Source: Loigolactobacillus bifermentans DSM 20003 (GTDB taxonomy: Bacteria > Bacillota > Bacilli > Lactobacillales > Lactobacillaceae). From it: a stretch of DNA of 61,362 bases. Every line of letters starts with the position of its first letter. The stretch's first letter is position 1. Made by a program: the position numbers and the translations under genes. Location: the NCBI RefSeq assembly GCF_001434575.1, contig NZ_AZDA01000007.1:1-61362 (forward strand). The letters run 5' to 3'. The notes below the pieces were generated by a model. It saw nothing but the letters and a program-made list of their open reading frames with translations, did not search any database and was not told the DNA's origin. Below are positions 1 through 61,362 of this stretch, piece by piece.

Positions 1-1172
1 GCCCATGATACCGGGGTGACACTGTACTTGGAGAACTTATGGTGAATAATTCAGGGATTCCGGTCTTTTATGAATGTGGTTCAATTGGTGAAGCCGATAT
101 TGGTGTTTTATCAGCATTAGCCGCTGTTGTCATGGGCCAAGGAAAAGTTTGGTACCATCAGCATAAAGTGGCAACTGCCAAAGTCTTTCAGCAATTAAAC
201 TTGCAACCAGTGGTTTTAGGGCCTAAGGATGCGTTGGCCATCTTAAGTTCGAATACCTTTGGTGTGGGTCAAGCCATCACCGCTTTAAGCCAGTCGCAGG
301 CCTTATTTAAGTTGGCACAGCTTAGTTTAGGCTTAAGTATGGAAGGGTTTGATAGCAATTTAACCCCGATTTTGCCATTAGCCGTGCATGCAAAGCGTAA
401 TTATTATCAGCAAGCTGCTGCAAAAGTGGTCAGTGGTTACCTAGAGAACAGTTACTTATGGCAACCGCATCAGCGTCAACAAATCCAAGACCCCATTAGC
501 TTTCGATCCGCCACGCACATTTTTGGGGCGATCCAACAAAAATTAGATCAAAGTATGCGGGTGATCGATGTGTATTTAAAAGGGTCTGATGACAATCCAG
601 TGGTGGACCCCATCAGTGGTGAAATCGTCTCAACGGGAAATTTTGAAATTTTAGATGTGGCCTTGGCCATTGAAGCGCTGAATTTATCCTTAACGCATTT
701 ATCGCGCACGATCTATCAACGGATCAAGCATTTAAATAATGATCAGTTAACCGGCTTACCGCGCTTTTTGATTCAGCAACACGGTGCGCAATTTGGGCTG
801 CAAACGTTGCAGAAAACGGCATTAGACCTGGATATTCGAATTCGCCAAATGGCACAACCTGTTTCAAATGATTTTCTAGGTTTGGCAGGCGATATTGAGG
901 ATCATGGGTCAAATTTACCGCTGCTCAGTGAATCATTGATGAAGATCAACCGTTATTTGCGCACGTTGATCGCAATTGAGTTTTACAATGCGGCGCAGGC
1001 GGTGTATCTTCGGTTTGGGACGGCTGCAGCGGCACCTTTAGGAGTGCAAACCCAGCGTGTTTATCAGATGATCCGACGTTTGATCCCGCCGATTCAAGAT
1101 GATCGACCTTACAATCAAGAAATTGAACGTTTGGTAGCGCACTTACCGTCTTTAATTTCACTAGTGGTCTAA
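1..1172 (+). pseudogene. aromatic amino acid lyase (HutH/PAL family), frameshifted, 5' end outside window
   Basis: The long open frame from 39 to 1172 (377 aa) matches the central and C-terminal parts of the histidine/phenylalanine ammonia-lyase superfamily: a GSIGEADIG segment at the MIO loop, a DNPVVDP motif (family signature near residue 190) and a helical C-terminus. Family members are about 500 aa, so more than 100 N-terminal residues are missing. In frame 1, bases 1-39 read AHDTGVTLYLENL, which fits the residues that normally precede this region, and a one-base shift at about 37-41 (TTA/ATG) joins the two frames. I read this as one gene broken by a single-base deletion, or as a sequencing error. 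The canonical Ala-Ser-Gly triad that forms the MIO cofactor is replaced by Glu-Ala-Asp, so ammonia-lyase activity is doubtful even if the frame were intact. No terminator is visible after it. Confidence 0.7.
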
Positions 1173-1218
1173 CTTGACCCCTTTTCAGCGCAAAATGTGA
1201 AAATGATTAAAAAATTTG

Positions 1219-1247
1219 TTGACAGGCATCGTTTAGGAGACTAAACT
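1219..1247 (+). promoter_or_regulatory. sigma-A promoter of T-box/ketopantoate-reductase-like gene
   Basis: TTGACA at 1219-1224, a 17-bp spacer, and TAAACT at 1242-1247. It lies directly upstream of the T-box leader, so the gene at 1555 has its own transcript independent of the lyase gene. Confidence 0.7.
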
Positions 1248-1257
1248 ACAAACAACA

Positions 1258-1517
1258 TTTTAAATACGACAGACGTAACAGATTGTGGAGTCGATGATGA
1301 GTTTTAGCAAGCGAGTACCGTAGGGTGAGAAGGTATTAAGACTGGTCATTAAAAGACAATTTGTCAGACTTATTTTTCGAGATAAGTGGGTAGCACCCCA
1401 TAACGTGTATCGAGCAGCTTGGTTGTTCGAACTAAGGAATTACCGCAACGGTAATTTGAATAAAAGGTGGTACCACGTGAAAACGTCCTTTGATCTTTGA
1501 TCGAAGGGCGTTTTTTT
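1258..1517 (+). promoter_or_regulatory. T-box leader (specifier not assigned)
   Basis: The 14-nt T-box (AAGGTGGTACCACG, 1464-1477) is followed by an intrinsic terminator with arms around ACGTCCTT and AAGGGCGT plus a U-run (1482-1517). The upstream part folds as a short stem I: a distal TACC/GGTA hairpin, an upper helix GTTTTA/TAAGAC, and a lower helix CAGATTGT/ACAATTTG. By position the specifier falls in the TTAAAAG loop. The register is ambiguous, so I do not name the amino acid. Uncharged tRNA should favour readthrough into the gene at 1555. Confidence 0.85.
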
Positions 1518-1554
1518 GTTGTATAAAATGATTTAAACACGGGAGCTGATCAGA

Positions 1555-2529
1555 ATGAAATATGGTGTTATTGGTGCAGGTGCAATGGGGTATCGGTATG
1601 GTGTGATGTTACAGGAAAATGCCGGCATGACGGTGGATTTTATTGATACGTGGCAACCGAATATTGATCAGGTTCGAAAACAAGGTGGCGTGTCAGTGGC
1701 GCGTGACCATGAAAATCGGCATATTGTGCCAATTAACATTTACACGCCGGAAGAATATACCGGCCATCCAGATGTTTGGATTATTTTTAAAAAGCAAATG
1801 CAGTTGGCAGCAGAATTAAAACGGGATCAAGCGGCTGGTTTATTCCACGATGATCAATATGTGTTCTCTGCCATGAACGGTTTAGGCCATTTTGAAAAAA
1901 TCGCACAGTATTTCCCGAAAGAAAATATCGTCTGTGGGACAGCCATGATCGCCACCCGGTTAGATGGTCCTGCCAACGTTGATTTTATGGGTGCGAAAAA
2001 TACGGAAGATATGCACATGGCGCGGTATAACAATGCTGAACCAAATTCGCAAGTTCAAGCCATTTTTGACGATTTCACCAAAGCCGGCTTAGGGCCGGCA
2101 TTTGCGCCAGAGTGGCAAGGGATGTGTATGTCAAAAGTGGTCTTTAATGCGGTGACCAATACGTTATGCACCATGTTTGAAATGCAAATGGGTCAGTTTA
2201 TTGAATATGAAGGTGTTCGGGCGATGTCTGAACAATTGTTTAACGAAGCCTTTGATGCTTGCGAACGCGCGGGGATTCATTTGATTGAAACACGGCAACA
2301 AGAAGTGGACTCTGTAATCACCGTCAGCAAAGCTTACAAATACCATTATCCTTCGATGTACCAGGATTTCTCAAAGGGCCGGCCAACAGAAGTCGATTAT
2401 ATTAACGGGTATATTGCTAAAATTGGCCGTGAACATGATTATGTCTGCCGGACGCATGAGTTTGTTGTGCATGAAGTTCATATGGCTGAAATGATGCGCA
2501 AGTATCATCATCCCGCACCACAAGCATAA
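1555..2529 (+). CDS. ketopantoate reductase (PanE/ApbA) family protein, probable 2-hydroxyacid dehydrogenase
   Basis: The 324-aa protein has an N-terminal NAD(P)-binding Rossmann motif, GAGAMG at residues 7-12, and the C-terminal helical domain of PF08546. That domain shows a catalytic-type lysine in SKVVFNAVTNTLC and a YPSMYQD...RPTEVDYING segment carrying the conserved Ser and Glu. It is a clear paralogue of the gene at 25664. PanE-family enzymes of lactic acid bacteria are known to reduce branched-chain 2-keto acids to 2-hydroxy acids (Lactococcus PanE/HicDH). T-box control by an amino acid supports that role over pantothenate synthesis, but the substrate is inferred. The start is ATG with GGGAGC upstream. 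Confidence 0.8.
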   Translation: MKYGVIGAGAMGYRYGVMLQENAGMTVDFIDTWQPNIDQVRKQGGVSVARDHENRHIVPINIYTPEEYTGHPDVWIIFKKQMQLAAELKRDQAAGLFHDDQYVFSAMNGLGHFEKIAQYFPKENIVCGTAMIATRLDGPANVDFMGAKNTEDMHMARYNNAEPNSQVQAIFDDFTKAGLGPAFAPEWQGMCMSKVVFNAVTNTLCTMFEMQMGQFIEYEGVRAMSEQLFNEAFDACERAGIHLIETRQQEVDSVITVSKAYKYHYPSMYQDFSKGRPTEVDYINGYIAKIGREHDYVCRTHEFVVHEVHMAEMMRKYHHPAPQA

Positions 2530-2548
2530 AATTAAAATCAGATTAGGG

Positions 2549-2577
2549 TTGACGAGAAAATCTTAATATGGTTTAAT
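2549..2577 (+). promoter_or_regulatory. promoter of Tyr-rich leader and MFS gene
   Basis: TTGACG at 2549-2554, 17-bp spacer, TTTAAT at 2572-2577. It lies about 35 bp upstream of the leader peptide start at 2612. Confidence 0.65.
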
Positions 2578-2611
2578 CAAACCAATGATTAACAGGAAAG
2601 GAACTTTGAAC

Positions 2612-2668
2612 ATGACAACACAACTCATCCAGGCTCATACGTACTATTACGGCTATTACTTTAGTTAG
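2612..2668 (+). CDS. 18-aa leader peptide rich in Tyr (attenuator)
   Basis: A short reading frame with a good ribosome binding site (AGGAAAGGAAC, 9-10 nt upstream) encodes MTTQLIQAHTYYYGYYFS. Tyr occupies positions 11, 12, 13, 15 and 16 and Phe position 17, just before the stop at 2666-2668. The stop overlaps the first base of a perfect 9-bp hairpin. Amino-acid runs immediately before stacked hairpins are the hallmark of ribosome-mediated attenuation leaders (pheA, his and trp types). I infer that Tyr starvation stalls the ribosome here and alters folding of the downstream RNA. Confidence 0.75.
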   Translation: MTTQLIQAHTYYYGYYFS

Positions 2669-2823
2669 CGTCCGCAGCTTTGATGCGGACGCCTGAAAAA
2701 CGCGTTCGCGTCTAAAGCTCAGCCGCAGTTGTTGTGTGCCAGCTAGACGTGAGAATCTAGCTGGGTCATTCATTCTTCCACACGGATCGAAACCAGCTAG
2801 GTCACTTGTCTAGCTGGTTTTTT
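2668..2823 (+). promoter_or_regulatory. attenuator with competing hairpins and intrinsic terminator
   Basis: Hairpin 1 pairs GCGTCCGCA (2668-2676) with TGCGGACGC (2684-2692). An alternative pairs AGCTTT (2676-2681) plus GACGC (2688-2692) with GCGTC (2708-2712) plus AAAGCT (2714-2719), so the two exclude each other. Further down the arms CCAGCTAG/CTAGCTGG occur twice, at 2739-2746/2757-2764 and at 2793-2800/2810-2817. The second pair is followed by six T residues and forms the terminator. Because the arms are identical, right arm 1 can also pair with left arm 2 as an antiterminator. How the upper and lower switches couple is not resolved by eye. Confidence 0.7.
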
Positions 2824-2898
2824 GTATGCTAGGGGACGCGGAATCAGTTACAGTGAGATCTTGACAGCATAACAAGCAGTTCCAAGGGGGAATATCGA

Positions 2899-4119
2899 AT
2901 GAATGAATTAACCAAATCGAAAAAGCACTTATTAGCCATCTGTCTGTACTTAAATTACTTTGCGCATGGTATCGGCCTGATCATCTTAGCGCAAAATATG
3001 CAATCATTAGGCCATTTTTGGGGTGTCCCGTTAGCCACGGTTTCTTATGTGGTTTCTGGAATCGGAATCGGTCGGTTACTGGCCTACTTCGTCTTTGGTT
3101 ATTTGTCGGATCGGTTTGGCCGGAAATTCTTGATTTATGTGGGGATCGGCACGTATTTGGTTTTCTTCCTGGGGATGCCGTTTGTGAAGAGCATTCAGCT
3201 GGCTTACCTACTGGCGATTTTGGCTGGGGTAGCCAACTCCGCGTTGGATTCTGGCACTTACCCTACCTTCATGGAAATGGGCGGTAAGGAAAGTGCGTCC
3301 AACGTCTTCATCAAAGCCTTCATGTCAATTGGGGAATTTGTGTTGCCCTTGCTGGTAACGATGTTAGAAACACGTGCGTTGTGGTTTGGCTGGTCCTTCA
3401 TGTTAGCGGTTGTCATTTTAGTCGCCAACTTGATTTTGTTAACGCAAGTGTCCTTTCCAGCCCGGAACCAAGCACATCAGGCGGATGTGGTCGCGGATAC
3501 GCATTTATCGCAGCACAAACGTTGGGTGGCAACGGTTGCCTTGTCGATTTACGGGTACACCACCATGGCCATCATGATCTTGTTCACCCAATGGATCACC
3601 CTATTTGCCACGAAAGAATTAGGGTACAATTCGCTGGTGGCCCATGGCTTGTTGTCACTGTATAGCATTGGCTCCATTTCAGGTGTGCTGGTGGTCTTCG
3701 TTTTATTACGGCGGCAAGTCTCTGAAACCGGATTGCTGGTTTTGAACAATATTGCGTCTTTGATTGCTTTGTTGGTGATCTGCTACACGTCGGTTCAGTG
3801 GTTGTCTGCTGTAGCGTGCTTCATGTTTGGGTTCACCGCAGCCAGTGGCATGATGCAAGTGGCGTTGAACATTTTCTTACGGTTATACCCAACCCATAAA
3901 GGCTTGGTCACAGGGACTTACTTCACTTTTGGGAGTATTGCAACCTTTACAGTCCCAATCGTCACCGGCTGGTTATCGAAACAAAGTATTGGCGCTGCCT
4001 TACGGTTTGATATTTTAGTGGGGATCTTAGGCACGGCGATGGTTTTGATCGTCGCTGCTGTTTTAAACCAACGTCATGCTGAAGCAACGGCTGCCGCGTC
4101 ATTACAAGTGAAAAATTGA
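2899..4119 (+). CDS. MFS transporter, candidate aromatic amino acid carrier
   Basis: The 406-aa polytopic protein has about 12 predicted membrane helices and the MFS loop motif DRFGRK near residue 76. The start ATG has AAGGGGG 7-8 nt upstream. It is the only gene downstream of the Tyr-rich leader/attenuator, so expression should rise when charged tRNA-Tyr is scarce. That suggests import of tyrosine, another aromatic amino acid or an aromatic precursor. Substrate assignment is inference from the leader; the sequence alone gives only the superfamily. A terminator follows. Confidence 0.75.
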   Translation: MNELTKSKKHLLAICLYLNYFAHGIGLIILAQNMQSLGHFWGVPLATVSYVVSGIGIGRLLAYFVFGYLSDRFGRKFLIYVGIGTYLVFFLGMPFVKSIQLAYLLAILAGVANSALDSGTYPTFMEMGGKESASNVFIKAFMSIGEFVLPLLVTMLETRALWFGWSFMLAVVILVANLILLTQVSFPARNQAHQADVVADTHLSQHKRWVATVALSIYGYTTMAIMILFTQWITLFATKELGYNSLVAHGLLSLYSIGSISGVLVVFVLLRRQVSETGLLVLNNIASLIALLVICYTSVQWLSAVACFMFGFTAASGMMQVALNIFLRLYPTHKGLVTGTYFTFGSIATFTVPIVTGWLSKQSIGAALRFDILVGILGTAMVLIVAAVLNQRHAEATAAASLQVKN

Positions 4120-4127
4120 TTTGGGAA

Positions 4128-4150
4128 ACCTGCCGTTATGGCGGGTTTTT
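4128..4150 (+). terminator. intrinsic terminator after MFS gene
   Basis: CCTGCC and GGCGGG arms around a TTAT-type loop, followed by a T-run. Confidence 0.65.
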
Positions 4151-4194
4151 TATTTGGGTCAAGTAAGTTATGATGGATGAAAGAGGTGTTGGTG

Positions 4195-5682
4195 ATGGCA
4201 GTACAGCTCAATCCAAAGTTAAAAGCACTATTGTTGGCCAGTCAATTAGGGCTGAATCAACATCACCCATTGGCAGGGTGGCATATGTTAACGATTCTTT
4301 ATCATGATGGCACCGGTAGTGGCAGTCCGATGACATTAAATTTTTTAGTGACGAAATACAATCAAGCTTATTTAGATGACGATGAAACACCCATTGCTGA
4401 CCAAGTGTTGAAAAAGATTTTAACGGTTCTTTCTGAGCAGGCAGGTTTGGTGGAAACGTCACCGCGTAAAGTGCGGGAACAAATGCAAAACGGTGGCTAT
4501 CACCTGCATCAATCGTATGTTTATCGCATTACCAGTAGTGGCATTCAGTACTTAAAAATGATGCAAGATGTGGTAGAAGCTGAAAATACGATCACAGCCA
4601 ACATTAGTCAAATCGATGAATTTTGCCAATTGGTGCAGCAGTTGGCGCAAAGTGCAGGTAAAACGCAAAATACGCAATTGTTTAATGATTTTGAGCGGAT
4701 GCGGGTCACTTATAACAATGTGATGAAAGGCATGCACAAGTTAGATGAAGATTTAGATGAATTAGCCAATAATTTAGCCTTTGATCACGGCAGTCAGGCA
4801 GCTGAGCAGTTGCAACAAATGCTGAATGAGAAGGCCTTGCCAGCCTTTAATCAATTGATGCAGCAGGAGGCCCCTATTCAGGCGCTGACGCATTTAGCGG
4901 ATTTTCCCGAGCGCGTTGCCCGCAGTCAACAAGGCCAAGATGACCTGGATGCCAGCCATGCGGTAGGGGATCAGGCGAAAATGACCGTGCGTTTTCAACG
5001 GACGCGGGATTACGTACGGGCCCAGTTGGCGCAAATTGAGCTGAGTTTTACCTCCACGGCCAATGCCATGGACACCAGCTTGGATTCGATGTTTATGTTG
5101 TTTCAAACGTTGACCGGTGTTAGCGAGCGCTTAAGTCGTGAGTATGAGCGGATTCAATCACAAACCGTGGATATTCAGGCCTTGACGCGGCAGATCGACC
5201 AGCTGATGACCCATTATGAAACGGTGCAATTGCCTACCGCACTACCGCGGCATTTAGCGCTGGATCGGCAATTTGAGGATCCGAATGACTTTCTCACGGC
5301 GTCGGTGGCCGGGCCGGTGGTTTTTAAAGCCCAGCCCCAGCCACCGCGGAAACTAACTGTAGCGGATAATCCTGAGGTGGTCCAGCATGAAACCGTGGTG
5401 GACCAGCGGTTAGCAGGGTATCGTGAATTTTGGCAGTTGGTGAATGCACAACAACAATTAGTGGTGGCACAACCGTTGGAATTTACCACGCAACTGGCGC
5501 GCGATGAAGTGATTCGGCTCTACAGTGCCACTGGCTATGATCATTATGAAAGCTTTGCGCCGTTTAGCCGTCCGGTTAAGTCCGTCCAAACGTTGGCAAT
5601 CGGCCAATTAAAACTGCACTGTCGTGGTGAAGCTTACAGTGTCTTTTTACCCAGTGGCTTTGTGGTTCAATTTGAAAAGTGA
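4195..5682 (+). CDS. jetA: Wadjet JetA-like kleisin subunit
   Basis: The 495-aa protein is first in a four-gene unit whose order and sizes match Wadjet systems (JetA kleisin, JetB KITE, JetC SMC, JetD Toprim nuclease). The N-terminal 120 residues look like a winged-helix segment, followed by long alpha-helical stretches (about 130-330) and a C-terminal beta-rich tail, as expected of a MukF-like kleisin. The start is placed at ATG 4195, seven nt after AGAGGTG, rather than at the in-frame ATG 4177, which precedes that site. JetB begins 10 nt after its stop. Identification rests mainly on the gene set; single-gene homology is weak by eye. Confidence 0.75.
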   Translation: MAVQLNPKLKALLLASQLGLNQHHPLAGWHMLTILYHDGTGSGSPMTLNFLVTKYNQAYLDDDETPIADQVLKKILTVLSEQAGLVETSPRKVREQMQNGGYHLHQSYVYRITSSGIQYLKMMQDVVEAENTITANISQIDEFCQLVQQLAQSAGKTQNTQLFNDFERMRVTYNNVMKGMHKLDEDLDELANNLAFDHGSQAAEQLQQMLNEKALPAFNQLMQQEAPIQALTHLADFPERVARSQQGQDDLDASHAVGDQAKMTVRFQRTRDYVRAQLAQIELSFTSTANAMDTSLDSMFMLFQTLTGVSERLSREYERIQSQTVDIQALTRQIDQLMTHYETVQLPTALPRHLALDRQFEDPNDFLTASVAGPVVFKAQPQPPRKLTVADNPEVVQHETVVDQRLAGYREFWQLVNAQQQLVVAQPLEFTTQLARDEVIRLYSATGYDHYESFAPFSRPVKSVQTLAIGQLKLHCRGEAYSVFLPSGFVVQFEK

Positions 5683-5692
5683 GGGAAGTGCA

Positions 5693-6706
5693 ATGCAGAC
5701 ACTTTATTCGTCTGAACAAACGATTGTCAATCAATTGGTCGATACCGGCCTTTTTTCAGCGATGACCAATCCGGCGACTTCGCAGCGGTTACAGCAGGCT
5801 CATTTGGCGCTGCAACGGCCGCAAACCCAACGCCGGGTGGTGAACTATTTAACGGCATTATTAGGGGAAGCGCCAGCGGTTTATCAGGGGAATTTACTGT
5901 TATTGTTAGGGGCCAATCGCGTTCCTGCCACGCAAGTCCATGTTTTACTGGCAACGCTGAAAGCCGTGATCAATTTACCCGAACTGCAAGCTGCAACCTT
6001 GGATCGGGCGATACCGGTGTTAACCATTGTGCGTTTGGTGCATAGTGAAGTCCCCGACTTAGATGAAAAAACGATCCGTCAGGATATTAAACACTTATTT
6101 GTAGACCGTTTTGGGCTCTTTAAAGCAGATCAACCGTTGCAGTCTACGGATGAAGGGGCGGTTGAAGTTGAAGAATACTGGGATGTGGCGCCAAGTTTTG
6201 TGTATGTGGCCCAGTGTCTTGTTAACGAGCTGTTGCAGCAACGGGATACACCAACGTTAACGGCGCGCCAGCGGGTGAATCGCGGGTTGTTGCGATACCG
6301 TTACTTAAGCCCAGCCACAACACCGCAGTTGTGGCCCTTATTACAGGCAAATCAGGTCGAATTAGCTGCTGATTGGGCACCCTTACAACGTTTTGATTTA
6401 GAATGTGGGGCTGGCTATGCGTTATTGCTGGATCGACAGCGGCAACCAAGTACGGCGCGGCCATTTGCCGTTGCCATTCAGGTGGCTCAAAAATTAGGCA
6501 CCGGCCTACCACTGGCCGAATTAAACGCCTTGATCCATCAGGTGGCGCAGCAGCTATTTCCGAAAGTGACCATTAGCGTGAGCGAGGTTAAAAAAGCGTT
6601 AACAGATTTTGCGCTTGCAACGCAACGTGACGGTTTTATGCGCGCCACACCGCTTAGTCAGCGCTTTGTCGTGCAAGCAGAAAGTGAAGGGGAATCATGT
6701 CATTAA
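5693..6706 (+). CDS. jetB: Wadjet JetB-like KITE subunit
   Basis: The 337-aa, Gln- and Leu-rich, mostly helical protein sits between the kleisin-like and SMC-like genes, the position of the MukE/KITE-like JetB. At over 330 aa it is longer than the roughly 200-aa type I JetB, which points to one of the other Wadjet subtypes. The start ATG 5693 has GAGGGAAG 4-5 nt upstream. The frame is open farther upstream, but that would overlap jetA by 60 nt. Its 3' end overlaps jetC by 10 nt, indicating translational coupling. Confidence 0.72.
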   Translation: MQTLYSSEQTIVNQLVDTGLFSAMTNPATSQRLQQAHLALQRPQTQRRVVNYLTALLGEAPAVYQGNLLLLLGANRVPATQVHVLLATLKAVINLPELQAATLDRAIPVLTIVRLVHSEVPDLDEKTIRQDIKHLFVDRFGLFKADQPLQSTDEGAVEVEEYWDVAPSFVYVAQCLVNELLQQRDTPTLTARQRVNRGLLRYRYLSPATTPQLWPLLQANQVELAADWAPLQRFDLECGAGYALLLDRQRQPSTARPFAVAIQVAQKLGTGLPLAELNALIHQVAQQLFPKVTISVSEVKKALTDFALATQRDGFMRATPLSQRFVVQAESEGESCH

Positions 6707-9700
6707 AACCAGTTTGTTTTCATTTACGTAATTTTAATAAGTACCTTTCATTGGACCTCCCTGCCTCAGAAAATGGCAATTTAACCTTGATCGGTGAAAA
6801 TGCAGTGGGTAAAACCACCTTGGCCAACTGCTTTTTCCCGATGTTAATTGATGGCAGTATTGCCACACCATCTTTTAACCCAGCAAAAGGTACGGAACGG
6901 CTGGATAAGCAAAGTAAGCCTAAAAATAGCGCGCAAGATACCCGTCATTTTGAAAATATGCTGTTAAGTTGGGGCCCAGGTGCGATGAAAGTGCGCACGG
7001 GTTACGCCTATCTCACGTTGGAATCAGAACAGCGCCAGGTGATTTTAGGGCTAGGCGCGTCGCGTGGTGACCATGAGGCGACATGGTGGTTTGTAGTGCT
7101 TCAGCCTAACGTGGCGGCTGGGCTTGATTTAGTGACGACAAAAGACGGTGTTAGCCTGAATCAGGCTGATTTTGAAACTGCTAATCAAGGGTTAGGCGAC
7201 GCGTTACATGTTTTCAATCAAGCGGTTGGTTATCGTGATTTTGTAGCCAGCCAAGTTTACGGTTTTGCCAGTGGGCAGCAGTTAACCCGGTTGGCCAATG
7301 TTTATCGTTTGTTGGCGTCACCGATTTTAACCGGGGGTAACGCGCAATTTACACCAATTTTAGCTGCTTTACGGGCTGCACAAGCAGGCATTGACACACA
7401 AGTGATGACCCAAGTGGCGGCTAGCCAGCGTGAGTTAAACCGGCGCAACGGTTTGTTAAAGCGGATCGAAACGGTCCAAAAGCGGTTGGCGAAAATGAAA
7501 CAAGTGATTTTTTGGTGTAATTTAAACCATTTAGATGAGCTTTATTTAAGTGACTATCAGGCTCAGAATACGCAGTATCAGGCGCTGAGTACCAAACTGG
7601 ATCAGATGATGACAGCGCAAACCGCCTTGCAACAGCAGCAAACCCTGACGGAAACCAGTTTACAGCAAGCAACGCAGCAATTGGCGCAGTTGCAAGTTGC
7701 CAAGCAACAACAAGATCATTTAAAAGAACAGCAACAAGCCTATCAATACCGACTTGAAATGGCTCAAGCCGCAATTGCACGTTTTGAAAAAGCAACCGCA
7801 GCTTTAGCTGTAGCACAGCAGAAATTAGAACAAGTTCAAGCGCGCTTAAAACGCTATCAGCAGCAAATCGCAAACTTGTTGGCAACGCGCATTAAGCCGC
7901 TGCAAGCTCAAATCAGTGCGCAAACTGCACAGCTACCAGAACTGGCACAGCAGTTGGCGGAAATTGATGATCAAGTGATGGTGACACGTTTAACCGATTA
8001 TTTAAAGCAGTTACAGCAAGCTTTAACGGATTATCAAGCGTTAAAAGATACCATTGTCCAGCTGGGATTAGACGTTCAGATCGTAGATGAGATGCAAACG
8101 GCATTAGCACAACGGATTCAACAGCGGGTACAGGGGCCGTTGGTCAGTCGCATGCGTGAAGGCTTGTTAGCAGACAACAGCCAAGTCCATGCAACTGGTA
8201 AAGTGAAAATGAACCAGGCCGCTGCAGCACTGCAACAGCAACAACAGACTTTGTTGGCCGCCCATGCCGATTTAAAGTATTTTTTAGCGGATCAAGCCCA
8301 GTTTAAACAACTACAAACGTGGGTCGCGGCTTTAAAAGATGCCTTTGTTCAGCGGACGCAATTGCAAACTACCCTTGAGCAATGTGCCACTAAATTACAA
8401 TCCGGTCAGGAGCAAGTGGCGCAGATCAAAGATAGCATGGACCCGGATTTTGAGCTTGCTACGACACAAGCGACCATCCAGCAGTTACAGCAGCAATTGG
8501 CCCAATTGGTGATCGATCCCCAGTTAACACAGAAATTAACGCAAACCCAGCAACAGGTTACAAAATTGGAACAACAGCGTCAGACGATTTTAGTGAAAGT
8601 AGCTGAACAAAAGGGCCAAATCGCTGGGACCATTGCACAATTAAATGCGCTTAAACAAGCTTTGTTTGCACTACAACAACGCCTACAGCCGGCCATTAAA
8701 TTACTGGCACATTATCAACCTGATGAGGTGGTATTACAAGACTTAGCGCAGTTAAACGCCTTTACCACCAGTCATCGAAGTGCCATTCGGAATCATAAGT
8801 ACGCGACGATCAGTGTCCGGGTGGGACAATTGATTCGGCGTAATACGGCCCAAGGTCTGGATGAAAATGCCATTGATGATTTGCTCATGGAACGCGGCCG
8901 TACGACAGACGCGTTACAAATGCGGCAAGAATCATTGCAAGAACAAGCCGAATTAACCGTGCCCACCTTTGATCTGCAAGATTTACAAACGTTTATGGTA
9001 GCGGACCGCCAGCGGATCCAGAAGGCGTTTGATCAGTCTGAAAAAACCAACGAAGCCGCGCAAACAGCGTATTTAGGGGCAGCCGTTGGGACAATTTCAG
9101 CGCAATACCGGGTGATTCAAACGTATAATCACATGTTAACCGAAGGCAATCGCGCCCAAGGCATTCAACTGAAAATCGTTTTACAGCCAGACAAAGGCCT
9201 TGATCCAGCAGTGATTGAAGAAGCTTGCGATATGACCTTGTTAGAACGACCAACGTTACAACATGAGATTCAACGGCGATTGCAAAATTTAGCACAGGAT
9301 ATGCAAGTGGCTAATGACCCAGCAGCCTTTCAAAACAAAGCTGAAGAATTACTAGATACCCGCTATTGGTCCAACTTCCAAGTGCTGATCAAGCGGCGCT
9401 CTAGCGACGCTGAAGATTATGAAGTGGTGGATGATAAGTTTGTGCGCTCAGGGGGTTCAGGTGCGGAAAAGTCCCAAGCCATGATCTTACCGTTACTACT
9501 GGTGCCTAAAATGATTTTAAGCCAAACGCAAGTCAAAGATGTGCCTTGTTTGGTGATGTTTGATGAATTCGCCGATAAGTTGGATCCTGAAACGGCTAAG
9601 ATCTTTGCGAAAACCATTGCCAACTTTGGCTTTAGCTTTATCGCCACCATGCCTGGTGGCACGCAAAATAAATTATTGGCGGATGGTGTTGCGAACATTG

Positions 9701-9804
9701 CTTATGATGTGCTGCCACCAGCACACGAAGGTGACGGTCGGTTTCACCAAAATGTGGTGCGGCCGGCTTTGATCTGGCAAAAGGAGGCGCCAGTAGATGA
9801 TTGA
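6697..9804 (+). CDS. jetC: Wadjet JetC SMC-like ATPase
   Basis: The 1035-aa SMC/MukB-like ATPase has a Walker A motif (GENAVGKTT) near residues 33-41, long Gln-rich coiled coils from about 260 to 700, a signature-like SGGSGAEKSQA near 915-925, and Walker B CLVMFDEFADKLD near 949-961. In Wadjet, JetABC forms a loop-extruding motor that senses small circular DNA and presents it to JetD for cleavage. At 1035 aa it is compact for the family. It overlaps both neighbours (jetB by 10 nt, jetD by 8 nt). Confidence 0.88.
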   Translation: MSLKPVCFHLRNFNKYLSLDLPASENGNLTLIGENAVGKTTLANCFFPMLIDGSIATPSFNPAKGTERLDKQSKPKNSAQDTRHFENMLLSWGPGAMKVRTGYAYLTLESEQRQVILGLGASRGDHEATWWFVVLQPNVAAGLDLVTTKDGVSLNQADFETANQGLGDALHVFNQAVGYRDFVASQVYGFASGQQLTRLANVYRLLASPILTGGNAQFTPILAALRAAQAGIDTQVMTQVAASQRELNRRNGLLKRIETVQKRLAKMKQVIFWCNLNHLDELYLSDYQAQNTQYQALSTKLDQMMTAQTALQQQQTLTETSLQQATQQLAQLQVAKQQQDHLKEQQQAYQYRLEMAQAAIARFEKATAALAVAQQKLEQVQARLKRYQQQIANLLATRIKPLQAQISAQTAQLPELAQQLAEIDDQVMVTRLTDYLKQLQQALTDYQALKDTIVQLGLDVQIVDEMQTALAQRIQQRVQGPLVSRMREGLLADNSQVHATGKVKMNQAAAALQQQQQTLLAAHADLKYFLADQAQFKQLQTWVAALKDAFVQRTQLQTTLEQCATKLQSGQEQVAQIKDSMDPDFELATTQATIQQLQQQLAQLVIDPQLTQKLTQTQQQVTKLEQQRQTILVKVAEQKGQIAGTIAQLNALKQALFALQQRLQPAIKLLAHYQPDEVVLQDLAQLNAFTTSHRSAIRNHKYATISVRVGQLIRRNTAQGLDENAIDDLLMERGRTTDALQMRQESLQEQAELTVPTFDLQDLQTFMVADRQRIQKAFDQSEKTNEAAQTAYLGAAVGTISAQYRVIQTYNHMLTEGNRAQGIQLKIVLQPDKGLDPAVIEEACDMTLLERPTLQHEIQRRLQNLAQDMQVANDPAAFQNKAEELLDTRYWSNFQVLIKRRSSDAEDYEVVDDKFVRSGGSGAEKSQAMILPLLLVPKMILSQTQVKDVPCLVMFDEFADKLDPETAKIFAKTIANFGFSFIATMPGGTQNKLLADGVANIAYDVLPPAHEGDGRFHQNVVRPALIWQKEAPVDD

Positions 9805-10612
9805 TTATGGACACGCTTATTGTGAGGCAACTGGCAAACCAGCACCGACTCAGGCCCCGCGTTTAACACCGTTATTTCAACAAATCGCTGCCGGCACGCT
9901 GTTGCCACCACGCGGGCAACAGGCCGTTGATTTAGGGCTGACCGCGCATAGTTTGAATGATCCACGGGAAGATCCACCCCTTTATGAGTACTATCAGTGG
10001 GTTTTAGCACATTATTTTGCGGAACAACCACCGCATGAATTAACGGCGAAGCTGATTGGCATGGCTTTTACCTGTGCCAATTTATTTCAAACCGATCTGC
10101 CACAGCCGTTAACCATCAATCCCTGGCAAGTGGAGTCATTAACGACTTTTCCATTGGCCACGCGGCGGGCCATTGTGGTTGAAAATAATGGCATTTTTAT
10201 TTGGTTGTTTAAGCGGCACCCTACGTGGCCGTTGATCAATCAGGCCGGCAATGATTTTAATCCAACTTATGTGCAATTGTTGCAAGAATTAGAACAGCGG
10301 GGGTTGCAGTTAACGTATTTAGGTGATTTAGACAGTCGTGGCATTCAAATGGCTGATTACCTCTTTCAGCAGCTTCAAAAGACGTCAATTGAACAGTTCA
10401 CAGCCCTGCAAACCCCGACGCAGGTGGCAACTTGGTTGGCAGTGCATGGTAAGTCAGATTTAAAACGGCAACGGACCCGCCGCTTAACGGTCCAGCAGCC
10501 AGTTTTTCAAACGGAAATGGATTCCGTTTGTTTATTGCACCAGTTTGTCGAACAGGAACAGCTGATTGCTGATTATGAGCGCTTAATGCCGGCTTGGTTA
10601 GACGAAGCATAG
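9797..10612 (+). CDS. jetD: Wadjet JetD-like Toprim nuclease
   Basis: The 271-aa protein carries a recognisable Toprim core: RRAIVVEN with Glu129, then a YLGDLDSRGIQ segment with Asp177 and Asp179, as in the DUF2399/TOPRIM half of JetD. These acidic residues coordinate the metals for DNA cleavage in the family. It is shorter than many JetD proteins, so its N-terminal arm domain is reduced. The start lies within the jetC 3' end, with AGGAGG 9 nt upstream. No terminator separates it from the XRE gene 70 bp downstream. Confidence 0.8.
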   Translation: MIDYGHAYCEATGKPAPTQAPRLTPLFQQIAAGTLLPPRGQQAVDLGLTAHSLNDPREDPPLYEYYQWVLAHYFAEQPPHELTAKLIGMAFTCANLFQTDLPQPLTINPWQVESLTTFPLATRRAIVVENNGIFIWLFKRHPTWPLINQAGNDFNPTYVQLLQELEQRGLQLTYLGDLDSRGIQMADYLFQQLQKTSIEQFTALQTPTQVATWLAVHGKSDLKRQRTRRLTVQQPVFQTEMDSVCLLHQFVEQEQLIADYERLMPAWLDEA

Positions 10613-10681
10613 GCTTGTCAAAAAGATTGGCTACTCATCAGGCGCTTTATTTGGTAACTTGTCAGTAAGGAGGAAATGCTG

Positions 10682-11074
10682 ATGATCGGGGAACAGTTGC
10701 AACAAGCGCGTCAAGCGCGCCAGCTATCACAAGAACAAGTCGCTGAGCAACTTGCGGTGAGCCGTCAGACGATTTCGAATTGGGAAACTGAAAAAAGTTA
10801 TCCAGATATTGAACGTGTGCTGCGTTTGGCGGAACTTTATCAGTTGTCACTGGATGAATTGTTACGTCGTGATCCGCAGTTGATCCATGCCTGGCAGGTG
10901 GCCAGTGATCAGGTTAAACTTGGGCGTTATTTAGCGGTTTTGCTAGGGCTGAACCTGTTGCTCACATTAGGCATTCTTTACCTGAACGCATTTTTCTGGC
11001 TGACAGTGAGTTTGTTTTTAGGGTTGGTGGTTTGTGTGAGTGGTTGTTTTTACGTCTTGATCAAGTTGATTTGA
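10682..11074 (+). CDS. XRE-family regulator with C-terminal membrane helices
   Basis: The 130-aa protein has an N-terminal helix-turn-helix (residues about 5-60, with LSQEQVAEQLAVSRQTISNWE) and two hydrophobic segments in its C-terminal third (about 83-128). This is the common HTH_3 plus membrane-anchor architecture. ATG 10682 is chosen because AAGGAGG at 10667-10673 is 8 nt away; the ATG at 10676 would be only 2 nt away. It may share the Wadjet transcript, but its role there is unknown. Confidence 0.75.
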   Translation: MIGEQLQQARQARQLSQEQVAEQLAVSRQTISNWETEKSYPDIERVLRLAELYQLSLDELLRRDPQLIHAWQVASDQVKLGRYLAVLLGLNLLLTLGILYLNAFFWLTVSLFLGLVVCVSGCFYVLIKLI

Positions 11075-11084
11075 GGTGGCGTCC

Positions 11085-11408
11085 ATGCAAGTTTGGTTGT
11101 TATTGGGATTGCTTGTCGCGTTACTCGTTGCGATTTTAATGTTGACGTGGCAGTTACAACAATTGTTAAAAGTCGATGCGATGGCACGTCAGTTACCGCA
11201 TCCAACGTTTTGGCGCTTGATTGCTGGCGGTACGCAAAATGGCGCCGGTTTGTTAGGCTATTTGATCTTGCGCCGGCGTTGGCCGGTGCAGGCGGTCCTA
11301 GACCAACCGCGGAAACGGCAACAGTTAAAAATCAGTGTTTTGGCGGCCTTTGCGGTTGTGGTTGGCTTAGGCGTGGCAGTTTTGGTGGTGTTGTTATTCG
11401 GCGCATAA
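11085..11408 (+). CDS. small membrane protein of unknown function
   Basis: The 107-aa protein has one N-terminal transmembrane helix (about 2-25), a basic central segment ending in RKRQQ, and a second helix (about 83-105). The start ATG 11085 has GAGGTGG 7 nt upstream. It begins 10 nt after the XRE/membrane gene and shares a terminator with it, so the two are probably co-expressed. No family recognised. Confidence 0.6.
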   Translation: MQVWLLLGLLVALLVAILMLTWQLQQLLKVDAMARQLPHPTFWRLIAGGTQNGAGLLGYLILRRRWPVQAVLDQPRKRQQLKISVLAAFAVVVGLGVAVLVVLLFGA

Positions 11409-11412
11409 GGTA

Positions 11413-11451
11413 AAAAGGCAGTGCTTTCAGCCAGCAAGCACTGCCTTTTTT
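11413..11451 (+). terminator. intrinsic terminator
   Basis: AAGGCAGTGCTT / AAGCACTGCC arms followed by T6. It closes the Wadjet/XRE block before the copper operon. Confidence 0.85.
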
Positions 11452-11463
11452 GATGTATATATG

Positions 11464-11513
11464 TTTACAAACGTAAATCAAAATGTTATATTCTATTTGA
11501 GATTACAAATGTA
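11464..11513 (+). promoter_or_regulatory. copper operon promoter with two CopY boxes
   Basis: The promoter is TTTACA (11464-11469), 17-bp spacer, TATATT (11487-11492). TACAAACGTA (11466-11475) overlaps the -35 and TACAAATGTA (11504-11513) lies just downstream of the -10. The latter is a perfect match to the CopY consensus TACAnnTGTA and the former differs at one base. This is the normal layout for repression by CopY and derepression by copper. Confidence 0.8.
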
Positions 11514-11549
11514 AACTATAAAAATAATCAATCAGGATGGTGATTACAA

Positions 11550-11924
11550 ATGGCTCAAATCAGTGTATTGATCGTTGGAATGGCGGCAATCGGTTTTATT
11601 TTATGGTGGTTTTTTGGGCATCACGCCACACAAGCAACGGTTGCACAGGTGACGGATCAGGAACAAAGTGTCGATATTTTAGTGAACGGTGGCTATTCGC
11701 CGGAAAAAGTTGTTTTGAAACAGGGGGTGCCTGCAACACTGAATTTCACCCGTCAAGATGCCTCCAGTTGTTTGGATCATGTGGTTTTCCCAGATTTTGG
11801 GATCAATCAGGCGTTGCCACGTGGTCAAAAGGTCGCGATTAAAATTGATACTGACCAGGCTGGTGACTATACGTGGGCTTGCGGCATGGACATGTTTCAC
11901 GGAAAGTTGGTGATCACAAAATGA
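11550..11924 (+). CDS. membrane-anchored cupredoxin-domain protein
   Basis: The 124-aa protein has an N-terminal membrane helix (about 4-23) and then a cupredoxin-like beta domain. Likely copper ligands are Cys and His in the SSCLDHVVF segment and Cys/Met/His in CGMDMFHGK near the C-terminus. It sits directly behind the CopY boxes and overlaps the ATPase start by 4 nt (ATGA). I infer extracytoplasmic copper binding and delivery to, or acceptance from, the adjacent ATPase. Confidence 0.82.
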   Translation: MAQISVLIVGMAAIGFILWWFFGHHATQATVAQVTDQEQSVDILVNGGYSPEKVVLKQGVPATLNFTRQDASSCLDHVVFPDFGINQALPRGQKVAIKIDTDQAGDYTWACGMDMFHGKLVITK

Positions 11925-13855
11925 GTATTACAAAACGCTTTATCATCGCCTTGATTTTTTCATTACCGATGTTGATTCAAATGGTGTTGATGCCTTGGGG
12001 CGTGATGTTACCTGGTGGTCACTTCACGCAATTGGGCTTAACAACAGTTGTGATGTTGGTTGCGGCCCGCCCATTTTTACAAAGTGCCTGGGCCTCTTTT
12101 AAAAAGCATCATTCGAATATGGATACCTTGGTGGCAATCGGCACTGTCACGGCCTATAGCTATAGCATTTATGCCATGATCACAGGCCAAGCCGTGTTTT
12201 TTGAAAGTGCCGCATTAGTCGTGACCTTTGTGTTATTAGGTCAAGTATTTGAAGAACGGATGCGAAGAAATGCTTCTAATGCAGTTGAAAAATTAATGAA
12301 TTTACAAGCCAAAGATGCTGAAGTGATTCGTGACGGTCAAACCGTGGTGATACCGTTAGCACAAGTCGTTGCTGGCGATGTGATTCGGGTGAAACCAGGC
12401 CAGAAAATTGCCGTTGATGGCACGATTATTGAAGGAACATCGACGATCGATGAAGCCATGGTAACCGGAGAAAGTATGCCAGCCGTGAAAAAAGTTGGCG
12501 ACAAGGTGATTGGCGCAACGATGAACCAGACTGGCACCTTTTTATTTCGCGCTGACAAAGTCGGTAACGATACCATGTTGGCGCAAATTGTCGCCTTGGT
12601 TAAAAAGGCGCAAACCAGTCACGCGCCGATTCAAAATTTAACCGATAAAGTCTCTGACATTTTTGTGCCAGTGGTGTTGATCATCTCGATTTTAACGTTT
12701 ATGGTTTGGTTCTCATTACTAGGCGCTTCCTTAGGGGTGTCGTTGATTTTTGCCGTTTCTGTGTTAGTCATTGCCTGCCCTTGTGCGCTGGGACTGGCTA
12801 CCCCTACGGCATTAATGGTCGGCACAGGGCGAAGTGCGAAACTAGGCGTACTGATCAAAAACGGTGACGTTTTGGAAGCCGTTAATGATGTTAAAACGGT
12901 GGTTTTTGATAAAACCGGGACGATCACCGTTGGCCAACCAGTGGTCACCGATATTGTAGGGGATCAAACAGCGACCCTCAAAATTGCAGCCGCACTGGAA
13001 GCGTCTTCTGAGCATCCGTTGGCAACGGCCATTATCAAGCGCGCTGAAGCTGACCAGGTTCAAAGTACAGCGCAGCTTGCAGACTTTAAGGCCATTGAAG
13101 GTAAAGGCGTCACTGCAACCTTGGATCAAGCGACGGCCTTTGTGGGGAACGACAAATTATTAGCGGACGCTACGATCAGTGCAACCTTAAAAGCAGAGAT
13201 GCGGCGTTTACAAAATGAAGCCAAAACGGTGGTGTTAGTCGGGATGAACCAGCAAGTGATTGGTTTGATCGCGATTCAAGACACCCCTAAGGCAACGTCA
13301 CAGGCTGCTATTCAGGCCTTAAAAGAACGGGGTTTGAAAACAGTGATGTTAACCGGTGATAATCAGCTTGTTGCTCAGGCAATTGCGAAACAAGTGGGCA
13401 TCGATCAAGTCATTGCAGATGTGTTACCCAGTGATAAGGCGGCACACGTCCAAGCATTACAAAAAAACGGTAAAGTGGCCTTTGTTGGCGATGGGATCAA
13501 CGATGCGCCTGCTTTAACGGCTGCAGATGTGGGCATTGCCATGGGCTCCGGTACGGATATTGCCATTGATGCAGGGGGCATCGTGCTGGTGAAAAATGAT
13601 TTACGAGATGTGGTGACCGCGCTGGAATTAAGCCAAAAGACGTTTGATCGGATCAAATTAAATTTATTCTGGGCGTTTGTTTACAACGTATTAGGCATTC
13701 CAGTTGCAGCTGGTTTGTTTTATACGCTGGGCATCACGTTAAGTCCTGAATTAGCCGGCTTAGCCATGGCGTTTAGCTCACTTTCTGTGGTCACCAGTTC
13801 ACTATTGTTAAACCGCACCCGCTTAAAATCGCAGCAGCGAACGGTAGCTGCTTAG
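11921..13855 (+). CDS. copB: copper-translocating P1B-type ATPase
   Basis: The 644-aa protein has the P1B hallmarks: a CPCALG transmembrane metal site, the DKTGT phosphorylation motif, TGES in the actuator domain, a SEHPLA histidine motif, and GDGINDAPAL. There is no N-terminal heavy-metal-binding domain; the protein opens directly with membrane helices. ATG 11921 is favoured because it overlaps the upstream stop, although the frame is open farther upstream. CopY boxes make copper the likely substrate. CopA versus CopB naming is arbitrary in this group. Confidence 0.88.
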   Translation: MSITKRFIIALIFSLPMLIQMVLMPWGVMLPGGHFTQLGLTTVVMLVAARPFLQSAWASFKKHHSNMDTLVAIGTVTAYSYSIYAMITGQAVFFESAALVVTFVLLGQVFEERMRRNASNAVEKLMNLQAKDAEVIRDGQTVVIPLAQVVAGDVIRVKPGQKIAVDGTIIEGTSTIDEAMVTGESMPAVKKVGDKVIGATMNQTGTFLFRADKVGNDTMLAQIVALVKKAQTSHAPIQNLTDKVSDIFVPVVLIISILTFMVWFSLLGASLGVSLIFAVSVLVIACPCALGLATPTALMVGTGRSAKLGVLIKNGDVLEAVNDVKTVVFDKTGTITVGQPVVTDIVGDQTATLKIAAALEASSEHPLATAIIKRAEADQVQSTAQLADFKAIEGKGVTATLDQATAFVGNDKLLADATISATLKAEMRRLQNEAKTVVLVGMNQQVIGLIAIQDTPKATSQAAIQALKERGLKTVMLTGDNQLVAQAIAKQVGIDQVIADVLPSDKAAHVQALQKNGKVAFVGDGINDAPALTAADVGIAMGSGTDIAIDAGGIVLVKNDLRDVVTALELSQKTFDRIKLNLFWAFVYNVLGIPVAAGLFYTLGITLSPELAGLAMAFSSLSVVTSSLLLNRTRLKSQQRTVAA

Positions 13856-13866
13856 ATCTAAAAAAA

Positions 13867-13899
13867 CGACCTGGCACATGTGGTGTGTCAGGTCATTTT
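13867..13899. terminator. bidirectional terminator between convergent genes
   Basis: GACCTGGCACA and TGTGTCAGGTC arms, flanked by A-rich and T-rich runs, between convergent genes. Confidence 0.7.
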
Positions 13900-13902
13900 G
13901 CG

Positions 13903-14721
13903 TTACTTTTTAGATTTCCGTCGGCGCACAAGATCGGATAATTTAACAATATCTTTTGGCGAGGTCACCGTGGTATTTAATTTCAAACTGGGAAAACTTT
14001 TAAGCAAGCGGCGCTGAACATAGGTTAAGCGCGGTAATTGTTCCCGTTCATGAGGATGCTCGCGGTAATCTTCCAGCCAGGCCAGTTCTTGTTGGAGCTT
14101 GTCGGTAGACGCTTCCAAGCGTGTACGGAGCTCCGATTTTTTACTTTCAATGGCTTCACCAATTCGTTTCGTAGCAGCACCAAAGGCGGCCACATTGGCA
14201 ACGGTAAAACCAAGGTCGAACGTCATTAAAGCTAACATAGCAATGGCCACAAAATTCCCATAACTTAAAGTTAGGTGTTCGACAATTTGGGCAATAAAAG
14301 GGTGAATGACTTTGACAATAAAGACCACCCCGATGCCCCAGAATAGCGAGACTGGAATCGCAACCCGGCCGTTGAGATTCAGGGGCATGTCACTATAATC
14401 CCACCACCGCGCGTGAAATAGTTTTTCCATGCCCCAACTGGTGACGTATTCGATGATCGTGATCAAAATGGCCCCAGCAAAATACAAAATCAAAATATTG
14501 TGTTCAAATGGTTCAATGGCGGCTAAAACAGCCATCATACTAAAGCCATAAATGGGAATGATCGGGCCAATCAAGAACCCTGAGTTGGTCCAATGATGTT
14601 TTTTAACACTGACATAGCCACTTTCCCATAACCAACCAACGACGCCGTAAGCAAAGAAGTAAAGTAGCCAAGTCAGGCATTGCTGTTCAAGATTGAATAA
14701 GTGCAGTTGTTGCGCGGTCAC
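13903..14721 (-). CDS. CmpB-family putative membrane protein (PF06541)
   Basis: The 272-aa protein has about five to six N-terminal membrane helices with the family signatures WLLYFFAYGVVGWLWES and a SGFLIGPIIPIYG segment. A cytoplasmic, charged, coiled-coil-like C-terminus ends in RRRKSKK. The family is annotated as 'putative ABC transporter, CmpB'; its function is unknown. The start is placed at GTG 14721, eight nt after GGGGG; an in-frame TTG at 14727 is too close to that site. Confidence 0.75.
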   Translation of the reverse strand: MTAQQLHLFNLEQQCLTWLLYFFAYGVVGWLWESGYVSVKKHHWTNSGFLIGPIIPIYGFSMMAVLAAIEPFEHNILILYFAGAILITIIEYVTSWGMEKLFHARWWDYSDMPLNLNGRVAIPVSLFWGIGVVFIVKVIHPFIAQIVEHLTLSYGNFVAIAMLALMTFDLGFTVANVAAFGAATKRIGEAIESKKSELRTRLEASTDKLQQELAWLEDYREHPHEREQLPRLTYVQRRLLKSFPSLKLNTTVTSPKDIVKLSDLVRRRKSKK

Positions 14722-14757
14722 CGGCAACGCCCCCTTTTTGACTTTAGTATACCTTAG

Positions 14758-15294
14758 TTAGCCGGCTAATTGGGCCGCAATTTGCGCTAATAACTGCCGC
14801 GGTGTTTGTTTGCCAGCCTTGATCCAGTCTAAAGTTATTTGATAGAGACCGGCGGCCACAAATTGGGTGTAATAGTGCGCATAAGCCCCGGTAAACGGGC
14901 GACTTTTTACAAAATCACGGTAGAACTGCGTGACAAAATAAGTGAAGCGCTGGTTTAAAATCGGCTCGGCCCCACTTTTCAGGAGGACTTCAAATAAGTC
15001 ACTATGTTCATCGACATACTGAAAATAGGCTTGGCTGATAAAAGCAGCCTGTTTATCTGGAAGCTGTGCGAGAAACTGATAAAATGGCTGAATATACGCG
15101 TCAAAGTAGTCTTTCAAAACGGCCTCTTTCGACGGATAGTTGCGGTAAAACGCCATTCTGGAGATACCGGCTTTTGCGGCTAAAGCACTGATAGTAATGC
15201 TTTGAAAGGTTTGCTGGCGCATTAGGGCAAATAATGCTAATTGTAAACTTTCTTGGCTGAGCTGTTTTTGTTCTTGGCGGTACTGATTTGGCAT
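14758..15294 (-). CDS. TetR-family regulator
   Basis: The 178-aa protein has a TetR N-terminal HTH (residues about 17-62, ITISALAAKAGISRMAFYRNYPSKEAVL) and a helical C-terminal ligand domain. It diverges from the SDR gene at 15409, which it probably controls. The intergenic region holds a TCACGTAAC / GTAACGTGA pair that could be its operator, but this is weak. Confidence 0.8.
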   Translation of the reverse strand: MPNQYRQEQKQLSQESLQLALFALMRQQTFQSITISALAAKAGISRMAFYRNYPSKEAVLKDYFDAYIQPFYQFLAQLPDKQAAFISQAYFQYVDEHSDLFEVLLKSGAEPILNQRFTYFVTQFYRDFVKSRPFTGAYAHYYTQFVAAGLYQITLDWIKAGKQTPRQLLAQIAAQLAG

Positions 15295-15408
15295 AACAAT
15301 TTCCCTCTCTTTGTCACGTAACCCTTGAATAAGCTTGTCTTTTAAGTCACTTCAGCTTAGCATAGGCAGCAATGATGTCACAACTGTAACGTGAAAGGTG
15401 AGCGCAAC

Positions 15409-16428
15409 ATGACACAGCATTTTGATCAACGAACAACGGCGGCACAAGTGATGCAAGGGATTCAACGCCCCCAACAAGTTGCAGTGGTAACCGGTGGCTA
15501 TAGTGGGGTGGGCTTGCAGGTGACGAAAGCTTTAATCAAAGCGGACATGCAGGTCATTGTACCTGCGCGCAGACCAGCTGTGGCGCAGCAAATAATGCAA
15601 CAATTACCGCAAGTTATTGTGTTGCCTTGTGATTTAATGGTAGCCCGGTCAATTAATGACTTTGCGGATCAAGTGTTACAACGTTTTCGACGGATAGACC
15701 TATTTATTGGTTGTGCAGGAATTATGTTTGCACCACTACGTCGAGATGCTGCAGGTAACGAATCGCAATTTTCAGTGAATTATTTAGGACACTTCCGATT
15801 ACTAAAACGACTTTATCCGGCTTTAAGAGCCGGCCACGCGCGGGTCGTATTGGCCACGTCACGGGCACAAAGTTGGAATGGCGTTGATTTTGAAGATCCT
15901 AATTTTCAACGGCGGCCCTATGATCCAAAAGTGGCCTATGCACAGTCCAAAACAGCTGATATTTTATTAGCTGTTGAATTGGATCGCTTGGCCCAAAAAG
16001 ACGGGGTACGTGCTTTTGCTGTTCATCCAGGGTTGATTCCAGGCACCAATTTAGGTCGTTTTATGCAACATTCAGCGCGCTTGCGCAAGCTCAGCGCCTG
16101 GCTGCTAAATCATGGTGGCACGACCGTGATCAACGGGCGGCATCGTTTTCAAGCCTGGCGCCATAACCGTTCAGAGTATGATTATTTTAAAACGCCGGCA
16201 CAAGGTGCGGCCTCAATATTATGGGCAGCAACGAGTCCAACTTTGGCGCAGCACGGAGGGGTATTTATTGAGGATTGCCATGTTGGTCAAGTTGTAACGG
16301 CTGAAAGTACTTCTAAATATGGCGTTCGTCCTTGGGCTGTTGATCAGGACTTAGCGCGGCAATTATGGCAGTTAGGGGAACAGCTGAATCAGTTTCAATT
16401 TAAAATTCCCTCTAGTCAAACTCACTAA
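15409..16428 (+). CDS. short-chain dehydrogenase/reductase
   Basis: The 339-aa SDR has TGGYSGVGLQ cofactor-binding glycines near residue 28, an active-site YAQSK (Tyr-x-x-x-Lys), and a C-terminal extension typical of the retinol dehydrogenase/WWOX-like subgroup. ATG 15409 is preferred over GTG 15391, because GAAAGGTGAG lies just before it. Divergent from a TetR gene, so likely substrate-inducible. Substrate unknown. Confidence 0.8.
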   Translation: MTQHFDQRTTAAQVMQGIQRPQQVAVVTGGYSGVGLQVTKALIKADMQVIVPARRPAVAQQIMQQLPQVIVLPCDLMVARSINDFADQVLQRFRRIDLFIGCAGIMFAPLRRDAAGNESQFSVNYLGHFRLLKRLYPALRAGHARVVLATSRAQSWNGVDFEDPNFQRRPYDPKVAYAQSKTADILLAVELDRLAQKDGVRAFAVHPGLIPGTNLGRFMQHSARLRKLSAWLLNHGGTTVINGRHRFQAWRHNRSEYDYFKTPAQGAASILWAATSPTLAQHGGVFIEDCHVGQVVTAESTSKYGVRPWAVDQDLARQLWQLGEQLNQFQFKIPSSQTH

Positions 16429-16472
16429 AACCAGTTATGGTAGACGTAAGCGCTATAATGGGAGGTCAGAAA

Positions 16473-17321
16473 ATGAAAGTTTTATGGAATGATCAAGTGG
16501 TTGAACGTGACACGGTTAAAATCGATATTGAGGATCGTGGGTATCAGTTTGGCGACGGTTTGTACGAAGCGTTACAAGTTTACAACGGCAAAATGTACAT
16601 GGTGAAAGAACATTTTGAACGGTTACAACGTTGTGCTAAAAAGATTCGAATGGCGTTACCATATCCAGTTGAAGCCATTATCGCTAATTTGAACAAGTTA
16701 ATTGCAGCGGAACAGATCCAAAATGGCGTCATGTATCTACAGGTGACCCGTGGAGTAGAACCACGGGATCATAATTTGCCAGAACCAGGGACGATTCCTG
16801 GCGTTTTAACCGCCAATGTCACGCCAATTGAGCGGTTGACTCAAATGCAACAGGCTGGTTTAAAAACTGTGGTGGTGCCAGATCAACGGTGGTTGCATTG
16901 TGACATTAAGTCCTTAAGCTTATTAGGCAATTTGTTATCTTTAGATGAAGCCCGGACACAAGGCTATGATGATGCGCTGTTACAGCGCGATGGTTACTTT
17001 ACAGAAGCCTCTGCTTCTAACTTATGGTTTGTGGTGGGGGATACGATCTACACCCATGAGGATGGCAATTTGGTCTTACCAGGGATTACCAAAATCAAAA
17101 CATTAGCTTTGGCACGCGAACTCGGTTTGACGGTTAAAGAAGAAGCCTTCCCGGTTAGCCGTTTGGCAGAGGCAACTGAATGTTTTGAAACCAATTCAGT
17201 TTGGGAAGTGGTGCCTGTGGTAGCCATCAATGGACGCCAGTTAACAGCAGGTGCAGGCCCAATCACAGCACAATTGCAGAAAGCTTATATTGCTGCGGTT
17301 AATGACTTTATTGAAGCTTAA
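16473..17321 (+). CDS. dat: D-amino acid aminotransferase
   Basis: The 282-aa protein has the usual length and sequence of D-alanine aminotransferase (PLP fold type IV): WNDQVVERD at the N-terminus, RGYQFGDGLYE, the PLP lysine in CDIKSLSLLGN, and FTEASASNLW. It supplies D-amino acids (D-Glu/D-Ala) for the cell wall. Start at ATG 16473 with GGGAGGT upstream. A strong terminator follows. Confidence 0.92.
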   Translation: MKVLWNDQVVERDTVKIDIEDRGYQFGDGLYEALQVYNGKMYMVKEHFERLQRCAKKIRMALPYPVEAIIANLNKLIAAEQIQNGVMYLQVTRGVEPRDHNLPEPGTIPGVLTANVTPIERLTQMQQAGLKTVVVPDQRWLHCDIKSLSLLGNLLSLDEARTQGYDDALLQRDGYFTEASASNLWFVVGDTIYTHEDGNLVLPGITKIKTLALARELGLTVKEEAFPVSRLAEATECFETNSVWEVVPVVAINGRQLTAGAGPITAQLQKAYIAAVNDFIEA

Positions 17322-17324
17322 TCA

Positions 17325-17358
17325 AAACAGCGCTGAAAATTTTTCAGCGCTGTTTTTT
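17325..17358. terminator. bidirectional terminator
   Basis: Perfect CAGCGCTGAAAA/TTTTCAGCGCTG stem with A- and T-runs on either side, between dat and the convergent nitroreductase gene. Confidence 0.85.
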
Positions 17359-17366
17359 GAGTCCGA

Positions 17367-18113
17367 TTAAAGTTTAAACCCTTGTTGTTCAATTAAGCTT
17401 CTAAAATCAGCGCGGTTGGGGTTGTGTACGTCGGCTAAGCGGCTGACCATGTGGCTAAAGCGCTCTTGCCGCGGCTGACCTTTGCGGGTGTTGTAGTAAG
17501 CGTAAACGGTTTTGTCATAAGCCGCGATTTGTGCGTCATAGTCAGCCACGTGGTGATAGGTATCCGTCATCACATGAACGGCATGTGGCAAACGAGGCTT
17601 TTGTTCAGGTTTATCATTCGGCTCACCAAAGGCAACCCCAAATAATGGGAAGGTGTACTGTGGCAAATGAAGCAGTTTCACCATTGCGGGCACGTCATTT
17701 AAGATGGAGCTCATAATCAAGGTACCTAACCCTTCGCTTTCAGCAGCGGCTGCAAAATTTTGTGCCGCTAATGTGGCATCAAAAACGCCAGCTAGAAAAT
17801 GATCGAAGTCCGCTAAATGTTGGGAATCAGCGGCGTCTTTGGCAAAGGTAATGTTCCGATTTTGATCGGCAATAAAAATCACCAATTCACCGTGGTCGGC
17901 TACAAAATCATGGTTGCCAATTTTAGAGATGGCCGCCAGTTGGGCGGGATCTTTAATGCGTAACATCGAATAAGATTGCATAAATTGCGTATTCGCAGCC
18001 ATTTGGGCCACGTTTAAGAAACGGGTGACTTGTTCATCTGGAATCGGTTTGGTGGTGAATTGCCGAATCGTCCGATGGTTTAAAAGAATTGTTTCAACGT
18101 CATTTTGAGCCAT
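17367..18113 (-). CDS. NADPH-dependent nitroreductase/flavin reductase (NfsA-like)
   Basis: The 248-aa flavoprotein of the nitroreductase family starts with the HRTIRQFTTKPIP segment typical of NfsA/FRP enzymes, has a central AAAAESEGLGTLIMSS FMN-site motif, and a long C-terminal excursion. ATG 18113 with GGGAGG upstream is preferred over an in-frame TTG two codons earlier. Physiological substrate unknown. Confidence 0.85.
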   Translation of the reverse strand: MAQNDVETILLNHRTIRQFTTKPIPDEQVTRFLNVAQMAANTQFMQSYSMLRIKDPAQLAAISKIGNHDFVADHGELVIFIADQNRNITFAKDAADSQHLADFDHFLAGVFDATLAAQNFAAAAESEGLGTLIMSSILNDVPAMVKLLHLPQYTFPLFGVAFGEPNDKPEQKPRLPHAVHVMTDTYHHVADYDAQIAAYDKTVYAYYNTRKGQPRQERFSHMVSRLADVHNPNRADFRSLIEQQGFKL

Positions 18114-18200
18114 GTTCAAAAAACCTCCCTATGATCATGCGTTCAGTTCATAAAACACTTACTTTTTGAAACCGATTGAACACCTCTATCATAAGGCCTT

Positions 18201-18845
18201 TTACGGTGTTTGAACAGAGGTCAATTGTAAGAGCTGGTCTGTAAGGGCCGTGAGCTCATCACGGCGATGAGAGACTAAAATAACTTGTGTTTGGGGCTGT
18301 TCGGCCAGCACTTGTTTCGTTAAAGCAATGGTCTGATGGCGTAATGCATCGTCCAAGCCGGTAAACGGCTCATCGAGCAGCAATAATTGCGGTTGTTGGA
18401 CCAAGGCACGGCACAGCGCTACGCGCTGACGTTGGCCGCCAGAGAGTTGGTTAACGGGTTGCTGTAAATAAGGCGTTAGGCCTAATTGGGCCACTAAACG
18501 TTCCTGCAATGCGTCAGGATAAGGGGGTGGACAGGCCTTTAACTTCTGATAAAAAGTAATATTTTGCCAAGCTGTTAAATTTGGAAACAGCGCCAAACTT
18601 TGGAAGACAAAGCCCACTTGTCGTTGGCGTGCCGGTAGGTTGTATTGTTGCTGCTGTGAAAACCAAACTTGATCGTTAAAGGTAATTTCACCAGCATCTG
18701 GTGTCAATAGACCAGCAAGCATGCGCAAAACAGTGGTTTTACCAGTTCCGGATGACCCCATTAACCCATAGATCTGTTGGGTAAGGCGGGCTTTAAACTG
18801 AATATGGCAATGGGCCATTTGTTTTTCAACGTTGATGGTCAACAT
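18201..18845 (-). CDS. modC: molybdate-type ABC transporter ATPase
   Basis: The 214-aa ATPase has Walker A GSSGTGKTT, the signature LSGGQRQRVALCRAL and Walker B LLLLDEPF. It is short because the C-terminal Mop/TOBE domain found in many ModC proteins is absent. It follows modB by 4 nt, the last gene of modABC. Oxyanion specificity is inferred from the operon. Confidence 0.8.
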   Translation of the reverse strand: MLTINVEKQMAHCHIQFKARLTQQIYGLMGSSGTGKTTVLRMLAGLLTPDAGEITFNDQVWFSQQQQYNLPARQRQVGFVFQSLALFPNLTAWQNITFYQKLKACPPPYPDALQERLVAQLGLTPYLQQPVNQLSGGQRQRVALCRALVQQPQLLLLDEPFTGLDDALRHQTIALTKQVLAEQPQTQVILVSHRRDELTALTDQLLQLTSVQTP

Positions 18846-18849
18846 AACA

Positions 18850-19506
18850 TCACCTCGTTTGACGGGCGCTGAGAAAATGAATGATCAGTAAGGCAAAAAT
18901 ACCAATGGCAATATCGATAGTACTGAGATAAATTGCGGTGCGGGCGTCGCCGTTTTGAATGGCATAGTAAATCGAGGTGGCAATGGTGTCCGTTTTGCCT
19001 TCAATGTAACCGGCGACCATTAATGAAGCACCGAATTCACCTAACCCGCGACAAAAGGTGAGCAGCAGGCCAATGATCAGGCCTTGATAGGCATTGGGGA
19101 TGATCACATAGCGCATGATTTCCCAGTTAGAGGCCCCCATCACTGTTGCGGCTTCGATCAAGGTTTGGTCAACACTTAGCAGGGCCGCTTTGATGGCCTG
19201 ATAGATAATGGGAAGCACGACGATCAAAGTTGCCAGCGTAGCACCAGTTAAGGTGAAGATCACACTGTAGCCATGAAAAATCGCCAGTAATTGGCCGAGA
19301 ATGCCATATTGTCCAAAGGCCTGGAGCAAGAAAAGCCCAATCACCGTTGGCGGTAGCACCAAGGGCAACAGGAATAAACTTTCCAGGAGCCAACCCCAAC
19401 GTAGGCGGTATTGGAGCAGGTAATAGGCTAACGGTAATGCAATTAAAAAAGTAATCGCAGTAGCGACACTTGCGATTACTAATGAATGGAGCACAGGCAA
19501 GAACAT
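18850..19506 (-). CDS. modB: molybdate-type ABC transporter permease
   Basis: The 218-aa permease has about five to six helices and the inner-membrane EAA loop (EAATVMGASNWEIMRYVIIPNA), with LPLVLPPTVIG and RGLGEFGASLMVAG segments diagnostic of ModB/CysT-like permeases. Its start overlaps the modA stop (TAATG). Confidence 0.85.
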   Translation of the reverse strand: MFLPVLHSLVIASVATAITFLIALPLAYYLLQYRLRWGWLLESLFLLPLVLPPTVIGLFLLQAFGQYGILGQLLAIFHGYSVIFTLTGATLATLIVVLPIIYQAIKAALLSVDQTLIEAATVMGASNWEIMRYVIIPNAYQGLIIGLLLTFCRGLGEFGASLMVAGYIEGKTDTIATSIYYAIQNGDARTAIYLSTIDIAIGIFALLIIHFLSARQTR

Positions 19507-20285
19507 TACTTCACCGTGGCCATTTTAAAGTCGGCCGCCTTGAAAACCTTTTGTGCTGTTTTACCCTTTAAATAACGATTAAATTGTTGCACCGCTTTTT
19601 TCTCGGTCTTATCTGTAGTGGTAACGCCTACGTAGTAACGGATCGGGGCGTGGGTGCTGGCAGGCACTGTTTTCACAATGCGAACTTTTTTACTGATTTT
19701 AGCATCGGTGCGATAAACAAAGCCTAAATCAGCATTGCCAGCGGCAACATAAGCTAAGACCTGGCGAACATCGTTAGCATAAACAAATTTAGATTTTAAT
19801 GTTTGGTCTAATTTGAGCTTCTGCAAGCTTTCAGTGGCATAACGACCAGCAGGGACCAGTTTTGGTTGCCCAATGGCAATCTTTTTAGCCTGCTTTAAGT
19901 CGCTGGTTAAAGAGCCTTTTAAAGGATCCGCCTTTTTATTTTGGACGACAACCAGGTCATTTTTAAGTAACACAAAGCTGTTCGTGGCCTTGTTTTTATC
20001 GGTTAAGGCCGTCATATCTGCTTCACTGGCCGTTAAAACACCGTCGATTGGGGCACCTTCTAAAACTTTTTGCTTAATTTGACCAGAACCCGCAAAATCA
20101 AACTCTAACTTGATGTTACTGTGCTTTTTTTCGTACTTCTGGCCGATTTCGGTTAAGGTGTCTTTCAAACTGGCAGCGGCTGAATAGTGTAACGTTACCT
20201 TATCTGCCGCATACGTAGGTGTCCCGCCAGCGATACCAGCGCCTAATAAACCCAATAATAGTGCTGCAAATGCCCGTTTTTTCAT
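19506..20285 (-). CDS. modA: molybdate-type ABC transporter substrate-binding protein
   Basis: The 259-aa protein has a Sec signal peptide (basic MKKR, hydrophobic core, cleavage near TYA-AD) and then the ModA signature SAAASLKDTL, whose serines contact the oxyanion. DFAGSGQIKQKVLEGAPIDGVLTASE is also typical. No lipobox cysteine is present, unusual for a Gram-positive binding protein. ATG 20285 with AAGGAG upstream is the clear start. Confidence 0.85.
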   Translation of the reverse strand: MKKRAFAALLLGLLGAGIAGGTPTYAADKVTLHYSAAASLKDTLTEIGQKYEKKHSNIKLEFDFAGSGQIKQKVLEGAPIDGVLTASEADMTALTDKNKATNSFVLLKNDLVVVQNKKADPLKGSLTSDLKQAKKIAIGQPKLVPAGRYATESLQKLKLDQTLKSKFVYANDVRQVLAYVAAGNADLGFVYRTDAKISKKVRIVKTVPASTHAPIRYYVGVTTTDKTEKKAVQQFNRYLKGKTAQKVFKAADFKMATVK

Positions 20286-20353
20286 GATCAAACTCCTTCC
20301 AAAGGTGACTGAAAGCACAGTCCCTTTGATGTGTAATTGGTTGCTGTAGCATG

Positions 20354-20383
20354 AGTATACTAGTAATGAGAAAACGGTTTCAA
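20354..20383 (-). promoter_or_regulatory. modABC promoter
   Basis: On the minus strand TTGAAA (20383-20378), 18-bp spacer, TATACT (20359-20354). The remaining intergenic region up to about 20560 is AT-rich with no other feature I can support. Confidence 0.6.
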
Positions 20384-20562
20384 CAATTATTTTTTGAGCT
20401 GCCGGACATTGTCATAAAATAGGAATATAAATACAATTAAAAGCATTTTTATAGTGTAATTTGCTTAAAACAAACAAAATTTTATGATAAAGTGAGCTTA
20501 ATTTTTTTGTGGCAAGCTGAATGATTAACAGGATTTTGCTTGATTTAGGTCAATTTAGAATC

Positions 20563-20590
20563 AAAACGCACTGCCATTTCAGGCAGTGCG
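20563..20590 (-). terminator. terminator of TetR gene
   Basis: CGCACTGCC/GGCAGTGCG arms followed by a T-run on the minus strand. Confidence 0.75.
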
Positions 20591-20601
20591 TCCAGTCAGC
20601 T

Positions 20602-21255
20602 TTAAGGTTCAGGGGTGGCCGCTAAAGCCTGGGTCAAGAAAGCAATAATGCCACTGATTTCCTTTTCGGCAGATAATAATGCGGTGACGTCTGGGTCAAA
20701 GAGATTATTTTCAGTGAAATATGTGGTTACCGCTGTGAAAATAATCAACAATAATTCTGTGTCGGCATCGGTGCTGATCAAGTGGGCCTGGCGTAAGCGT
20801 TGGAAATGATCAGGATCGGCTGCCAATAAGAGTTGTGCAAAATAAGCGATTTGCTCGGATTGGATCGCCGTTGTTTGGTTCATTAAAGTCGTTAAGAGTT
20901 GCATTTGTTGTGGCTGGCCGTGCATGAGACGCAAAAAGGCAGGCACAATTTGTTCAAGGCTCGCCATCAGTGATGTGGCCGGTGTCAGTGGTTTTAAATA
21001 CTGCGGCAGGGTATTTTTGAGAAATGGTTTTAAAATGGCGGCAGCGACCATCAATTTTGACGGAAAACGTTTATGCAATTGCCGCTCTGGTATTTTTAAA
21101 TTTTTAGCAAGTTCATGAAATGTGGTGTCTTGGTAGCCGAAGGTACTAAAAACAGCTAAGCAGGCCCGTAAGCGCAATTGTGGCTCAGGCTGCTGCAGTT
21201 GTGCTGGGTCAGCGATCTTTGCGTACGCCAACGCCAAGGTTGATTCAGTTGGCAT
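20602..21255 (-). CDS. TetR-family regulator
   Basis: The 217-aa protein has an N-terminal HTH (about residues 30-75, FGYQDTTFHELAKNLKIPERQLHKRFPSK) and a helical C-terminal domain. Divergent from the acyltransferase gene at 21437. GGGGGG upstream of ATG 21255 is the ribosome binding site. Target unknown. Confidence 0.75.
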   Translation of the reverse strand: MPTESTLALAYAKIADPAQLQQPEPQLRLRACLAVFSTFGYQDTTFHELAKNLKIPERQLHKRFPSKLMVAAAILKPFLKNTLPQYLKPLTPATSLMASLEQIVPAFLRLMHGQPQQMQLLTTLMNQTTAIQSEQIAYFAQLLLAADPDHFQRLRQAHLISTDADTELLLIIFTAVTTYFTENNLFDPDVTALLSAEKEISGIIAFLTQALAATPEP

Positions 21256-21436
21256 GATGATCCCCCCTTGTCTTACTTTCCATTTTAGCCATTCTCACTT
21301 GGTTTGTGAACCAAAATGAGGGATGTATATTTTTTGAGTTTGAGCCATTAAATCAGTACGATAAAGTTAAAGCGAGTCAGGTTAGCTTATTTTTGTTGTG
21401 ACAGTTTGATCCTGAGAGGAAGCAGGTGCATCTGAT

Positions 21437-22090
21437 ATGACGATTTTACTCTCTATTTTGAGGAGTATTTATTGGAACTTTAGGATTTTTCCGTTTGCGG
21501 TGGCCCGGCATTTACCGTTGCTGATCCACTATCGTTACCGGGTAAAGGTCGCGCGCGGAAGTATTCAAATTACCAATCCACAGTTGAAATTTGCAATGTT
21601 AAAAATTGGTTTGTTTGGCGCTGAAGAAATTCCCATTCAAGGAATTGGGAGTTTGATCATTAAAAATGGCGGTGAGCTGGTGGTCACCGGGCCAATGTTC
21701 ATTGGTGCAGGCAGTAGTGTAATCATCGACCACGGGCACTTAACCATTGGGGCCTCTTTTTGGATGAACCGCAATGGTCTGCTGTCGATTTCTCATGCGT
21801 CACGGATCGGTGCAGAGAATATTTTTGGGTGGCAGGTGGCGTTGATCGATGGGAATGGCCATCACATTCAATATCGCGATCAACAATTCCCGAAAAAAGG
21901 CATCCAGCTAGGGCAGCATAACTGGTTAGCGGCGCAAGTCAGTGTCTTATCTGGGGCGGAGTTAGGGGATCATAATGTGGTAAGTTACGGGTCACTGGTC
22001 ACCAGCAAACCGTACGTGCATCGTTCGCACCAATTATATGGCGGGGTACCGGCACATCCGATTCGCACGATCGTAACCTGGCACGACTAA
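21437..22090 (+). CDS. left-handed beta-helix (hexapeptide) acyltransferase
   Basis: The 217-aa protein has a hydrophobic N-terminus and repeated [LIV]-G-x(4) turns from about residue 60 to 200 (IGAGSSVIID, LTIGASFWMN, ASRIGAENIF, GAELGDHNVV), typical of the LbH/NeuD/WbbJ-like acetyltransferases. The HHIQYRDQ segment and the YGGVPAHPIR end match acetyltransferases acting on surface sugars. Acceptor unknown. Confidence 0.8.
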   Translation: MTILLSILRSIYWNFRIFPFAVARHLPLLIHYRYRVKVARGSIQITNPQLKFAMLKIGLFGAEEIPIQGIGSLIIKNGGELVVTGPMFIGAGSSVIIDHGHLTIGASFWMNRNGLLSISHASRIGAENIFGWQVALIDGNGHHIQYRDQQFPKKGIQLGQHNWLAAQVSVLSGAELGDHNVVSYGSLVTSKPYVHRSHQLYGGVPAHPIRTIVTWHD

Positions 22091-22117
22091 AAAAAACGCC
22101 TAAAATGGCGTTTTTTT
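22090..22117. terminator. bidirectional terminator
   Basis: AAAAAACGCC / GGCGTTTTTTT stem between convergent genes. Confidence 0.8.
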
Positions 22118-22126
22118 AGTGGCTGC

Positions 22127-22906
22127 TTATTCAATCGTATCAAAGAAGCTTAATAGCTTGTCCTTGGTTAGTTCTGCTTTGGCTTGACCGCGAACGTCAA
22201 ATTTGACCTTACCTTGATCCAATACGATCAGGCGGTTACCATATTTCAAGGCGTCATCTAAATGATGGGTGATCATGAGACAGGTTAATTGTTGTTCCGT
22301 TACGTGCAGGTTGGTTTGATGCATCAGTTCTTCACTGGTTTTGGGATCCAACGCCGCTGTGTGCTCGTCTAGTAACAGTAAATCAGGGCGTTGTTCCGTG
22401 GCCATTAAGAAGCTCAGCGCTTGGCGCTGGCCACCTGACAGGTTTTCAGTAGCGGTGTTCAAGCGTTCGGACAGCCCGTTGTTCATGGTCGCCGTCAGTT
22501 CTTTGAAATGCGCCAAATTTGATTTTAGGTGGCGCAAGCGTAACGTGCGTCGTTGCCCACGTTGGCTGGCCAGTAATAAGTTTTCGGCAACGGTCATGCG
22601 CGGGGCGGTGCCCATTTTAGGATCCTGGAACACCCGGGCTAAAAAGGCGGTGCGCTTTTCAACCGAAGCATGGGTAATGTCGTGCTCCTTTAAGGTGATC
22701 GTGCCGCTGGTAACTGGTAAATCGCCACTAATGGTATTAAAGAGGGTTGATTTACCCGCCCCATTAGAGCCTAAGACGGTGACAAAGTCGCCTTCGTAAA
22801 CATCTAAGTTCAATTGATTTAAAATCGTCACTTCATTGGGGGTGCCTGCATTAAAGGTGGTCACAATGTTGTGAAGCGCGAGTAACGGTGTTTTAGTCTG
22901 CGTCAT
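22127..22906 (-). CDS. trpZ: TrpXYZ-type ABC transporter ATPase
   Basis: The 259-aa ATPase has Walker A GSNGAGKST, the signature LSGGQRQALSFLMAT and Walker B LLLLDEHTAALDP. The 'DEHTAALDP' form is typical of ATPases paired with ABC_sub_bind proteins. The start is set at ATG 22906 behind AAAGGAG, overlapping the end of the permease gene by 14 nt. Third gene of an operon predicted to import Trp/Tyr. Confidence 0.82.
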   Translation of the reverse strand: MTQTKTPLLALHNIVTTFNAGTPNEVTILNQLNLDVYEGDFVTVLGSNGAGKSTLFNTISGDLPVTSGTITLKEHDITHASVEKRTAFLARVFQDPKMGTAPRMTVAENLLLASQRGQRRTLRLRHLKSNLAHFKELTATMNNGLSERLNTATENLSGGQRQALSFLMATEQRPDLLLLDEHTAALDPKTSEELMHQTNLHVTEQQLTCLMITHHLDDALKYGNRLIVLDQGKVKFDVRGQAKAELTKDKLLSFFDTIE

Positions 22907-23801
22907 ATTTGGCGACTCCTTTCTGCAAGACATGGTTCAAGTGTAAGGCTTTACTAAACTGCGGTAACATGAGGCAAATGGCCAGGATAATGGCGGATAA
23001 CAAGTTCATATCGTTGGTGTTGAAGCCTAATTGTAAGACTAATAAGCGCACAAATTGATACAAAATACTGCCTAAGGTTACGGCGACTAAACGTTGGTTC
23101 AGGGTTAATTCACCGAACACAACTTCCCCAATAATAATTGAGGCTAAGGCAATGACGATGATCCCGATCCCCATACTGACATCGGCGTAACCGTTGTTTT
23201 GGGCGATTAAGGCGCCACCTAAACCAATGATACCGTTGGAGACCATTAAGCCCATAATGGTCATGTTATCGGTGTTGATTCCAATGGAACGGGCCATGAC
23301 GCGGTTATCACCGGTGACGATAAAGGCTTGGCCTAAGTTGGTTTGCAAGAAAAGCACTAACAAAACGGTGATCACGGCAATCACGATAAAGCCGACGTAG
23401 ACGCTGTCGAAATATTTTGGTAATGATTCTAAAAAGTGATTGGAGAAAATCGTTGTTTTACCCAATAACGAAACGTTGGAGCTGCCACCCATGATCCGCA
23501 AGTTAATGGATAAGCAGGCGGTCATGACTAAGATCCCGGCTAACAAAATTGGCACTTTGCCTTTGGTGTACAGCAGGCCTGTGACTAAACCAGTCACAGC
23601 GCCGGCAACAAAGGCTAACGCCGATGCCAAAATGGGGTTCATGCCGTGGGCGATCAAGGTGACGGCCACAGCAGCGCCTAATGGAAACGTGCCTTCAACG
23701 GTCATATCAGGGAAATCTAAAATGCGGAAGGTTAAGAACAAGGCGACCCCTAATGTGGCCCATAAGAGCCCTTGCCCGATACTAGAAACGATCATACTCA
23801 T
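22893..23801 (-). CDS. trpY: TrpXYZ-type ABC transporter permease
   Basis: The 302-aa permease of the BPD_transp_2 (PF02653) family has about eight to nine helices and an internal GLMVSNGIIGLGGALIAQNNGYADVSMG-like loop characteristic of this subgroup. Its ATG overlaps the stop of the binding-protein gene by 4 nt. Confidence 0.82.
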   Translation of the reverse strand: MSMIVSSIGQGLLWATLGVALFLTFRILDFPDMTVEGTFPLGAAVAVTLIAHGMNPILASALAFVAGAVTGLVTGLLYTKGKVPILLAGILVMTACLSINLRIMGGSSNVSLLGKTTIFSNHFLESLPKYFDSVYVGFIVIAVITVLLVLFLQTNLGQAFIVTGDNRVMARSIGINTDNMTIMGLMVSNGIIGLGGALIAQNNGYADVSMGIGIIVIALASIIIGEVVFGELTLNQRLVAVTLGSILYQFVRLLVLQLGFNTNDMNLLSAIILAICLMLPQFSKALHLNHVLQKGVAKYDAD

Positions 23802-24796
23802 TTGAAAACTTCCCCCTTTGTTTGTGCTTCTTTTAAGACGCTGTCTGGGAAGGTATAGCCTAATTTTTTGGCTTCACTTAAGTTCACGGTCATCTTCCCT
23901 TTGGTAATTAATTTGATGGCATAATTGCTAGTTGCTTTGCCTTTTAAGACCTTGGCTGCCATTTCACCAGATAACTTGCCTAATTCGTATTGGTCAACGG
24001 ATAAGGTGGCTAAGCCGCCATCTTTTACCATGGTATCAACGGCTGGGATCACTGGGATCTTGGCTTTGTTGGTGACGTTGATCAAGGTCTTCATGGCACT
24101 GGCAACGCCGTTATCCTGTGGTGCGTAAACGGCATCCACTTGTGAGGCCATAGTTTCAGAAACTTGTTGCATATCATTGGTGTTGGCTAAGGTATACATC
24201 TTGTAAGCCACGCCTTCTTGTTTACAGATCCGAGCGAATTTCTTGGCGTTGTACTCACCACCGTGATCAGAAGTGGTATAAATGATCCCGATGGTTTTGG
24301 CCTTGGGGAATAATTGCCGTAACAGGTCTAAATGTGATTTAAGCGGGGATTCACCAGAAGTCCCGGTAACATTGTTGCCTGGTTTTTCATTGCTTTTGAT
24401 CAAACCACTGCCAGCTGGATCCGTGATTCCGGCTAAGATCACCGGTGTTTTGCCTTTGGCAGCTGTTGACAAGGCCTGCGCGGCTGGGGTGGCAATGGCC
24501 ACTGTTTCAGCTGCATTTTCATTCATGAATTTTTGACTCATGGTTTTCAAATTACTTTGATCCCCTTGGGCGTTTTGATAATCGATTTTAACGGTTTTGC
24601 CGGGGACATAACCGTTTTCCTTTAAACCAGCGACCACGCCGCGATGAATGGCGTCTAAGGCAGGATGGGTTTGTAATTGGAGAATCCCAACGGTTGGGAT
24701 CTTGTTGGTTTTTGTGGTTTGTGTACCGCCTGTTTTGAAAAATGCAACCCCCAAGAAAACCACTAATGCGGTAATAAATGCAATCATGCGTTTCAC
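23798..24796 (-). CDS. trpX: TrpXYZ-type ABC transporter substrate-binding protein
   Basis: The 332-aa protein of the ABC_sub_bind family (PF04392) has VGILQLQTHPALDAIHRGVVAGLKE near the N-terminus and the periplasmic-binding fold after a single N-terminal hydrophobic helix. There is no lipobox cysteine, so the helix may serve as an anchor. GTG 24796, seven nt after GAGGTG, is preferred to GTG 24805, which overlaps that site. The leader peptide upstream has a Trp codon, consistent with tryptophan or another aromatic amino acid as ligand. Confidence 0.8.
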   Translation of the reverse strand: MKRMIAFITALVVFLGVAFFKTGGTQTTKTNKIPTVGILQLQTHPALDAIHRGVVAGLKENGYVPGKTVKIDYQNAQGDQSNLKTMSQKFMNENAAETVAIATPAAQALSTAAKGKTPVILAGITDPAGSGLIKSNEKPGNNVTGTSGESPLKSHLDLLRQLFPKAKTIGIIYTTSDHGGEYNAKKFARICKQEGVAYKMYTLANTNDMQQVSETMASQVDAVYAPQDNGVASAMKTLINVTNKAKIPVIPAVDTMVKDGGLATLSVDQYELGKLSGEMAAKVLKGKATSNYAIKLITKGKMTVNLSEAKKLGYTFPDSVLKEAQTKGEVFK

Positions 24797-24851
24797 TTTG
24801 TTCACCTCAACTCAAAATTTTTGAACCTTTTTTGTGGGCAGAATTTGGAAA

Positions 24852-24887
24852 TAAAAAAAGGGCAAACCAGAAAGCTCTGGTTTGCCC
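24852..24887 (-). terminator. attenuator terminator of trpXYZ
   Basis: GGGCAAACCAG/CTGGTTTGCCC perfect arms followed by a T7 run on the minus strand, about 55 nt before trpX. It must be bypassed for trpXYZ expression. Confidence 0.85.
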
Positions 24888-24948
24888 TTTACGGAACCGA
24901 AGCCTGCTGTGTTAAAACCCATGCAGACTTCTTTGGATGTCAAAGTTA

Positions 24949-25018
24949 AGCCGGCACAGATACAAACTGTTTGCCAGATTGTATCCGTGTGGCGGAATTA
25001 CAATCTGATTAGCCGGCT
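24949..25018 (-). promoter_or_regulatory. competing hairpins of trpXYZ leader
   Basis: On the minus-strand RNA, AGATTGTA (25006-24999) pairs with TACAATCT (24983-24976), inside an outer AGCCGGC (25018-25012)/GCCGGCT (24955-24949) helix. Alternatively GATACAATCTG pairs with CAGTTTGTATC (24969-24959). The alternatives share the TACAATCT strand, so only one can form. A ribosome at the leader's Trp codon would mask AGCCGGC, and one at the stop would mask AGATTGTA. Confidence 0.65.
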
Positions 25019-25060
25019 TTGCCATGAACTGTTCAAATTGAATTGCGAAAACTTTGTCAT
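24998..25060 (-). CDS. 20-aa leader peptide with Trp codon
   Basis: A short frame preceded by AGAGAGGAAC encodes MTKFSQFNLNSSWQSRLIRL. The single Trp codon (residue 13) lies four nt before the first hairpin arm and the stop codon lies inside the second arm. It starts about 30 nt after the predicted transcription start. The arrangement fits ribosome-mediated attenuation or TnaC-like stalling. No T-box motif is present here. Confidence 0.65.
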   Translation of the reverse strand: MTKFSQFNLNSSWQSRLIRL

Positions 25061-25094
25061 CGTTGGTTCCTCTCTTCCGTAAGTTGTTGCACTA

Positions 25095-25124
25095 AGTATA
25101 GGCCTAATGTGAAAATCGTGTCAA
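25095..25124 (-). promoter_or_regulatory. trpXYZ promoter
   Basis: Minus strand TTGACA (25124-25119), 18-bp spacer, TATACT (25100-25095). From here to the next promoter at 25297 I see no gene. Confidence 0.7.
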
Positions 25125-25296
25125 GCAGAATTTTTAAAAATTTGATGAGAGGCACGATCTGGCCGACTAGGTTCAGGATGCTGTTACAAGCCCCTTGGAT
25201 AGAAGTAATCGGAATTAAGAACAGGGGCCAACATGACCATGAGGTGGCGTGATTGATGAATTGGTCGGTGTCTTTTTAAAAAATCTTGGCTAGCAG

Positions 25297-25325
25297 TTGA
25301 CAACTGAAAAGAACCGTGATAGATT
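25297..25325 (+). promoter_or_regulatory. promoter of Ile T-box
   Basis: TTGACA (25297-25302), 17-bp spacer, TAGATT (25320-25325). Confidence 0.7.
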
Positions 25326-25369
25326 AATAGGCAATTAGTAACCGATTAAAAATAAATTACAAAACACTT

Positions 25370-25627
25370 TGAAAAAGAAAAAGTATTTCTCATTCAATTG
25401 TCAGCGAGCTTCGTCAGGTGAAAGGAAGCCAATTGAATCTGAAAGAAGATCATCTTTGAGTGCCGGGATGAACCAAGTAATTTCCGGTGGGTGCGCCCAT
25501 TATTGCGTCATTGTATCGCTATTTCGGTAGCCGTACAGGGAGAGGCATGTTGCGCGAGCAAGATGCAAACAAAAGGTGGTAACACGAATTTTCGTCCTTT
25601 AACTGTCAGAGACAGTTAGGGGACTTT
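25370..25627 (+). promoter_or_regulatory. T-box leader, predicted isoleucine specifier
   Basis: T-box AAGGTGGTAACACG at 25573-25586, and terminator GTCC..TAACTGTC/GACAGTTA..GGAC plus T6 (25594-25630). In stem I an AGTA motif (25382-25385) precedes the upper helix ATTCAATTG/CAATTGAAT. Opposite it the loop ends in GAAG-ATC-A before the base helix TCTTT, placing ATC (Ile) at 25449-25451. The distal part of stem I is short. Confidence 0.85.
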
Positions 25628-25663
25628 TTTAATCGGTTAAATTTGAGGAAGGAAGTTGAGATT

Positions 25664-26647
25664 ATGAAATTTACAGTTGTTGGTGCAGGTGCGATGGGGT
25701 TGCGCTATGGGGTTTTGTTGCAAGAAGCAGGTAACGAGGTTGAATTTGTGGATGGCTGGGCACCACATGTTGAAAAAATGCGCGCGCAAGGCGGCGTTTA
25801 TGTGAACCGTGACCACCAGAATCAGCATTTAGTCCCGGTCAAAGTCTTTTATCCTGAAGAGTACCAACGCCAAGACCAGGATGTTCTGATCTTCTTCCTC
25901 AAGCAAATGCAATTAGCTGATATGTTGAAACGTTGCGAACATTTCTTCAATGACCAACAGTATGTGTTGACTTGCATGAATGGCATGGGCCATGTTGAAA
26001 AGTTATTACAATATTTTAAACCCGAAAAAGTCGTTGCAGGCACCGCTTTAGTGGCGACGATTTTAGACAAGCCTGGTCAGGTGGACTTTGTGGGGAAACC
26101 AGGGGCCGGCACCATGAATTTAGCCAATTATACAGAAAAGCCAGATGAATTGACCCACCAATTAGTCGCTGAATTAGAAAAGGCCAACTTCCATCCTAAT
26201 TTAACCACCAACTTTAAAGGCACGTTAATGGCAAAAGTGGTGTTCAATTCGGTGGTCAACACCTTGTGTACCTTGTTTGAGATCACCATGGGCGAATATG
26301 CCGGCTACCCTGGTGCTGATGAAATGTCCAAGCAATTGATCGACGAGGCCTATGATGTTTGCGAGCGTGATGGCATTGTGATGTTAAACACCCGGGAACA
26401 AGAATTGGCATCGGTTAACTATGTTAGTAAGGTTGCCAATCCATTGCATTACCCATCCATGTACCAAGACATGAGTAAAAATCGGCCCACCGAAGTGGAT
26501 TATATCAATGGTTATCTGGTGAAGTTAGGTCAAAAATACAATTATAATGCGAAGACCCATGCCTTCTTGACCCATTTGGTCCACTTAGCAGAACATACGC
26601 GTCAGGCGCAAGCAACGGACGCACAACCCGCTGCACAAGCTGTTTAA
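25664..26647 (+). CDS. ketopantoate reductase family protein, probable branched-chain 2-hydroxyacid dehydrogenase
   Basis: The 327-aa paralogue of the protein at 1555 shows GAGAMGLRYG at the N-terminus, KVVFNSVVNTLC with the catalytic-type Lys/Asn, and YPSMYQDMSKNRPTEVDYING. ATG 25664 has AGGAAGGAAG upstream. The Ile-type T-box links it to branched-chain amino acid metabolism. Together with the known activity of lactococcal PanE, I infer reduction of branched-chain 2-keto acids rather than pantothenate synthesis. Confidence 0.8.
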   Translation: MKFTVVGAGAMGLRYGVLLQEAGNEVEFVDGWAPHVEKMRAQGGVYVNRDHQNQHLVPVKVFYPEEYQRQDQDVLIFFLKQMQLADMLKRCEHFFNDQQYVLTCMNGMGHVEKLLQYFKPEKVVAGTALVATILDKPGQVDFVGKPGAGTMNLANYTEKPDELTHQLVAELEKANFHPNLTTNFKGTLMAKVVFNSVVNTLCTLFEITMGEYAGYPGADEMSKQLIDEAYDVCERDGIVMLNTREQELASVNYVSKVANPLHYPSMYQDMSKNRPTEVDYINGYLVKLGQKYNYNAKTHAFLTHLVHLAEHTRQAQATDAQPAAQAV

Positions 26648-26665
26648 AAGCGTGCAAAAATGTGG

Positions 26666-26825
26666 GTGGGCCATAATGCGTTTAGGTGACCAGGATTAAC
26701 GAAAAGTAGCTCCGGACTCTGGTTTTTGAGTCTGGAGCTACTTTGTTGTTAAAGGTCGGAATCTGCATTATGGCGCACGTTAGAGGCCGATTTTGTTCCT
26801 TTTTCAGATAAATTTAAAATCGGCC
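26666..26825. repeat. cluster of inverted repeats between convergent genes
   Basis: GTGGGCCATAATGC (26666-26679) pairs with GCATTATGGCGCAC (26765-26778), enclosing AGTAGCTCCGGACTC (26705-26719)/GAGTCTGGAGCTACT (26728-26742). A third pair, GGCCGATTTT/AAAATCGGCC, spans 26785-26825. The inner hairpin can act as a terminator. The outer nesting is unusual. Confidence 0.6.
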
Positions 26826-26882
26826 GGGTGCGGTGTGCAAACCAAAATAAGTAATTACGGCTCAGCCTCATTATTTTGAAAT

Positions 26883-27653
26883 CTATTTGGTTAAATATAG
26901 GCGCTTGAGATCAGCTACGTCCTGTTTTGAAAAGCCTAGTTCGGTTTGGAGATAACGTTCTGGCGAACCCGATAAAGCCTTGATGGTGGCCAAAACAGCC
27001 GCCACGTTAGTCGCCTCCACGCTTAAATGCTGGTTCATTTGATTGGTCATGGCTTCGCTTTCGTTTTCCGCCACGATTTGGGCAATTTCATGCTGGCGGG
27101 CGCCAAAGATCTGGTTGGTCAGGAGGTAATCTTGCTGGATCACAGCGGGTAAAACGTCTAACACGGCCAGCACTAAAATCGCGCCAACCCCGGTACGATC
27201 TTTGCCTGCCGCACAGTGAAAGACCACACTTTCGTTGTCGCCGGTATTGGCCAGCATATCACTGAAAATTTGCCGCCAAGCTTGTTGGGGATGGGAATCA
27301 GCGACCATTTGTTGGTAGGTTTGGGTAAACATGGCAAACGGCGAAGCAGGTAAGTTGATCTGTAAGCCACGCAAGGCATGATCGTCTGTAAATGGGTAAA
27401 CCGGTGTATTCGTATATTGCGTCACAGCCGGCAATCGATCAGGATAAACACGCGCTTCATGTTCTGAACGCAGGTCAACATCGTAACGCAGGCCATAGTG
27501 CTTTAAGGTCACAAGATCAGTTGGCGTTAGCTGATCCAGGCTGCCGGCCCGTAAAATCTTTTGCCATTTGACTTGCTGGCCAGTGGTAGTGGCGTAACCG
27601 CCTAATTCGCGAAAATTCACGCCACCTTCTAGTTGTAACACCCGTTGTTTCAC
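26883..27653 (-). CDS. tyrosine-protein phosphatase (Y_phosphatase3 type)
   Basis: The 256-aa protein has the N-terminal GGVNFRELGGYAT motif, DLRSEHE, and the CX5R P-loop HCAAGKDRTG near residues 159-168. This is the bacterial LipA/PTP-like family, probably dephosphorylating phosphotyrosine or phosphoinositide-like substrates. GTG 27653 is preferred because AGAGGTG is six nt upstream. Confidence 0.88.
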   Translation of the reverse strand: MKQRVLQLEGGVNFRELGGYATTTGQQVKWQKILRAGSLDQLTPTDLVTLKHYGLRYDVDLRSEHEARVYPDRLPAVTQYTNTPVYPFTDDHALRGLQINLPASPFAMFTQTYQQMVADSHPQQAWRQIFSDMLANTGDNESVVFHCAAGKDRTGVGAILVLAVLDVLPAVIQQDYLLTNQIFGARQHEIAQIVAENESEAMTNQMNQHLSVEATNVAAVLATIKALSGSPERYLQTELGFSKQDVADLKRLYLTK

Positions 27654-27766
27654 ATGAAACACCTCTTTCTGTCTAATTATTATACTGGTTTTTAGCGGGA
27701 AACGATAGCGAGTAGCTTAGCGAGACCAACAAAAAAGCGCACCTAAACGTACGCTTTAAAAGTGAT

Positions 27767-29038
27767 TTAGTCTTGCTTTGCGATACAGTCACATAAGTAA
27801 GCGCCAAATTCTTTGGTACCTAATTCAGTGGCATCAGATAATTGTTGGGCAAAGTCCCAAGTAACATGTTTAGCGGCAACGGCAGTGGCAATCGCAGCGC
27901 GAATGCGCTGGGCCACAGGTTGCCAGCCGAGGTAATCAAACAACATAGCACCAGAAAGCAGCAATGAACTAGGATTTAATTTGTTTTGGCCGGCGAAGTC
28001 AGGTGCGCTACCGTGGGTGGCTTCAAACACCGCATGGCCTGTATCATAGTTAATGTTGGCGCCAGGGGCAATGCCGATCCCGCCAACTTGTGCGGCTAAG
28101 GCATCAGAAATGTAATCCCCATTGAGATTCAAAGTGGCGATCACTTGGTAATCTTCCGGATGTAACAAAATTTGTTGCAGGAAGTTATCTGGTAACCGGT
28201 CGTTGACAAAGACTTTAGCCGCCGCTTGGGCTTGGTCGGCTGCGGCGGCACCTTGTTCCTGTGCGATTTGATCGTATTGTAATTGGGTTAATACGTCGGG
28301 TTGACTGAAGTGCTTTTCAATGGCGGCGTAGCCCCAGTTTTTAAAGCCACCTTCTGTGAATTTCATAATGTTGCCTTTATGCACTAACGTGACTTTGTGC
28401 AAGCCTTGTGCCAGGGCATAGTCCACTGCGGCAATCACCAACCGGGCGGTGCCTTCATCAGAGACAGGTTTGATCCCAAAAGCAGATGTTTCTGGAAAAC
28501 GGACTTTACTGATTTGTTGGGTTTGGGTTAAAAAGTTTTTAAGTTCAGTTGCTTCAGGTGAATCCGCTTTAAATTCAATCCCGGCATAAATGTCTTCTGT
28601 GTTTTCACGAAAAACGGTCATGTCAACCTTTTCTGGGGCCACAACAGGGGCTGGTGTGCCATCAAAATAGCGCACCGGCCGGACGCAGGCGAAAAGATCC
28701 AAGGTATGGCGAATGGTCACGTTTAATGACCGAAACCCTTTGCCAATCGGGGTGGTTAAGGGGCCTTTAATACTGACAAGGTGGTCCTTAAGGCTGTCCA
28801 AAGTGGCTTTGGGTAAATACTCACCAGTAGCTTCAAATCCCTTTTGGCCGGCTAGGACTTCTACCCATTTGACTTGGCGCTGGGTACCGTACGTTTTGGC
28901 AACCGCCGCATCGAACACTGGCTGCGCAGCTTGCCAGATTTCAGGGCCAATGCCATCGCCTTGGATAAACGGAATCTCAGGCTGGTCTGGCACGATTAAT
29001 TGACGGGTCGTTGCATCAAATTTTAAGTTAGCAGACAT
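27767..29038 (-). CDS. icd: NADP-dependent isocitrate dehydrogenase
   Basis: The 423-aa protein has the full length and motifs of prokaryotic NADP-IDH: PFIQGDGIGPEIW, the substrate loop with FRSLNVTIRHTLDLFACVRPVRYF, FRENTEDIYAGIEF, the LNLNGDYISD metal-binding aspartates and GTAPDFAG-type ATHGSAPDFAGQ near the C-terminus. It produces 2-oxoglutarate and NADPH. Monocistronic, with AAGGAGTG before ATG 29038. Confidence 0.95.
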   Translation of the reverse strand: MSANLKFDATTRQLIVPDQPEIPFIQGDGIGPEIWQAAQPVFDAAVAKTYGTQRQVKWVEVLAGQKGFEATGEYLPKATLDSLKDHLVSIKGPLTTPIGKGFRSLNVTIRHTLDLFACVRPVRYFDGTPAPVVAPEKVDMTVFRENTEDIYAGIEFKADSPEATELKNFLTQTQQISKVRFPETSAFGIKPVSDEGTARLVIAAVDYALAQGLHKVTLVHKGNIMKFTEGGFKNWGYAAIEKHFSQPDVLTQLQYDQIAQEQGAAAADQAQAAAKVFVNDRLPDNFLQQILLHPEDYQVIATLNLNGDYISDALAAQVGGIGIAPGANINYDTGHAVFEATHGSAPDFAGQNKLNPSSLLLSGAMLFDYLGWQPVAQRIRAAIATAVAAKHVTWDFAQQLSDATELGTKEFGAYLCDCIAKQD

Positions 29039-29165
29039 AGAAAAGCACTCCTTGATATGATAATATTCTAATATATCTAATTATTTTTTAATGTAACATT
29101 TTTTAATATTATGTGCAAGCCGGATTGGGCCGGTGAGCCTACAATGAAGCTGTTAAAGTAGGGAT

Positions 29166-29903
29166 GTGACGCGTATTTATTTTGTAGGAATTGGGACTGT
29201 TGTAAATACTGGTGCGATTGTGATCGGCGGGCTGCTAGGCTATTTATTTCAGCGTTTATTAAGTGAAAAGTTGCAACAAACGTTGATGCAAGCCATTGGA
29301 GTTGCGGTGCTGTTTATTGGGATCTCAGGGACGTTAAGCCGCATGCTGGTGATCCAGCACGATCAAATCAGTACGCAAGGCATCATGATGGCAACTGTTT
29401 CATTGGCAATTGGCGCCATTTTAGGTGAATTAATTGATATTGAAGCGAAGTTTGATCGTCTCGGCCGTTGGCTGCGGCAACGGGTGGGGCAAGGCAATGA
29501 TTCAAAGTTTATTGATGGCTTTGTTAGCGCCTCGTTAACCACTTGTGTAGGGGCGATGGTGATCATTGGACCGTTGCAAGACGCCTTGGCCCATGATCCC
29601 ACGATGTTGTTTACCAAAGCGTTATTGGACGCGGTGATCGTTGCCATTTATACGGCAGCTTTTGGATTAGGCGCTACTTTTTGTGCGTTACCTGTGTTTG
29701 TGGTGGAAATCGCAGTGACTTTTTTAGCGGTGTTGATCAATGAATTCTTAACCACCCCGATGACCAATGGCATTTCGTTGGTGGGCTCCATGATGATCTT
29801 TTGTATTGGGGTCAATTTACTGTTTCCGAAGAAAATTCGGGTAGCTAATTTATTACCGGCCATTGTGGTCGTGGTACTATATGCTGCTGTTTGGCCAAAT
29901 TAA
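29166..29903 (+). CDS. DUF554 family membrane protein
   Basis: The 245-aa protein has six to seven hydrophobic segments and the opening GIGTVVNTGAIVIGGLLG characteristic of DUF554 (YdfK/YqgA-like). Function unknown in the family. The GTG start is the best available, although its ribosome binding site (AGTAGGG) is only 2 nt away; the true start is uncertain. Confidence 0.78.
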   Translation: MTRIYFVGIGTVVNTGAIVIGGLLGYLFQRLLSEKLQQTLMQAIGVAVLFIGISGTLSRMLVIQHDQISTQGIMMATVSLAIGAILGELIDIEAKFDRLGRWLRQRVGQGNDSKFIDGFVSASLTTCVGAMVIIGPLQDALAHDPTMLFTKALLDAVIVAIYTAAFGLGATFCALPVFVVEIAVTFLAVLINEFLTTPMTNGISLVGSMMIFCIGVNLLFPKKIRVANLLPAIVVVVLYAAVWPN

Positions 29904-29932
29904 AACCCAGTCCGCAAATGGACTGGGTTTTT
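29903..29932. terminator. terminator after DUF554 gene
   Basis: AACCCAGTCC/GGACTGGGTT stem plus T-run. Confidence 0.85.
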
Positions 29933-29943
29933 AGTTTGACGTT

Positions 29944-31302
29944 TTAGGCCCGTTGTTTCGGCAAGCGTAAGCTTAACAGCCAGCCGCATAAGCCGACAAT
30001 GGCAAACACGAAGAAGGTGGCCCGAAAACCGGCGATCGGTTGTCCAGTGACGGTTTGAACTTGTTGTAAGATCACAGTGGCCATGGCAACCCCTAAGGAG
30101 CCTAGCAGCTGCCGGGCCGTGGTGGTGACGGCCGTGCCGTCAGACAATAAGGCTTTGGGCAAGGCGTTAGCACCAGTAGTGACAGCCGGCATCATCACAA
30201 AGGCATTGCCTGCTTCAACTACCATGGCCCAAACAATGGCTAGCCACAGTGGCAAGTGACCGGCTAATAAGGTTAAGCCCACAAACCCCACCACGATCAA
30301 GCTCATGCCGATCATGACCACCCGCCGGGGGCCAAAGGCGTCGAGCATTTTACCAGCGCGCGGGTTTAACACCGATAAAAGTGCCGCGGCCGGGACTAAG
30401 GAAAGACCGGAGATCAAAGGTGATACTTTTAAAATCGTTTGGAAATAAAGCGGCATGATGATCGTTGTGACAATTAACCCAATGTAAGAGATCCCAGTGA
30501 GAAAAACAGCTAAGGTGAACTGGGATGTTTGTAAAACCCGCAACTGCAATAACGGTTTTTCCTGATGCCATTGGCGCCGGACAAACCAAACCGCTGCTAA
30601 AAGCGCCACAATGGCAATGATGAACAGGCCCAGGGTAAAGTCAGTATGGGTGGCCGTGGATAACACGTAAAGTAAAGCGGGAAAACTAGCCGCCAAAATC
30701 ACCGACAACCAATCCAGCCGGCTAGGCGTTAACGTCATCACATCACGAATGGTCCGAGTTGAAGCGATGAGCACCCCAATTGAAACCAAAAGGAATAAGG
30801 CAAACAACGCCCGCCATGAAAACCAGGTGAGTAAGACGCCGGAGATAATGGGACCAACGGCCAAGGCAGACCCCATGACTAACCCAGCCGTGCCCATCAC
30901 GGCGCCACGCTGGGTTTGCGGGGTGATCGTGAGCAGCACCGTTTGGAAACTTGGGAAAATGATCCCTACTGCTAAGGCCTCTAATAACCGGCCAACCAAT
31001 AACAGCCCAAAGCTGGGCGCCCAAATACACAGGGCAGTTCCAACGGCAAATAAGGCCACCACGCCTTGAAATAAGCGTTTGAACCCACAGTTGGTCAATA
31101 ACCAAGGGGAAACAGGAATCATAAGACTCATGACTAGCATGAAGCCGGTGGTGAGCCAGGCCACAGTGCTAGCACTTTGATGAAACGTGCGCATAAATGC
31201 GGGGTAAGCGGTACTTAAGGCAGACTGTGAAATCGACATGGAAAAGGTGCCGGTTAGCAGCGTTGCCACAAAAGCCCGTTGTGAAAAAGATGTTGTTTTC
31301 AA
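29944..31302 (-). CDS. MFS multidrug-type transporter (DHA2-like)
   Basis: The 452-aa protein has about 14 hydrophobic segments and ISQSALSTAYPAFMRTF in helix 1, matching drug:H+ antiporters of the DHA2 family. TTG start behind GGAGGCGAG. It follows a second DHA2-like gene (31412-32866) on the same strand, with a terminator between. Confidence 0.8.
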   Translation of the reverse strand: MKTTSFSQRAFVATLLTGTFSMSISQSALSTAYPAFMRTFHQSASTVAWLTTGFMLVMSLMIPVSPWLLTNCGFKRLFQGVVALFAVGTALCIWAPSFGLLLVGRLLEALAVGIIFPSFQTVLLTITPQTQRGAVMGTAGLVMGSALAVGPIISGVLLTWFSWRALFALFLLVSIGVLIASTRTIRDVMTLTPSRLDWLSVILAASFPALLYVLSTATHTDFTLGLFIIAIVALLAAVWFVRRQWHQEKPLLQLRVLQTSQFTLAVFLTGISYIGLIVTTIIMPLYFQTILKVSPLISGLSLVPAAALLSVLNPRAGKMLDAFGPRRVVMIGMSLIVVGFVGLTLLAGHLPLWLAIVWAMVVEAGNAFVMMPAVTTGANALPKALLSDGTAVTTTARQLLGSLGVAMATVILQQVQTVTGQPIAGFRATFFVFAIVGLCGWLLSLRLPKQRA

Positions 31303-31377
31303 GAAAAACTCGCCTCCAAGAATAAGTTAGGGTATCCCAACTTCTAATTTCATGATACCGCTAATGAAGGCAGAACA

Positions 31378-31406
31378 AAAGCGCCGACTTAGGTCGACGC
31401 TTTGCG
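31378..31406 (-). terminator. terminator of upstream MFS gene
   Basis: AAGCGTCGACC/GTCGGCGCTT-type arms with T-run on the minus strand. Confidence 0.65.
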
Positions 31407-31411
31407 CAAAC

Positions 31412-32866
31412 TTATTTGATAACGTTACGATTAGGATCCCATAAATTTAACAGTAAGACGAGTACTAATAAAACCACCACCACTGCAAAAACCGCATGCA
31501 GCCCTTGTAATAGCACTAAATTGATCGCAGCTTGATGGGCCAGGTGTTGCGTGTGATCCGCGCTAATGGCCTTGTTCAGCTGCTGAAATGGAATCGACCC
31601 CCGGTTCAGGTTCAGGCTGAGATTCAAAACGGCACCGTAAATGCCGGCCAATAAGGTTTGTCCCAGGGAACGACCTAAGGTGAACATGGCCGTTGCAGAA
31701 CCGATCATATTGGTGGGCACCAGATGCTGGCTTAAAATCGTGTTCATGCTGACCACTAAGCCCATGCCAGTCCCATTTAAGGCGGCGATCACATAAAATA
31801 AGGCCACGGGAAAATGTAAGTTGGTAAACAGCAGGCCAGCGTAAACCACGGTTAAAATGCTGACCACTAACAAAATCGTGTATTTGGGCACGTAATGCGC
31901 CAAAATGTAGCCGACGAAAAATGAGGCTACCAGCCACATAATGGAGCTGGAACTCACTGCCAAACCGGCACTGGTGGCGGGTAAATGGTACAGCGACTGT
32001 AACCAAATTGGAAAGTAAGTTTGGTAAGCAATCAAGGCGCCGCTTAATAACATCGCCGTTCCGATTTGAACCGTAAAGGTTTTATTTTGAAACATTTTTG
32101 GATCGATCAAGGGTTCCGTGGCGCGGTGCTCGCACCGCCATAAGCCGCTAAACCCAATCACAGCCACGATGAACAGGAATAAGGTGTCCAGGGGCTTATG
32201 GTCTAATTGCTGCACGGCAAGGAGTAAACTGACCAACATCACCGCCAGCCACAAAATACCGGCCAGGTCGACTTGCAGTTTCACCTGCGGGCGCTTGGGC
32301 TCACGATAACCGATCCAGATCAGCACCAGCACCATTAATCCCAAAGGCACGTTGACGAAGAAAACCCAATGCCAGGACAGGGTATCCACTAAAAAGCCGC
32401 CTAATAGTGGCCCAATCAACGCGGATAAGCCCCAAGCGGTATTGTTCAGCGCCATAATTTTAGCGCGTTCTTCATAACTGTAATAGTCTGCAATAATGGT
32501 GAAGGTCAGCGGCATAACGGCGCCGGCCCCGATGCCTTGTAACGCGCGGGCCAAGATCAAGATCCCAATGTGGGGGGCCAAGCCACTCAGGCCAGAGCCT
32601 AAGGTGAAGATCAAGACACCCCATTGAAAGATTCGCTTACGCCCCAGCACATCCGCCAGTTTGCCGTAGATCGGCGTGGTCACCGCAGTGGTGAGCAGGT
32701 ACGCGCTCATGATCCAACTTTGAAAGGCCAAGCCATGTAGCTTGCTAATGATGGTGGGTAAGGCGGTGGTGACAATGGTCACTTCGACAGAGGTCATGAA
32801 GGTTGCAATGAAAACTGCCGCCATTACCAGTGCCCGTGCCGATTTTTGTTGTGATTGTTTTGTCAT
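31412..32866 (-). CDS. MFS multidrug exporter (EmrB/QacA, DHA2)
   Basis: The 484-aa, 14-helix protein has the DHA2 signature TSVEVTIVTTALPTI in helix 1, GKLADVLGRKR in loop 2-3 and GAGAVMPLTFTIIADYY in helix 5. It lies 81 bp downstream of a TetR gene on the same strand, which likely controls it. Confidence 0.85.
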   Translation of the reverse strand: MTKQSQQKSARALVMAAVFIATFMTSVEVTIVTTALPTIISKLHGLAFQSWIMSAYLLTTAVTTPIYGKLADVLGRKRIFQWGVLIFTLGSGLSGLAPHIGILILARALQGIGAGAVMPLTFTIIADYYSYEERAKIMALNNTAWGLSALIGPLLGGFLVDTLSWHWVFFVNVPLGLMVLVLIWIGYREPKRPQVKLQVDLAGILWLAVMLVSLLLAVQQLDHKPLDTLFLFIVAVIGFSGLWRCEHRATEPLIDPKMFQNKTFTVQIGTAMLLSGALIAYQTYFPIWLQSLYHLPATSAGLAVSSSSIMWLVASFFVGYILAHYVPKYTILLVVSILTVVYAGLLFTNLHFPVALFYVIAALNGTGMGLVVSMNTILSQHLVPTNMIGSATAMFTLGRSLGQTLLAGIYGAVLNLSLNLNRGSIPFQQLNKAISADHTQHLAHQAAINLVLLQGLHAVFAVVVVLLVLVLLLNLWDPNRNVIK

Positions 32867-32947
32867 AAATGAAACGCACCTTTACTTAAATTTTGTTGCA
32901 CCCGGTCCAGCTTAAGCCGCCGGTTTTCAAAAGCCAAGCACCAATCG

Positions 32948-33466
32948 TTAAACCAAACGTTGTAAGGCGGCCTCTAAAAAGCTTAGGAACTTATCAGATT
33001 GGTCGGGATGCAGCAAGATTTCTTTAATGGCGGTGTGGCACAGGACTTGAATCGCCCATTGTTGCCCGGTATAAGGGGCCGGGATGCTTGAACCCGCATG
33101 GTTTAAGGACAACAGCGCTTCATTTTTGTCAAAATGCAGTTTGACTAAGTCGTAATAACGACTTTTTTCAGCGGTGTCCACAAATAAACGCACAAACTTC
33201 ATGTAGTCAGCCGCTTGTAAATTATCGTGCATTAACGCACGCAACGGTTCATGAATGGCCATGATGGCCCGGTGATAAACATAATGGTACGCATCGGTTA
33301 GGTCCGCAAAATACTTATAAAAGGCGCCACGGGCGATCTGGGCTTCCTTGACGATTCGCGCAACTTGCGCATCAGCCAGTGAGTAGTGTGAAAATTCAGT
33401 CAACAGGGCCTGGAAGATTCGCTCTTGCTTGGCATCTGATAAGTTAAGGAAGGTTTGGGTTGGCAT
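32948..33466 (-). CDS. TetR-family regulator
   Basis: The 172-aa protein has a TetR HTH (FLNLSDAKQERIFQALLTEF, then VARIVKEAQIARGAFYKYFADLTD). ATG 33466 or GTG 33481 could be the start; neither has an ideal site. It stands between the HrtBA-like ABC pair and an MFS exporter, all on one strand, but a terminator isolates it from the ABC pair. It could regulate either. HrtR in Lactococcus is a TetR-type heme sensor, so it is a candidate for binding the operators at 35332-35389. Confidence 0.75.
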   Translation of the reverse strand: MPTQTFLNLSDAKQERIFQALLTEFSHYSLADAQVARIVKEAQIARGAFYKYFADLTDAYHYVYHRAIMAIHEPLRALMHDNLQAADYMKFVRLFVDTAEKSRYYDLVKLHFDKNEALLSLNHAGSSIPAPYTGQQWAIQVLCHTAIKEILLHPDQSDKFLSFLEAALQRLV

Positions 33467-33519
33467 AGTTTGACTTGTCACTTCTTTCGATTGAATTCGT
33501 TAACACTTATTATAGCAGG

Positions 33520-33572
33520 CTCGTGAAAAAAAGCGCTAGGGAAGCGAAATTAAGCTTCCCTAGCGCTTTTCA
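33520..33572. terminator. bidirectional terminator downstream of hrtBA
   Basis: AGCGCTAGGGAAGC/GCTTCCCTAGCGCT strong stem with T-runs on both strands. Confidence 0.85.
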
Positions 33573-33574
33573 GA

Positions 33575-34249
33575 TCAACTGGCTTTGGTGAGCACCCCAT
33601 CTTGCATGTGATAAAGCTGGTCGGCGGCTTCAACCAGGCGGGCGTCATGGGTGACCACCACCACGGCCTTCTGGTGCTGCACGGCGAGTGTTTTCAAAAG
33701 CTGCGCCACAACTTTGACCCGTTCGCCGTCTAAGGCAGCGGTGGGTTCATCCGCTAAAATAATGGCCGGATCGGGGTATAGCGCCCGCGCAATGGCCACC
33801 CGCTGTTGTTGGCCGCCGGACAGTTCGCCAGGGTATTTGTGCAGCAGGTCTTGGATGCCTAATGTGGCCAGGACTTGTTTGAGGGCCTCAGGCTCAAGAT
33901 TGCCTGTTGGCTTCACTTTCGTCACCAATTTTAATTGATCCGCCACGGTGAGGTAAGGCAGTAGATGGTACGTTTGTAAAATGAAGCCAATTTCGTCTAG
34001 CCGCAACGCATCGCGTTCTTTTTTGGAGCGGTCATGGTAGTCGGTGCCATTGACAGTTACCGTGCCACTGGTAGGGGTCAACAAACCACCAGCAATGGTT
34101 AAAAACGTACTTTTACCGGAACCAGAAGGCCCCATGATCAAACTTAACGTGCCAGGTTGGGCTGAAAAATTAACATCATGTAACACCTGGACTTCGGCGC
34201 TACCGGTTCCAAAGGTTTGGTTAACATGTTTCATTTCAAATGCATTCAT
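33575..34249 (-). CDS. hrtA: HrtA-like ABC transporter ATPase (heme efflux)
   Basis: The 224-aa MacB/LolD-type ATPase has Walker A GPSGSGKST, signature LSGGQQQRVAIARAL and Walker B IILADEPTAALD. It is the second gene of a permease-ATPase pair. ATG 34249 lies eight nt after CGGAGG. Assignment to HrtA comes from size, pairing with a 351-aa single-FtsX permease, and the HrtR-like operator upstream. Bacitracin- or peptide-export functions remain possible. Confidence 0.7.
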   Translation of the reverse strand: MNAFEMKHVNQTFGTGSAEVQVLHDVNFSAQPGTLSLIMGPSGSGKSTFLTIAGGLLTPTSGTVTVNGTDYHDRSKKERDALRLDEIGFILQTYHLLPYLTVADQLKLVTKVKPTGNLEPEALKQVLATLGIQDLLHKYPGELSGGQQQRVAIARALYPDPAIILADEPTAALDGERVKVVAQLLKTLAVQHQKAVVVVTHDARLVEAADQLYHMQDGVLTKAS

Positions 34250-34253
34250 CAAT

Positions 34254-35309
34254 TTAGCCTCCGATCACACTAATGGGATCAACGTTTAACACACTTCTGA
34301 CGGGAATCAAGCCGCCCAATAAGGCCATGATCAGTAGGCCTACGCCGACAGCGCCTAAAATGGTTAGGTCAAATGCCATTGGCACTGCGGCTGGCATTAT
34401 GATGGCGGTGATGGCCGTTAAGAGCGCGCCAATGGCCAAGCCGCTCAGGACTAACAGCACCGACTGACTGATGGTGGCGCCGACCAAGACTTTGCTGGGA
34501 ATCCCTTGGACCCGTAGCACCGCATAATTTGGTAATTTTTGCATGGTGAGAATGTACAAGAAAACCGCAATGATAATCAGTGAGATCACCATGAGGAAGC
34601 CGATCATCAGCATAAACGTCATATTTTGGGCGGTATAACCAGGTAATTTATTGATGACCTGTTGTTTGCTGTAAACTTTGACGCCTTTTTGGGTGGTTTT
34701 GTAGTGGCTGTCTTTTGACACAATAGCGCTACCGACCGGCCCGTTCACCATGTTGCGTAAGGATTGCCAGGTGGTCAGTTGCCCGTAAATAATCGGGGAA
34801 ATGTTCAGCTTGGCATTTTTGGTAAAGCCTACAATCGTGAACTTTTGAGCCGTATCGTTGAGCTTCAGTTGGCTATTTAAGTGATAGCCAGCGCGTTTTA
34901 GGGAATCGTCAGCGACCACTTCATAGGCGTGGCGCACTGGGCGACCACCGGCCAATTTTAGATTTTGTGCGATAAACTGGTGTGACTTTAAGCCAATAAA
35001 AGTGGCCGATAACTGTTTGTGGCCACTGGCCTTGGCCACAACCGATGTTTCACCGATCAAGGCTTCTTTTTGCGATAATTTTCCTACTTGTTGCTGAGTT
35101 AAAAATGATTGCCGTAAATCCGTATTGGCCGTGCTATTTAAAGCGATTCGCTGTGCGCCCCACTGGTTAATGGCAGCTGTATTTTCGCGGGCCAGGCCTA
35201 AAGCAAGACTGGTGAGAATAAAGATCAAATAACTGATCAAGACGATCATGGCAATCATCAAGCCAGAGCGTAGTTTTTCTTTTTTTAATTCTTTTAAGGC
35301 TAAAAACAT
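34254..35309 (-). CDS. hrtB: HrtB-like ABC transporter permease (heme efflux)
   Basis: The 351-aa permease has an N-terminal helix (about 16-40), a large extracytoplasmic domain (about 45-225) and three C-terminal helices, the single-FtsX-domain layout of HrtB. The opening MFLALKELKKEKLRSGL is typical of this group. AAAGGAC precedes ATG 35309. In lactic acid bacteria HrtBA exports toxic heme. Here that is inferred from architecture and operator. Confidence 0.7.
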   Translation of the reverse strand: MFLALKELKKEKLRSGLMIAMIVLISYLIFILTSLALGLARENTAAINQWGAQRIALNSTANTDLRQSFLTQQQVGKLSQKEALIGETSVVAKASGHKQLSATFIGLKSHQFIAQNLKLAGGRPVRHAYEVVADDSLKRAGYHLNSQLKLNDTAQKFTIVGFTKNAKLNISPIIYGQLTTWQSLRNMVNGPVGSAIVSKDSHYKTTQKGVKVYSKQQVINKLPGYTAQNMTFMLMIGFLMVISLIIIAVFLYILTMQKLPNYAVLRVQGIPSKVLVGATISQSVLLVLSGLAIGALLTAITAIIMPAAVPMAFDLTILGAVGVGLLIMALLGGLIPVRSVLNVDPISVIGG

Positions 35310-35331
35310 AAGCGACGTCCTTTCTCAATAG

Positions 35332-35344
35332 TGACACGATGTCA
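35332..35344. promoter_or_regulatory. HrtR-like operator 2
   Basis: TGACACGATGTCA, half-sites TGACA/TGTCA, downstream of the hrtBA promoter. Confidence 0.65.
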
Positions 35345-35362
35345 TTTGTCTGGTTAAAAATG

Positions 35363-35390
35363 AGTATAGCATAAAGTGACACTGTGTCAA
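35363..35390 (-). promoter_or_regulatory. hrtBA promoter
   Basis: Minus strand TTGACA (35390-35385), 16-bp spacer, TATACT (35368-35363). The spacer and -35 are covered by operator 1. Confidence 0.75.
35377..35389. promoter_or_regulatory. HrtR-like operator 1
   Basis: TGACACTGTGTCA, a perfect 6-bp inverted repeat around one base. From memory, it matches the palindrome bound by lactococcal HrtR (core TGACACnGTGTCA). It overlaps the -35 element, as for a repressor. Confidence 0.75.
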
Positions 35391-35398
35391 CTGGGAAT

Positions 35399-35439
35399 TA
35401 AAAAAAACGGCAGTTATCTGTCGTTTCAGATAACCGCCG
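35399..35439 (-). terminator. terminator of PNPOx-like gene
   Basis: CGGCGGTTATCTG/CAGATAACTGCCG arms followed by T8 on the minus strand. Confidence 0.85.
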
Positions 35440-35457
35440 CTGAATTTGCAAATTTAA

Positions 35458-35877
35458 TTAAATTTTTTGTGAAATATCTGTTACAGAGATTTCAAGCACC
35501 CGGGTTACCCAGGGGAAATCAGCCTTCATTTGATCGAATACAGGCCCGTTATCGATGAATTTACCCGTGCCAGTCACATGGAAGCCGGCGCCGGGGCCAA
35601 CTGTGCCTTCGACTTCTTTGCTGCCCATGGTGAGCTTCAAATGATTGTCTTGTGCAACGACTTCTTCAACACTGTGCATACCAGCTGCTGGAATATAAAT
35701 TTTGTCATTGGCTTTATCCAAGCGTAAGTAGGACATCCAAGTGTTGGTTACAGCAGTTGGAACAGGCGCTAATGTAATGATTGCAACGGCACCTTCATGT
35801 TGTAAAACGTCTAAAAATTTCTCGTTATCAATTGCCAAGTGGGCCACCTCAATTTTCATTTTATATTCTAAATTCAT
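35458..35877 (-). CDS. pyridoxamine 5'-phosphate oxidase-like flavin-binding protein
   Basis: The 139-aa protein has the split-barrel fold pattern of PNPOx-like/general stress proteins: an N-terminal helix, FLDVLQHEGAVAIITLAP, NTWMSYLRL, KIYIPAAGM and KLTMGSKEVEG strands. Likely binds FMN or F420-like flavin; substrate unknown. Monocistronic. Confidence 0.7.
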   Translation of the reverse strand: MNLEYKMKIEVAHLAIDNEKFLDVLQHEGAVAIITLAPVPTAVTNTWMSYLRLDKANDKIYIPAAGMHSVEEVVAQDNHLKLTMGSKEVEGTVGPGAGFHVTGTGKFIDNGPVFDQMKADFPWVTRVLEISVTDISQKI

Positions 35878-35882
35878 ATTGA

Positions 35883-35910
35883 ATTATACCTCAAACGTGT
35901 GTTCGTTCAA
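35883..35910 (-). promoter_or_regulatory. promoter placing transcription start at the start codon
   Basis: Minus strand TTGAAC (35910-35905), 16-bp spacer, TATAAT (35888-35883). Only five nt separate the -10 from ATG 35877, suggesting a leaderless or near-leaderless mRNA. Confidence 0.6.
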
Positions 35911-36014
35911 AGCGAAATGACCTTTTATTTTTCAAAACATTTGATTGAAAATAAATTTAGCGAAAAAGTAACGGTGGGCTTGTTGCAAGCAGACGCTTAT
36001 AGTTCATTTTGTGA

Positions 36015-36043
36015 TTGACAAATGTAAACACTTGCGCAATAAT
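36015..36043 (+). promoter_or_regulatory. promoter of first Met T-box
   Basis: TTGACA (36015-36020), 17-bp spacer, AATAAT (36038-36043). Confidence 0.7.
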
Positions 36044-36059
36044 CAAACTAATTTAATAA

Positions 36060-36328
36060 TCTGAGTAAAAAATGAAAAGATGAGTAAGCTAATTTAGCGG
36101 CATAGCGAGTTACGGTTGGTGCAAGGTAACACGACTAAATAGTTGAAGATGGTCTTTTGATAATCGTTGCATCAGTGAGCGGGGAACCGTTAGCGGATGC
36201 CGGGGGTGCCCGTTAACGCTGTCGTATCAACAAAGATACGATGTAAGTTGTAATTTGTAAAAATTATGAGAAAACAGGTGGTACCGCGAAATAGCTTTCG
36301 TCCTGATTAGGATGCAAGCTATTTTTTT
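36060..36328 (+). promoter_or_regulatory. Met T-box leader A
   Basis: T-box AGGTGGTACCGCGAA at 36276-36290 and terminator AAATAGCTT/AAGCTATTT plus T-run to 36328. Stem I shows GATGAGTA at its 5' side, upper helix CTAATTTAG/CTAAATAG and the loop TTGAAG-ATG-G before TCTTT, placing specifier ATG (Met) at 36149-36151. No gene lies between this element and the next T-box. Confidence 0.9.
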
Positions 36329-36342
36329 ATTTAAAAAAAGTG

Positions 36343-36371
36343 TTGACTTTCGATCGCAATGGCACTAAGAT
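36343..36371 (+). promoter_or_regulatory. second promoter between the tandem T-boxes
   Basis: TTGACT (36343-36348), 17-bp spacer, TAAGAT (36366-36371), starting 15 bp after the T-run of T-box A. Confidence 0.7.
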
Positions 36372-36394
36372 ACTAATCAATCAAAACAATTAAA

Positions 36395-36680
36395 AGCAAA
36401 TGAAAAGATGAGTAACCGAATTTATTATTCCCAGAGAGTTATCGCAAGGTGCAAGATAACAATAATCAGTCGGTGAAAATGGTCTTGGATGCAATCTAGG
36501 CTTAAGCCAGTCGAATACCTAGCGGGTACGCCCGATAACGCGTTAGGGTATGCACAGTGCGCGCACTGTAAGTACCTGAAGAGGAATGGTTCGTGAGAAT
36601 TGTTTAAATCAAGGTGGTAACGCGGAAAAGCACTTTCGCCCTTGTCTAGTGATAGATGGGGTCGAAAGTGCTTTTTTTGA
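36395..36680 (+). promoter_or_regulatory. Met T-box leader B
   Basis: T-box AAGGTGGTAACGCGGAA at 36611-36627 and terminator AAAGCACTTTCG/CGAAAGTGCTTT plus T7. The 5' side carries GATGAGTA, the upper helix closes with CCGA/TCGG, and the loop reads TGAAA-ATG-G before TCTT, placing specifier ATG (Met) at 36479-36481. Confidence 0.9.
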
Positions 36681-36703
36681 TTCAAAAAGGAAGAGTGATT
36701 AAA

Positions 36704-37714
36704 ATGGCATATTCACGTAAGGAAGTTTTAAAAGCATTTCATAACGAAGATGAAATAACAATTCCAGTAGCATTTTGGCGCCATTTTGCAGCAAGTGAAT
36801 TTATTGACGGTTTACAGCATCCTGAGGTGTTTGACCTTAATTTAAATGGTCATCAAAAATTTATTGAAGCCACTGAACCTGATTTTGTCAAAACGATGTC
36901 AGATGGCTACTTTGCTTATCCGTTTTTAAATGTTGATGATCCGAAACAATTATCAGACTTGGCACAACTTGATAATTTGCCAATTGATCATCCTTGGTTA
37001 ACAGGCCAAAAAGCATTAGCAGCTGGTCAAAAAAAATTAGCAGGTGATCGTCCAACATTTTATACAGTTTTTTCACCGCTTATTATTTTGAAATGGGCCT
37101 TAATCAACCATGATACAGAACCATTATTACGCTCTGATCGGCGCCTAGCTGACTTGTATCAAGCAAATCCTAAATTGATCAAAACAGTGCTTTTTAAAAT
37201 TGCTGATGATTTAAAACAATTGATTCCAATTCTGCTGGAAAGTGGTATTGATGGTATTTACTACAGCACCCAATCTATTCAGGATAGTCGTGTTGATAAT
37301 CGTGACTTTTTCGATGAAGTGATGGCACCAGTTGATATTGATATTCAAAATGAAATTAATCGTTATTTCAATTTGAATATTTTGCATATTTGTGGTTTTG
37401 CTGGTGCAACTAATCATTTGGATTGGTTTACAGATTATCCACTTCAAGTGATCAATTGGGCAACAGATGTAGATGGTTACAGTTTGGCTGAAGGTAAAGC
37501 GTTGTTTGGTGGCCGTCCGGTTTTAGGTGGTTTTAATAATGCAACCGATGGTGTTTTATATTCTGGTACAAAAGCTGAGATTCAGGCAGAAGCAAAACGA
37601 ATCGTCACTGAAGCAGGTCGTAAGGGCGTTATTATTGGTGCTGATTGCACAATTCCGCGCGATACACCAATTGAACATGTACGTTGGGCGATTGAGGCGA
37701 TTCATCAATTATAA
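36704..37714 (+). CDS. URO-D/MetE-superfamily methyltransferase-like protein
   Basis: The 336-aa protein belongs to the uroporphyrinogen decarboxylase-like (PF01208) group that includes the methylcobamide:thiol methyltransferases MtaA, MtbA and CmuA. The H-x-C zinc motif is at His228/Cys230 (LHICGF) and a distal Cys315 in ADCTIPRDTP completes the expected metal site. The uroporphyrinogen-binding N-terminal arginines of HemE are not evident, so heme synthesis is unlikely. ATG 36704 follows AAGGAAG. As first gene behind two Met T-boxes, I infer methyl transfer from an imported compound to a thiol such as homocysteine. No corrinoid protein is encoded nearby. Confidence 0.78.
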   Translation: MAYSRKEVLKAFHNEDEITIPVAFWRHFAASEFIDGLQHPEVFDLNLNGHQKFIEATEPDFVKTMSDGYFAYPFLNVDDPKQLSDLAQLDNLPIDHPWLTGQKALAAGQKKLAGDRPTFYTVFSPLIILKWALINHDTEPLLRSDRRLADLYQANPKLIKTVLFKIADDLKQLIPILLESGIDGIYYSTQSIQDSRVDNRDFFDEVMAPVDIDIQNEINRYFNLNILHICGFAGATNHLDWFTDYPLQVINWATDVDGYSLAEGKALFGGRPVLGGFNNATDGVLYSGTKAEIQAEAKRIVTEAGRKGVIIGADCTIPRDTPIEHVRWAIEAIHQL

Positions 37715-37730
37715 GAAAGGTGGGTTCCGA

Positions 37731-38474
37731 ATGTTACTAGAGCTTAAGCAGTTAAAAAAACAATTTAAAGAGAATCATGTGTTAAAAGGAATCGACCTTT
37801 CAGTTAATAAAGGAGAAGTAATTGTTATTATTGGGCCTTCAGGCTCAGGAAAAACAACTTTATTACGAAATATTAACTTTCTTGAAACTGCAGACTCCGG
37901 TACGATGGCATTTCGTGATCAACAAATTGATTTATCAAGACCAACGAAGGAACAAATTTTATGGGTTCGGCGTCATACGGCAATGGTTTTCCAAAATTAT
38001 AATCTTTTTAAAAATAAAACAGCTTTAGAAAATATTTCAGAGGGTTTGGTTTTTGGACAAGGTAAAAGTAAATTGGAGGCTGATGAACTTGCAGAAAAGG
38101 CGCTTGATCAGGTTGGACTATTAGATAAAAAAGGATTTTATCCATCGCAGTTATCTGGTGGACAACAACAGCGAATAGGGATTGCGCGTGCCACTGTTTT
38201 AAATCCAGATATTGTTTTATTTGATGAACCGACCTCTGCTTTGGATCCTGAGTTAGTAGGAACCGTTTTACACGATATGAAGCAGCTAGCTGATCAAGGT
38301 CAGACTATGATTGTGGTCACACATCAAATGTCTTTTGCGCGTAACGTTGCCAGTCGAGTTGCATTTTTTGCAGATGGCGAGATTCTTGAAACCGGCCGAC
38401 CAGATGAAATTTTTGATCATCCACAACACGAACGTACGCAACAATTCTTATCTGCAATTGCAGAAGACTATTAA
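37731..38474 (+). CDS. polar amino acid-type ABC transporter ATPase
   Basis: The 247-aa ATPase of the HisP/GlnQ family has Walker A GPSGSGKTT, signature LSGGQQQRIGIARA and Walker B IVLFDEPTSALDPE. ATG 37731 is behind GAAAGGTGGG; the frame is open upstream but overlaps the preceding gene. AT-rich like the rest of this operon. Confidence 0.88.
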   Translation: MLLELKQLKKQFKENHVLKGIDLSVNKGEVIVIIGPSGSGKTTLLRNINFLETADSGTMAFRDQQIDLSRPTKEQILWVRRHTAMVFQNYNLFKNKTALENISEGLVFGQGKSKLEADELAEKALDQVGLLDKKGFYPSQLSGGQQQRIGIARATVLNPDIVLFDEPTSALDPELVGTVLHDMKQLADQGQTMIVVTHQMSFARNVASRVAFFADGEILETGRPDEIFDHPQHERTQQFLSAIAEDY

Positions 38475-38491
38475 TTGAGGAGGGGGATTTT

Positions 38492-39163
38492 ATGAAACTT
38501 AGTAAAGTCATTACCTCACTATTACAAGGTTTACCAACAACTTTGATTTTACTGGTACTATCATTTATTTTTGCTAGTTTAATTGGTTTAGGACTTGCTT
38601 GGCTTTATTTAAGAAAGAATATTCTTGCAAGTGGTGTTGCGAAAGGCTATTTAGGATTAGTACGTGGTACACCACCATTATTGATGTTATTACTGGCTTA
38701 CTATGGCTTGCCAAAATTATTTCAATTAGTAGGAATTAATATTAATGATTGGGCAAAGCTGATTTTTGGGATTGCCGGTTTATCAATTGGTTGGAGTGCA
38801 TATCTTGCTGAAGCATTTCGTTCCGCCTATTTATCAGTTGATAGAGGCCAATATGAAGCAGCTTTAGCTGTTGGTATGGATGACAAACGCGCTTTTCAAC
38901 GTATTTTAATGCCACAAACATTTTTGATTGCTTTACCTAATATTGAGAACTTGTTGATTGGTTTAGTAAAAGCAACATCGTTGGTTTATGTTATTGGGAT
39001 TGTTGATATGTACAGCGCTGCAACAGATTTATCAAATCAAAATCAAGGGGTTTATCAACTTGAAATATTTGTCATTTTAGCTTTGATTTATTGGATTGTC
39101 GTCCTGATCATTGAGTGGGGTTTTCGGCATTTTCGGAAACACTATCAGTACGTGACTGTTTAA
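38492..39163 (+). CDS. polar amino acid-type ABC transporter permease 1
   Basis: The 223-aa permease of the HisMQ/GlnP family has about five helices and EAFRSAYLSVDRGQYEAALAVG, the conserved EAA-like cytoplasmic loop, with LVRGTPPLLMLLLAYYG. GAGGAGGGG ribosome binding site. Confidence 0.87.
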   Translation: MKLSKVITSLLQGLPTTLILLVLSFIFASLIGLGLAWLYLRKNILASGVAKGYLGLVRGTPPLLMLLLAYYGLPKLFQLVGININDWAKLIFGIAGLSIGWSAYLAEAFRSAYLSVDRGQYEAALAVGMDDKRAFQRILMPQTFLIALPNIENLLIGLVKATSLVYVIGIVDMYSAATDLSNQNQGVYQLEIFVILALIYWIVVLIIEWGFRHFRKHYQYVTV

Positions 39164-39175
39164 GGAGGTGCCTAT

Positions 39176-39886
39176 ATGTTTGATCGTAAATTTGCAATTA
39201 GTTCATTTCCACAAATTTTAGCTGTGGCACCAACGACAATTTATTTGGCACTTGTGGCAACTTTAATTGGATTTATTGCAGCAGTATTAGCAGTTATTGT
39301 ACGTGAGCGCAAAATAAAAATTTTAGATCCCATTGTGGCAACACTTGTTTCGTTTATTCGTGGCACACCAATTATTGTGCAAATGTATGTTGTCTACTAT
39401 GGTTTACCGCAATTATTATACGCACTGAAAGAGTTGGGATTTAATACAAATCCAAATGGTTTGCCTGCAATTGTAATTGCAATTGCAGCCTATTCATTAA
39501 ATGCAGCAGCTAATATTTCTGAGAGTATTCGCTCGGCTTATCATTCTGTTGATCCGCGTCAGTACGAGGCAGCTATTTCTGTTGGGATGAGACCTAGCCG
39601 AGCTCTTACACGAATTGTTGTACCACAACTTGTGGCAAACTTTATTCCTAATTTTTCAAATCTGTTTTTAGATTTAATTAAAGATACAGCACTTGTTTAT
39701 AACATTGGTATCGTTGAAATCATGGCGAAAGCCAATATTATTTCATCAATTGGATTTAAGTATATTGAAACATATTTAGATGCGTTGGTTATTTACATCA
39801 TCATCTGTTGGATTTTTGCTAAGTTATTTCAAATTGGCGAAATTATCGTTCGGCACCGCGTTTTTCATACACAAGAAATTATTTAA
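39176..39886 (+). CDS. polar amino acid-type ABC transporter permease 2
   Basis: The 236-aa permease of the same family has FIRGTPIIVQMYVVYYGLP and ESIRSAYHSVDPRQYEAAISVG. Twelve bases separate it from permease 1, and AAGGAGG precedes the start. Together they form the heterodimeric channel. Confidence 0.87.
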   Translation: MFDRKFAISSFPQILAVAPTTIYLALVATLIGFIAAVLAVIVRERKIKILDPIVATLVSFIRGTPIIVQMYVVYYGLPQLLYALKELGFNTNPNGLPAIVIAIAAYSLNAAANISESIRSAYHSVDPRQYEAAISVGMRPSRALTRIVVPQLVANFIPNFSNLFLDLIKDTALVYNIGIVEIMAKANIISSIGFKYIETYLDALVIYIIICWIFAKLFQIGEIIVRHRVFHTQEII

Positions 39887-39902
39887 AAGGGGATTGTCTA
39901 TT

Positions 39903-40757
39903 ATGAAGTTAAAAAATGTTTTAAAAGGTTTAACACTTGTTTCAGCACTTGGGGGTGCATTTTTAGTAACTGCCGGTCAGCAGACAACAGTACATGCTGC
40001 AACAACAATTAATGTTGCAGCACCTAATAATAATCGGCCATACACTTATCCGAAGGGTTCCGGTATTGGGGGCTATTATGGTGCATTGCTAAAGCGAATT
40101 GATAAAGACTTGCCACAATATAAGTTTAAAGAAACAACAACTTCTCAAAATTCTGTCTTTGTTGGGTTACAATCTGGTAAATATGATTTAGCTGCTTCAA
40201 ATTGGTGGTATTCTAAAGATCGTTTTAAGACTTACTATCACACAACTTCCAATGGGTTAGATGATTTACGCTTAATTAACAAAAAGGGTGGCAAACAAGC
40301 GAACTCTTTAGCTGATATTGCAAAAAAGAATTTGAAGTTGGTACCAATTTCAACAGATGATGCACGTTATAACGTTATCGAAACTTATAATAAAGAAAAT
40401 TCAAAGAATAAAATCGATTTACAAGGAATTGGCGATCAATCTGCAGGGGATGCTTTAAAGGAAGTTTCAACAGGTAAGTATGATGTTGCGATTTATCCTT
40501 ATGCAGCTTATAAACCAGTTGCGAATACTAAAGAAGGTAAAAAGTTATCACCATCTAAGTCGATAGGTTTGGAAAACAGTTACTTCTTATTGAACAAGAG
40601 TAGCCAAAATAAAAAGCTTGTAACAGCAATCAATAAAGATTTAAAGAAGCTAAAAGCAAATGGTTATTTGGAAAAAATCACCAAGCAGTACTTATATGAA
40701 GATACTTTTAAATTACCAAATGCCAACAAAACATTTAATGCTGATCCAACAAAATAA
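39903..40757 (+). CDS. polar amino acid-type ABC transporter substrate-binding protein
   Basis: The 284-aa SBP_bac_3-type protein has a Sec signal (MKLKNVLKG, hydrophobic core, cleavage near VHA-AT). The mature part shows SVFVGLQSGKYDLAASNWWYS, the 'Q-G-K-D' ligand-domain pattern of this family. There is no lipobox cysteine. Ligand not deducible; the operon context suggests methionine or a methylated/thiol-derived amino acid. Confidence 0.82.
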   Translation: MKLKNVLKGLTLVSALGGAFLVTAGQQTTVHAATTINVAAPNNNRPYTYPKGSGIGGYYGALLKRIDKDLPQYKFKETTTSQNSVFVGLQSGKYDLAASNWWYSKDRFKTYYHTTSNGLDDLRLINKKGGKQANSLADIAKKNLKLVPISTDDARYNVIETYNKENSKNKIDLQGIGDQSAGDALKEVSTGKYDVAIYPYAAYKPVANTKEGKKLSPSKSIGLENSYFLLNKSSQNKKLVTAINKDLKKLKANGYLEKITKQYLYEDTFKLPNANKTFNADPTK

Positions 40758-40780
40758 TGTGAGAAAGTAGCTGATGGGAA

Positions 40781-41308
40781 ATGATTGGTGACGGAAAAAT
40801 AGGTGATATTGAACAAATTAGGGCAACTAATCAACCTACATTAACTGATGATGTCACATTAGCCTTACGTGCGATTACAGAAAAACGTGCAACGACAATG
40901 ACGCATATGATTGATAAAGCAAAAGAAGACGATCAGTTTGCACGAGATGCAGTTTGGCAGTATGGATTGGATAATGGTGAAGATTTTAAAGGTATTATGA
41001 TTAATCCAGATGATATTCGGGAATTTGCTGATAAGTTTACGAATACATTAGAAGCCAATGTTTATGAAATGGAAACTGTTAATGTGACCGATGATGAATT
41101 TGAGGTACACTTTCATTATTGTCCCTATGTGGCACGTTGGTTACGTATGGGGAAAAATCCAGTTGAACTTAGTCATTTATGCGATACTTGCATGTTAGGC
41201 GATCAAGCAACTGCTTCAGTATTTAATAAGATTGATTTTCATTTAGGCGATACAATTGCGAAGGGAAACTCCTATTGTAAGCTACGCTATACAAGACATC
41301 AGGAGTAA
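40781..41308 (+). CDS. L-2-amino-thiazoline-4-carboxylic acid hydrolase-family protein
   Basis: The 175-aa protein matches the ATC_hydrolase family (PF14196): FHYCPYVARWLRMG, LSHLCDTCMLGDQA, and DFHLGDTIAKGNSYCKLR at the C-terminus with conserved Cys, Asp and His residues. The characterised Pseudomonas enzyme opens a thiazoline ring on the way to L-cysteine; most family members are uncharacterised. It is last in the Met T-box operon, so a role on a sulfur-containing compound is inferred. The start is uncertain, since its Shine-Dalgarno is poor. Confidence 0.78.
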   Translation: MIGDGKIGDIEQIRATNQPTLTDDVTLALRAITEKRATTMTHMIDKAKEDDQFARDAVWQYGLDNGEDFKGIMINPDDIREFADKFTNTLEANVYEMETVNVTDDEFEVHFHYCPYVARWLRMGKNPVELSHLCDTCMLGDQATASVFNKIDFHLGDTIAKGNSYCKLRYTRHQE

Positions 41309-41316
41309 ATAGCGTC

Positions 41317-41359
41317 AAAAGGATTCAGGAATTGATAATTGAATTTCTGGATCCTTTTT
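41317..41359 (+). terminator. terminator of Met T-box operon
   Basis: AAAAGGATTCAGGAATT/AATTTCTGGATCCTTTT stem plus T-run. Confidence 0.85.
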
Positions 41360-41502
41360 ATATTGGTAAAACCCAATTAAATGCGCTTTTCTTGTGGCTC
41401 CACCAACTTACCAATAATCTATTCAATCCAGCTATTATGAATGTGCTTTAAAAGAAGCACCTGCTTTGTGGTAAAATAAGATGATGTGCTACTTTAGTCG
41501 GA

Positions 41503-41530
41503 TTGACAGTTCACATTAAATTAGTAACAA
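41503..41530 (+). promoter_or_regulatory. promoter of small membrane protein gene
   Basis: TTGACA (41503-41508), 16-bp spacer, TAACAA (41525-41530). Confidence 0.5.
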
Positions 41531-41571
41531 TAGAAGGAAACACAGGATTTATATGAACGGAGGTTGTGAGC

Positions 41572-41796
41572 ATGGAATTTGGCACCATTTTGGTCAGCGT
41601 TGCATTATTAGCTGGACTGCTTTACTGGTTTAGTGATGTGATCGCGACAGGACTAATTGCGGGGCTCATATTTCTAGGCGAGGCCTTGTTAACCGTGATG
41701 GGGATCATTTTAACAGTGGGATTGCAGTTAGCGATTCGCATTAATCTGTTATTCGGCAAGGCCAAACATCTACTTCAGCATGCACGGGTTTATTAA
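41572..41796 (+). CDS. small membrane protein of unknown function
   Basis: The 74-aa protein is mostly two hydrophobic segments (about 4-25 and 28-55) followed by a short basic tail (GKAKHLLQHARVY). ATG 41572 with GGAGGT eight nt upstream is favoured over GTG 41566. Own promoter and terminator. No family recognised. Confidence 0.6.
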   Translation: MEFGTILVSVALLAGLLYWFSDVIATGLIAGLIFLGEALLTVMGIILTVGLQLAIRINLLFGKAKHLLQHARVY

Positions 41797-41828
41797 AAAA
41801 CAGTCAATTATTTGTGAAAACTCAGATT

Positions 41829-41868
41829 GAGATCAGGGCAAACCCTAATTTTGCGTTGATCTCTTTTT
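41829..41868 (+). terminator. terminator after small membrane protein gene
   Basis: GAGATCA/TGATCTC stem plus T5. Confidence 0.65.
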
Positions 41869-41918
41869 AGTTACCATGACGATGTTAAAAATAAAGTAAA
41901 CAAATCACGAAACATAAG

Positions 41919-41970
41919 CCGATTTAACGGGAATGCTAGCCAATTATTAATTCCTGTTAAATCGGTTTTT
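41919..41970 (+). terminator. long hairpin with T-run upstream of gltB
   Basis: CCGATTTAACGGGAAT/ATTCCTGTTAAATCGG 16-bp stem with one wobble pair, followed by T5. It may be a second terminator or an attenuator for transcripts entering gltB. Confidence 0.7.
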
Positions 41971-42018
41971 ATGTTACATTGATAAAACGCTTCCACAGTG
42001 TTTTATCCTAAAAGAGCC

Positions 42019-42047
42019 TTGCATTCTAATAAATAGATTATTAGAAT
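42019..42047 (+). promoter_or_regulatory. gltB promoter overlapped by a palindromic operator
   Basis: TTGCAT (42019-42024), 17-bp spacer, TAGAAT (42042-42047). ATTCTAATAA-N5-TTATTAGAAT occupies the spacer and the -10. A third half-site ATTCTAAT lies inside the hairpin at 42046-42083, just before the gltB ribosome binding site. This looks like a repressor site; the regulator is unknown. Confidence 0.6.
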
Positions 42048-42083
42048 GAGGAAAAGATTAAATTATTCTAATTTTATCCTCAT
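42046..42083 (+). promoter_or_regulatory. leader hairpin directly upstream of gltB RBS
   Basis: ATGAGGA / TCCTCAT arms extended inward by AAAGATTA/TAATTTTA pairing. It ends one base before the AAGGTGG site, so it may affect translation or mRNA stability. Confidence 0.5.
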
Positions 42084-42098
42084 AAGGTGGGAATGTGC

Positions 42099-45000
42099 AT
42101 GATTGATGTCAAAAAAACACTTTATAGCTCAGCTTTCGAACATGCTGCATGTGGGATGGGCTTTATTACACAAATCGATGGGCACGCCAGCCATGAGTTG
42201 GTCGAGCGTGCTTTGATCATGTTGGAACGCATGAATCACCGTGGTGGGACGGGTTCTGAACCAGAAACAGGCGATGGCGCTGGGATTTTAATGGCGCTAC
42301 CAGATGCCTTTTTCCAGGCCTACGCACAAACGGCAGATTTTGAGCTACCAACAGCCGGTAACTATGCCGTCGGGATGTTCTTCCTCCCGCAAACGGCAAC
42401 CGACAAAAACGCGCTGTTAGACGCGCTGACACAAGATATTCAACGAGCCGGCTTTAATGTATTGGCCACTCGGGATGTCCCTTATATTTACGAAAATTGT
42501 GGGCCAACTGCCCAAAAGATGATGCCTGGTTTCGCACAAGTGATCTTACAACGCCCAAATGACGTGCCAGCAGGGCGCCCCTTTGAAGATGCGTTGTATC
42601 ATTTGCGCCGGCATTTGGAACGCGCTTTTGCAGAAAACCAGTTTGCCATTGTTAGTTTGTCCAGCCAAACCCTGTGTTACAAGGGGATGTTACATGCGTA
42701 TCAGGTAGGGCAATTCTATCCGGATCTTCATGACCCGAATATGGCCACGGCGATTGCTTTGATCCATTCACGGTTTTCAACCAATACCTTCCCCAGCTGG
42801 GATCGGGCGCAACCTTTCCGCTTCTTAGCGCATAACGGTGAGATCAACACCTTAAAAGGCGCTGAAAACTGGATGGCCAGCCACAACGTTGAAGTTTACG
42901 ACGAAGATGATTCTGACTCGGCCAAACTTGAAAACTGCATGGAATATTTGTACCGTAACGGGCGGGATATTCCACAAGCACTTTTAATGATGGTGCCAGA
43001 GGCTTGGGGCAAAGCAACTGGCTTATCGAACGAACAACGGGCCTTTGACGAATACAACGCCAGCTTTATGGCCCCTTGGGATGGCCCAGCGGCGCTATGC
43101 TTCACCGATGGGGTAAAAGTCGGGGCCGCCTTAGACCGCAATGGCTTACGACCTTCCCGTTATCTATTAACGAAAGACAATGTGATGGTGGTCGCTTCTG
43201 AATCTGGTGTTTATGATGTGGCCTCAGAGAATTTGGTGAAAAAAGGGATTTTAGGCCCCGCCGATATGATCCTCGTTGATACGGAAGCTGGGAAGTTCTA
43301 CACCACCACTGAATTAAAAGACTACTACGCCAAGCAACACCCTTACCAAGAATGGCTGGCGGACAACCAATTAACCTTGGATAAGTTGCCGGCGGTTGAT
43401 GTTACCGAAAACTTATCGGATACCGCTTTACGCCGGTTATGGCGACGACATGGCTATACGGAAGATATTATTCGCGATGCGATTATTCCAATGGCCCAAA
43501 AAGGGGAAGACCCAATTATTTCCATGGGCTTCGATTCGCCGTTAGCCGTTTTAAGTAACAAACCTCAATCCTTATTCACTTATTTCAAACAACAATTTGC
43601 CCAGGTCACCAATCCCCCGATTGATGCCATTCGGGAAAAATTGGTGATCGGGACAGAAATGTTCATTGGCCGGGACGCCGATGTCAAACAAGACGTGGCC
43701 GCCAATGCTAAGAAGATCAAGCTTGAAACGCCAATGCTCAGTTCACATAACTTTGAAAAACTGCGCCGGCTGGACACGCCAGACTTTAAGACGGCTGAAT
43801 TATCGATTTGTTATGACAAAGTTCGCCGGGCCCATCGTTTGGAACAGGCGTTAGACGATTTATTTAAACAGGCTGAAACAGCCGTTGACGCTGGGGCGAC
43901 GTTACTGGTGTTAACCGATCGCGGGGCCACGGAAGATAAGTTGATCATCCCAGTTTTGTTAGCCGTTGCAGGGTTAAACAACTATTTGGTCCGGAAAGGC
44001 AAGCGCGGCCTGGCGTCGATTATTGTCGATACCGGGGAAGCCTGTGAAGTCCATCATTACGCGGCTTTGATCGGTTATGGCGCTTCTGCCATTCACCCTT
44101 ATGGGGCGTACGCCACGTTACGGGCCTATGACTTAGCGGATCAAGTGGAAACGTACCGCTCGGCCTGTGAAAAAGGCATCATCAAAGTCATGAGCCGCAT
44201 GGGGATCTCCACCATTGCCGGTTATCATGGCGCCCAATTATTTGAAGCGGTGGGGTTATCACAAGCCGTTGTGGATGAATACTTTACCGGCACCCAAAGT
44301 CGTATTGGCGGGTTAAGCTTGGATCAAATTGAACAAGAATACTTAAACCGCTATGAACGGACTTATGGCGCTGCCGCTGGCGATGATTTGCCAGCGGGTG
44401 GGAGCTTTAAGTTCCGTGCCGAAGGCGAACATCATTTGTACAATCCCATGACGATCTACAAGTTCCAACAAGCGGTTCGGCGTGGTGATTACAAGCTGTA
44501 CCAAGATTATGCCAAAGAAATGCGCGCCGAAGAACTGAACACTCCGACGACGCTGCGGGCCATGTGGGACATCAAACCCGGCCAAGCCGTGCCATTAAGC
44601 GAAGTTGAACCGGTGACCAGCATTGTGAAACGCTTTAAGTCTGGGGCCATGAGTTACGGGTCACTTTCGGAAGAAGCCCATGAAACCATTGCCGAAGCCA
44701 TGAACCGTTTAGGCGGGAAGAGCAACTCAGGTGAAGGCGGCGAACCACGGTATCGCTTTAAGCCGAAAAATGGCAAGAATTTAAACAGTAAGATCAAGCA
44801 AGTGGCCTCCGGTCGTTTTGGGGTGAATACAGAGTACTTAATGAGTGCGGAAGAGATTCAGATCAAAATGGCACAAGGCGCCAAGCCAGGTGAAGGGGGC
44901 CAATTACCAGGTACTAAGAACTTCCCTTGGGTAGCTGAGATCCGGGGTTCTGTGCCAGGTGTGCGGTTGATCTCCCCGCCACCGCATCATGATATTTACT

Positions 45001-46556
45001 CCATTGAAGATTTGAAACAATTGATCTTTGATTTGAAGCAAGTCAATCCGCAAGCCTTGATTACCGTGAAATTGGTATCCTCAACTGGCGTTGGGACCAT
45101 TGCCACTGGGGTTGTCAAAGCCGGTGCCGATAAAGTTGTGATCTGTGGTTATGACGGTGGGACAGGTGCTGCCCCACGGAACTCCGTGCGAGATGCCGGG
45201 TTGCCTTGGGAAATGGGCTTAGCCGAAGCGCACCAAACCTTGGCACTGAACCATTTGCGCCAACGGGCCACTTTGGAAACGGACGGAAAATTAATGACCG
45301 GGCGGGATATTGCCGTTGCCATTATGTTAGGCGCTGAAGAATTTAGTTTTGCCCAGCTGGTATTGGCGTCAATTGGCTGTATTATGATGCGGGTCTGCAG
45401 TTTGAACACGTGTCCAACTGGGATCGCCACGCAAAATCCGGCTTTACGGAAGTTCTTCATTGGCACGCCTGAAAATGTTGAAAATTGTATGCACTATTTG
45501 GCCCAAGATCTCCGTGAAGAAATGGCCCGTTTAGGCTACCGGACGGTTGATGAAATGGTGGGGCATACGGAACACTTAGCCCCACGGTTTGTGGCCAAAG
45601 GCAAAGCCAAGTCGCTGGACTTTTCACGGATGTTAAGCACATCCATTGGCATTGAACGCAAGTCAACGGATCCATTTGCGGCGAAAGAAGACTGGCCTGA
45701 TTTGAATCAGTTTGCCACCGCTGCGATTCAACAAAAGCAACCGGTTGTGATCAAAGCCCCAATCAACAACGTGATGCGCGCGGTTGGGAGCCGCATGGCC
45801 GGCTGGATCGCCGCTCGTTTTGGCAACAATACCTTGCCAGCCGACCAATTGACCTATGAATATACTGGGGTCGCCGGTCAAAGTTTTGGGGCCTTTATTA
45901 CCCAAGGGCTGACTTTGAAATTAATTGGTGAAGCCAACGACTACGTTGGGAAAGGCTTAAGCGGTGGGCGCTTGATCGTCCAAGCACCAGAAACCGCCGA
46001 ACAACTGTATAGTGCCGCCCCAATTGTCGGGAATGTAGCTTGTTTCGGGGCCACTTCTGGCGAGGCCTTCTTTAACGGTCGTGCCGGGGAACGGTTCTGC
46101 GTTCGGAATTCAGGCGCCCACGTGGTGGTTGAAGGTATCGGTGACCATGGCTGCGAATACATGACGGATGGTATCGCCGTGATCTTAGGCAGTACGGGCC
46201 GTAACTTTGGCGCCGGCATGTCTGGCGGGGTGGCGTACGTTTACGACCCAGCTGGCGATTTTGCACAACATTGTAACCCAGAAATGGTTGAATTATTTGG
46301 CATCAATGAAAAAGGTGACGACAGCATTTTGAAGCAATTGGTTGAAAAGCAGGCTTACTATGCTAACTCACGTAAGGCCAAAGCACTGTTAGCCGATTGG
46401 GACAATGCCCAATCACAATTCGTTAAGGTTTATCCGAAAGAATATCGTCGGATGAACGAAATTATGGCGAACCTTTCTAGTGAAGGGGTACCTGCCGCAC
46501 AACTTGAAGAGAAAGCATTTGAAGTGGTTATGGGACCACAACCAACTGTTAAATAA
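42099..46556 (+). CDS. gltB: glutamate synthase (NADPH) large subunit
   Basis: The 1485-aa protein has an N-terminal glutaminase domain with the mature catalytic Cys in EHAACGMGF (residue 18, after a short propeptide), an FMN-binding synthase domain (SGEGGEPRYRFKPKNG, GYDGGTGAAPRNS), a 3Fe-4S cysteine set in MMRVCSLNTCPTGIATQ, and the C-terminal GXGXG beta-helix domain. It transfers the amide of glutamine to 2-oxoglutarate. ATG 42099 follows AAGGTGG by eight nt. Confidence 0.96.
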   Translation: MIDVKKTLYSSAFEHAACGMGFITQIDGHASHELVERALIMLERMNHRGGTGSEPETGDGAGILMALPDAFFQAYAQTADFELPTAGNYAVGMFFLPQTATDKNALLDALTQDIQRAGFNVLATRDVPYIYENCGPTAQKMMPGFAQVILQRPNDVPAGRPFEDALYHLRRHLERAFAENQFAIVSLSSQTLCYKGMLHAYQVGQFYPDLHDPNMATAIALIHSRFSTNTFPSWDRAQPFRFLAHNGEINTLKGAENWMASHNVEVYDEDDSDSAKLENCMEYLYRNGRDIPQALLMMVPEAWGKATGLSNEQRAFDEYNASFMAPWDGPAALCFTDGVKVGAALDRNGLRPSRYLLTKDNVMVVASESGVYDVASENLVKKGILGPADMILVDTEAGKFYTTTELKDYYAKQHPYQEWLADNQLTLDKLPAVDVTENLSDTALRRLWRRHGYTEDIIRDAIIPMAQKGEDPIISMGFDSPLAVLSNKPQSLFTYFKQQFAQVTNPPIDAIREKLVIGTEMFIGRDADVKQDVAANAKKIKLETPMLSSHNFEKLRRLDTPDFKTAELSICYDKVRRAHRLEQALDDLFKQAETAVDAGATLLVLTDRGATEDKLIIPVLLAVAGLNNYLVRKGKRGLASIIVDTGEACEVHHYAALIGYGASAIHPYGAYATLRAYDLADQVETYRSACEKGIIKVMSRMGISTIAGYHGAQLFEAVGLSQAVVDEYFTGTQSRIGGLSLDQIEQEYLNRYERTYGAAAGDDLPAGGSFKFRAEGEHHLYNPMTIYKFQQAVRRGDYKLYQDYAKEMRAEELNTPTTLRAMWDIKPGQAVPLSEVEPVTSIVKRFKSGAMSYGSLSEEAHETIAEAMNRLGGKSNSGEGGEPRYRFKPKNGKNLNSKIKQVASGRFGVNTEYLMSAEEIQIKMAQGAKPGEGGQLPGTKNFPWVAEIRGSVPGVRLISPPPHHDIYSIEDLKQLIFDLKQVNPQALITVKLVSSTGVGTIATGVVKAGADKVVICGYDGGTGAAPRNSVRDAGLPWEMGLAEAHQTLALNHLRQRATLETDGKLMTGRDIAVAIMLGAEEFSFAQLVLASIGCIMMRVCSLNTCPTGIATQNPALRKFFIGTPENVENCMHYLAQDLREEMARLGYRTVDEMVGHTEHLAPRFVAKGKAKSLDFSRMLSTSIGIERKSTDPFAAKEDWPDLNQFATAAIQQKQPVVIKAPINNVMRAVGSRMAGWIAARFGNNTLPADQLTYEYTGVAGQSFGAFITQGLTLKLIGEANDYVGKGLSGGRLIVQAPETAEQLYSAAPIVGNVACFGATSGEAFFNGRAGERFCVRNSGAHVVVEGIGDHGCEYMTDGIAVILGSTGRNFGAGMSGGVAYVYDPAGDFAQHCNPEMVELFGINEKGDDSILKQLVEKQAYYANSRKAKALLADWDNAQSQFVKVYPKEYRRMNEIMANLSSEGVPAAQLEEKAFEVVMGPQPTVK

Positions 46557-46568
46557 GGGGGCTTTTCC

Positions 46569-48008
46569 ATGGCAGATCCATTTGGTTTTATGAAATATAC
46601 ACGAATCGATAATCCCATGCGCCCAATTTATCAGCGGGTCAAGGATTTCGAAGAATCAGAAGACACGTTAAGTGATGAAGAACGGCGGAAACAAGCCGCA
46701 CGTTGTATGAACTGTGGGGTGCCGCATTGTCACTCAGGCTTCTTTTATGGTGGCGGCCGGGCCGTTGGGGGCTGTCCCAATGACAATTTAATTCCCGAAT
46801 GGAATGATTTGATCTACCGTTCAGAAGACAAACGGGCGTTTGAACGCTTAACCTTAACCAACTATATGCCTGATTTTACCGGTCATGTGTGTCCCGCCCC
46901 TTGCGAGATTTCTTGTAATGAGGCCTTACACAACAAGGGCATCACCATTCGGAACAATGAACGTTTCATCATTGACCAAGGCTTTAAGTATGGCTGGGTT
47001 GAGGCCAGTGGTCGGCCAACCAAGCGCAACGACATTGAAGTGGCGGTTGTGGGTTCAGGCCCGGCTGGGTTAGCAGCGGCTTGGCGGTTGAACCAATTAG
47101 GCTATCGCGTCACCGTTTTTGAGCGGGATGATCGACCTGGTGGCTTAGTCATGTACGGGATTCCCAACATGAAGTTACCCAAAGAAGACGTTGCCCGGCG
47201 CATTGCCGTGATGGAAAAAGTCGGCATTAAATTCCAAGTCAACACCACTGTTGGCGTGGATGTGACGGCGGACGAATTGAAACAACGTTTTGCCCGGGTG
47301 ATCTTAGCGATTGGTGCCCGCCAAGCCCGTGATCTCCAGGCGCCTGGCCGTGACTTAAACGGCGTTTACCAAGCCGTTGACTTCTTAACCAAGGCCACCA
47401 AAGCCGTCATTGCAGAAGGCACCGCAGCCAACCAAAAACTGGCTGGTAAAAAAGTGGTTGTCATCGGTGGGGGGGATACTGGGAACGACTGTATCGCCAC
47501 TGCCGTCCGCTTAGGCGCCGCTGACGTGCGGCAGTTGGAAATCACACCGGCTGCCCCAACTGAACGCCCAGACAACAACCCTTGGCCTGAATGGCCGCGG
47601 ATCCGCAAGTCTGGCTACGGTCAAGCAGAAGCCCAAGAACTATTTGGCGGGGTGCTCACCCAATACGAAACCACTGCGGTGGGCTTTAAAGGTGCAGCTG
47701 GGCAGTTACAAACCTTAGTCACCAGCAAAGTGGATCACTTTAAGCCCGTGGCAGGCACGGAACAAGAAGTTCCTGCTGACCTGGTGCTGTTGGCCATGGG
47801 CTTTACAGGCGCCGATACCAGCGTTTTTGATGCCTTTGGCGTCCATGAAGTTTATGACGATTATCGCACCGACAATGATCAAGTGTACGTCGCCGGCGAT
47901 GCGCGCCGCGGCCCCAGCTTAGTGATTTGGGGCATTCGTGAAGGCCGTAAAGCAGCCGAAGCCGTGAACCAATCCTTACAAGCTTTAGCCACTGTACAAG
48001 CAGAATAG
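46569..48008 (+). CDS. gltD: glutamate synthase (NADPH) small subunit
   Basis: The 479-aa protein has N-terminal 4Fe-4S cysteines (CMNCGVPHCHSG and CPAPCEISCN), an FAD site GSGPAGLAAAW, an NADPH site GGGDTGNDC and a C-terminal GDARRGPSLVIWGI FAD motif. It feeds electrons from NADPH to GltB. It begins 12 nt after gltB. Confidence 0.96.
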   Translation: MADPFGFMKYTRIDNPMRPIYQRVKDFEESEDTLSDEERRKQAARCMNCGVPHCHSGFFYGGGRAVGGCPNDNLIPEWNDLIYRSEDKRAFERLTLTNYMPDFTGHVCPAPCEISCNEALHNKGITIRNNERFIIDQGFKYGWVEASGRPTKRNDIEVAVVGSGPAGLAAAWRLNQLGYRVTVFERDDRPGGLVMYGIPNMKLPKEDVARRIAVMEKVGIKFQVNTTVGVDVTADELKQRFARVILAIGARQARDLQAPGRDLNGVYQAVDFLTKATKAVIAEGTAANQKLAGKKVVVIGGGDTGNDCIATAVRLGAADVRQLEITPAAPTERPDNNPWPEWPRIRKSGYGQAEAQELFGGVLTQYETTAVGFKGAAGQLQTLVTSKVDHFKPVAGTEQEVPADLVLLAMGFTGADTSVFDAFGVHEVYDDYRTDNDQVYVAGDARRGPSLVIWGIREGRKAAEAVNQSLQALATVQAE

Positions 48009-48016
48009 CGTCATTA

Positions 48017-48060
48017 AGCGAATCAAGCGCCGTTTCAAGCGCGCTTGGTTCGCTTTTTTT
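48017..48060 (+). terminator. gltBD terminator containing the 23-bp repeat
   Basis: AAGCGAATCAAGCGC pairs with GCGCGCTTGGTTCGCTT, followed by T7. The central part is identical to the element at 55586. Confidence 0.85.
48025..48047 (+). repeat. 23-bp dispersed repeat, copy 1
   Basis: AAGCGCCGTTTCAAGCGCGC followed by TTG, identical to 55586-55608. Can fold as AAGCGC/GCGCTT. Confidence 0.75.
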
Positions 48061-48154
48061 AATGTTACCGATCATCAAATGACAGTTTGTGGTGGCGCCT
48101 GCAAGCGCTTGATTCTATAATGGACTTAAATTGAAACGGAAAGTAGGCGTTGGC

Positions 48155-48994
48155 ATGTTAAAACGTGAAGGGCACAGTCATACTGAATTTTGTCAGCACG
48201 GAAGCGGCGATGATGTGGAGGAAATGATCCAAAAGGCGATTCGTTTAGGCTTTCAGGAATACAGCATTACCGAGCACGCCCCGTTACCGCCGGCTTTTAA
48301 ACAGGATTATGCCGGCACGTTAACGGGCTTTACCGAAGCCGCCATGGCGTTAAGTGATGTGCCGGCTTATTTTAAAAAATGCCAGCAAATGCAGGCCAAG
48401 TATCGGGATCAATTGAACATCAAAATTGGGTTTGAAGTGGATTTTCTACCCACACAACTAGACTGGTTACGCGACTTCTGGGCGGAATATGGTCCCCAAA
48501 CCACTGATAATATTTTGTCCGTCCATTTTATGCAAGGTGTTGGCGGCAAATACTGGTCGGTAGACGATACGTTAACCGATTTTGAAACCGGCTTGTTGCC
48601 AATGGGGCAAGGGGACGGCCAATGCTTATACAGCTTGTACTTAGATGCCTTACAAACCGCTGTTAGTACGCCGTTAGGCCCGCATAGCCCTTGTCGCTTA
48701 GGTCATATGACCTTGATCAAAAAGTTTCAGGATTACTTCAAATTGCCGGCGCGCTTTAACGAAGCCAACCTGATCAAAGTTCGGCAATTATTTGATACCT
48801 TACAAGCCCATCATTTTGCGCTGGATCTCAATGTAGCCGGTTTGTACAAACCCTATTGCAATGAGGTTTACCCGTATCCCGAATTAATGTACTTGGCCCA
48901 AGATTATGAAATTCCCATGGTGTACGGCTCGGATGCCCACAGTATTGCAGAAGTGGGTCATGGTTACCATCAAATTGAAAACTTTTTGAAGTAG
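48155..48994 (+). CDS. hisK: histidinol-phosphatase (PHP family)
   Basis: The 279-aa PHP-domain phosphatase has GHSHTEFCQHG at the N-terminus, the EHAP motif, GFEVDFL, and GSDAHSIAEVGHGY near the C-terminus, the expected metal ligands. It provides the HisK/HisJ-type step missing from a monofunctional HisB. ATG 48155 is favoured. It is transcribed separately from the T-box operon and has its own terminator. Confidence 0.88.
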   Translation: MLKREGHSHTEFCQHGSGDDVEEMIQKAIRLGFQEYSITEHAPLPPAFKQDYAGTLTGFTEAAMALSDVPAYFKKCQQMQAKYRDQLNIKIGFEVDFLPTQLDWLRDFWAEYGPQTTDNILSVHFMQGVGGKYWSVDDTLTDFETGLLPMGQGDGQCLYSLYLDALQTAVSTPLGPHSPCRLGHMTLIKKFQDYFKLPARFNEANLIKVRQLFDTLQAHHFALDLNVAGLYKPYCNEVYPYPELMYLAQDYEIPMVYGSDAHSIAEVGHGYHQIENFLK

Positions 48995-49003
48995 TTTTGT
49001 TGA

Positions 49004-49038
49004 AATCAGTTTGTTTAATGACGCAAACTGGTTTTTTT
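49004..49038 (+). terminator. hisK terminator
   Basis: AATCAGTTTG/CAAACTGGTT stem plus T-run. Confidence 0.75.
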
Positions 49039-49114
49039 GCGCGTTAAAGGCTAGCCATGACGGCATTGGTTCAGATTTTTGACGCCGGCGCCTGATTTTA
49101 TTTGAAATAAACCC

Positions 49115-49143
49115 TTGACTTTTTAACGAGAGATTCTTATTAT
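49115..49143 (+). promoter_or_regulatory. his operon promoter
   Basis: TTGACT (49115-49120), 17-bp spacer, TATTAT (49138-49143). Confidence 0.75.
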
Positions 49144-49169
49144 GAAAGCAACATTAAAAAATCTTAATT

Positions 49170-49468
49170 AAATGAAGTTGTGATTAGAACAAGTAAACGT
49201 GATAAGTTGCAAAGAGAGTGCCGTTGCTGAGAAGGTATCAATTTGTCCGTTGAACACACGTCTATGAACTTGCCAGTTGAATCAAGTAGGCTGACACGCA
49301 GCAAGTGCGTTATCATAGTTGCTTTTCTCTGTTCTCGTAAGACGACTAGAGTACAGCAACGTGAGGTTGTTATCGTGAGGTAACAACAAATTGAGGTGGA
49401 ATCACGATTATTTAGTCAATCGTCCTCGAGGTCCTGTTATTTGGCAGGGCTTCGGGGATTTTTTTTTA
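49170..49468 (+). promoter_or_regulatory. His T-box leader
   Basis: T-box AGGTGGAATCACGA at 49394-49407, followed by terminator TCCTCGAGGTCCTG/CAGGGCTTCGGGGA plus T8 (49422-49466). Stem I has distal TGCC/GGTA, base helix ACGT/ACGT and the loop TTGAA-CAC-A, giving specifier CAC (His) at 49255-49257. This agrees with the downstream genes. Confidence 0.9.
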
Positions 49469-49499
49469 CAGGTTTTTGGATGAGAAAGAGGGTAACTGA

Positions 49500-50645
49500 A
49501 TGTCTAATCGTAAATTGCCAATTGGCACGCGTGATGAATTTGGCAGCGTCGCGCAACAAAAAGAACAAATCATTGAACAGATTCAGCGTTATTTCCGGCA
49601 ACGAGGCTTCCAAAAAATCAACACGCCGTTGTTGGAATACCGCGAAGTCTTTAAACCACTGGCACCGCAAGCCTATCAACCTTATCAGTTATTAGATGAG
49701 CGGGGGGACACCTTGGTCTTGCGGCCCGATCTGACCTTGCCGGTAGCGCGGGTCATGAGCACCACGGGGATCGAGATTCCTATGAAATGGTATTACAGCG
49801 GTGATATTTTCCGGGTGAAAAAGCGTTTATCCGGGAGTTATAACCAGATCACCCAAGCGGGTATTGAGATCATCGGGTACGCGTCACTAAAGGCGGAATG
49901 GGAATGTTTAACCGCTGCTAGCCAGCTGGTTCAAGCCATGGGCATTGATGATATGACGGTTGAATTAAGCCACGCCCAGTTTGTACCGCGGGTGTTAGCG
50001 GCGTTGCCCTTAAACGAGTTGGCGAAACGCAATTTGGAAACGGCACTTTACGACAAAGATCTAGAACGGTACCAGCAACAAATTGCGCCGTTAAAGGCGG
50101 ATCCATTTTACCCATTCTTACAAAATTGGCCGTGGTTGTTCGGCGATTTTAAAGCCGTGTTAGCTGCGTTAGACCAGCTGCCGGCGGTGCCGCAATTACA
50201 ATCGATCATTGCGGATTTAAAAGCCACGCAACAGTTTATGCAAGCGCAGTTCCCAGCCCAAGCCGTGACCTTAGACTTAAGCATTCAACCACCACAGGAA
50301 TATTACACCGGCATGGTGTTCCACGGCTTTAGCCAGGCCAATGCCAGCTTCCTCTTTAGTGGTGGCCGCTATGATCAACTGCTGGCCAGCTTCCAACAAA
50401 CCATGCAACCAGCGGTGGGCTTGGCCTTTGACGTGGATGCCTTGGTGGAACGGTTACCAGAATTAACCACGGCGCCGGCCACCCTGATCTACTTTGAACC
50501 TAGTCAGTGGGCAGCCGCAACTGCGAAGCAAAAAGAATTGCCCAACAGTAGCTTATGCTTAGCGGATTCCGCAGCGGCGGCGCAACGGATTGCCACGCAA
50601 AAAGGCGCCCAATTAATCGATCTTAGTCAGGAGGCTGCGAAATGA
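49500..50645 (+). CDS. hisZ: ATP phosphoribosyltransferase regulatory subunit
   Basis: The 381-aa class II HisRS-like paralogue lacks a full anticodon-binding domain: GTRDEFGSVAQQKEQI, YSGDIFRVKKRLSGSYNQITQAGIEIIG (motif-2-like) and FSGGRYDQL. HisZ is required by short-form HisG, which follows with a 4-nt overlap. Confidence 0.93.
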   Translation: MSNRKLPIGTRDEFGSVAQQKEQIIEQIQRYFRQRGFQKINTPLLEYREVFKPLAPQAYQPYQLLDERGDTLVLRPDLTLPVARVMSTTGIEIPMKWYYSGDIFRVKKRLSGSYNQITQAGIEIIGYASLKAEWECLTAASQLVQAMGIDDMTVELSHAQFVPRVLAALPLNELAKRNLETALYDKDLERYQQQIAPLKADPFYPFLQNWPWLFGDFKAVLAALDQLPAVPQLQSIIADLKATQQFMQAQFPAQAVTLDLSIQPPQEYYTGMVFHGFSQANASFLFSGGRYDQLLASFQQTMQPAVGLAFDVDALVERLPELTTAPATLIYFEPSQWAAATAKQKELPNSSLCLADSAAAAQRIATQKGAQLIDLSQEAAK

Positions 50646-51271
50646 GTTTAAAAATTGCCTTAACCAAAGGCCGCACCGAAAAACAAGTGGTGCCATTACT
50701 AGAAGCAGGCGGGATTGATTGTACCGCCATTCGCAACAAAGGTCGGCGCTTGATTTTCAACGAATTGCCTGATTTTCATTTTATTCTGGCAAAGGGGCCC
50801 GATGTCCTGACGTACTTAAATAACGGGGCCGTTGATGTGGGCATTGTGGGGTCCGATATTTTAGTCGAACAGCGCAACCCACAATATGACATGTTGGACC
50901 TAGGGGTTGGCAAATGTCGCTTTGTCATGGCGTCGACGCCAGATTTCAACCCCAATCAAACTAAGCGCAAGATCATTGCCACCAAGTACCCCAACATTAC
51001 CCAAGATTATTTTGAAAAAATCGGGGAAGACGTGGAAATTATCCGGATCGAAGGTTCGGTTGAATTGGCGCCGTTAGTGGGCTTGGCCGATGCCATTGTG
51101 GATATTGTGGAAACCGGAACGACGTTAAAAGAAAATAATTTACGTGTTTATGCAGAATTACAACCTGTCTCAACGCAATTGGTGGTTAACCGCATCGCGT
51201 TAAAACAAAAACGGGATGCCGTTTACGACTTAATTCAACGGTTACAACAGGCTAAACAAGTGGAGGCTTAA
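50642..51271 (+). CDS. hisG: ATP phosphoribosyltransferase, short form
   Basis: The 209-aa protein has KIALTKGR at the N-terminus and VGIVGSDILVE and EGSVELAPLVGLADAIVDIVETG, the PRPP-binding region. The length shows the short form that works with HisZ. First committed step of histidine synthesis. Confidence 0.95.
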   Translation: MSLKIALTKGRTEKQVVPLLEAGGIDCTAIRNKGRRLIFNELPDFHFILAKGPDVLTYLNNGAVDVGIVGSDILVEQRNPQYDMLDLGVGKCRFVMASTPDFNPNQTKRKIIATKYPNITQDYFEKIGEDVEIIRIEGSVELAPLVGLADAIVDIVETGTTLKENNLRVYAELQPVSTQLVVNRIALKQKRDAVYDLIQRLQQAKQVEA

Positions 51272-52557
51272 TGATGATTCAAATTTTAAATGACGATTTT
51301 AAAACATTACAACAACAAGTGACCAAGCGCCAACAACAAACAGCCAATAAACCAGAAATTGAAGCTGCCGTTGCCGATATTTTAGCCGCTGTCCGTGAAC
51401 GTGGAGATGCAGCCGTTAAAGAATATGAAGCCAAGTTTGATCAGGTTGAATTGGACGACTTAAAAGTACCACAAGCCACCATTGATGCGGCTTACGAGGC
51501 TTGTGAACCAAAATTATTAGACGCTTTGAAGTTGGCCAAACGCAACATTACGTCTTACCACGAAAAAGAAATCACCCACGGTTTTATTGATGCCGAACAA
51601 CCAGGTGTGATTCGTGGCCAAAAGGTGTTGCCATTAGCTGCCGTTGGGTTATACGTCCCTGGTGGCACCGCTGCTTATCCGTCAACGATTTTAATGAGTG
51701 CCATTCCGGCTAAATTAGCCGGTGTGGATCAAGTAGTGATGGTCACCCCACCACAGCCTAAAGGGATTAACCCCGCTGTTTTAACGGCTGCTAAGTTGGC
51801 CGGCGTGGATGCCATTTATCAAGTGGGTGGCGCTCAAGCCATTGCGGCGTTGGCTTACGGTACCGAACAAATTCCGCAAGTTGATAAGATCATGGGGCCA
51901 GGGAACATTTTTGTGGCCACGGCTAAAAAACAAGTTTTTGGCCAAGTTGATATTGATATGATCGCCGGCCCTTCTGAAATTGGGATCATCGCTGACGCTG
52001 GGGCAGAACCCGATCAAGTGGCAGCTGATTTATTATCCCAAGCAGAACACGATCGGTTAGCCCGGCCCATGTTGGTGACAGATAGCCAAGCGTTGGCTAC
52101 CAAGGTCGCAGCGGCCATTGAAAAACGGCTCCAAACTTTACCCCGTGAGGAAATTGCCCGGGCGTCCGTTGATGATCAAGGCTTTATTGCCGTTGTGGCA
52201 AACTTGGACCAAGCCTTCACCTTAATGAACCAAATTGCACCTGAGCATTTGGAAATTCAATTACCAGAACCGATGACTTATTTGAACCAAATTCGGAATG
52301 CGGGCTCAGTGTTCTTAGGTCGGGAAGCATCCGAACCTTTAGGCGATTACGTAGCCGGGCCAAACCACATTTTACCAACCGCTGGCAGTGCCCGCTTCTT
52401 CTCACCATTAGGCGTGGAAGCCTTTGTGAAACGGACCCAATTCGTGCAATACACCAAAGATGCCTTAAGCAACGAAAAAGATGCCATTACCACATTAGCT
52501 CGTGTTGAAGGCTTAGAAGGCCACGCCCGGGCAATCGAAAGTCGGTTTGAAGATTAA
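51271..52557 (+). CDS. hisD: histidinol dehydrogenase
   Basis: The 428-aa protein has [51 protein letters not shown] with zinc and catalytic His residues, and APEHLEIQ. Either of two adjacent ATG codons (51271, 51274) may be used. Last two oxidation steps to histidine. Confidence 0.96.
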
Positions 52558-52574
52558 GAAAGAAGGATAATAGA

Positions 52575-53159
52575 ATGCGCAAAGCAAGCATGACACGTAA
52601 TACGCAAGAAACAACGATTTCAGTAAGCTTGGATCTTGATCAAGCCCAACCGATTGAAATTGATACGGGAATCGGCTTTTTCGACCACATGTTAACCGCT
52701 TTTGCCAAACACGGTCGCTTTGGGCTGACCGTCAAGGCGGATGGTGATCTGAACGTTGATCCGCATCATACCACTGAAGATGTGGGCATTGTGCTCGGGC
52801 AATGTTTTAAAGAAGCCTTAGGCGACAAAGCGGGAATCGAACGCTTTGGCACCGCCTTTGTCCCATTAGATGAAACCTTATCCCGGGTGGTGATCGACTT
52901 ATCCGGTCGTTCGTACTTGGTATTCGATGCCGAACTGACCAATCCACGGTTAGGGGACTATGACACAGAAGTAACGGAAGACTTTTTCCAAGCCTTTGCC
53001 TTTAATGCGGAATTAAATTGTCACGCCAAAGTGTTATACGGGCGCAATACCCATCATAAAGTTGAAACGTTATTTAAGGCGTTAGGGCGGGCCATGCGCG
53101 CTGCTGTAACGTTAAATCCAGAGATCAAAGGCATTCCATCGACGAAGGGTGTGATTTAA
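52575..53159 (+). CDS. hisB: imidazoleglycerol-phosphate dehydratase
   Basis: The 194-aa monofunctional IGPD has [28 protein letters not shown] and [14 protein letters not shown], the manganese-binding histidines. The phosphatase half found in enteric HisB is absent, which fits the separate hisK at 48155. Confidence 0.96.
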
Positions 53160-53786
53160 ATGATCGTTGTCGTTGATTATGACACGGGGAACACGATGAA
53201 TGTGAAAAAGGCCTTGGACTACTTGGCGATTCCCAATCAATTATCCGCTGATCCGGCCACAATTGCGGCAGCTGATGGCTTGATTTTACCTGGCGTCGGC
53301 GCCTTTCAAAAGGCTATGGCGGCTTTAGCGGAACGCAACTTAGTGCCGGTACTCCAACAGGCGGCTGCAAGTGGCAAGCCCATGTTAGGTATTTGCTTAG
53401 GCATGCAGCTTTTGTTTGAAACGGGCTATGAATTTGGGGCGGCCCCTGGCTTAGGCATTTTACCAGGAGAGGTTGTGCCGATTCCAGCCAAACAAGGCTT
53501 TAAGGTGCCACACATGGGTTGGAACCAAAATCAAGCCCAACGCTCGAACCGGTTTGGCCAAGTTTTTGATGGTGAATCGACTTATTTTGTGCATTCATTT
53601 TACGTTCAAACAGCGGCGCGGAACATTGTGGCCACTGCCGATTATAGTGTGAGCATTCCCAGCATTGTCCAACAAAATAATGTGGTGGGCATGCAATTTC
53701 ACCCTGAAAAAAGTGGCAAGGTGGGTCTTGCCGGTTTAAACGCCTTTAAGGAGATGGTAGCTGATGAACATTTTTCCCGCAATTGA
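53160..53786 (+). CDS. hisH: imidazole glycerol phosphate synthase, glutaminase subunit
   Basis: The 208-aa class I amidotransferase has the nucleophile in GICLGMQLLFE (about Cys80) and His/Glu in QFHPEKSG. Its ATG follows the hisB stop directly, and its end overlaps hisA by 23 nt. Confidence 0.95.
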   Translation: MIVVVDYDTGNTMNVKKALDYLAIPNQLSADPATIAAADGLILPGVGAFQKAMAALAERNLVPVLQQAAASGKPMLGICLGMQLLFETGYEFGAAPGLGILPGEVVPIPAKQGFKVPHMGWNQNQAQRSNRFGQVFDGESTYFVHSFYVQTAARNIVATADYSVSIPSIVQQNNVVGMQFHPEKSGKVGLAGLNAFKEMVADEHFSRN

Positions 53787-54501
53787 TTTATTAAATGGCC
53801 AAAGCGTTCGCCTGTACCAAGGCGATTATCAACAAGTCAGTACCGTGAACCCTGATCCCGTAGCTCAGGCCAAAGCGGTGGCCGCCGCTGGTTTACGCCG
53901 GTTGCACGTGGTGGACCTGGATGGTGCAAAAGCAGGTAAACCACAGAACAAAGCGGTTGTTGCTAAGTTACGTCAAAGCACAGATTTATTTCTAGAAATT
54001 GGTGGTGGCATTCGCACGCTAACTGAAATTGAAGCTTATTTGGAACTCGGCGTTGATCGGGTGATTCTCGGTTCAGTGGCGTTAAAGGACCCGCAACTGG
54101 TTGCCACAGCCGTTGAAAAATTCGGTAGTGCCAAAATTGTAGTGGGCATCGATGGTCAAAATGGTCAAGTCGCCACAGAAGGTTGGCTGGATCAAAGCCA
54201 AGTGAACATGTCGGATTTAATGGCGGCCATGTTAAAAGTTGGCGTTACCCAATTTATCGTCACGGATATTGCCCGCGATGGGACCTTAACCGGCCCTAAC
54301 GTGGCACTATTACAGGATCTTCAAGAAACCTTCCCAGCAGCAACGGTGGTGGCTTCTGGTGGGATGCATGATGCCGGCGACTTAGCCGCCTTGCAACAAG
54401 CGGGGTTAACCGATGTGATCGTTGGGAAAGCCTTACAAAAAGGCACCCTCACCTTAGCGGAATTAGCAGCGGTTGATGAACCCTTGAAAGGAGGACACTA
54501 A
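53764..54501 (+). CDS. hisA: ProFAR isomerase
   Basis: The 245-aa TIM barrel has [13 protein letters not shown] with the catalytic Asp8, EIGGGIRT and [14 protein letters not shown] with the second catalytic Asp. Confidence 0.95.
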
Positions 54502-54502
54502 C

Positions 54503-55261
54503 ATGTTAGCAAAACGGATCGTACCTTGTTTGGATGTGGATCATGGTCGCGTTAAAAAAGGCGTTAATTTTGTGGATTTAACGGATGTTGGCGACCCCAC
54601 TGAAATTGCGGCTGCTTATGAAGCACAAGGCGCCGATGAATTGGTTTTTCTCGATATTACCGCCACCAACGAAAAGCGGTCAGCTATGGTGGATACCATT
54701 CGCAAAGTGGCCAGCCAAGTTTTCATGCCATTGACTGTTGGCGGCGGCATTAAAACGGTTGATGATATGCAGGCCTTGCTAAAAGCTGGTGCCGATAAAG
54801 TGTCTTTAAATTCATCTGCTGTTCGGGAGCCTGAATTGATTACGGCTGGGGCTGAGAAGTTTGGCAGCCAGTGTATGGTGGTGGCGATTGATACCCGCTG
54901 GCAGGCTGACCAAAATCGGTTTCAAGTGGTGGTCAATGGTGGCCGTGAACCCGTTGATCTGGATGCCGTTGAATGGGCTAAAACAGCGGTGGCTAAAGGG
55001 GCCGGGGAATTGTTGGTGACCTCCATGGATAAGGATGGCACCAAGTCAGGCTTTGATTTAAAGCTCTATCAAACCTTAACCGCAGCGGTGGACGTGCCGA
55101 TCATTGCTTCTGGTGGTTGTGGCGCCTTAGATGATTTTGTGGATCTGTTCCAAGACACCACCGTGGATGCAGCCTTAGCGGCTTCTGTATTTCACTTTGG
55201 TGAACTGACCATTGCAGATGTGAAACAACGTTTACGAGAAGCCGAGGTGACCGTGCGATGA
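54503..55261 (+). CDS. hisF: imidazole glycerol phosphate synthase, cyclase subunit
   Basis: The 252-aa TIM barrel has [19 protein letters not shown] (catalytic Asp11), TVGGGIKT and [13 protein letters not shown] (Asp130), plus IIASGGCG. Pairs with HisH. Confidence 0.96.
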
Positions 55262-55587
55262 GTGCCATTGCGTTGGATTTTTCCAAGATTCCAGGTGGCT
55301 TGTTGACCACGGTGGTGCAAGATGCCGCGACCAAACAAGTCTTAATGGTGGCGTATATGAATGCTGAAAGTTGGGCCAAAACCGAAGCCACCGGTGAAAC
55401 TTGGTTTTGGTCTCGAAGCCGCCAGGAACTTTGGCACAAAGGGGGCACCAGTGGCAATATTCAAACCGTTCAAAAAGTTTGGGTCGACTGTGATGCGGAT
55501 ACCTTATTGCTTGAAGTGACCCCAGCTGGCCCCGCGTGTCACACAGGCCATACCTCTTGCTTCTACCGCCCAATGAATAAGGATTAA
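55258..55587 (+). CDS. hisI: phosphoribosyl-AMP cyclohydrolase
   Basis: The 109-aa protein covers only the cyclohydrolase domain: [33 protein letters not shown] and CHTGHTSCF with the zinc cysteines. There is no C-terminal pyrophosphohydrolase (HisE) domain and no separate hisE follows. It overlaps hisF by 4 nt. Confidence 0.95.
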
Positions 55588-55608
55588 GCGCCGTTTCAAG
55601 CGCGCTTG
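55586..55608 (+). repeat. 23-bp dispersed repeat, copy 2
   Basis: Identical to 48025-48047. It starts at the hisI stop codon and fills the short hisI-hisC gap, where hisE is often located in related operons. Confidence 0.75.
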
Positions 55609-55631
55609 AAATGATAAAGGAGTGCTGATTT

Positions 55632-56711
55632 TTGCTTAAAAAAACGATTGAAAGTTTAAACCCATATGTTCCAGAAGTGCCCTTAGCAGATTTGGAAAAG
55701 CAATTAGGTGTTCCTAAAATTGTCCGTATGTCGGCAAACGAGAACCCCTTTGGTACCTCCGATAACGTGCGCCAAGCTGTGCTGAACTGGAATTTCAATC
55801 AGGCGCGGGATTATCCAGATGGGGATGCCGAACAGTTGCGCCAAGCCGTGGCTAAGTTTGTCCAAGTTGATCCTGATCAATTGTTGTTTGGCTGTGGCTT
55901 GGATGAAGTCATTGAGTTAGTGGCGCGGACGTTTATTGAGCCTGGCGACGAAGTTTTGGAACCTTGGCCAACGTTTTCGGAGTATAAATTACATGCAGAA
56001 ATTGAAGACGCTAAAATTGTTGATGTGCCAGTGAATGAAACAACCGGGCAGTTTGATTTAGACGCCTTAGCAGCGGCGATCACACCAAAAACAAAGCTGA
56101 TTTGGCTGTGCAATCCGAATAATCCAACGGGCACTTATTTACAACCAGAAGCGATTCGTGACTTTTTGAAAAAAGTACCGGCCAACGTTTTGGTGTTATT
56201 AGATGAAGCCTATATGGAATTTGTCACCGAAGTGGCGCAACCGTCTGCCTTGCCTTTATTGAAAGAATTCGATAATTTAGTGCTCATGCGGACCTTCTCT
56301 AAGATTTATGGTTTAGCTAGTTTCCGTGTTGGTTATGCTGTGATTCCCAAGGCATTGATCAGCAGCATGCAGTCCGTGCGCTTGCCGTATAACTTAAACA
56401 CTTTGTCGCAAGTGGCGGCGTTAGCAGCGTTACAGGACCAGGATTTTGTGACGCAAACGCGTCAGCGCGTGGCCACAGCCCGTCAGGCTTGGGAAACCTT
56501 TTTAACTCAACAAGGCCTGACCTATTATCATTCACAAGCTAACTTTGTCTTTTTCAATGCGCCGCAAGCGGAACAGTTAAAGGATTATTTGTTGCAAAAC
56601 GGTTACCTGGTGCGCAGCGGCTTACGTCCAGACTGGCTGCGGATCACCTATGGATCGACTGAACAAAATCAAGCGGTCCAAAAGTTGATTCAAACCTTTT
56701 ACGCGAATTAA
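55632..56711 (+). CDS. hisC: histidinol-phosphate aminotransferase
   Basis: The 359-aa PLP fold type I enzyme has MSANENPFGTS, NPNNPTGTYL, LLDEAYMEF and the PLP lysine in RTFSKIYGLASFRVGY. TTG start at 55632, nine nt after AAAGGAG. Last gene of the operon. Confidence 0.94.
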   Translation: MLKKTIESLNPYVPEVPLADLEKQLGVPKIVRMSANENPFGTSDNVRQAVLNWNFNQARDYPDGDAEQLRQAVAKFVQVDPDQLLFGCGLDEVIELVARTFIEPGDEVLEPWPTFSEYKLHAEIEDAKIVDVPVNETTGQFDLDALAAAITPKTKLIWLCNPNNPTGTYLQPEAIRDFLKKVPANVLVLLDEAYMEFVTEVAQPSALPLLKEFDNLVLMRTFSKIYGLASFRVGYAVIPKALISSMQSVRLPYNLNTLSQVAALAALQDQDFVTQTRQRVATARQAWETFLTQQGLTYYHSQANFVFFNAPQAEQLKDYLLQNGYLVRSGLRPDWLRITYGSTEQNQAVQKLIQTFYAN

Positions 56712-56716
56712 GGACA

Positions 56717-56755
56717 ATCAAAAAGTGCGTTTCGAGTGATCGAAGCGCACTTTTT
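56717..56755. terminator. bidirectional terminator
   Basis: AAAAAGTGCGTTTCG/CGAAGCGCACTTTTT stem between hisC and the convergent MFS gene. Confidence 0.88.
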
Positions 56756-56774
56756 GTGTGAGTGATTTGAATCC

Positions 56775-58004
56775 TTATTCTGTAATAGAAGCACTGGTTT
56801 TTGCAAAGGCTGCCCGGATCTTGAAGGAAACCCCTAACGCGATCAATTCTAAAATACCGAACACAATCAAGGTTGACTGGTAGCTGTGGGTGATCTCATG
56901 GGAAAGTGATAAGACGATTGGCCCAACTAAGCCCGCCACGCCCCAAGCGGTTAAAACATAACCATGAATGGCGCCAAGTTCAAGCGTGCCGAAAATATCG
57001 CTGAGGTACGCCGGAATCACTGAGAAGCCGGCACCGTAACCGGATAAGATCAAGCAAAACGCCACGGTGAATAGAAATTGTGAGCGAATGGCTAAAAGGC
57101 CAAATAACAGAACCACCATCATGATAAAGACCGTACTAAAGGTATTCGGACGGCCGAGATAATCAGACGCTGAGGCCCACAATAAACGGCCTAACCCATT
57201 GAAAACCCCAATAATACCTACCATTAAAGCCGCTTTTGCCACACTCATGTGGGTCAGCGTTTGGGCCATAGGGGACGCCGCAGAGACCAAGCCAATGCCG
57301 CAGGTGATGTTAATGAATAACATCAGCCACAACAACCGAAATTCACGGGTTTTAACCGCTTGATTGGCAGTTAGTTGTTGCCCGGCCATGAGGCTGACAC
57401 CGGCTGGCTGTGCGGTTTTAACGATTGTTTGCGCCACATGCTTGGGTGGCCGAATGAATTGGGCCGCGATCAGCATGACAACGAAGTAAACCGCCCCTAA
57501 AATATAAAACGTCCGTTCAACGCCCACCTGATTCATTAAGCTGTGAGCAACAGGGCTGGTGAGCATGGCTGCGAAACCAAAGCCCATAATGGCACAGCCG
57601 GTGGCCATCCCGCGATGCTTCGGGAACCATTTGATAATGGTTGAAACAGGGGTGACATAACCGGAGCCCAAGCCTAACCCACCGATCACACCGTAAGCCA
57701 AGTAAAGCAACCATAATTGCTGCGTGTGAATGGCAACGCCAGTCAACGCCATCCCTGAACCGTAACAAATGCTGGAAATGGTGCCGGTGACATTTGGTCC
57801 AAAACGTTCAACTAAACGGCCCATAAACGCCGCTGACATCCCTAAGCAGAAAATGGCGAGACTAAAGGCAAACGTAATGGCCGCTTCGGACCAATTCGTT
57901 TTCGCCTGAATGGGCTGTGTATAAACACTCCAAGCGTAAACGGACCCGATCATTAAATGTAAAATAACGCCTGAAGTTGCAACAACGTAACGATTGACTT
58001 TCAA
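56775..58004 (-). CDS. MFS transporter, OFA (oxalate/formate antiporter-like) family
   Basis: The 409-aa, 12-helix protein has the OFA-type opening GSVYAWSVYTQPI and MGRLVERFGP, with GLGLGSGYVTPVSTIIKWFPKHRGMATG, a hallmark of this family. Substrate unknown (carboxylate anions are typical). TTG start. The 367-bp gap to 58372 holds a possible -10 TATAAT at 58323-58328 and no recognisable gene. Confidence 0.85.
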   Translation of the reverse strand: MKVNRYVVATSGVILHLMIGSVYAWSVYTQPIQAKTNWSEAAITFAFSLAIFCLGMSAAFMGRLVERFGPNVTGTISSICYGSGMALTGVAIHTQQLWLLYLAYGVIGGLGLGSGYVTPVSTIIKWFPKHRGMATGCAIMGFGFAAMLTSPVAHSLMNQVGVERTFYILGAVYFVVMLIAAQFIRPPKHVAQTIVKTAQPAGVSLMAGQQLTANQAVKTREFRLLWLMLFINITCGIGLVSAASPMAQTLTHMSVAKAALMVGIIGVFNGLGRLLWASASDYLGRPNTFSTVFIMMVVLLFGLLAIRSQFLFTVAFCLILSGYGAGFSVIPAYLSDIFGTLELGAIHGYVLTAWGVAGLVGPIVLSLSHEITHSYQSTLIVFGILELIALGVSFKIRAAFAKTSASITE

Positions 58005-58371
58005 ATTAACCCAACCTTTCCGAATAACCGAATATTATAGCAATCAAACTATCTTTCGTGCGTAGATTCAGTTTACCGGCTGATCTCAAAAAAGTGCAAT
58101 CTCTTGCGCTGAATTTCCGGTACAGGTGGCAAGGGCATGATTGGTGTAAGCGTTCTTGGTAAAACAATATTGTACACTGACAAACGGCTTTTGCCTAACA
58201 ATGCTGCGCTACTTAAAGGTAAACCAACGATCGTCAGACAAGTCAGGTGAGCTTGAAAGCGAGCCGTATTTTACCGTTTAATGGAATGGCAAAATAAGGC
58301 CCCAGTGAAGTGAATTGATGTGCTATAATGCGACTGAAGTGGTGCTTAATCAGTTGGTGGAGGGATGGGCA

Positions 58372-58833
58372 ATGTCGATTTTTTATCAAGTTTTAGCAGG
58401 TTTTTTAGGGACGGTGGCCTTTGCCGTTTTATTTGAGGCCCCACCAAAGCATTATCTTTATTGTGGCGCGATCGGTGCCGTCGGTTGGTTGGTGTACTTG
58501 ATCATGTTTCGCTTGTGTCACCTATCTTCAGTTTGGGCGACTTTTCTAGCGTCTTTGGTGCTGATCTATTTATCACGGGAAGCTGCCTATGCACTGCGCG
58601 CACCGGTGACGATTTTTTTGATCTGCGGTATTTTTTGTTTGGTGCCGGGCATCGGAATTTATAATTTTACATACGCTTTTTTCTTAGGGGACTCCTATCA
58701 TGCAGCCCAATTGGGAATTCACGTTTTAAAAATTGCAATTGCGATTTCTTTGGGAATTAGTGCTGGCTATGAATTGTCGCCCAAGTGTTTCTTTGCTTAT
58801 CGTAAACATCAGCGCATGCGTCAAGCAGAATAA
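58372..58833 (+). CDS. threonine/serine exporter-like protein, ThrE_2 half (YjjB-like)
   Basis: The 153-aa protein with about five helices matches the DUF3815/ThrE_2 (PF12821) half of the ThrE transporter: GTVAFAVLFEAPPKHYLYCGAIGAVGWLVY and APVTIFLICGIFCLVPGIGIY. ATG 58372 has GGTGGAGGG upstream. The usual partner (PF06738, YjjP-like) is not adjacent. Confidence 0.82.
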   Translation: MSIFYQVLAGFLGTVAFAVLFEAPPKHYLYCGAIGAVGWLVYLIMFRLCHLSSVWATFLASLVLIYLSREAAYALRAPVTIFLICGIFCLVPGIGIYNFTYAFFLGDSYHAAQLGIHVLKIAIAISLGISAGYELSPKCFFAYRKHQRMRQAE

Positions 58834-58934
58834 CGCTTGTGTTTGATTAAACAAGTCTCATTTTAGCTTTTCAGATGGGCTTTTTTATTGTATTATGATG
58901 ACAGCGGTTACATATTACTTGACTTATTCATTTT

Positions 58935-58965
58935 AAGGAAAAAAAGGTTTTTCCTTGTTTTTTTT
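58935..58965 (+). terminator. intrinsic terminator
   Basis: AAGGAAAAA/TTTTTCCTT stem plus T8, between the ThrE_2 gene and pepI. A weaker hairpin with a T-run also lies at about 58855-58888. Confidence 0.7.
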
Positions 58966-59069
58966 GTTCATGTAAGTGAAAATATGAACATAAGGGAAAT
59001 TATGGAAAAAATTTTTTGAAATGTTAGAAACGCTTGTTAGTCAATTGTTGAGCAAGAAAGATACTATCA

Positions 59070-59185
59070 TTTAGGAGGCCATGTTTCTGTCGTGATGGTT
59101 TTCATCCGACAGAATGGACATCCTCCGGAAATAAGATTTTTGCGAAGCAAAATAGACAATAAAGAATTTAGGAGGGCCATGTTTT
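59070..59185 (+). promoter_or_regulatory. pepI leader with duplicated Shine-Dalgarno/start segment and sequestering hairpin
   Basis: TTTAGGAGGCCATGTTT (59070-59086) recurs as TTTAGGAGGGCCATGTTTT just before the pepI start. The first copy could initiate a four-residue frame (MFLS, 59081-59095). TTCTGTCG (59085-59092) pairs with CGACAGAA (59107-59114), and GGAGG (59074-59078) with CCTCC (59122-59126). The CATCCTCC strand could equally pair with the second GGAGG. A possible -10 (GATACT) lies at about 59060. Confidence 0.5.
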
Positions 59186-60067
59186 ATGAAAATCGAAGAA
59201 GGCTACATGCCATATTTAGGACACAAAACATACTACCGAATTGTCGGTGAAGCCAATGCCAATAAGGCGCCGTTGCTATTGTTGCATGGTGGACCAGGAT
59301 CAACGCATAATTATTTTGAAGTGTTGGATCAACTTGCAGCAACTGGCCGTCAGCTGATCATGTATGACCAAATCGGTTGCGGCAAGTCCTTTGTGCCGGA
59401 CAGTCCGGAACTTTGGACGAAAGAAACTTGGGCCAATGAATTAATCGAATTGCGCAAATACTTAGGGTTAGACGAAGTTCACTTATTAGGTCAATCTTGG
59501 GGTGGCATGCTGGAATTCATCTATATGTGCGATTATCAGCCGAAAGGCGTGAAGAGCATGGTGTTGGCCAGCACCTTACCTTCCAACGCACTATGGGCGC
59601 AGGAAGCGCATCGGATGATCAGTTTTATGACACCAGAAGAACAAGCCGCGATTGCGCAGGCTGAGGCCACTGGCAATTATGATGATCCGGCGTACTTAGC
59701 AGCCAACGACCGTTATATGTTATTACATTGTGAAGATGTTCCGAATGAAGATTCGCCAGAACCATTACGGCGGCCTAAAATCAAAGGGACTGAAGCGTAC
59801 GTGACCGCTTGGGGCCCCAACGAATACAATCCATTAGGGACGTTAAAAGATTATGAATACCGAGCTCAAATGAAGGACATTCAAGTCCCGACCTTGATCA
59901 CCAGTGGGGTAAACGATTTGTGCACGCCATTAGTCGCTAAAACCATGTATGATGGGATTCCAAATTCAAAATGGGAATTATTTGCACATAGTCGTCATAT
60001 GGCTTTCGTGGAAGAAAACGAAAAGTACATGCGTATTTTAAATGACTGGCTCAATGCAAATGATTAA
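59186..60067 (+). CDS. pepI: proline iminopeptidase (prolyl aminopeptidase)
   Basis: The 293-aa alpha/beta hydrolase has the oxyanion segment LLLHGGPGSTHNY, nucleophile elbow GQSWGGM (about Ser107), and catalytic Asp and His in SGVNDLCTP and HSRHMAF. It cleaves N-terminal proline from peptides in lactobacilli. The peptide carrier gene follows. Confidence 0.92.
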   Translation: MKIEEGYMPYLGHKTYYRIVGEANANKAPLLLLHGGPGSTHNYFEVLDQLAATGRQLIMYDQIGCGKSFVPDSPELWTKETWANELIELRKYLGLDEVHLLGQSWGGMLEFIYMCDYQPKGVKSMVLASTLPSNALWAQEAHRMISFMTPEEQAAIAQAEATGNYDDPAYLAANDRYMLLHCEDVPNEDSPEPLRRPKIKGTEAYVTAWGPNEYNPLGTLKDYEYRAQMKDIQVPTLITSGVNDLCTPLVAKTMYDGIPNSKWELFAHSRHMAFVEENEKYMRILNDWLNAND

Positions 60068-60127
60068 CTGATATAAAATCCAGGTGAGCATTAGGCAAGA
60101 CAACGTGAATAGAAAGAGGGATACATT

Positions 60128-61330
60128 ATGGACGCATCCACAACGAAGAAAAAGAAACCATTTGGCTTTTATGTCTGTTCGCTGGGCTTTACGTTTGAAC
60201 GGGCCGCCTTCTACACTGTGAAGTACATGTTGGCAATTTGGATCGCAACATCGGTTGGGAAAGGCGGATTAGGCCTCAGCGATGTACAAGCCGGTTCAAT
60301 GGCGGCAACGTTCGTAGCCATGACCTATATCGCACCAGTGGTTGGGGGTTATATCGCCGATTATTGGATCAGCCCCAGGCTCTGTGTGGCAGTTGGGATG
60401 ATTTTAATGGCGCTTGGCTATCTCTGTACGTGGCAAGCCCATTCACTGCCGTTGGTTTGGGCGATGATCATTTTAGTTTCCGTGGGGACTGGGCTTTTTA
60501 AAGGTAACTTATCCGGGGTCAACGGGTTGCTGTTTAAGGATGAAAAAGACTTAAACGAAGCCTTTTCAGTCCAATATTCCTTTGTCAACATGGGTTCTTT
60601 TATTGGGACAACGTTTATTGTCTTATTGATCGCCTCACAAGGCTTTAACTTTGTTTTCTTAATTTGTAGTATTCTGATGTTTATCGATGCCATTTGGTTT
60701 ATTTTCAACAGCCGTTCCTTAGGGGAAGCAGGGAAAAAGCCTTTTAAAGTGGATCAACGTCAATTTACATCTGAAGCCACTAAAAGTAGTTCAGATGAAA
60801 CCACTGATGATGCCAAAACAAAACCATTAACAGCCGGCGATAAAAAGCGGGTGGTGGCCATTGTTCTCGTAACGCTATTATCAATTATTTTCTGGATGGC
60901 TTGGTATATGGCTTACATGCCCGTTTATTACTATTTTGGCTATGGGGATGGTGCCGATTTCTTAAATCGCGCCAGCTGGGTAATTGGCAGCTTCAAAGTA
61001 CCCACCTCTTACTTTGACTCGGTTAACGCCTTGGTTTGTATTGCCTTAGGGCCAGTGATTGGGAAACTGTGGACCAAATTGGCAGCGCGGCCAAAAGGCG
61101 ATATGAGTATGTTTAAAAAGACGGCCTTAGGCATTATCTTCATGGGCTTGGCTTATGTGGTCATGGTGTTCTCTGACATGATCGGGAATGGGCATGCTTC
61201 CTTGTTCTGGATCGCGTTGGTGAGTGTCTTAATGTCCATTGGTGAAATGATCTTCTCGCCAATGGGGAACTCCTTCATTACAAAATTGGCACCTGCTAAG
61301 TTAATGGTTGGTCCCCTGTCAATAAAATAG
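60128..61330 (+). pseudogene. dtpT: POT-family di/tripeptide:proton symporter, 3' end disrupted
   Basis: The 400-aa frame belongs to the POT/PTR2 family: FTFERAAFYTVKYML in helix 1 (ExxER-like site), GGYIADYWISPR, and GTGLFKGNLSGVNG. Family members run to about 460-500 aa with two or more further helices. Here the reading frame leaves the family consensus after GNSFITKLAPAKLM, then continues VGPLSIK and stops. The missing C-terminus and the change in sequence character suggest an insertion at about 61309. Confidence 0.78.
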
Positions 61331-61362
61331 ACAATTTAAATAGAGACTTTTTTGTCCTATGC
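61309..61362. mobile_element. probable insertion-sequence end (truncated by window)
   Basis: From TGGTCCCCTGTCAATAAAAT at 61309 the sequence becomes AT-rich and non-coding and interrupts the peptide carrier gene. The start resembles a terminal inverted repeat of IS3-family elements in lactobacilli, but only about 54 bp are visible. Confidence 0.45.

Follow-up and report, generated by a model that had tools for sequence, protein, structure and literature searches.

The best explanation that we can offer for a six-gene operon of Loigolactobacillus bifermentans DSM 20003 is that it is a probably acquired sulfur-amino-acid salvage operon, in which a corrinoid-free salvage of S-methyl groups would yield methionine and/or cysteine. 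We assign this reading a probability of about 0.5. Its parts differ in strength: salvage of sulfur amino acids by the importer and the UroD-family enzyme together is quite probable, S-methyl transfer by this enzyme is mildly favoured, and homocysteine as the acceptor, without a corrinoid, is put forward tentatively. The features of the operon in the window (the whole stretch of 61,362 nucleotides that was analysed) are as follows.

36015..36043, + strand: promoter-like site TTGACA-17-AATAAT, 11/12 consensus positions (consensus match only)
36067..36308, + strand: T-box 1, specifier AUG (Met); RF00230 85.1 bits, E 1.1e-18, below the gathering score of 93
36391..36646, + strand: T-box 2, specifier AUG (Met); RF00230 101.2 bits, above the gathering score of 93
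36704..37714, + strand: UroD-superfamily protein, putative zinc S-methyltransferase; PF01208 52.9 bits
37731..38474, + strand: ABC importer ATPase, PAAT type; PF00005, NCBIfam TcyN best match
38492..39163, + strand: ABC importer permease A; PF00528, TIGR01726
39176..39886, + strand: ABC importer permease B; PF00528, TIGR01726
39903..40757, + strand: substrate-binding protein SBP_bac_3; profile match
40781..41308, + strand: ATC_hydrolase-family protein, accessory gene; PF14196 55.8 bits against a cut-off of 28.1
41317..41358, + strand: terminator-like hairpin with U-run, 3' of the last gene; -20.7 kcal/mol, z -6.4

This layout agrees with the sequence-only reading, which had described six AT-rich genes between a promoter and a terminator, two Met T-boxes, a complete polar-amino-acid importer and an ATC_hydrolase-family gene. 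The operon genes have a GC content of 35.9% compared with 46.8% outside the finding, none of the 228 sampled 4.6-kb positions being lower, and the operon was probably acquired horizontally. Promoter-like sites as a class are not enriched in the window relative to shuffled sequences (26 found, 21.8 expected, sd 4.6). The strict terminator scan missed the hairpin at 41317-41358, which was detected by the folding energy test. In the leader, AUG occupies the specifier position of both T-boxes in the Rfam alignments. T-box 1 ends at a terminator-like hairpin at about 36288-36325 (folding window -19.6 kcal/mol, z -2.8) and T-box 2 at another at about 36624-36677 (-33.4 kcal/mol, z -5.4). The two T-boxes likely share one leader, and a second promoter-like site at 36343 (9/12 positions) lies between them. 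By the established T-box mechanism, uncharged tRNA-Met would allow transcription to proceed past the T-box terminators.

The importer comprises an ATPase, two HEQRo-type permeases and an SBP_bac_3 protein and is thus complete and of the PAAT type. The best NCBIfam match of the ATPase is the L-cystine ATPase TcyN at 303.7 bits, below the model cut-off of 406, and the nearest solved chains of the binding protein are 4c0r, 4eq9, 4gvo and 2o1m, which we take to be glutathione and cystine-type binders. The importer may be pictured as taking up a small S-methylated, amino-acid-like sulfur compound.

The UroD-family protein contains a putative zinc site, His228-x-Cys230...Cys315. The three residues, numbered as in the sequence-only reading, are invariant in a 40-row alignment, and HxC was found in 119/120 and G[AS][DN]C in 118/120 UroD ORFs. 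Structure prediction, which the same reading had proposed as a check, gave an AlphaFold model with a pLDDT of 96.1, and Foldseek assigned to it the UroD/MtaA/MetE fold (TM 0.75 for 1jpk; TM 0.72 and 17% identity in the alignment for 4ay8), with the MetE-type barrels 1xpg and 3rpd among the rows. PF01208 is the sole Pfam match at E 0.001, with no match to PF02574 or PF01717. The best-scoring solved-structure sequence, the methylcobalamin:CoM methyltransferase 4ay7, is a weak match (E 0.099) that aligns LHxCG of the UroD protein with LHICG; with a smaller alignment, no solved-structure sequence matched at E 0.001. The protein scored 23-27 bits with the NCBIfam MtaA/CoM methyltransferase models, whose cut-offs are 235-400, and the HemE model was absent from its NCBIfam matches at E 0.001.

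The annotated records examined label the gene 'uroporphyrinogen decarboxylase family protein' and add a note on porphyrin synthesis. This automatic label and the overall fold would suit an ordinary uroporphyrinogen decarboxylase beside an unrelated amino-acid importer, but the lack of a HemE match, the HxC..C site, the conserved importer and the Met T-boxes leave that explanation with a negligible probability. According to the available part of PMC10418091, S-methyltransferases of the UroD superfamily are recognised by a His-Cys-Cys site. In our reading, the operon's enzyme would use its site to pass a methyl group to a thiol without a corrinoid protein, releasing the demethylated product.

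The absence of a corrinoid protein, noted before for the operon, extends to its own draft genome as far as the B12-binding family PF02310 shows. PF02310 was found in 4/23 carriers, each time only within a MetH-like ORF of 797-831 aa in which PF02574 is present as well. The UroD enzyme, if a methyltransferase, therefore probably works without a corrinoid carrier, a conclusion based on PF02310 that leaves room for free cobalamin. Methyl transfer via cobalamin that is free or borrowed, in the manner of MtaA and with an unrecognised carrier, would agree with 4ay7 as the top solved-structure sequence, weak as that match is, and with 4ay8 among the fold matches, but the PF02310 distribution speaks against it and we regard it as very improbable.

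How far the gene set is conserved was assessed by a one-genome-per-species scan, which produced 454 stretches encoding a UroD relative. The best 80 of these gave 79 named loci, mainly from streptococci (53) and lactobacilli (20). In this best-scoring set, a full importer adjoins the UroD gene at 75/79 loci; the importer was complete at each of the first 14 loci examined, and outside the class the importer lies by the UroD gene in 4/4 strong matches. Gene orders vary, and the module is sometimes located on plasmids. The four of the 79 loci without an importer within the available stretch are all spirochaete MAG contigs, and a Lm. mucosae plasmid stretch carries the UroD gene without an importer in the part examined. 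As a control, 20 remote UroD homologs of the order were inspected, and the nine with HxC, from other clades, had no PAAT neighbours. The conserved unit is the HxC UroD gene plus the PAAT importer. Sister UroD enzymes with an HxH..C site adjoin the same kind of importer. Other neighbours of the module include Cys/Met PLP enzymes (L103 and L219) and MetN with a NIL domain (L171), together with many typed genes that have no sulfur link (EamA, GST, LysR, mevalonate, Na/H exchanger); no gene recurs consistently next to the UroD genes of Treponema and Spirochaetaceae.

The expectation that the entire set would recur thus held for the UroD gene and the importer and failed for the ATC_hydrolase gene, which is present at 3/79 named loci and in 4/301 genomes of the family, its own included. 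It is a rare accessory of the module, and its role as the pathway core was rejected as too rare. Its protein has invariant Cys114, Cys134 and Cys166 in a 10-row alignment and no NCBIfam match, and sequence comparison with solved structures gave no relative with a usable E-value; the model built from 4 sequences reached a pLDDT of 57.7 and was left out of the fold searches. PF14196 relatives in five further genomes of the phylum lie next to ABC importers of the branched-chain type, in most cases together with Dak1/Dak2 and with Cys/Met PLP or SDH_alpha enzymes. A corrinoid partner beside these genes, considered from gene sizes, was rejected when the typed genes proved to be Dak1/Dak2, an aldolase, a sugar-binding protein and others. 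In the few lineages that carry it, the ATC_hydrolase might conceivably process a related imported conjugate. Because it is not a fixed member, the thiazoline substrate suggested earlier derives from the family name alone, while the other part of that proposal, import for sulfur-amino-acid salvage with a zinc-type UroD protein, is retained.

T-boxes precede the HxC UroD gene in the window and at L006, L007, L008, L057, L061, L064 and L208. A single T-box was found at gathering threshold at L008, L057, L061 and L064, and at L006 and L007 in a search at E 0.001 (below the gathering score). AUG specifiers, called in relatives by alignment, pattern or reading, occur at 10/79 named loci. The T-box pattern was missing in 8/18 upstream regions scanned and at the 53 Streptococcus loci. 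At L220 and L221, from one genus of another class, the HxC module probably has a UGC (Cys) specifier, probable rather than certain because their specifier loop lacks one base relative to the window and a reading that starts one base earlier gives AUG. Probable Cys T-boxes also precede the sister HxH-type UroD/PAAT module at L200 and L206. Streptococcus upstream regions were scanned with the CmhR site given in the accessible part of PMC5359408: in 8/20, at least 13 of the 16 positions agreed, a score that 0-1 of 100 shuffles reached, and in the remaining 12/20, 11 or 12 positions did. The regions of L060, L074 and L075 agreed at 13, 11 and 11 positions, L060 and L074 repeating genomes already counted. 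CmhR control of the Streptococcus module is suggestive only, and the eight regions may be close relatives. In S. gallolyticus, a UroD gene and PAAT genes are among those given as induced in the available part of PMC5786311, which does not link the two.

A full-length MetE is encoded in 23/23 carriers versus 2/20 non-carriers, and in 9/9 carriers versus the same 2/20 inside the window's family; these counts ignore kinship, the non-carriers being the first 20 listed, all from the window's family and 9 from one genus, and the carriers not being random either. Since MetE is present in all 23 carriers, the module is no replacement for methionine synthase. LuxS is present in 22/23 carriers, and LuxS-derived homocysteine would be the most likely methyl acceptor. 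Methionine would be one product, and some substrates would also yield a thiol, for example cysteine. Candidate donors are S-methylmethionine, which would give methionine only, and an S-methylcysteine-like compound, which would give methionine and cysteine.

Of these two, the S-methylcysteine-like donor is favoured by the probable Cys T-boxes of other lineages and S-methylmethionine by the chemistry. In MmuM/BHMT chemistry, homocysteine receives the methyl group of an onium donor directly at zinc, with no corrinoid. Demethylation of thioethers by zinc thiolates is, as far as we know, dependent on a corrinoid, which argues against S-methylcysteine. Import of S-methylmethionine, with the UroD enzyme standing in for MmuM to form two methionines, would exploit a sulfonium donor that permits direct transfer. 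It would also suit the Met T-boxes, the absence of PF02574 from 15/23 carriers including the own genome, and the plant association of several carrier species. The probable Cys T-boxes would be unexpected if methionine were the sole product, and PF02574 is present in 8/23 carriers, in seven as an ORF of its own with about 310-355 aa (the size of MmuM/BHMT) and in G566 confined to the MetH-like ORF, so that S-methylmethionine use could be redundant there. We consider this alternative unlikely, yet the strongest of those weighed.

Salvage could also proceed without methyl transfer, the UroD barrel cleaving or rearranging an imported thioether or conjugate to release a thiol while zinc holds the sulfur. 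We know of no lyase precedent, which counts against such a reaction. Modules that in some lineages stand under probable Cys T-boxes and the HxH..C sister enzymes with their importers would fit it, and epoxide coenzyme M transferase belongs to the UroD superfamily, in which, however, His-Cys-Cys is the S-methyltransferase signature (both from the available part of PMC10418091); this possibility appears improbable. No better placed is a more specific form of the methyl-transfer reading, in which HxC UroD enzymes by PAAT importers would be corrinoid-free S-methylcysteine-type:homocysteine methyltransferases that form methionine together with cysteine in a single step. The sister enzymes with HxH..C, by PAAT importers of their own, would then perform related chemistry for cysteine supply.

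If corrinoid-free S-methyl salvage is correct, carriers can draw methionine and cysteine from a nutrient not listed so far, UroD-family methyltransferases gain a role without vitamin B12, and zinc-site sulfur handling can be studied in a compact, sometimes plasmid-borne system. In the S-methylcysteine-type version, a UroD-fold enzyme would demethylate a sulfur compound in a new manner, a capacity carried partly on plasmids in lactic acid bacteria. Thanks to the Met T-boxes and the probable Cys T-boxes, the physiological role is accessible to direct tests.

Several known systems resemble parts of the operon. MmuM/BHMT (PF02574) possibly catalyses the same reaction from a different Pfam family, which is missing from the own genome. 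MetE methylates a thiol at zinc on a related barrel, but the UroD protein has no match to PF01717 (MetE/core-MetE), and MetE is separate in all 23 carriers. Gene 6 matches the PF14196 L-ATC hydrolase family, with a putative activity here. The L. paracasei plasmid operon glnP2-glnM2-artM2-glnH4, which has a Cys T-box and higher expression without cysteine (PMC6004538, available part), likewise places a PAAT importer behind a T-box for a sulfur amino acid, but has no UroD gene. Neither PMC6004538 nor the T-box paper PMC2494555 uses the word 'uroporphyrinogen' in its main text. Our literature search found no paper describing the UroD plus PAAT importer module, and to this extent the route may be called unrecognised; it is less so in that a corrinoid-dependent cousin, the type 1 mlp clusters, has been proposed for salvage of methyl-sulfur/selenium compounds to methionine (PMC10418091, available part). 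The main text of version 4 of that paper has no occurrence of T-box, ABC transporter, Streptococcus or Lactobac, and version 3 has one of T-box. To count as an Mlp there, a protein must share >25% identity with a soluble CoM methyltransferase that has been characterised; the UroD protein has the fold and, by sequence, the His-Cys-Cys ligands of the Mlp/MtaA group, but falls below the NCBIfam cut-offs and shows no corrinoid partner by PF02310. The MtaA-like Mlps share with it the UroD superfamily and the putative zinc site. Their clusters differ from the present operon, which has a PAAT importer and lies in a genome without PF02310, in encoding both a corrinoid protein and a reductive activase (PMC10418091, same part).

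The operon at 36015-41359 had been read as two T-boxes ahead of a UroD-family gene, a PAAT ABC importer (ATPase, two permeases and binding protein) and an ATC_hydrolase-family gene, and our gene, family and T-box searches recovered each of these parts in its place. The specifier position is AUG in the Rfam alignments of both T-boxes:

T-box 1 of the operon: 85.1 bits, E 1.1e-18 with the Rfam model
T-box 2 of the operon: 101.2 bits, above the Rfam gathering score

A hairpin with z -6.4 stands at the 3' end. The operon genes have a GC content of 35.9% compared with 46.8% outside, and none of 228 sampled positions was lower. Another T-box lies at 25360-25602 of the window (95.8 bits), upstream of the gene at 25643, and its specifier, read by eye, may be ATC (Ile); a further one at 49171-49430 (103.2 bits) precedes putative histidine biosynthesis genes from 49500, as judged from their translations.

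A complete PAAT importer was present at all 14 loci first examined around close UroD homologs, three of them reached through the ATC_hydrolase search and eleven from as many of the 60 genomes with a match. Scanning one genome per species revealed UroD relatives encoded in 454 stretches, the best 80 of which were kept as 79 loci (53 from Streptococcus, 20 from lactobacilli and kin, one from Enterococcus and five from spirochaete MAGs). The importer lies within 6 kb of the UroD gene in 75 of these 79 loci; the four lacking it (L155, L156, L169 and L177) are contigs of Treponema or Spirochaetaceae MAGs, and one Spirochaetales MAG (L171) holds the full module. With U for UroD, S for binding protein, P for permease and A for ATPase, the gene order is U-U-S-P-P-A in 37 loci, U-S-P-P-A in 14, U-A-P-P-S in six and, together with ATC_hydrolase, in three more, and A-P-P-S-U in four, besides rarer forms. 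The L109 importer proteins share 83-90% identity with those of the window, the UroD protein shares 46% and its gene is located at the opposite end of the module; enzyme and importer have therefore changed partners. The importer also adjoins all four strong UroD matches found outside the class (379-408 bits; two share a genus); tblastn found no PAAT permeases or binding protein around the weaker matches in the four of nine genomes fetched (L223-L226), where two of the contigs are shorter than 5 kb. A short-chain dehydrogenase recurs beside UroD/PAAT outside Lactobacillales (L171, 12164-12943; L219, 3110-3844; L220, 8247-9086).

The gene set is present in two genomes of the window's genus, and a plasmid of L. 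kefiri, classed as mobilizable, carries all six genes, including ATC_hydrolase. Because of this plasmid and the patchy occurrence, horizontal transfer of the operon is likely. A Nicoliella plasmid copy lacks ATC_hydrolase and comprises the importer with two UroD genes, and an Lm. mucosae plasmid (L076, NZ_CP058956.1) encodes a UroD protein of 60% identity with no importer beside it in the stretch read. ATC_hydrolase was seen alongside the module only in Loigolactobacillus and L. kefiri (3 of the 79 best loci; 4 of 301 genomes of the window's family). Elsewhere in the phylum, it was examined at 16 loci in 16 other genomes. Branched-chain-type ABC importers adjoin it at five of these (L065, L066, L068, L069 and L070; ATC_hydrolase relatives of 28-45% identity), which form an uncharacterised cluster, and four of the five also contain a Cys/Met PLP enzyme, SDH_alpha (PF03313) proteins or Dak1/Dak2. 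A Cys/Met PLP enzyme is also encoded at L067 and L178, which share a genus, and the remaining nine have no such importer, Cys/Met PLP enzyme, SDH_alpha or Dak1/Dak2. Owing to these neighbours, a putative role of ATC_hydrolase in the breakdown of sulfur compounds fits.

The control set was 20 distant UroD homologs of the window's order, one of which (L204) had no UroD ORF called. PAAT neighbours were found at none of the nine remote homologs with the HxC motif (His228 and Cys230 in the window, where Cys315 is the distal Cys), all of other clades, and a PAAT permease and binding protein adjoin 8 of the 10 without it, in which the site is HxH with the distal Cys retained. In a tree of 46 UroD proteins, the window falls within a 20-row HxC clade (support 100/99) and 15 HxH rows form another clade (83/90), with a weak split between all HxC and all HxH proteins (68/53). 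Since both clades have PAAT, the partnership exists in at least two UroD lineages. The two types coexist in L061, L117 and L208.

The window, L006 and L007 (the last two under the gathering score), L008, L057, L061, L064 and L208 each have an Rfam T-box ahead of the HxC UroD gene, and these T-boxes read AUG by alignment, pattern or reading. L058, L059 and L077 matched by pattern or reading only, and 8 of the 18 upstream regions scanned had no T-box. A pattern scan, insensitive as it missed L220 and L221, found the T-box core in 12 of the 79 best loci, one inside a gene, and in none of the 53 Streptococcus loci; AUG was found in ten, nine by pattern, which lists additional triplets in some of them, and L103 by reading. 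Of 20 upstream regions from streptococci, 8 contain a CmhR-like site. The HxC module of L220 and L221 follows a T-box with a specifier aligned as UGC, in the same register as AUG in the window (the triplet and a single base, followed by the lower stem). Because the specifier loop is one base shorter than in the window and AUG is readable one base earlier, a Cys specifier is probable, not certain. SAM riboswitches occur within both loci, in L220 immediately upstream of an NlpA-like gene. Two of the sister HxH modules have Cys T-boxes:

L200, 3383-3635, plus strand: T-box before an HxH..C UroD/PAAT module, UGC (Cys) by reading
L206, 5350-5127, minus strand: T-box before an HxH..C UroD/PAAT module, UGC (Cys) by alignment

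These are 2 of 10 HxH/PAAT modules, six searched at the gathering threshold only and four at E 0.001, with the L208 stretch cut upstream. In L056 (~8507-8597, minus strand) and L076 (~4730-4830, plus strand), whose UroD genes have no recognised T-box, a short upstream ORF ends in DM(S/I)SAGRF(F/L) and a stop, followed in L056 by a terminator-like hairpin seen by eye; it is possibly a leader-peptide attenuator.

Among neighbouring genes, Cys/Met PLP enzymes adjoin the module in L103 (two) and L219, MetN lies downstream in L171, and the L207 operon combines an HxH UroD gene with an NlpA lipoprotein, permease and ATPase. Other typed neighbours have no sulfur link: EamA (L107), GST (L162), LysR (L173) and mevalonate (L120).

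Full-length MetE was found in all 23 carrier genomes, picked by hand among those found, LuxS in 22 and MetF in all 12 tested. Only 2 of 20 non-carriers, the first listed, all from the window's family and nine of one genus, have full-length MetE. In that family alone, MetE is present in 9 of 9 carriers. The contrast holds inside two genera, g6 (one carrier with, two non-carriers without) and g17 (two carriers with, one non-carrier without); in g14, MetE is shared by the carrier and one non-carrier and is missing from a second non-carrier. The module therefore accompanies homocysteine-to-methionine metabolism without replacing MetE. Searches of the window's own genome found neither PF02310 nor PF02574. 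PF02574 is present in 8 of 23 carriers. PF02310 is present in 4, where it lies within ORFs of 797-831 aa also holding PF02574, that is, MetH-like proteins.

The model of the UroD protein (pLDDT 96.1) matches uroporphyrinogen decarboxylases (TM ~0.75), the M. mazei CoM methyltransferase (TM 0.72, 17% identity) and MetE (TM ~0.55-0.6). PMC10418091 describes His-Cys-Cys as marking the S-methyltransferases of the UroD superfamily. Among solved structures, 4c0r, 4eq9, 4gvo and 2o1m rank as the four closest to the window's binding protein; for a streptococcal counterpart, the top five are these and 2yln. We take them to be glutathione (GshT) and cystine-type binders. The ligand may vary between Lactobacillaceae and streptococci, since the likely ligand positions differ in the alignment.

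Gene content and its conservation, T-boxes with their specifier sequences, the conserved motif and the absence of PF02310 are what the analysis shows. From these, we infer that the enzyme would transfer a methyl group to a thiol acceptor directly, free of corrinoid, and the class of imported substrate is likewise conjectural. S-methylmethionine would be a chemically easier donor and would account for Met control only. Control of the same module by Met in some lineages and probably by Cys in others would make sense with a donor that gives methionine together with a thiol such as cysteine. UroD-superfamily S-methyltransferases and T-box-controlled PAAT importers are of a known kind. Within the open literature searched, three features are new: the fixed pairing of a UroD enzyme with a PAAT importer, a module that probably lacks a corrinoid carrier, and an HxH sister module, which has Cys T-boxes at two loci.
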